Virus record (IMG/VR): IMGVR_UViG_3300020195_000181
Location: 1 to 21,671 of that record
Length of the DNA: 21,671 nucleotides
Source of the DNA: a virus
Reading direction: 5' to 3' (one strand)
Shown here in pieces: positions 1 through 21,671 of the stretch. The position numbers were made by a program, and so were the translations under genes. Each line of letters opens with the position of its first letter. The first letter of the stretch is position 1. The notes below the pieces were generated by a model that ran no database searches, had not been told where the DNA came from, and worked only from the letters and a program-made list of their open reading frames with translations.

Positions 1-24
1 CTCTAGGGGGGAGGAGCCCCCGAG
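1..24. terminator. GC-rich stem-loop at window edge, terminator-like
   Basis: GGGGG (6-10) can pair with CCCCC (17-21), and the outer CTC (1-3) with GAG (22-24) across a two-base bulge. No T-run follows on the + strand, so this is not a textbook intrinsic terminator. It could end an upstream transcript that lies outside the window. The rest of 25-133 holds no convincing gene, only a G-rich tract, a 19-bp repeat and the ribosome binding site of the first gene. Confidence 0.2.
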
Positions 25-85
25 CGGGGCGGGGGGGCGTGTCGCGATTTTCACGGGATACGGGAAACGCCACGAACGGCCAGGA

Positions 86-104
86 GAGCCCGAGAAATGG
101 CCCT
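86..104 (+). repeat. 19-bp direct repeat, copy 1
   Basis: GAGCCCGAGAAATGGCCCT occurs here and, base for base, at 584-602. Both copies follow a purine-rich GGAG-type sequence and contain an ATG followed by GCC CT, so both look like a translation-start context. GGCCA (78-82) and TGGCC (98-102) form a small dyad around this copy. It lies 30 bases upstream of the first antitoxin-like gene. Its function is unknown. Confidence 0.6.
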
Positions 105-133
105 CCGACGTACGTACCTGAGGGGAGGCGGCC

Positions 134-394
134 GTGACCCGCGTCGCCCTGAAGGCCGCCCAGCGGGACTTGCTGGACCTGGTCCGGGCCGTCGAGCAGG
201 ACGGGGAGCGGATCGTCCTGACCCGCCGTGGGCGCGCCGTGGCCGCCCTGGTCCCCCCGGGGGCGCTGGCCGCGCTCGACCTGCTGGGCCGCATGCTCCC
301 CAACGTGGCCGATGTCGCGGCGGCCCTCCCCGACCCGGACCCCGAGGCACCGGGCCTGGGCCCTGCTCCGGGGCCCAAGGGGGTGGCGCCGTGA
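134..394 (+). CDS. Phd/YefM-family antitoxin-like protein (first of two)
   Basis: An 86-residue protein whose first ~50 residues follow the Phd/YefM antitoxin pattern: an N-terminal strand and helix with LLDLVRAVEQDGERIVLTRR, then GRAVAALVPPGALAALD. Known family members bind operator DNA through this N-terminal fold and neutralise a toxin with a flexible C-terminus. Here the tail (about residues 60-86) is Pro/Gly/Asp-rich. The GTG start at 134 is chosen because GAGGGGAGG ends five bases upstream. The stop overlaps the next start as GTGA (391-394), which implies translational coupling. No Doc, RelE or PIN toxin is adjacent; the partner gene is a second antitoxin-like protein. It may be a phage transcription regulator or an anti-toxin counter-defence protein. 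The fold is fairly clear; the role is inference. Confidence 0.7.
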   Translation: MTRVALKAAQRDLLDLVRAVEQDGERIVLTRRGRAVAALVPPGALAALDLLGRMLPNVADVAAALPDPDPEAPGLGPAPGPKGVAP

Positions 395-699
395 CGGCCC
401 CTGCCCCCCGCACCGTCCCCGTCCGGCGACTCCGGGCGACGCTCAAGGCCGTTGTCTGCGCCGTGGAGGCGGGCGGGGAGCCCGTCGTCGTGACCCGGCA
501 CGGGCGCCCCGTGGCCGCCCTGGTCCCGGTTGGGGCCCTGGACGCCCTACCCGCCGGGGTGCTGGCGACGAAACCTCCCGCCGGAGCCCGAGAAATGGCC
601 CTGGAGGTTTCGGTTCCGTCGCCACACGCGGAGGCCGACATGACAACCCGACCGTCCCGTCTGTCCCGACTGTCCTCTCCCCCCGGAGAGCGGCCGTGA
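391..699 (+). CDS. Phd/YefM-family antitoxin-like protein (second of two)
   Basis: A 102-residue protein from the GTG at 391, inside the GTGA overlap with the preceding stop. Residues ~5-55 carry the same pattern as the upstream gene: AVVCAVEAGGEPVVVTRHG, then RPVAALVPVGALDALPAG. The two are diverged paralogues; GTGGCCGCCCTGGTCCC is shared at the DNA level. The C-terminal half (from about residue 60) looks different: it holds the second 19-bp repeat and a 10-bp inverted repeat, then a Ser/Arg/Pro-rich stretch with small GTCCC repeats. The conserved domain is therefore followed by sequence that may serve mainly as a regulatory signal, or as a 34-residue product from an internal ATG at 595. The stop overlaps the next GTG (696-699). 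No toxin partner is seen. Confidence 0.62.
   Translation: MTAPAPRTVPVRRLRATLKAVVCAVEAGGEPVVVTRHGRPVAALVPVGALDALPAGVLATKPPAGAREMALEVSVPSPHAEADMTTRPSRLSRLSSPPGERP
569..612. repeat. 10-bp perfect inverted repeat enclosing the second 19-bp repeat
   Basis: CGAAACCTCC (569-578) and GGAGGTTTCG (603-612) are perfect inverted copies separated by 24 bases. That loop contains the whole second copy (584-602) of the 19-bp direct repeat first seen at 86-104. In RNA, the stem would place the GGAG and ATG (595) of the repeat in a loop. It could be a regulatory hairpin or a protein-binding dyad. There is no T-run after it, so a simple terminator is unlikely. Confidence 0.5.
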
Positions 700-926
700 T
701 CCCGCGCGACCCCGACCGCAACGCCTGGGCCTGCCACCCCGCGGCCAGCCCCTGTTCGAAGCTGCTCTCGCGGTGCTGGACCCGGGACCCCATCGACGGG
801 GGCCCCCTCGCCCTGTTCCTCGACCGCCTGGACATCCGCCGTGGCTTCGCGGCCGTGCGCTCTCAGCTCTTGGCCTGGCTCTCAGAGCCCGTGCTCTCCG
901 GAGGTCCCCATGGTTGCGAAGCCTGA
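696..926 (+). CDS. Small protein of unknown function (76 aa)
   Basis: The GTG at 696 lies in a GTGA overlap with the upstream antitoxin-like gene and gives 76 residues. The last 17 bases overlap the start of the methyltransferase gene at 910. The sequence has three Cys in its first ~30 residues (WACHPAASPCSKLLSRC) and one near the end, plus a probable amphipathic helix (LALFLDRLDIRRGFAAVRSQLLAWL). The Cys/His pattern (C-x-H, C, C) could hint at metal binding but does not match a zinc-finger family I recognise. GGAGAG ends five bases before the start. The overlaps on both sides and the good ribosome site support a real gene; no function can be assigned. Confidence 0.5.
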   Translation: MIPRDPDRNAWACHPAASPCSKLLSRCWTRDPIDGGPLALFLDRLDIRRGFAAVRSQLLAWLSEPVLSGGPHGCEA

Positions 927-2256
927 TCAGAGCGGCCTGGGCCGCGTGCGCCTGGAGAACCGCCGCGTCGCGGACCTCATGCCGGCGGCCTACAACCCGC
1001 GATCGATCTCGCCCGACGCACTCGCCGGCCTGGGCGAGTCCATCGGCCGCTTCGGGCTGGTGCAGCCGATCATCGTGAACGCGCGCACCGGTCGCGTCGT
1101 CGGCGGCCACCAGCGGCTCAAGGTGCTGGAGGCCAAGAGCGTCGAGGCCACGGATGTCGTCGTGATCGACGTCGAGGAGGCCGAGGAGAAGGCGCTCAAC
1201 CTGGCGCTGAACTCGCCGCGGATCTCGGGCGAGTGGACGGTCGAGGCGCTGGGGCTGCTCGAGGAGGTCGTGGGCGCGCTGCCCGACCTGGGCGAGTCGC
1301 TCCGGCTGCTCGACCTGCGTGGCGACCTGGAGAAGCTCTTCCCGGACGCTGCCGGTGACTTCGTGGAGGACGAGGTCCCGGAGCCCCCCGACGACCCGAT
1401 CACGAAGCCCGGCGACCTCTGGGTGCTGGGCGAGCACCGCGTCCTCTGCGGCGACTCGGGGAGCGTGGAGGACCTCGACCGGCTCCTCGACGGGGCCCCG
1501 GTCCACCTGCTGAACACCGATCCGCCCTACAACGTGAAGGTCGAGCCGCGCTCGAACAACGCGATCCGCGCCGGGCTCTCCTCGTTCGCCGCGCCCGAGA
1601 AGCGCCACCACCAGGCGATGGACCTCGCGCGCCACCCGGGGAAGAGCAAGCCCACGCACAGGAAGATGCGCGCGAAGGACCGCCCGCTCGCCAACGACTT
1701 CCTCACCGACGAGGAGTTCGAGAAGCGTCTACGCGCGTGGTTCGGCAACGCCTCGCGCGTCATGCTCCCCGGGCGCGCGGCCTACATCTGGGGTGGCTAC
1801 GCCAACGTGGCCAACTACCCGCCGGCGTTGAAGGAGGCGGGCCTCTACTTCAGCCAGACCATCATCTGGGACAAGCAGCACCCCGTGCTCACGCGCAAGG
1901 ACTTCATGGGTGCGCACGAGTGGTGTTTCTACTCGTGGAAGATCGGCGCCGCGCACGTGTTCTACGGCCCGGCGAACGTGCCGGACCTGTGGCAGGTGAA
2001 GAAGGTGACGCCGCAGAAGATGATCCATCTCACAGAGAAGCCCGTCGAGCTCGCGGCGCGCGCGCTCAAGTACTCGTCGAAGTCCGGCGAGAACGTGCTC
2101 GACCTCTTCGGCGGCTCGGGCAGCACGCTCATGGCCTGCGAGCACCTCGGGCGACGCGCGTTCCTCATGGAGCTAGACCCCGCGTACACCGACGTGATCG
2201 TCGAGCGGTGGGAGAAGGCGACGGGCCAGAAGGCCGTGCGCAAGGGGCGCAGCTGA
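910..2256 (+). CDS. ParB-like domain fused to a beta-class DNA methyltransferase
   Basis: A 448-residue protein that transfers a methyl group from S-adenosylmethionine to DNA adenine N6 or cytosine N4. Residues ~15-110 are a ParB/sulfiredoxin-type domain: NPR, then LGESIGRFGLVQPIIV, then GGHQR at 65-69. The methylase follows, with catalytic motif IV DPPYNV at 204-209 and AdoMet-binding motif I DLFGGSGST at 398-406, preceded by TEKPVEL. Motif IV before motif I is the beta-class order. The ATG at 910 is chosen over in-frame upstream starts because GGAGG (900-904) lies five bases before it. This fusion is common in phages near terminase genes, where it can mask the genome from host restriction or set packaging or transcription timing. 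Which role applies here is inference. No cognate endonuclease gene is adjacent. Confidence 0.92.
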   Translation: MVAKPDQSGLGRVRLENRRVADLMPAAYNPRSISPDALAGLGESIGRFGLVQPIIVNARTGRVVGGHQRLKVLEAKSVEATDVVVIDVEEAEEKALNLALNSPRISGEWTVEALGLLEEVVGALPDLGESLRLLDLRGDLEKLFPDAAGDFVEDEVPEPPDDPITKPGDLWVLGEHRVLCGDSGSVEDLDRLLDGAPVHLLNTDPPYNVKVEPRSNNAIRAGLSSFAAPEKRHHQAMDLARHPGKSKPTHRKMRAKDRPLANDFLTDEEFEKRLRAWFGNASRVMLPGRAAYIWGGYANVANYPPALKEAGLYFSQTIIWDKQHPVLTRKDFMGAHEWCFYSWKIGAAHVFYGPANVPDLWQVKKVTPQKMIHLTEKPVELAARALKYSSKSGENVLDLFGGSGSTLMACEHLGRRAFLMELDPAYTDVIVERWEKATGQKAVRKGRS

Positions 2257-2257
2257 G

Positions 2258-2746
2258 ATGGGCGCTCGCGGACCCTCCCCGACCCCGTCGCGTCAGCTGG
2301 GCCTGCGCGGCAGCTGGCGCGCGGGAACGCGCCCGGGCGAGCCCATGCCCGAGCCCCAGGCGCCTCCGCGCCCCGCGGCCTTGAGCCCCGGCGCCGCCGT
2401 CGTGTGGGACGAGGTCGTCCCGCGGCTCGACGCGGCCGGGATGATCGCCCTCGTGGACGGGCGCACGTTCGCCCGCTACTGCGAGCTCTTCCAGGTGTGG
2501 GACGAGCTGCTGGCGTTCCTCAGGAAGTCCGGCCACGCGCACCCGATCAAGAACACCCGCGGAGAGGTCGTGGGCGTCAGGCCTTACCCGCAGCTGCGCC
2601 TCGCGCTCCAGGTCTCCGAGCACCTGCTGCGCATGGAGACGCACTTCGGCATGACGCCCGCGGCGCGCGCGCGCCTGATCGCCCAGCCGCCGGCGATGAC
2701 TGACCCCGCCTTCGACTACTTCCACCCGACGAGGTTCACGGGATGA
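2258..2746 (+). CDS. terS: Terminase small subunit, P27-type
   Basis: A 162-residue protein that would recognise phage DNA and start packaging together with the large subunit. It opens with GARGPSPTP and a Pro-rich segment, as P27-type small terminases do. The helical core follows (AAVVWDEVVPRLDAAGM, then FARYCELFQVWDELLAFL), with the family's KNTRGEVVGVRPYPQLRLAL stretch and a final helix. The ATG starts one base after the methyltransferase stop, and AAGGGG (2242-2247) can serve as ribosome site. Its stop overlaps the terL start as ATGA (2743-2746). The context immediately before terL makes the call secure; the DNA sites it binds cannot be seen. Confidence 0.85.
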   Translation: MGARGPSPTPSRQLGLRGSWRAGTRPGEPMPEPQAPPRPAALSPGAAVVWDEVVPRLDAAGMIALVDGRTFARYCELFQVWDELLAFLRKSGHAHPIKNTRGEVVGVRPYPQLRLALQVSEHLLRMETHFGMTPAARARLIAQPPAMTDPAFDYFHPTRFTG

Positions 2747-4422
2747 GCGCGCCCGAGCCCCCGATCCCGCTCGCGCATTGGGGCGACGCGGCCCTCGAGC
2801 AGGTCTGCCGGACGGAGATCCCCGGCTACGACCCGTGGGCCACGGCGCTCCCGGGGCAGCGCTTCGAGGTGGCGCTCGCACGGCGCGCGATCTCGTTCTT
2901 CCACGACATGCTGGTGTTCGTCGAGGGCGAGCGCGCCGGGGAGCCCTTCGACCTGGAGCCCTGGCAGGCCGCGATCGTGGGGAACCTCTTCGGCTGGGTG
3001 GACGGGACGACGGGCCATCGGCGGTACCGCGAGGGCTTCGTGTTCGTCGCTCGCAAGAACGGGAAGACCGCGATCTGCGCGGGGATCGCCCTCTACCTCC
3101 TGCTCTGCGACGGGGAGCCCGGAGCCCAAGTGTACTCGGCGGCAGCCGAGCAGGCCCAGGCCGCGCTGATCTTCCGCTGCGCCATGCAGATGATCGCGCG
3201 CCAGCAGGAACTCCTCGCGCGCACGCGTGTCTACCGCGCCTTCAAGTCGATCGAGGTCCCCGAGACGGGCTCGATCTTCCGGGCGCTCACGGCCGACGCG
3301 CAGACCAAGCACGGGCTCTCCGTGCACGGCGCCGTGATCGACGAGCTGCACGCCCACCCCACGCGCGACCTCGTGGACGTCCTCCAGACCGCTACGGGCG
3401 CCCGGCGCCAGCCGCTCACGGTCCACATCACGACGTCTGACTACGAGCGCGTCTCGATCTGCAACGAGAAGTACGAGTACGCGAAGAAGGTGCGCGAGCG
3501 CGCGATCGCCGACCCCTCGTTCCTCCCGGTGGTCTACGAGGCGCTGCCGACCGACGACTGGGCCGATCCCGCCGTGTGGCGGAAGGCGAATCCGAACCTC
3601 GGCGTCTCGGTGAAGCAGGAGTACCTGGAGCGGGAGTGCGCGCGTGCGAAGGAGTCGCCCGCCTACCTCAACACGTTCCTCCGGCTCCACCTCAACATCC
3701 GCACGAATGCCGATGTCGCGGCCTTCGACATGCGCCAGTGGGAGGCGTGCCGGGGCGACCGCAGCTACCACGAGCTCGCGGCCCAGCTCGAAGGCCACGA
3801 GTGCTACGCGGGCCTGGACCTGGCGAGTACCGAGGACCTGACGGCGCTCGTGCTCGTGTTCCCCGACGACGGGAACGCCGTGCTGCCCTTCTTCTGGTGC
3901 CCGAAGGAGGGGGCGGTCGCCCGCGAGAAGCGCCACCGCGTGCCGTACATGGGCTGGGCGCGCGACGGGTTCCTCCAGCTCACGGACGGCAACGCCACCG
4001 ACTTCGACCACGTCGAGAAGAAGGCCGTCGAGCTCGCCAAGCGCTACCGGATCCGGTCGCTGGGCTTCGACCGCTTCGGCGCCGCCCAGGTCGTGAACCA
4101 CCTCCAGGACGCGGGGATCGACGTCGTGCTCTTCGGCCAGGGGTTCGTGTCCATGAACGGGCCCAGCAAGTACCTCGACATCCTCGTGCGCTCGGGCGAC
4201 CTGAGGCACGGGGGGCACCCCGTCCTCTCGTGGATGGCCTCCAACCTTATGTGGGAGAAGGACGCGGCGGACAACTGGAAGCCGTCGAAGAAGAAGAGCC
4301 GCGAGAAGATCGACGGCATCACGGCGCTGATCATGGCACTTGGCATGGGCATGGCGCTCTCGGGCGGGCAGGGCCCCAGCATCGAGGATGCGCTGCTCTC
4401 CGGCGACGGGGTGCTCGCATGA
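2743..4422 (+). CDS. terL: Terminase large subunit (packaging ATPase/nuclease)
   Basis: A 559-residue packaging motor that pumps DNA into the prohead and cuts it. The N-terminal ATPase carries a Walker A-type loop at 102-109 (V-A-R-K-N-G-K-T, catalytic K108) and Walker B at 197-201 (AVIDE: D200, E201), followed by HAH. The C-terminal RNase H-like nuclease shows its acidic residues: D359 in AGLDLAS, D443 in LGFDRFG and D524 in KIDGITALIMALG. Length and motif order match the HK97-type Terminase_1 family. It starts in an ATGA overlap with terS and ends in an ATGA overlap with the portal gene (4419-4422), so the packaging genes are tightly coupled. No truncation is seen. Confidence 0.96.
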   Translation: MSAPEPPIPLAHWGDAALEQVCRTEIPGYDPWATALPGQRFEVALARRAISFFHDMLVFVEGERAGEPFDLEPWQAAIVGNLFGWVDGTTGHRRYREGFVFVARKNGKTAICAGIALYLLLCDGEPGAQVYSAAAEQAQAALIFRCAMQMIARQQELLARTRVYRAFKSIEVPETGSIFRALTADAQTKHGLSVHGAVIDELHAHPTRDLVDVLQTATGARRQPLTVHITTSDYERVSICNEKYEYAKKVRERAIADPSFLPVVYEALPTDDWADPAVWRKANPNLGVSVKQEYLERECARAKESPAYLNTFLRLHLNIRTNADVAAFDMRQWEACRGDRSYHELAAQLEGHECYAGLDLASTEDLTALVLVFPDDGNAVLPFFWCPKEGAVAREKRHRVPYMGWARDGFLQLTDGNATDFDHVEKKAVELAKRYRIRSLGFDRFGAAQVVNHLQDAGIDVVLFGQGFVSMNGPSKYLDILVRSGDLRHGGHPVLSWMASNLMWEKDAADNWKPSKKKSREKIDGITALIMALGMGMALSGGQGPSIEDALLSGDGVLA

Positions 4423-6143
4423 TCGGCATCCTGCGTCGGCTCTTCGGCGGCGGGGCGCGCGCGAGCGCGAGCTTCGGGGAGACCACGGACCTCCAGAACC
4501 CCGCGCACTGGCTCACGGGCTGGGCGCTCGGGCGCCAGACGGCGAGCGGCGAGCGCGTGACGGCCGAGTCTGCGCTCGGGCTCTCCGTCTACTACGCCTG
4601 CCTTCGGAACGGCGCCGAGGACGTCGCCAAGCTGCCCCGGCAGCTCCGGCGCTCGCGGGGCGAGCAGCGCGGGAGCGATCTCGTCCAGGACCACCCGCTC
4701 GCCCACGTCTTGAAGCGCCCGAACCCCGTCATGTCCTGGGGCGTGTTCGCCCAGGTGATGCAGCACCGGCGCATGGCCTGGGGGAACGCCTACGCCGAGA
4801 TCGTGCGCGACGGGACCGGCGCGCCGGTCGAACTCTGGCCCGTGCATCCGGGGCGCGTGAGGCCCGAGCTCAAGCGCGACGGCCGCACGCTCGTCTACCA
4901 CGTCCGGGGCGAGGGGACTCGCGAGGTGCCCATCGCGCCGCGGGATGTGTTCCACCTGCGCGGGCTGGGCTCGGGCGTCGAGGGCTACTCGGTCGTGCGC
5001 TTCGCGTCGGAGACCTTGGGCCTGGGGCTCGCGGCGCAGCGCCACGCGGCGGCGTTCTTTGGAGAGGGGCTCGCGAAGCGCCTCGTGGCCTTCACGAAGC
5101 AGACCTTGAACGCCGACGCGCGCGAGGCGCTCAGGAAGCGCATCGAGGGCGACCGCGAGAAGAACGTCGTCGGCGCCCGGCGCATGCCGATCATCGACGT
5201 CGAGGTCGACGTGAAGGATCTCGGGATCCCGCCCGAGGAGGCGCAGTTCCTTGAGCAGCGGGAGTTCGGTGTCGAGGAGGTCGCGCGCTGGTTCCGCATG
5301 CAGCTCGCGAAGGTGCAGTACTTCAAGCGCGCCCAGGGGTGGTCGTCGCTCGACGCGCTCAACACCGACTACGTCGTGGACTTCCTGACTCCCCAGGTCC
5401 AGACCTGGGAAGAGGAGATCGCCGTCAAGCTCCTGACCGACGAAGACCGCGCCGAGGGACTCTTCGTGCGGTTCGTGCTCCAGGGGCTGCTCCGCGGCGA
5501 CGTCTCGACGCGCATCGCCTACTACTCGGCGGGCTACCGGGACGGGTGGCTCTCGCAGAACGACATCCGCGACCTGGAGGACATGAACCCGATCGAGGAC
5601 CCGGCCGCGGACGAGTACCGCGTGCAGGCCCAGATGACGAAGCTCGAGGACGCGGGCGCGAAGCCCAAGGCTCTGCCGCCGGGGCAGCCGAAGCCCCCGC
5701 CCCCCGAGGACGACGAGGAGGACGAGGACGCGGAGGCTGCGTGGCGAGGCGTCCGAGCCGAGGCCGAGGCGCTCCGGCCCATGCTGATCCACACGGCCAC
5801 GGTCCTCGCGCGCAAGGAGGCCCACGAAGTCGATGCGGCCCTGAAGAAGAACGGTCAGAACCCCGCGGCGCTCGACCAGTGGGCACGGGGCTTCAACGCC
5901 CGGCTCCGCGAGCTGGTCGTGGAGGCCTTCGGGCCCGCCGGCCTCGCGATCGACGCGATCACCGGCCGCCACCCCGCCGCGCGCGTCCGGCCCGCGGACC
6001 TGGACGCCGTGGCGCGGGCGTGGACCACGATCGACCTCCGCGCCCCGCGGGCGCCCGAGGCCGATCGCGCCCAGGCCCTCGCCGACGCCGTCCTCGCCGC
6101 GCTCCTTCTCCCCGTCGCCCCGGAGGCCTCCCGTGCTGCCTGA
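4419..6143 (+). CDS. Portal protein (HK97-type) with extra C-terminal domain
   Basis: A 574-residue protein forming the dodecameric ring at the capsid vertex through which DNA enters and leaves. The core (residues 1 to ~425) has recognisable portal features: LSVYYACLRNGAEDVAKLP, HPLAHVLKRPNPVMSWGVF, MAWGNAYAEIVRDG, DVFHLRGLG and the GWSSLDALNTDYV segment. An acidic, Pro-rich linker (around 427-445) leads to a helical C-terminal part (WRGVRAEAEALRPMLIHTA, then RKEAHEVDAALKK). This extension is seen on many relatives of this portal and is longer than HK97 gp3. The ATG overlaps the terL stop. The end overlaps the protease start by 11 bases. The core call is firm; the role of the extension is unknown. 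Confidence 0.95.
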   Translation: MIGILRRLFGGGARASASFGETTDLQNPAHWLTGWALGRQTASGERVTAESALGLSVYYACLRNGAEDVAKLPRQLRRSRGEQRGSDLVQDHPLAHVLKRPNPVMSWGVFAQVMQHRRMAWGNAYAEIVRDGTGAPVELWPVHPGRVRPELKRDGRTLVYHVRGEGTREVPIAPRDVFHLRGLGSGVEGYSVVRFASETLGLGLAAQRHAAAFFGEGLAKRLVAFTKQTLNADAREALRKRIEGDREKNVVGARRMPIIDVEVDVKDLGIPPEEAQFLEQREFGVEEVARWFRMQLAKVQYFKRAQGWSSLDALNTDYVVDFLTPQVQTWEEEIAVKLLTDEDRAEGLFVRFVLQGLLRGDVSTRIAYYSAGYRDGWLSQNDIRDLEDMNPIEDPAADEYRVQAQMTKLEDAGAKPKALPPGQPKPPPPEDDEEDEDAEAAWRGVRAEAEALRPMLIHTATVLARKEAHEVDAALKKNGQNPAALDQWARGFNARLRELVVEAFGPAGLAIDAITGRHPAARVRPADLDAVARAWTTIDLRAPRAPEADRAQALADAVLAALLLPVAPEASRAA

Positions 6144-7026
6144 GCCCACCGCCGACTGCTTCCGCTCGCACCTGGGAGTCTGGGCGATCCTGCCCTCCTT
6201 CCTGCAGGAGTCGCTCGCGGCGATCCGATCGGGCCTCTGGCGGCCGCGGGCGCAGGGGGCCCCGGCGCTCCCGGGCGTGCCGACGCCGACCGACGTCCGG
6301 GTCGAGGGGACTCCGCCGCCCCCGCTCTCCTACTTCGTGACGCCGGAGGGGGTGGGGATCCTCCCGCTCCACGGCCTCTCGATGAAGGCACGCTCCAAGT
6401 ACGGCGGCTACAGCAGCGTGGACGCGCGTCGCCAGTTGCGGGCGATGGCCGCCGACGAGCGGGTGGGCGCCATCCTGCTCCACATCGACTCCCCCGGCGG
6501 GCACGTGGCCGGCACGAAGGAGTTGGCCGACGACGTCGCCGCCGTGGGCGAGGCGAAGCCCGTCCACGCCTACCTCGAGGACGCTGGTGCCTCGGCGGCC
6601 TACTGGGTCGCGAGCCAGGCGCGCACGGTCGCGGCCAACGAGATGGCCATGGTCGGGAGCCTGGGCACGTTCACCGTGCTCTACGACCTCTCGAAGTCCG
6701 CCGAGATGGAGGGCGTCCAGGTCCACGTCGTCTCGACGGGCGAGCGGAAGGGCGCCGCGGCCCCCGGCACTCCCGTCACCGCCGAGGACCTCGCCGAGGC
6801 CCAGCGCTTGGTGGACGGCTTCGACTCGTTCTTCCGTGCGGGGGTGCGCGACGGCCGGGAACTCGGCGCGAAGGAATCCTCAGCCATCTGGACCGGGGCG
6901 GTGTGGCTCGCCGGCGAGGCGAAGGGGCTCGGGCTCCTGGACCGCGTCGAGTCGCTCGACGCGACGGTGGAACGCGTGACGGCCCCGCTGCGCGCGAGGG
7001 CAGCGAAGGCGCGACTCGCTCGGTAG
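6133..7026 (+). CDS. S49 (SppA/ClpP-like) prohead maturation protease
   Basis: A 297-residue serine peptidase expected to cleave the N-terminal delta domain of the capsid protein during prohead maturation. Residues ~70-290 are the S49 fold: GVGILPLHGLSM, then AILLHIDSPGGHVAGT. The nucleophile is S154 in GASAAYW, the general base K206 in STGERKG. The spacing of 52 residues fits the Ser-Lys dyad of SppA-type enzymes. The first ~65 residues are a Pro-rich leader. The GTG start at 6133 has GGAGG (6122-6126) upstream and overlaps the end of the portal gene. It sits between portal and capsid as in HK97. No separate scaffold gene follows, so the capsid's own N-terminus probably acts as scaffold. Confidence 0.92.
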   Translation: MLPEPTADCFRSHLGVWAILPSFLQESLAAIRSGLWRPRAQGAPALPGVPTPTDVRVEGTPPPPLSYFVTPEGVGILPLHGLSMKARSKYGGYSSVDARRQLRAMAADERVGAILLHIDSPGGHVAGTKELADDVAAVGEAKPVHAYLEDAGASAAYWVASQARTVAANEMAMVGSLGTFTVLYDLSKSAEMEGVQVHVVSTGERKGAAAPGTPVTAEDLAEAQRLVDGFDSFFRAGVRDGRELGAKESSAIWTGAVWLAGEAKGLGLLDRVESLDATVERVTAPLRARAAKARLAR

Positions 7027-7321
7027 GGAGCGGAGAGTTGCGTACACATCGGCTCACCGATCGAGAGGCAGATTCCCGTTGCCATGTCCCCGAGTCATGA
7101 TTGACTCTCTCGTGTAACCCGTAGCGACCTCCCATGGGCTGTGCCCCGGGATGCGATCGCCTGCGAGGCCTCGGCGGCTGTGCCCCGAGCGCGCATCGCG
7201 GAGTAGCTGAGCGCCGTACCGAGGCCGTGCCCGGTGCTGTGACGCGTGGCTGCGCCTTCACCCCGTCCACCGCGGGGGGCGCCACGCCTTGCAGTGCCCC
7301 TCCCCGCCGAGGAGGCACGCC
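7027..7321 (+). promoter_or_regulatory. Gene-free leader region before the capsid gene
   Basis: No plausible gene fits in these 295 bases, although nearly every other junction here is overlapping. The first two 60-base blocks are 58-60% GC. It holds a stem-loop ATCGG-CTCA-CCGAT (7048-7061); a dyad GAGTCA-TGAT-TGACTC (7092-7107) overlapping a -35-like TTGACT (7101-7106); a 12-bp direct repeat GGCTGTGCCCCG (7137-7148 and 7176-7187); and nested pairing GATGCG (7150-7155)/CGCATC (7192-7197) around CTCGG (7170-7174)/CCGAG (7185-7189). The capsid ribosome site GAGGAGG is at 7309-7315. I see no clear -10 box 17 bases after TTGACT. An extra promoter, operator or structured leader boosting capsid expression is the likely reading. 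Confidence 0.4.
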
Positions 7322-8638
7322 GTGTCCAAGTTCGCCCTCGTCGCAGAGGAAGCCACCAAGAAGGCCGCCGCCAAGCGCGCCGAGGCCAACGCGCTCGCCG
7401 AGAAGGATGGCGGCCTCTCCAAGGAGGAGGCCGCTCGATTCGACGGCCTGCTCGCCGAGGCCGACGCCTTCGACGTCGAGGCCACCGCGAACCGCACCCG
7501 CGCCGACCGGCTCCAGGCCAACGGCTCCGCGCTCGCGAGCTACAGCCAGCCCCGCCCGCGGCAGGCTGCCAGCCCCGAAGGCGAGCCCCTCGTGGCGCGG
7601 GAGGCCTGGCGCGACGACCCCAAGTGTGGCTTCAAGGGCCCGCGGGACTTCCTCCTCACGGTCCTGGAGGCCCCGACCTCGCGGCGCCTGGACGACCGCC
7701 TGCGGTTCCTCTCGGCCGCGGGCTCCGACGAGCACGGCGAGTACAGCGACCCGCACGGGAACTTCCTGCTCCCGACCGGCTTCTCGCCCACGCTCATGAC
7801 CACCCCGACCGAGGCCGACCCGGTCGCGGGCCGCACCACGGCGCTCCCCATGACCTCGCCGGTGGTCGAGTGGCCCGCGCGCGTGGACAAGGACCACACG
7901 ACCTCGGTCAGCGGCGGGCTCACCGTCACGCGCAAGGCCGAGACGGTCGCGGCCGCCTCCAGCCGCATGAAGTTCGAGAAGATCCGCCTCTCGGTGGACG
8001 ACCTCTTCGGCGTCGCGATCGCCACGGAGCGCATCCTCACCGACTCGCCCATCTCGTTCGCAGCGCTGCTCGACGCCGGCTTCAACGACGAGTTCGCCGC
8101 GCGCATCCTCTTCGAGCGCCTCTACGGCTCGGGCATCGGCGAGTACCTGGGCGTGCTCAACTCGCCCTGCCTCGTCGCGATCGCGCGCAACACGGCGGCC
8201 TCGATCAAGGGGGCCGACATCCTGACGGCCCGCCGGCGCTGCTGGCGCTACAGCGAGGCCATCTGGCTCGCCAACCACGACACCTACGAGGACCTCGCCA
8301 AGGCGCACATCTCGGGCACCAACGGCGACGTGTTCCTCTTCAACCCCGCGCGCGGCGAGGACGTGCCCGACATGCTGCTCGGCCGCCCCGTGTTCTTCAC
8401 GGAGTTCGCCGAGACCAAGGGCACGAAGGGCGACCTGCTGCTGGGCGCCTGGTCCCAGTACCTGGAGGGGACCTACCAGACGACCGAGCGCGCCGAGTCG
8501 ATCCACGTCCGCTTCCTCGAGCACGAGCGCGTCTTCAAGTTCTGGCTCCGCAACGCCGGCGCCCCGTGGTGGAACGCCGCCCTCACGCCCAAGAAGGGCG
8601 CCGCCACCCTCAGCCCCTTCGTGACCATCGCGACGTAG
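7322..8638 (+). CDS. Major capsid protein (HK97 fold)
   Basis: A 438-residue protein that builds the icosahedral shell. Residues ~3-65 are an Ala/Glu/Lys-rich coiled coil (EEATKKAAAKRAEANALAEK), the delta domain expected to be removed by the upstream S49 protease. After a Pro/Gly linker, the HK97-fold body follows with PTGFSPTLMTTPTEADPVAG, the P-domain region with FEKIRLSVDDLFGVAIATER, and the C-terminal A-domain with RPVFFTEFAETKGTKGDLLL and ending in FVTIAT. The GTG start at 7322 is chosen over the upstream in-frame ATG (7289) because GAGGAGG (7309-7315) sits six bases before it. It is the only gene here with a long untranslated leader, consistent with separate or boosted expression. Confidence 0.92.
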   Translation: MSKFALVAEEATKKAAAKRAEANALAEKDGGLSKEEAARFDGLLAEADAFDVEATANRTRADRLQANGSALASYSQPRPRQAASPEGEPLVAREAWRDDPKCGFKGPRDFLLTVLEAPTSRRLDDRLRFLSAAGSDEHGEYSDPHGNFLLPTGFSPTLMTTPTEADPVAGRTTALPMTSPVVEWPARVDKDHTTSVSGGLTVTRKAETVAAASSRMKFEKIRLSVDDLFGVAIATERILTDSPISFAALLDAGFNDEFAARILFERLYGSGIGEYLGVLNSPCLVAIARNTAASIKGADILTARRRCWRYSEAIWLANHDTYEDLAKAHISGTNGDVFLFNPARGEDVPDMLLGRPVFFTEFAETKGTKGDLLLGAWSQYLEGTYQTTERAESIHVRFLEHERVFKFWLRNAGAPWWNAALTPKKGAATLSPFVTIAT

Positions 8639-8678
8639 CGCGCGAGGCACCCCCGCAACCCCCGCAGGAGATCTCCCC

Positions 8679-9131
8679 ATGGGCGTCAGCGTCCTCGGTA
8701 CGAACCGCTTCCTCGCCAACCACGCGGTGCGGCAGTACGACTTCGACCCCGACGGCGTCAACCCGGTCGACGTGGCCTGGGTGCCGTTCCGCGACTTCTT
8801 CGGCCTGGTGGTCACCTTCTTCCGGACCATCGGCACCGGGGCGGTGGACACCTTCCGCATCCTGGCCAACACCAAGGAGGACGGCTCGGGCACGGACGTG
8901 GTCGTGAAGGCGCACGCGCTCGCCGCGCAGCCCGACGCCGTCGGGGACCAGGTCCACCTGGAGGTGCTGGCCGAGGAGGTGCGCCAGGCGTGCACGGACG
9001 CCGGCGTAGTCCCGGCTGCGGTGAGCGCGCAGGTTGAGTTCGCCACGGCGACCGACGAGGGCGTGGTCACCTACGTGCGCTGGGGCCCGCGCTTCGCCAA
9101 GGACGGCCTGACGGCGGACATCGTGGCCTGA
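8679..9131 (+). CDS. Capsid-accessory protein candidate (150 aa, unknown family)
   Basis: A 150-residue protein between the capsid and head-tail connector genes. I do not recognise the family. It looks beta-rich, with hydrophobic alternation in PVDVAWVPFRDFFGLVVTFF and a C-terminal half of short strands (GVVTYVRWGPRF) around one helix (LAEEVRQACTDAGV). It has no signal peptide or membrane segment. The ATG at 8679 has AGGAG (8666-8670) upstream; that site lies in a perfect 10-bp palindrome, GGAGATCTCC (8667-8676). Its stop overlaps the next start as TGATG. Position suggests a head protein made in quantity: a decoration, stabilising or head-closure protein. This is inference from context only. 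Confidence 0.6.
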   Translation: MGVSVLGTNRFLANHAVRQYDFDPDGVNPVDVAWVPFRDFFGLVVTFFRTIGTGAVDTFRILANTKEDGSGTDVVVKAHALAAQPDAVGDQVHLEVLAEEVRQACTDAGVVPAAVSAQVEFATATDEGVVTYVRWGPRFAKDGLTADIVA

Positions 9132-9724
9132 TGCTCCCGCGGAAGGTCATCTCCGGGCCCGCCAAAGAGCCGCTCACGCTGGCCGAGGCGAAGCTCTGGT
9201 GCCGCATCACGACCGCGGCCGAGGACGACATCGTCCGGGCGCTCGTGGGGGCGGCCCGGAAGCGTGTGGAGCGCGGCACCGAGCTCGCGCTCCTCACGCA
9301 GACGGTGGAGGTCAAGGTCGACGGCTTCTGGGGCAGTTGCGCGATCGAGCTCCCGATGCCCCCGCTCCAGTCCGTGGAGTCGATCAAGTACCTGGACCCC
9401 GCGGGCGCCGAGCAGACGCTGGACCCCGCGACCTACGTCGTGAGCAACCACCGGCGCCCGGGGCGCGTGTGGCTCGCCCACGGGAAGTCCTGGCCGGCGA
9501 GCAGCCCCGAGCGCGAGGCCGTGACCGTCACGTTCAAGGCGGGCTTCGGCGACGAGCCCGCGGACTTGCTCGCGAAGGCCCCGAACCTCGTCCACGCCGT
9601 GCGGCTGCTCGTCGCGCACTACGACCGCCACCGCGAGGCCGTGCTCGCGGGCCTCGCCCCCGTCCTCGTGCCCGAGGGCATCGATGTGCTGCTGGCCGGC
9701 GAGCGCATCCCGGAGGCCGCGTGA
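9131..9724 (+). CDS. Head-tail connector protein (gp6-like/phiE125 gp8-type)
   Basis: A 197-residue protein expected to form the ring beneath the portal. The N-terminus LPRKVISGPAKEPLTLAEAKLWCRI and the following helix (EDDIVRALVGAARKRVERGTE) match the start of the phiE125 gp8/HK97 gp6-like connector family. The strand-rich middle carries LPMPPLQSVESIKYLDPAG and YVVSNHRRPGRVWL. A terminal helix covers NLVHAVRLLVAHYDRHREAV. These are hallmarks of this family, whose members are about 190-200 residues. The ATG overlaps the upstream stop (TGATG, 9129-9133). Its place after the capsid gene and before the head-tail adaptor agrees with the role. Confidence 0.85.
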   Translation: MLPRKVISGPAKEPLTLAEAKLWCRITTAAEDDIVRALVGAARKRVERGTELALLTQTVEVKVDGFWGSCAIELPMPPLQSVESIKYLDPAGAEQTLDPATYVVSNHRRPGRVWLAHGKSWPASSPEREAVTVTFKAGFGDEPADLLAKAPNLVHAVRLLVAHYDRHREAVLAGLAPVLVPEGIDVLLAGERIPEAA

Positions 9725-9858
9725 GGCCGAACCCGTACAGAGCAAGGCGTGAAGCGACTCGTGGGGAGCCCCCGCTGGAGACGTCGGCGGTGTTCGCCGG
9801 CGAGGGGACCACCCCGCGGGCACGCGCACGCCTGCTCCCTTCTTCCCCCGTGGAGTGA
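9721..9858 (+). CDS. Possible 45-aa basic protein filling the connector-decoration gap
   Basis: A GTG at 9721 lies in a GTGA overlap with the connector stop. It opens a 45-codon frame that ends three bases before the next ATG (9862), so it tiles the gap exactly like the other genes here. The product is Arg/Pro-rich (starts with M-R-P-N-P-Y-R-A-R-R) and matches no family I know. Against it, about 10 of 45 codons end in A or T, more than in the neighbouring genes. The stretch may instead be a non-coding leader. A small hairpin CGGCG-GTGTT-CGCCG (9785-9799) lies inside it. Confidence 0.3.
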   Translation: MRPNPYRARREATRGEPPLETSAVFAGEGTTPRARARLLPSSPVE

Positions 9859-9861
9859 CCC

Positions 9862-10287
9862 ATGGCTGACCTCGTTCTCACCGCTTCCCAGGTCAAGGCT
9901 GGCGCCGGCGCCGTCGAAGGCACGGGCGTCGCCGGGGCCACGGTCACGGCGGGTCAGTCCGTCTACGAGGACGCCACCGACGGGCGCATCAAGCTCGCCG
10001 ACAGCAACCTCTCGCTCGCGGCCGCCAAGGCCAAGGGGGTCGCGCTCCACGGGGCGCTGGCGAACCAGCCCGTCCGCTACCAGAAGGGTGGCAAGGCGAT
10101 CGTGGGCGCCGCTGCTGCGCCGGCCAAGGGGACGATCTACGTCGTCTCGGGAACGGGGGGCGGGATCGCCCCCGCGGCCGACCTCGCCTCGGGCATGCAC
10201 GCGACGATCCTCGGCGTGGGCGACGGCGACGGCGGCATCGACCTCGTCCCCGGAGGCCCGTTCGCCAGCGGGCACGCGGTGCCGTGA
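9862..10287 (+). CDS. Capsid decoration/cement-like protein (DUF2190-like)
   Basis: A 141-residue Ala/Gly-rich protein with short repeating beta strands. The pattern AGQSVYEDATDGRIKLAD, then AAAKAKGVALHGALANQPVR, then GTIYVVSGTGGGIAPAADL, then HATILGVG resembles small beta-barrel capsid cement/decoration proteins of the DUF2190 or lambda gpD-like type. Known members bind capsid surface sites and stabilise the expanded head. Lying among the connector genes rather than right after the capsid gene is slightly unusual. The ATG at 9862 has GGAG (9852-9855) upstream. The stop overlaps the next GTG (10284-10287). Family assignment is from pattern memory, so moderate. Confidence 0.6.
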   Translation: MADLVLTASQVKAGAGAVEGTGVAGATVTAGQSVYEDATDGRIKLADSNLSLAAAKAKGVALHGALANQPVRYQKGGKAIVGAAAAPAKGTIYVVSGTGGGIAPAADLASGMHATILGVGDGDGGIDLVPGGPFASGHAVP

Positions 10288-10610
10288 TGCGCCTGGGCGA
10301 GCTGCGCCACTTGCTGGTCCACGAGGTCGCGGTCGAGGACCGCGAGGCCGACGGCGGCGTCGTGACCCAGTGGGCGCCGCAGGGCGTGGCCTGGGGGAAG
10401 GTTGAGCCGCTCTCGGGGCGCAAGCTCGAGCTGGCCCAGCGCCAGGAGCCCCGCGTGACCCACCGAGTGACGCTGCGCTACCACCCGACGCTCCAGGCGC
10501 GCGACCGGCTCGTGTTCGAGGAGGGCCGCGCGCTCCACGTCCACTCCGTTCTCAACACGGACGAGGGGAGGGACGAGACGATCGTGCTCGCCGAGGAGGT
10601 CGCCACGTGA
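10284..10610 (+). CDS. Head-tail adaptor (head-tail joining protein)
   Basis: A protein of 107-108 residues, depending on whether GTG (10284) or the adjacent in-frame ATG (10287) is used. The sequence fits the phage head-tail joining family: MRLGELRHLLV, then GGVVTQWAPQGVAWGKVEPLSGRKLELAQR, then VTHRVTLRYHPTLQARDRLVFEEGRALHVHSVLN. The 'W-kVeplsGrE.--A.q' and 'h.v.iRy...l...drl' elements are typical of this ~110-residue beta-barrel. It would form the stopper ring between connector and tail. The GTGA overlap at the end (10607-10610) couples it to the tail terminator gene. Confidence 0.85.
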   Translation: MMRLGELRHLLVHEVAVEDREADGGVVTQWAPQGVAWGKVEPLSGRKLELAQRQEPRVTHRVTLRYHPTLQARDRLVFEEGRALHVHSVLNTDEGRDETIVLAEEVAT

Positions 10611-11017
10611 TCGACGAGGCCCTCCAGGACCACTGCCTCTCGGACGCGACGCTCCGGCGCCTCGTCGGGGACCGGATCTACCCCGAGTTCGCGCCGGCCT
10701 CGGCCCAGGTGCCCTACGTGCTGCGCTCGCGCCTGAGCAACCCGCCGCACGACCACCTGGCGGGCGAGGCCGCCATCGGGAGCCCGACCTACCAGTTCAC
10801 CGTCGTGGCCTCCTCGAACCGGGAACGGAACGAGATCGCTGGCGCGCTGCGCGCGTGCCTCTCGCGCTACTCGGGGCCGATGGGCACCGAGGACGTCGAG
10901 ATCTCCTCGCCCGAGGAGGCCGACGACGTCGAGACGGCCAGCGACGGCAGCGAGCGGCGGCTCTTCGTGCGCCGGATGGACTTCGAGGTGTGGCACGCCC
11001 GCGAGCCCGTGAGGTGA
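10607..11017 (+). CDS. Tail terminator/completion protein (DUF3168-type)
   Basis: A 136-residue protein likely to cap the tail tube and join it to the head. The opening DEALQDHCLSDATLRRLVGDRIYPEFAPASAQVPYVL follows the DUF3168 pattern (helix, 'vgdRIyp', then 'PYv'). It continues with SPTYQFTVVASSNRERNEIAGALRACL, a strand plus a long helix, as in lambda gpU-like terminators. The C-terminal strands end in RRMDFEVWH. The GTG start is inside a GTGA overlap with the adaptor gene. The tail tube gene follows after four bases. The order adaptor, terminator, tube agrees with the role. Confidence 0.82.
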   Translation: MIDEALQDHCLSDATLRRLVGDRIYPEFAPASAQVPYVLRSRLSNPPHDHLAGEAAIGSPTYQFTVVASSNRERNEIAGALRACLSRYSGPMGTEDVEISSPEEADDVETASDGSERRLFVRRMDFEVWHAREPVR

Positions 11018-11021
11018 CCCC

Positions 11022-11459
11022 GTGAGCAACAAGTTCGTCAGCGTCTCCAACGGCCTCAAGATCGCCTTCGGGAAGAGCGGCTTCCAGGCCGACATCCTCA
11101 CGGTCTCGCACTCGGGCATCGCCCGCGCGCTGATCGAGACGAGCCACATGGGCACGCCCGAGCCCAGCCAGGACGAGATCGGGGGGAAGACGTTCATCGT
11201 CGACCCGCTCGAGGACCCGGGGCAGCTCCAGCTCCAGGTGCACTACGACCCGAGCAACCCGCCCAAGCGCACCGACCCCGACGACCCCGAGGAGATCGAG
11301 GTCACGTACCGGCGCCCGAAGGGCGCGGCCACCGCGGCGCGCCTCGTGGGCCAGGGGTGGCTCCAGGAGTGGGGCGCAGAGATGAACCTGGGGGCCAAGA
11401 TGACCGCCACGCTGACGGTCAAGTTCACCGGCCTCCTCAACGTCGTGAAGGCGGCCTGA
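11022..11459 (+). CDS. Major tail (tube) protein
   Basis: A 145-residue protein placed between the tail terminator and the chaperone genes, where long-tailed phages encode the tube subunit. It is strand-rich. Near its N-terminus it has SVSNGLKIAFGKSGFQADILTVSHSGIARALIETSHMG, which resembles the 'is.i..pg.~~~~dtThmg' stretch of tube proteins. It ends GAEMNLGAKMTATLTVKFTGLLNV, which fits the 'm.a.ltikvTG' strand at the end of many tube proteins. The GTG at 11022 has GAGGTGA upstream; the next gene begins two bases after the stop. At 145 residues it is at the short end for tube proteins. Position and the terminal motif support the call; fold similarity was not computed. Confidence 0.78.
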   Translation: MSNKFVSVSNGLKIAFGKSGFQADILTVSHSGIARALIETSHMGTPEPSQDEIGGKTFIVDPLEDPGQLQLQVHYDPSNPPKRTDPDDPEEIEVTYRRPKGAATAARLVGQGWLQEWGAEMNLGAKMTATLTVKFTGLLNVVKAA

Positions 11460-11461
11460 CC

Positions 11462-11887
11462 ATGAGCAACCTGCGTGACCAGATCCTCGCGTCCAAGGGC
11501 CTCGCGCCCGTTCTCGTCCCCTGCCCCGAGTGGGGCGAGGGGATCGTTGTCCACGTCCACCCGCTCACCGCCGACCAGCGCGACGCCCTGGAGGAGGAGA
11601 GCACCGAGCTCGCCTCCCAGGCCGAGTTCGCCCCCGGCGCCGGGAGGAAGCGGCTCCACGCCCGGGCCGTCGTGCGCACGGCGCGCGACACCGAGGGGAA
11701 GCCGATCTTCCGCCTGGAGGACGTCGAGGCCCTCGCGTCGAAGGACGCGCGCGTCCTCGACCGCCTCTACCGCGTCGTGGACCGGCTCTCGGCCGTGAGC
11801 GAGGAGGAGGTGGTGGGCCTCCTGGGAAAATCCGTCGCGCCCCCTGGAGGCGCTTCCTCTTCCGACTCTGCCGCGAGCTCCACGTAG
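11462..11887 (+). CDS. Tail assembly chaperone, short form (gpG-like)
   Basis: A 141-residue protein, the zero-frame product of the tail chaperone locus. In lambda, gpG and the frameshifted gpGT coat the tape measure and recruit tube subunits. Here the N-terminal part has a strand (VLVPCPEWGEGIVVHVHPLTADQRDALEEE) and helices (EDVEALASKDARVLDRLYRVVDRLSA), as in related chaperones. After the frameshift site at 11824-11830, the zero-frame tail is a short Pro/Ser/Ala stretch with no structure. The ATG at 11462 follows the tube stop by two bases. Position between tube and tape measure genes, plus the slippery site, supports the call. Confidence 0.85.
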   Translation: MSNLRDQILASKGLAPVLVPCPEWGEGIVVHVHPLTADQRDALEEESTELASQAEFAPGAGRKRLHARAVVRTARDTEGKPIFRLEDVEALASKDARVLDRLYRVVDRLSAVSEEEVVGLLGKSVAPPGGASSSDSAASST

Positions 11888-12081
11888 CGAGCCCGCGCCT
11901 GCTCCTTGAGCAGCTGAGCTCCCGGGAGGTCTCCGAGTGGGATGCGTACTTCCGGTGGCTGGACGAGGGCGGGAGGCGGGCGAAGCCGCGTCCCCGCGCC
12001 GCGCCTCCGGGGGACGATCCGGCCCTCTCCTGGCAGCGGCTGCTCTCCTTCGCCGACCGCGTGAACACGAACCGGGGCTGA
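11462..12081 (+). CDS. Tail assembly chaperone, -1 frameshift fusion (gpGT-like)
   Basis: A -1 slip at GGGAAAA (11824-11830) joins codons 1-123 of the short chaperone to a second frame running 11830-12081, giving about 206 residues. The second frame (83 residues after the slip) begins IRRAPWRRFLFRLCREL. It contains LLEQLSSREVSEWDAYFRWL, a close match to the 'l...lsarE..eW.ay.r..p' segment typical of gpT-type C-terminal domains. It has no ribosome site of its own, which fits expression only by frameshifting. The ratio of short to fused form usually governs tail assembly. The stop lies one base before the next gene's ATG. This follows the well-known lambda G/GT model; the slip itself is inferred from sequence. 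Confidence 0.82.
11824..11853 (+). promoter_or_regulatory. Programmed -1 ribosomal frameshift signal
   Basis: The heptamer G-GGA-AAA (11824-11830) is in the X-XXY-YYZ register: zero-frame codons GGA (11825-11827) and AAA (11828-11830) re-pair as GGG and AAA after a slip. Lambda uses GGGAAAG at the same place. A hairpin GCGCC (11837-11841)/GGCGC (11849-11853) with a seven-base loop starts six bases after the slip site, the usual distance for a stimulatory structure. The -1 frame is open to 12081. Confidence 0.82.
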
Positions 12082-12082
12082 C

Positions 12083-12595
12083 ATGAGCACCACACGGTCC
12101 ATGGTCGTGCGCTTCGAAGGCGCGAAGGAGCTGGAGGAGGCCTTCAACGCGCTCGCGCTGGGCGCGCAGAAGAAGGTCTTCCGGCCGGCGCTGCGCGCCG
12201 GGGGGAAGGTGATCCTCGCCGCCATCCGGTCGCGCGTGCCCAAGAAGACCGGCAACCTCGCCAAGGCGATCAAGCTGCGCGCGAGCCGCCGCTCCCGGAA
12301 GGGCATCGGCGTCGCCGTGTTCGTGGACAAGGCGGTCCTGGCGCCCCGCAGGCAGCCCAAGAACGCGAAGCCCGGCACCACCGAGGGCTGGCACCCGGCC
12401 CACGTCGAGCTCGGCTACGTGAGGAAGACCAAGAACGGCACCTTCCACATCCCGCCGCGCTCGTTCATCCGGGCGGGGTTCGACGCCGTGAAGGAGCAGG
12501 CCCTGGCCGCCATCGAGGCCGAGGTCGGCCGGCGCATGGAGCTGATCTACGCGAAGCCCAAGGCGGCCGCGTCCCTCGACGAGGGAGGCGACTGA
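12083..12595 (+). CDS. HK97 gp10-like tail/neck protein
   Basis: A 170-residue protein of the HK97 gp10 family. It has RFEGAKELEEAFNALA and then a helix (KVFRPALRAGGKVILAAIRSRVPKKTGNLAKAIKLR) with the family's 'A.~.P..TG.L..si' motif, here VPKKTGNLAKAI. It continues with VAVFVDK, HPAHVELGYVRK and PPRSFIRAGFDAVKEQALAAI ('P..F..pa...~'). Members lie between head and tail, usually before the tube gene. Here it lies after the chaperones and before the tape measure, which is out of the usual order. The ATG at 12083 follows the chaperone-fusion stop by one base, and the ORF ends three bases before the tape measure GTG. Confidence 0.82.
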   Translation: MSTTRSMVVRFEGAKELEEAFNALALGAQKKVFRPALRAGGKVILAAIRSRVPKKTGNLAKAIKLRASRRSRKGIGVAVFVDKAVLAPRRQPKNAKPGTTEGWHPAHVELGYVRKTKNGTFHIPPRSFIRAGFDAVKEQALAAIEAEVGRRMELIYAKPKAAASLDEGGD

Positions 12596-12598
12596 GCC

Positions 12599-14575
12599 GT
12601 GGCCGGCACCCTTCGCAATCTCCGCGCGACCGCCTCGGCCGAGGTCAGCAACCTCGAGCAGGGGATGAAGCGCGCCGCCCAGGCCACGCGCCAGGTCGGG
12701 CAGGCCGCCGACGAGACGAGCCGCCGGGGCTCCCGGGCCATGGACGAGCTCGGCCGGCGCGGCAACGTCAGCATGGGCGTGCTGGCCACGGGCGGGCGCA
12801 ACGCCGTGAGCGGGCTGCTCCAGCTCGGCGACGTCGCCGGCGCCACCTCCAGCCGCGTGGGGAGCCTCGTCTCCACGATGGTCACGGGCTTCGCGGGCGG
12901 GGGTGCGATCGGGCTCGGGATCGCCGCGGTCACGAGCGCGCTCTCGTTCCTCGGCGCCGAGTCGCAGAAGGCCCGGGAGGAGCAGGAGCGGCTCCGGAAG
13001 GAGCAGGAGAAGGCCGCCGAGGAGGCCAAGCGCGCCGCAGAGCAGGCGCAGGAGCGCGCCAAGCAGAAGGCCGAGGAGCTCCTGCAGCTGCGCGACGAGA
13101 TCGAGCTCCTGAACGCCCGCACGGATGCCCAGCGGCGCGGCGTCGAGGGCCGGATCGCGCTCAGGAAGGCCGGCGCCAAGAGCCCCGAGCACGCGGCTCT
13201 GGAGGAGGACCGCCAGGAGGCCGAGTCCCGCAGGCGACGCCGGGAGGAGGACGAGAAGGCCTCCGAGGCCTCCGCTGCCCGGGTGCAGAAGGAGGCCGAG
13301 CAGCGAGCCGAGCGTGACCGCCGCGAGGCCGAGGCTCGACGTGAGGCCTCGCGCGCGCTCGTCGAGCAGGCCCGGCGCGAGTTCGACATCCTCACCCTCT
13401 CCCAGGAGCAGCTGGAGGCGAAGCGCCGCCAGAAGCTGATGCAGGACCTGATCAACGAGGGGAAGCGCGAGGAGGCCGAGGCGATCCGCCAGGCCATCGA
13501 GTACGAGAAGGCGACCAAGGGCCGGGAGGAGAAGGCCAAGGAGGAGAAGAAGGCCGCCGAGGAGACCAAGCGCGAGGAGGAGAAGCGCGTCGAGGTCCGC
13601 CGTCGTCTGGCTGAGGCCGCGGACGAGGAGGTCTCGAAGCTCCGAAACGAGCGCGCGCTTCTCGCCGCCGGGACCGACGAGCTCCGGAAGCGCGAGGAGC
13701 GCCGCCAGCGCGAGATCGAGCTGATCAAGCAGTACGGCTCTGAGGCCATGAAGGTGATCCAGGAGCAGCGCCGCTTCTGGGCCGAGGAGGACGCGCGCGA
13801 GGCCAAGCAGAAGTCCGACGCTGCCAAGGGCGCGAAGCAGAAGTCCCACCGCGAGAGCGCGGGCGTGGGCCTGGACCGCTTGGACGAGGAGGGGAACCTC
13901 GTCGAGGGGAGCCTCGCCGAGGCGCGGCAGGCCCGGAAGGACGCCACGCACCGCCAGAAGCGCGAGCGCGCGGCCAAGGGGCGGCGTATGGGGCGCTCGA
14001 TCCACGACGGGCGCTTCTCGGGCCTGGGTGGGATCCGCAGCGGCCGGCGCCTCGACCAGCGTGGCCCCGCCTCCTCTTGGTACGGCGGCGCGGGCGACAT
14101 GGGCGTGCGCGGCGGGGACGAGGGCGACGATGTCCCCGGCGCGCCCGGGCATCCCCACGAGAAGGACGGCGGCAACCGGGGCCCGAACGCGCCCCAGTTC
14201 CCCGGGCCCCCGCTCCCCGCGATCACGGAGTCGGGCGGGGCGCCCAAGGACGGGCGCGAGGAGGCGACGAAGGCGCTCGACGACACGGCCTCCGCGACGC
14301 GCGAGGCCGCGGACGCGCTCGGCGCCATCGCCCCCTCGGCCAAGGAGGCGGCCGACGGAGCGCGCAAGACCGCCGACGCCGCGGGCGAGCTGGGTGCGCC
14401 CGTGCAGGAGCTGGTGACGGGCCTCACGAACGCCGCCGAGGGCCTGGGCCAGGTGAAGGAGTCAGTCGGCGAGGCCGTGGGCGGCGTGACCCAGGTCGTC
14501 AAGGCCGTCAACGACCTCAAGAACGAGATGGCGAGGCTCAAGGCTGCCCTCGACCAGCTCCAGAAGGCGGCCTGA
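12599..14575 (+). CDS. Tape measure protein
   Basis: A 658-residue protein expected to set tail length and be ejected with the DNA. Residues 1-80 are helical and polar. A hydrophobic, Gly-rich segment spans about 87-119 (SLVSTMVTGFAGGGAIGLGI within it), the membrane-seeking part typical of tape measures. About 120-440 is a long Glu/Lys/Arg/Ala-rich coiled coil (EEQERLRKEQEKAAEEAKRA). A Gly/Pro/Arg-rich linker follows, and a final helical region with Ala-rich heptads runs from ~545 to the end. The GTG at 12599 is the first start after the gp10-like stop. At ~1.5 angstrom per residue the predicted tail is near 100 nm. No lytic transglycosylase or peptidase motif is evident. The stop overlaps the next ATG as TGATG. 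Confidence 0.85.
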   Translation: MAGTLRNLRATASAEVSNLEQGMKRAAQATRQVGQAADETSRRGSRAMDELGRRGNVSMGVLATGGRNAVSGLLQLGDVAGATSSRVGSLVSTMVTGFAGGGAIGLGIAAVTSALSFLGAESQKAREEQERLRKEQEKAAEEAKRAAEQAQERAKQKAEELLQLRDEIELLNARTDAQRRGVEGRIALRKAGAKSPEHAALEEDRQEAESRRRRREEDEKASEASAARVQKEAEQRAERDRREAEARREASRALVEQARREFDILTLSQEQLEAKRRQKLMQDLINEGKREEAEAIRQAIEYEKATKGREEKAKEEKKAAEETKREEEKRVEVRRRLAEAADEEVSKLRNERALLAAGTDELRKREERRQREIELIKQYGSEAMKVIQEQRRFWAEEDAREAKQKSDAAKGAKQKSHRESAGVGLDRLDEEGNLVEGSLAEARQARKDATHRQKRERAAKGRRMGRSIHDGRFSGLGGIRSGRRLDQRGPASSWYGGAGDMGVRGGDEGDDVPGAPGHPHEKDGGNRGPNAPQFPGPPLPAITESGGAPKDGREEATKALDDTASATREAADALGAIAPSAKEAADGARKTADAAGELGAPVQELVTGLTNAAEGLGQVKESVGEAVGGVTQVVKAVNDLKNEMARLKAALDQLQKAA

Positions 14576-15237
14576 TGGGCGCCGCCACGGGACGCATCTA
14601 CTACGGCGACTTCCGGCTCTGGCGCGAAGCCATCGCGCCGGAGGAGCGCTACGCCCGCACGCTCCTGCAGGAGTTCTCTGGCATCGACCAGCCCCGGGTC
14701 CTCGTGATCGCCGCGAGCGCGAACGCGGGGCTCGACCTGGAGTGCCGGTGCCTCGGGTTCCCCAACCCCGGCAGCAAGACGAAGAAGGGCTGGGTCGCCG
14801 TGAAGCGCGGCCTGCGGCTCGGCATGGAGGCGCGCATCCACCGCAGCGACCCCGTCGTGTGGGTCGAGGACGACACGACGCTGCGCGTGGTCACGGGCCT
14901 CGGGGTGCCGTACGTCCAGATCGCGGGCGGGCATCCGTACGTGAACGGCGACGTGGTCTTGATCCGTCGCGCGGGCGTGGGCACGTACTCTCTCGCGACG
15001 GTGCTGAACGCCACGGGCACCGCGTTCGACGTCTCCTCGCTGATGGTCGGGATCCCGCTCCACCCGATCCTGGCGGGCGACGAGGTGCTCCTCGTGGAGG
15101 CCTACTGGGCCGGGATGGTCTGGCGGGACTTCGAGCCGAGGAGCGAGCAGTGCTGGTGGGCCAAGGAGGTCGCCTACACGTTCCGCGGTTCCGGGGCGCT
15201 GAGCTACGCGCGCACGCTCGCCACGGTGGGGTCCTGA
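14575..15237 (+). CDS. Minor tail protein candidate (220 aa, unknown family)
   Basis: A 220-residue protein starting in a TGATG overlap with the tape measure gene. I do not recognise the family. The N-terminus GRIYYGDFRLWREAI is followed by a strand-rich body. The middle (PYVQIAGGHPYVNGDVVLIRRAGVGTYSLATVLNATGT) reads like a small beta-barrel or collar-type domain, and QCWWAKEVAYTFRGSG lies near the C-terminus. The gene after the tape measure often encodes the distal tail protein in long-tailed phages, so that is the best guess, from position only. The stop is two bases before the next GTG. It has no signal peptide or membrane segment. Confidence 0.55.
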   Translation: MGAATGRIYYGDFRLWREAIAPEERYARTLLQEFSGIDQPRVLVIAASANAGLDLECRCLGFPNPGSKTKKGWVAVKRGLRLGMEARIHRSDPVVWVEDDTTLRVVTGLGVPYVQIAGGHPYVNGDVVLIRRAGVGTYSLATVLNATGTAFDVSSLMVGIPLHPILAGDEVLLVEAYWAGMVWRDFEPRSEQCWWAKEVAYTFRGSGALSYARTLATVGS

Positions 15238-15239
15238 CC

Positions 15240-18200
15240 GTGGCGAATGCAAGCCTCCTCTACAAGCACACCTTCGACGGGGCGGGCTACCCCTGGTTCA
15301 ACGTCGTCTGGCCGGGCTTCTCCTTCCCCGAGAGCGGGGACGTGAACGCGCTCGGGCGCACGCGCCCCGTCGTGGACGGCCAGGGGCACGGCTTCGCCTC
15401 GCGCACGATCGGGGGCGTCACCTGGCGCGCGAAGAGCGACAACGCCCCCGGGCGCCAGGCGCACCGCACGGCGCTGTGGGCCAAGTGGAAGAACGCCGGC
15501 TTCGCGGGCCGGCGCGAGGTCGGGATCGTCGTCCGCTACCTCGACGCGAAGAACTGCATCGTGGCGCGGCTCCGGTCGATGGGCACGGCGAACCCCGAGC
15601 TACGCCTCTTCAAGGTCGTGAACGGCGTGGCCACGCAGTTCGGCGCCACCTACACCGGGCCCGACGTCAGCGCCACGCGCTTGAACGCCGGCGTCGAGTG
15701 GGCCGTGCGCGTCGAGGACCTCGCGGGCGGCGACGACACCAAGGTCGAGGTCTACGTCGGGACGCAGACGGAGGCCGCTCGCGGGACGCTCCGGATCTCC
15801 TGGACCGGCGACGTCGGGGCGCTCCGAGGCCTCCACACCTCAGGCGTCGAGCTCCATGACCAGGTCTACGGCGACGACGTGCGCGTGGACAACCTGGCGT
15901 GCTACGACCTCGCCGACGAGTGGAACCCCTCGGGGCCCGCGCCCTCGCCGGGCGCAGGCTGGCACGTCGAGCTCGGGACCACGCTCTACTCGCTCGAGCA
16001 GCTCTCCGCGATGACGCCGCGGATCGACCTCGTGCGCGTGACCCAGGGCTACGGCGCCAAGGGGAACAGCGCCACGTTCCGCGTCTCGGGCGACTACCGC
16101 CAAACCGGCATCCTCTTCCCCGGCCAGACGGTGCGAGTGCTCCACGACGGGGCGGTGCGCTTCCGCGGCTGGGTGGCCGACGGCCAGCTCTCGGCCGACC
16201 CCACCGAGTCCCAGGACTGGAACTGCTACGACGCCTGCTGGAACGCGCGCCTCGTGACCCTCTTGCGTCCCGACAAGGTGGGCGCCTGGTACTACAACGT
16301 GACCGACCGCGAGAGCGACGAGTACGACTCCTCGCTCACGGGCAAGACCATCGGTGCCATCCTCCGGCACCAGTTCGAGAAGAACGCCGCGCTGCTCCGG
16401 TTCTACGGGTGCGCCCCGCCCACGGGGGACGCCTTCGTCTCGACGGAGCTCGACCTGCTGGACGCCGAGATCCCCGACGTCGTGGCCTCGGGGCAGTTCC
16501 CGGTGATGGTCGACACGCTGCTGCGCTTCATGGGCCACAAGTTCGTGGTCTGGGTGGACCCCGCGGACCTGAAGTGGCACTTCCGCAACGTCACGACGCT
16601 CGCCGGCGAGGACGTCTCGTTCACCTCCGAGTGGGTCACGCTCAAGGTGAAGCCCGACCGCGACAAGGCCTACACGCGCGTGGAGTGGCGCGGGACGCGG
16701 AAGGCCGACGCCGAGCCCGTCAGGGTGAAGCTCTCCGAGGGCTCGCTCCGTCCCGTGTGGACCAAGGAGCAGGAGGACAAGTACGGGAAGAGCAAGCGGA
16801 ACAAGACGCTGGCCAACGGGAAGATCCTCGGCGCCGGGCTTGCCGTCGGCCCTGACGGCCTGATCCACGCCTACTTCGACGTCGCCGCGGGCCTCTTCGA
16901 CAACGACGACTTCCGCGGCGCCATCTGCACCAACGAAGGCGATGCGTTCCCGCGCATCGTGATCACGCACTCGAGCACGCGGTTCTGGCTCGACACATCG
17001 GAGTGGGCGGGCGGGACGCCGCCGGTGCCCGGGAGCAACTACCACCTCACCCTCGCTCACCCCGACGCGCTGGCCGCGTTCTCGGCCCAAGGCGTGGGAC
17101 GCGGCCTCTACTTCTTCCCGCCCGTGGAGATCTGCGGCACGGCCGCGTCCGGGCTGATCAAGAACAACCTCTGGCAGCACGGCTTCTGCGGCAAGGCCAC
17201 CGCCTACACGAAGGGTGAAGACGGGACCACGCACTCCGAGGAGTACCAGTATCGCGTCAACGTCCCAAACCAGCGCCAGCGAGACGCCGGTTTCTGCGAC
17301 ACCACGGTCACGCTCTCCGAGAAGCCCAAGCCCTCGATCGGGCTCGTGAACTACCTCCCGCCCGCCGGGGGCTCGCCGCCCACGAGCGCGTGCGTGCCGG
17401 GGAACGCGAACAAGCCCTCGCAGATGCCGCTCGTGGATGTCGAGCTCCAGGTCCCCGTCACCGAAGACGAAGCCGCGTGGTTCGCCGAACCCCCCGACGT
17501 CGGGGACCGCCCTGCATTCCACGGCCCCGCCTACAGCGACGATCCGGCCGCGTGGGACGGGGCCGGCGAGCCCTACGACGACGACTGGCGCTGCACCCAG
17601 ACCTACATCGTGGACGACCCCGACTTCGTGGACATGGAGCAGGAGCCTGGCTTGCGGAAGGCCGCGAAGGCCATCCTCGACGTCAAGGGCCAGAAGCAGT
17701 ACCTGTTCGAGGTCGGGATCGCCTCGCCCTGGAAGCCGCCGCCGGCCACGCCCCCGGTCCACGGCGCGCCCGTGGGAGCCTCGACCTCGCGCTGGGCCGG
17801 GATGAGCAAGCGCATCACGCTCTCCTCGGCGCTCCGCACTACGCAGTTCGAGTCCTCGACCGACCTCCAGGTCTTCAAGGTCACCTGGGACGTCCAGGGG
17901 AACCGCACGATCCTGGAGGCGGGGACGGCCAGCGGGTGGATGGCCTTCGAGGGCGTGGACATCTCGAAAGCCTTCAGCGAGGCGCGCGTGCTGAAGAAGG
18001 CCGCGCGGATGATCAAGGACGTCGAGGACTTCCGAAACTGCCTGCTGACGAAACCCGAGGACCGCATCGGCGGCGTCCAGAAGGGCCCGGTCGACGCGTG
18101 CGACGTCAACATCATCAACGAGCAGGTGCGCCGGGTCGTCACCGTCGAGAAGGACGACGCCGACAAGGTGATGAACATCACCCACCAGGCGATGCGGACC

Positions 18201-19775
18201 TGGCTCGACGAAGAGCTCTCGATCGGGCCCCACGCCGACAACCCGGGGGCCAACATCGCCGTCCCCGGGCGCGACGGGCTCGCCGCGCGTCAGGCGATCG
18301 ACGGGCCGGTGCTCCGCTCGCACGCCGACCCCGACATCCCGTTCCAGGGACCGGCGGTCGGGAACAACGGCGACCGCGGGCGCTACGGCGGGCAGATCGT
18401 GACGGACGCCTCACTCGACGGGCGGCCGCCCCGCGAGTTCTACCGGCGCGGGGGCTTCGCGTTCCGAAAGCGCGAGGACGGGGCCGCGAACCCAGCGGGT
18501 GGCCCGGGCGTCGAGTTCGCGACCGTCGGCCCTGACGGCGCGCCCACGGGGGCGTGGACGCCGTTTACGAGCGCCCGGAGCCTGCCCAACCAGCGCGCCC
18601 CGCTCTCGATGCTGGCCCACGGGTCGACCCAGCACCAGCTCTTGGAGATGGCCCACGAGCTCGCGCGCGCGCTCGGCCGCGTCGAGGACGAGGTCACGCA
18701 GGCACTCCTCGCTCCTGGCGACGTCGGCGTGGGCCACCCCGACGGTGCGCCCGCGGACCTCGGCTCGATGCTGCGCGTGGCGGGTGTGGCGAACCCGTGG
18801 CTACGCCCCGTGCCCGGCTCGTTCGATGATCCGGGCGGGCTCGTGTTCCGGGGGCCGGTCAACGACATGGGGGCCGACGCGGGCCTCCTCTGGCGCGTGC
18901 GCACGCCCGAGCTGCTCCTGATGCGGGTTTCGGCGGTCGGCCCCGGCGCGGGGACCAACGGCGGCAGCTACGCCTGGGACACCTCGGGCCCCGGGGGAAC
19001 GACCGAGTTTCTGTCGAGCGCGTCGGTGGTTCACAAGCAGATGGACCCCGTCGCGCTGTCCCGTGACCTGCGCCTCCCGGGGAGCACATCGCCTGTCTCG
19101 GCGTCGAACCCCTTCGGGTTCGTGAACGAGGGGATGCTGCTCAACTCCACCGGGGCGGGGGTGGTCTCGGGCGCGGGCGGGCTCCTCCCCATGCCGCCCT
19201 ATGCCCGCGGGACGGTCGGCCTCTGGGCGCTGCTCGCCGAGAGCCCCGCCGGCGCGCCGCTCCCGGCCGGGCAGACGTACAACGTCCGGATGGACGTCGC
19301 GTGGAAGTCGTCGCCGTGGGGCGTGCCCGCGGCCGGGGCACCCGCGAACGTCCCCGTGGCCGACGGCACTGGCCAGGGCACGGCCGTCTACAAGGGGCCG
19401 GGCGGGGCCGTGCCCCCGGGGCTTCGCAAGCCCAGTGACCTCGCGGTGTCCCTCGTCTACTCACCGGGCCTCGGCACCGCGCCGCTGAACCGTGGACTCG
19501 TGCTCCTCGGGATCGGCGTCGAGATCGCCGTCGTCGAGGGCGGCTACGCGCTGCTCACTCAGGAGGGCCTGGAAGCGTCCGAGGACTGGCGGACGAGCCA
19601 CGCGCAGCCCGTCGAACGGTTCGCAGCCCTCGACGTGTGGACGATGACGGTCACGAAGGCCATCGCCGACACGTTCGAAGCGACCGAGTCGTGGGCCCTC
19701 GAACTCAACCCCGGCGTCGTTGAGTTCGACGCGTTGGACCTCGCCGAGTCGTGGGCACTCGTACTCAATCCGTGA
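15240..19775 (+). CDS. Large tail hub/fibre-like protein (1511 aa)
   Basis: The largest gene here. Residues ~1-225 form a concanavalin/LamG-like jelly-roll pattern (LLYKHTFDGAGYPWFN, then AVRVEDLAGGDDTKVEVYVG, then YGDDVRVDNLACYDLADEW), a fold often used for carbohydrate binding. From ~258, a hub-like domain begins: TPRIDLVRVTQGYGAKGNSA, then PGQTVRVLHDGAVRFRGWVADG, recalling the 'G..v.v..dg..~f.G.v' signature of gp27-type baseplate hubs. The middle (to ~950) appears beta-rich. From ~1100 a fibre-like part follows, with a helix (LLEMAHELARALGRVEDEV) and Gly/Pro-rich strands. The end carries short repeats (FEATESWALELNP at 1479-1491). The GTG at 15240 is two bases after the previous stop. It probably combines tail-tip hub and receptor-binding roles; no lysin motif is seen. 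Confidence 0.72.
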   Translation: MANASLLYKHTFDGAGYPWFNVVWPGFSFPESGDVNALGRTRPVVDGQGHGFASRTIGGVTWRAKSDNAPGRQAHRTALWAKWKNAGFAGRREVGIVVRYLDAKNCIVARLRSMGTANPELRLFKVVNGVATQFGATYTGPDVSATRLNAGVEWAVRVEDLAGGDDTKVEVYVGTQTEAARGTLRISWTGDVGALRGLHTSGVELHDQVYGDDVRVDNLACYDLADEWNPSGPAPSPGAGWHVELGTTLYSLEQLSAMTPRIDLVRVTQGYGAKGNSATFRVSGDYRQTGILFPGQTVRVLHDGAVRFRGWVADGQLSADPTESQDWNCYDACWNARLVTLLRPDKVGAWYYNVTDRESDEYDSSLTGKTIGAILRHQFEKNAALLRFYGCAPPTGDAFVSTELDLLDAEIPDVVASGQFPVMVDTLLRFMGHKFVVWVDPADLKWHFRNVTTLAGEDVSFTSEWVTLKVKPDRDKAYTRVEWRGTRKADAEPVRVKLSEGSLRPVWTKEQEDKYGKSKRNKTLANGKILGAGLAVGPDGLIHAYFDVAAGLFDNDDFRGAICTNEGDAFPRIVITHSSTRFWLDTSEWAGGTPPVPGSNYHLTLAHPDALAAFSAQGVGRGLYFFPPVEICGTAASGLIKNNLWQHGFCGKATAYTKGEDGTTHSEEYQYRVNVPNQRQRDAGFCDTTVTLSEKPKPSIGLVNYLPPAGGSPPTSACVPGNANKPSQMPLVDVELQVPVTEDEAAWFAEPPDVGDRPAFHGPAYSDDPAAWDGAGEPYDDDWRCTQTYIVDDPDFVDMEQEPGLRKAAKAILDVKGQKQYLFEVGIASPWKPPPATPPVHGAPVGASTSRWAGMSKRITLSSALRTTQFESSTDLQVFKVTWDVQGNRTILEAGTASGWMAFEGVDISKAFSEARVLKKAARMIKDVEDFRNCLLTKPEDRIGGVQKGPVDACDVNIINEQVRRVVTVEKDDADKVMNITHQAMRTWLDEELSIGPHADNPGANIAVPGRDGLAARQAIDGPVLRSHADPDIPFQGPAVGNNGDRGRYGGQIVTDASLDGRPPREFYRRGGFAFRKREDGAANPAGGPGVEFATVGPDGAPTGAWTPFTSARSLPNQRAPLSMLAHGSTQHQLLEMAHELARALGRVEDEVTQALLAPGDVGVGHPDGAPADLGSMLRVAGVANPWLRPVPGSFDDPGGLVFRGPVNDMGADAGLLWRVRTPELLLMRVSAVGPGAGTNGGSYAWDTSGPGGTTEFLSSASVVHKQMDPVALSRDLRLPGSTSPVSASNPFGFVNEGMLLNSTGAGVVSGAGGLLPMPPYARGTVGLWALLAESPAGAPLPAGQTYNVRMDVAWKSSPWGVPAAGAPANVPVADGTGQGTAVYKGPGGAVPPGLRKPSDLAVSLVYSPGLGTAPLNRGLVLLGIGVEIAVVEGGYALLTQEGLEASEDWRTSHAQPVERFAALDVWTMTVTKAIADTFEATESWALELNPGVVEFDALDLAESWALVLNP
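19684..19772 (+). repeat. Short C-terminal tandem motif repeat in the tail protein
   Basis: CCGAGTCGTGGGC occurs at 19684-19696 and 19744-19756, and the following bases remain nearly identical. In protein these are ESWALELNP and ESWALVLNP, the second forming the exact C-terminus. FAALDVWTMTV and LEASEDW just upstream look like more degraded copies. Confidence 0.55.
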
Positions 19776-19789
19776 GGCGTCGACGTCGC

Positions 19790-19806
19790 CCGCGTTACGG
19801 ACGCGG
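19790..19806. terminator. Possible bidirectional terminator hairpin between convergent genes
   Basis: CCGCGT (19790-19795) pairs with ACGCGG (19801-19806) around a TACGG loop. It lies exactly where the forward tail gene (stop at 19775) and the reverse nuclease gene (stop codon 19795-19797) converge; only 19 bases separate the coding regions. An 8-bp palindrome, CGTCGACG, precedes it. There is no T-run on either strand, so the terminator reading is tentative. Confidence 0.35.
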
Positions 19807-20541
19807 CGAGGTAAGTTGCACCCGTCGGAGCGAGACCGAGAGCATGTACTCGTAGAGCGTCACGGCAGGGACCTCCGAGCACGCCAGCCGCAGGTCCTCC
19901 GAGATCTCGCGCGCGACGATGACCCCGCGCACCCCTTGTCCCGCCTCCGCCTGATTCAGCTTGATCCACGAGAGGTATCGGAGCGTCTGTCCGACGACAC
20001 GGTCATAGCCTCGGGACACCTTGAGTTCGATGACCACCAGGGCGCCTTTGGCATCAACCGCGAGGATGTCGACGAAGCGTCCGCCAGCGGGAAACTCGAC
20101 ACCGGTGACCCCTTCCTCCTCGTACAACCGCAGGCCCGGCTCGATCAGCGAGAGGTTCTTGGCAAGGAAGTCCCGCAGGTCACTCTCGTAGGCGAACTCT
20201 TCCCCGGATGCTTCTTCCGGGGTCGGCGGCTGCGGCTCGACAGCGGGCGGGCGTGCATGTATGGGCGCTGGGTCCCTGGACGGGTCGTAGAGGCGGAACA
20301 TGCTGCCGTCGACCTGATAGAGCAGATCCTCGTCGGCGCGTGCTCCATAGTGCAGCCTGCTTGGCATGTTCGTCGCGAAGCGCGTCAGGTGGGCTGTGAT
20401 CGTCCCCTGTTTGATCTTCGGGTAGTGCTCCTTGAACCACGCGAGGGCGCTGTCTCGCGAGAAGACCTGCCCGGGCTTGGGTGCCAGGTGCCGGACCATC
20501 TCAGGGATGATGGATCGCACGGGGCGGTCGTAGATCGGCAC
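19795..20541 (-). CDS. PDDEXK-superfamily (NucS/DUF91-like) nuclease with N-terminal helical domain
   Basis: A 248-residue protein, the only reverse-strand gene. Residues 1-~90 look like a winged-helix domain (DUF7669-like, low certainty): VRSIIPEMVRHLAPKPGQ, KIKQGTITAHLTRFATN and DEDLLYQVDGSMFRLYDPS. After a Pro-rich linker (91-112) comes a NucS-like PDDEXK core: E119 in YESDLRDFLAKNLSLIEPGL, D158 in GRFVDILA, the E172-L-K174 triad end in VVIELKVSRG, and Q185/Y189 in GQTLRYLSWI. All catalytic positions are intact. The GTG start at 20541 has GGGAG (plus strand 20550-20554) eight bases upstream. Blocks counted inside it are 62-65% GC, below the tail genes. It is probably laterally acquired cargo (a 'moron'), perhaps for defence against other phages; that role is inference. 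Confidence 0.82.
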   Translation of the reverse strand: MPIYDRPVRSIIPEMVRHLAPKPGQVFSRDSALAWFKEHYPKIKQGTITAHLTRFATNMPSRLHYGARADEDLLYQVDGSMFRLYDPSRDPAPIHARPPAVEPQPPTPEEASGEEFAYESDLRDFLAKNLSLIEPGLRLYEEEGVTGVEFPAGGRFVDILAVDAKGALVVIELKVSRGYDRVVGQTLRYLSWIKLNQAEAGQGVRGVIVAREISEDLRLACSEVPAVTLYEYMLSVSLRRVQLTSPRP

Positions 20542-20700
20542 GGTTGGTGCTCCCGTTGGGCGCCCGCTCGCCCGGTGCGTCCTGGGTCATCGATGTGGGA
20601 TTGGCGTGACCGCCAGCCAACCACGCGGGGCCTCGGTGCGGTACAATGCGCCGAGACTTCGCGCGCCCGACTCCAGCCGGACGAGCGAGAGGAGCCCTTC
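20542..20700 (+). promoter_or_regulatory. Intergenic regulatory region between divergent genes
   Basis: A TACAAT box (20642-20647) suits a -10 element for the forward gene at 20701; no convincing -35 lies 16-18 bases upstream. It sits at the centre of an inverted repeat, CTCGGTGC (20632-20639)/GCGCCGAG (20648-20655), seven of eight positions matching. A second dyad, TTGGC (20601-20605)/GCCAA (20616-20620), with nested GGCG/CGCC, lies upstream, centred about 43 bases before the inferred transcription start. AGAGGAG (20688-20694) is the downstream ribosome site. I found no clear promoter for the reverse nuclease gene, which must also start here. Confidence 0.5.
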
Positions 20701-21327
20701 ATGCCCTCTCCCCTCGGCTGGATCCTGATCGCCCTCGTGCTCACCTCCCTGCTCGCGCTGCGCCGTCGGCGTCCGCCCCTGCGGCTGGCCGACGGCGGCC
20801 GGCTGCCTGACGACATGGACTGGGCTGCGTTTGCCCGCGCTGCGCGCGAAGTCGCCGAGTGCGCTCGGAGACCGGGCCGGGAGCGGCCCATGGCCCTTCG
20901 CGCCGTCTGGGACCTCGCGCTCTTGGGGCCCGACGGCCAGGTGAAGACCCGGCGGCGGTTCAAGAACCTGATCGTCAACGCGGGACTCGACCGCGCGAAG
21001 GACCGGCTCTTCAACCCCGCCACGCTCGCAACGGTGTTCGGCTACGTCGCGATCGGCACGGGCGCCGTCGCCGAAACACCGGTCGATGTCGCGCTCGGGA
21101 CCGAGGCGGCACGCGCTGCCGTCGCGTACACGTCCGGCGGCACGGGCGTCTGCACCGTGGACCACACGTTCCCGGCCGGCACCGGCACCGGCGCCATCAC
21201 CGAGGTCAGCCTGTTCGACGACCCGGCCGCGGGAAACATGTTCAACCGAAAGACCTTCCCGGCGATCAACAAGACGGCGGGGGACGCGTTGAAGGCCTCG
21301 TGCACGATCACGCTGGTCGCGGCGTGA
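20701..21327 (+). CDS. Phage tail-tip/fibre-type protein with N-terminal membrane segment
   Basis: A 208-residue product from the ATG at 20701, which has AGAGGAG six bases upstream. Residues 5-20 (LGWILIALVLTSLLAL) form a short hydrophobic helix followed by RRRR, suggesting a membrane anchor with a cytoplasmic C-terminus. From residue 64, the sequence matches a widespread phage structural pattern: LLGPDGQVKTRRRFKNLIVNAGLDRAKDRLF, then VAIGTGAVAETPVDVALGTE, then ITEVSLFDDPAAGNMFNRKTF, ending in a strand. That domain has its own strong start: GGGAG (20879-20883) six bases before the ATG at 20890, which would give a 145-residue soluble form. Known relatives of this domain lie near tail fibre genes; no function is established that I can name. 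It resumes the forward operon after the nuclease gene. Confidence 0.65.
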   Translation: MPSPLGWILIALVLTSLLALRRRRPPLRLADGGRLPDDMDWAAFARAAREVAECARRPGRERPMALRAVWDLALLGPDGQVKTRRRFKNLIVNAGLDRAKDRLFNPATLATVFGYVAIGTGAVAETPVDVALGTEAARAAVAYTSGGTGVCTVDHTFPAGTGTGAITEVSLFDDPAAGNMFNRKTFPAINKTAGDALKASCTITLVAA

Positions 21328-21331
21328 CCCC

Positions 21332-21671
21332 GTGGCCTACGCGATCTTCAATGACGGGGCGACGGACGGGCGCGAGCCGTGGGTGGACTACGAGTTCACC
21401 GACGAACCGTTCGTCGAGATCCTGGAAGAGAAGGGCCCCGGCCGATCGGAGCGAGTCGAGCTGTTCGCGTGCCCCCGGCGTCACTACCGCTGGCCCGCGG
21501 GGCTCACGGAGCAGCAGCGCGTCGCGTGGGAGGCCTTCCTCTCGGCGCGGGGCTACCTCCGGGACGCCTTCCTGATCGAGGATCCCCGCGATCCCGTGCG
21601 CGAGCTCGTGGCGCTCGAGCCCGCCGTCGGCGACGGGGCGCGCGTGACCTTCTCGCTGCCGACGGCGGGCT
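21332..21671 (+). CDS. Tail protein, partial (DUF2460-like start), runs off the window
   Basis: A GTG at 21332, four bases after the preceding stop, opens a frame that stays open to the end (113 codons seen). The sequence opens VAYAIFNDGATDGREPWVDYEF. It continues with ERVELFACPRRHYRW, LTEQQRVAWEAFLSARGYLRDAFLIEDPRDPV and VGDGARVTFSLPTAG. The order 'R(x)-helix of ~20 residues ending F-x-x-A-R-G, a D-x-R-D segment, then GDG...F.LP' resembles the N-terminal part of DUF2460-type tail proteins. The family match is by pattern only. The 3' end lies outside the window, so length and downstream domains are unknown. Confidence 0.55.
   Translation, partial: MAYAIFNDGATDGREPWVDYEFTDEPFVEILEEKGPGRSERVELFACPRRHYRWPAGLTEQQRVAWEAFLSARGYLRDAFLIEDPRDPVRELVALEPAVGDGARVTFSLPTAG

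Follow-up and report, generated by a model that had tools for sequence, protein, structure and literature searches.

The nuclease gene at 19795-20541 is well supported as cargo inserted backwards between two tail genes of a phage, and it is most likely a recently acquired accessory (moron) gene. On balance, and at a little better than even confidence, we favour the reading that this moron encodes a type IV-like restriction nuclease that works by itself, its winged helix (wH) reading modified or otherwise non-self DNA and its PDDEXK domain cutting it. The analysed DNA, here called the window, is a stretch of 21,671 nt. The following features of the junction and of the gene were located.

15243-19775, plus strand: upstream large tail gene, about 1510 aa, start uncertain.
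19776-20640: inserted stretch of about 865 bp, in place of which the relatives L002 and L003 have an 11-12 bp spacer.
19790-19806: GC hairpin over the nuclease stop codon, a possible terminator without a T run (fold about -15 to -18 kcal/mol).
19795-20541, minus strand: wH-NucS-type nuclease gene, 248 aa, with GTG start and TAA stop and with full-length homologues at 46-65% identity.
19849-20187, minus strand: PDDEXK nuclease domain, residues 119-231 (Pfam PF01939 NucS_C, E=3e-12).
20188-20289, minus strand: variable linker, residues 85-118, with low model confidence at 103-109.
20290-20523, minus strand: winged-helix domain, residues 7-84 (Pfam PF24706 DUF7669, E=6e-19).
20542-20640, minus strand: 99 bp upstream of the nuclease gene, the presumed location of its promoter, ending at the right-hand insertion edge.
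20641-20700, plus strand: conserved leader of the downstream gene with a TACAAT box, GAGAGGAG, common to L002 and L003, so that the right insertion edge is intact.
20701-21327, plus strand: downstream tail-fibre-like gene, 208 aa, 80-88% identical in L002 and L003.

The gene order of the window begins with a ParB-domain methyltransferase gene and continues through small and large terminase, portal (4425-6143), protease and major head protein genes to connectors, tail terminator, tail completion protein, a weak tape-measure match and the large tail gene. The nuclease gene and the tail-fibre-like gene follow. All structural genes from terminase to tail lie on the plus strand. The methyltransferase gene (841-2256, plus strand), just upstream of the terminase genes, encodes a fusion of a ParB-like N-terminal domain and a DNA methyltransferase (phrog_498, E 4e-105), and by this match the phage probably methylates its own DNA. 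Should the nuclease be a reader of methylation, such self-methylation would be relevant to self-avoidance. The large tail gene gave no PHROG match; its C-terminal 591 aa are 91% identical to those of L002 and L003. The 3' end of this gene (19667-19786) holds an imperfect 60-nt tandem duplication, 72% identical, which encodes repeated ESWALELNP-like motifs and is present in L002 and L003 too. No integrase was seen within the 21.7-kb fragment. Two distant relatives by terminase (L011 and L018, 43-54% identity) carry integrases, which indicates that the wider clade includes temperate phages. The whole window had no near relative in INPHARED.

When the tail gene and the gene downstream of it were used to search for further junctions, the IMG/VR contigs L002 and L003 were the only close relatives recovered. 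Both have the same tail genes, and the flanking DNA is 83-87% identical on both sides. In these contigs 12 bp separate the stop of the large tail gene from the next gene's conserved leader. Homology of the window to both contigs ends at the tail-gene stop at 19775 and restarts at 20641, and the nuclease gene was found in neither (2/2 close relatives with an empty site). The 60-bp non-coding leader (20641-20700 in the window, 6407-6466 in L002, 7941-8000 in L003) contains a 37-nt stretch that is nearly invariant between the three sequences, and it is possibly a late promoter or an RNA element. No terminal repeats or target duplication were seen at the ends of the inserted stretch, and transposition was rejected on this account. 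An integron cassette was also rejected, as inspection of the insert by eye gave no attC-like order RYYYAAC...GTTRRRY.

The composition of the nuclease gene is foreign to the phage. Its GC content is 64.7%, against 69-74% for the other genes of the window. Its GC3 is 81.5%, below the minimum of 87.5% among 85 sampled phage-gene blocks, and its synonymous codon fit is poorer than that of all 85. Because of this foreign codon usage, gain by the window phage is a better reading than loss in both of the close relatives, only two of which were found. A first-pass annotation of the DNA had described the gene as the only minus-strand gene of the window, lower in GC than the adjacent tail gene, with its own intergenic region and inserted as cargo in the tail operon, and had suggested comparing related phages for presence or absence at exactly this junction. 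These points held: it is the only minus-strand gene with homology support, it is set off by 99 bp upstream and 19 bp downstream, and a gene syntenic and GC-matched in all relatives was not what the comparison revealed.

The reading frame of the nuclease gene is intact, with no internal stops. A ribosome-binding-like GGGAG motif lies 8 nt upstream of the GTG start. No match to the sigma-70 consensus was found in the 99-bp upstream region, and on the 3' side 19 bp separate the gene from the stop of the upstream tail gene. The NucS_C Pfam match spans residues 119-218, and the active-site set E119, D158, E172, K174 and Q185 is complete. Across a 32-member family alignment D158 never varies, and each of the other four residues is at least 90% conserved. 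The same alignment identified Y40, H51, N58 and H64 as conserved residues of the winged-helix domain and a linker (85-118) whose length differs between members. The protein is very likely an active nuclease.

An AlphaFold2 model built with the 32-member alignment had a mean pLDDT of 91.7 and consisted of two well-ordered domains with a weak linker between them; the pTM was low (0.55), so that the relative placement of the two domains is undefined in this model. The predicted nuclease domain aligned with Pyrococcus abyssi NucS (2vld) at Z 16.7 and rmsd 1.9 over 108 aa (VIA-align) and with EndoMS (5gke) at Z 16.5. Across NucS/EndoMS structures Z was 14.5-16.7, and the first match outside them scored 11.7. 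The N-terminal domain folded alone (pLDDT 93.2) as a winged helix, and its nearest solved folds were tied: Fur, MCM wH, DpnI wH and linker histone, at Z 7-8 (7.8-8.2). The methyl-reading wH of DpnI, at Z 7.8, is one of several wH folds at such scores. Winged-helix domains are generic, and a Z near 8 falls short of indicating methyl reading. The predicted two-domain fold, wH plus NucS-type PDDEXK, is well supported. It agrees with the first-pass annotation, which had noted an N-terminal winged-helix-like domain and a NucS-like nuclease with intact PDDEXK residues; neither a missing PDDEXK fold nor a lost active site was found.

Single-sequence scans of the viral and genome collections gave no matches, and the homologues were found with an alignment query. 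This query located 78 loci in bacterial and archaeal genomes, the weakest match being to the NucS part alone. Besides the window, about 15 viral contigs matched across both domains (L107-L116 and L118-L122), of which L110 and L111 are near-copies. No family member was found among the 50,697 deposited phage records of INPHARED (E 1e-5), with the window protein as well as with a group-2 protein (see below) as query, and no isolated phage carrying a wH-NucS gene was found. Standard phage databases miss the wH-NucS family. The family is spread sparsely, as a solo gene, over many bacterial phyla. DUF7669 was detected in 7 of the 300 genomes sampled from one family and in 3 of the 199 sampled from one genus, counts that include the seed genome, and in none of 14 controls. 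The GC content of the family gene is often well under that of its surroundings (0.49 vs 0.64 at L034, 0.55 vs 0.67 at L042).

The family tree, with a partly open backbone and a number of long branches, showed two deep groups with viral members in each. In the nearest relative (L107, 65% identity) a phage integrase gene precedes the family gene by 11 bp. Prophage-like contigs L118-L120 have a cI-like repressor some 5 kb from the nuclease gene, in L108 the gene lies beside a filamentous-phage integrase, and in L112 and L115 it is near terminase genes. Conjugative plasmids also carry family members. In the isolate-derived viral contigs L118 (4148-6149) and L119 (7986-9972) the nuclease is followed by the same two low-GC genes, of 215 and 87 aa, which are possibly a shared cargo block.

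Group 2 proteins have about 30% identity to the window protein. In L109, L110, L114 and L116 their genes are antisense in the tail-gene K-I gap of lambda-like prophages, a placement based on gene order plus PHROG-confirmed flanks on one or both sides. The window placement and the group-2 placement are separate events, and antisense carriage in the tail module arose more than once. The K-I gap of L109, L110, L113, L114 and L116 serves as a cargo site: it carries several small genes, oriented both ways, and some of those adjoining the nuclease encode uncharacterised proteins. In isolated Pseudomonas phages the gap is filled differently: Medea1 has other cargo there, an antisense regulator among it, and CF183a has small ORFs only.

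Neighbouring genes were compared at 33 loci (n=101), and no family occurred in more than 2-3, among 25 of 106 Pfam families listed. A regular partner gene was rejected on this result. Only the gene itself, not its flanks, is common to the window and its relatives. Some individual settings were recorded. In L048 (6734-9166) the copy interrupts a housekeeping operon cleanly, as one inserted gene between pyruvate-dehydrogenase-complex genes (biotin-lipoyl E2-like and Pyr_redox_2 dihydrolipoamide dehydrogenase-like). Polaromonas sp. JS666 has two copies (L044, L045) about 67 kb apart on one contig. In L038 the family member neighbours a minus-strand gene (7488-7892) which, from its first residues, we take to resemble the Vsr short-patch repair nuclease. 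The plasmid relative L023 adjoins a DNA methyltransferase gene.

With no fixed partner among the families listed at the 33 loci, the nuclease would have to tell self from non-self alone. Standing alone without a methyltransferase was the argument for predicting modification dependence of wH fusion endonucleases, several of which proved to be 6mA-dependent type IV enzymes (PMC11037411), and the same argument leads us to favour a type IV-like enzyme here. The first-pass annotation had suggested a defence effector, and this idea is favoured by the sparse solo distribution, the repeated carriage by temperate phages and plasmids, the match to a PADLOC candidate and the precedent of the wH fusions (PMC11037411). 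In the proposed mechanism, the N-terminal winged helix would bind a mark of foreign DNA, of which a base modification is the likeliest candidate. Metal-dependent cuts would be made by the NucS-type PDDEXK domain, which is flexibly linked and probably dimeric. The nuclease would act alone, without a partner gene, and a promoter of its own, directed against the late operon, would drive its expression. The outcome would be the exclusion of competing phages or plasmids, a benefit in phage competition.

Four other explanations were weighed, and each is less consistent with the pattern than a type IV-like nuclease. The closest solved relatives of the nuclease domain are the mismatch endonucleases NucS and EndoMS, so the protein might be a DNA-repair or phage-replication nuclease, cutting mismatched or branched DNA in the service of phage DNA metabolism. 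However, a winged helix replaces the NucS N-terminal DNA-binding domain, the score against the NucS equivalog model is 59 bits where the cut-off is 216, and the gene occurs sparsely and alone, runs antisense to the phage operon and is absent from the closest phages, all of which make a repair role unlikely. A free-standing homing-type endonuclease would cut the uninterrupted junction and have its gene copied in by repair, without benefit to the host cell. This would account for a nuclease gene that stands by itself in a short spacer amid structural genes, for the empty site in close relatives and for relatives that have the gene alone, not the flanks, in common. A shared target site is nevertheless missing, as the 65% relative follows an integrase gene and others occupy unrelated chromosomal sites, and the wH-PDDEXK architecture is in general that of restriction enzymes. 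We know of no wH-NucS homing family, and we consider homing decidedly unlikely.

The window does encode a DNA methyltransferase, and a plasmid relative adjoins one (L023). The nuclease could then be half of a sequence-specific restriction system whose methyltransferase is elsewhere, for example the ParB-domain enzyme of the phage. Yet the two genes are 17.5 kb apart in the window and no neighbour family recurred at the 33 loci, among the 25 of 106 families listed, and we find such a system quite improbable. The failure to find a promoter consensus upstream and the orientation against the late operon would also suit a passenger that is decayed or silent and has no function at present. An intact frame, start codon and active site, together with full-length similarity to distant relatives, make this very improbable.

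A wider proposal is put forward tentatively: wH-NucS may be a single-gene restriction family that has so far escaped characterisation, its winged helix making a reader and cutter of modified invader DNA out of a nuclease of the mismatch-repair type. It would have spread as one-gene cargo, inserted antisense into the tail modules of unrelated phages on repeated occasions, and would let the prophage or the infected cell exclude rivals with modified DNA. Winged-helix fusions to other nucleases read adenine methylation. A wH joined to a NucS-type nuclease would be a new pairing and would explain how the fold of a repair nuclease came to be used in conflict. Its repeated occurrence in temperate phages marks the family as a likely weapon in phage-phage competition, and as a small (about 250 aa), single-gene family present in many phyla it is easily testable.

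The window protein shares with EndoMS/NucS (PF01939; 2vld, 5gke) the C-terminal PDDEXK fold (Z 16.7) and the D..ExK..Q residues. It differs in having a winged helix (DUF7669) where those enzymes have the NucS N-terminal domain. Only NucS_C matched; the score for the equivalog NCBIfam NF003270 (59 bits, cut-off 216) is far under the cut-off, and an EndoMS/NucS orthologue was rejected. EndoMS/NucS is a conserved repair gene, whereas the window nuclease is a solo accessory gene. Shedu (SduA) was rejected as well, since Pfam SduA_C scored 12.5 bits against a cut-off of 27 and the similarity was in fold only (Z 7.9). In PADLOC, residues 114-239 matched positions 177-306 of the 308-position profile of the phage-defence candidate PDC-S02 (E 9e-23); the first 176 positions were unmatched, and the match is therefore to the nuclease half alone, not full-length. 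In the literature searched, PDC-S02 was mentioned in survey-type papers only, and no paper on DUF7669 was found.

The wH fusion endonucleases include DpnI, FcyTI, Psp4BI, HhiV4I and wH-GIY-YIG (PMC11037411); a NucS or DUF91 fusion is not named in the text of that paper. Like these type IV enzymes, the window protein combines a wH and a restriction-type nuclease in one chain, and its wH resembles that of DpnI (Z 7.8). Its gene, like theirs, may stand alone: no neighbour family recurred among those listed at the 33 loci, but L023 adjoins a methyltransferase gene and the phage encodes a distant one. In contrast to them (PMC11037411), its wH is N-terminal and its nuclease is of NucS type. Plasmid proteins annotated as 'endonuclease NucS domain-containing protein' (e.g. 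WP_159609066) have the same two domains over their full length at 47-52% identity and are true family members; their setting is plasmid or chromosomal, in contrast to the phage tail operon of the window gene. Like phage morons and the K-I gap cargo of lambda-like Pseudomonas phages, the window gene is a foreign antisense gene between tail genes, with the presence/absence at the junction and the foreign composition of a moron; the phage lineage and the junction differ from those of the K-I cargo. The window protein belongs to an annotated but uncharacterised family. What is new for it is that phages carry it, here with an exactly defined empty site, that it has been placed antisense in tail modules repeatedly, and that it can be linked to the wH fusion endonucleases.
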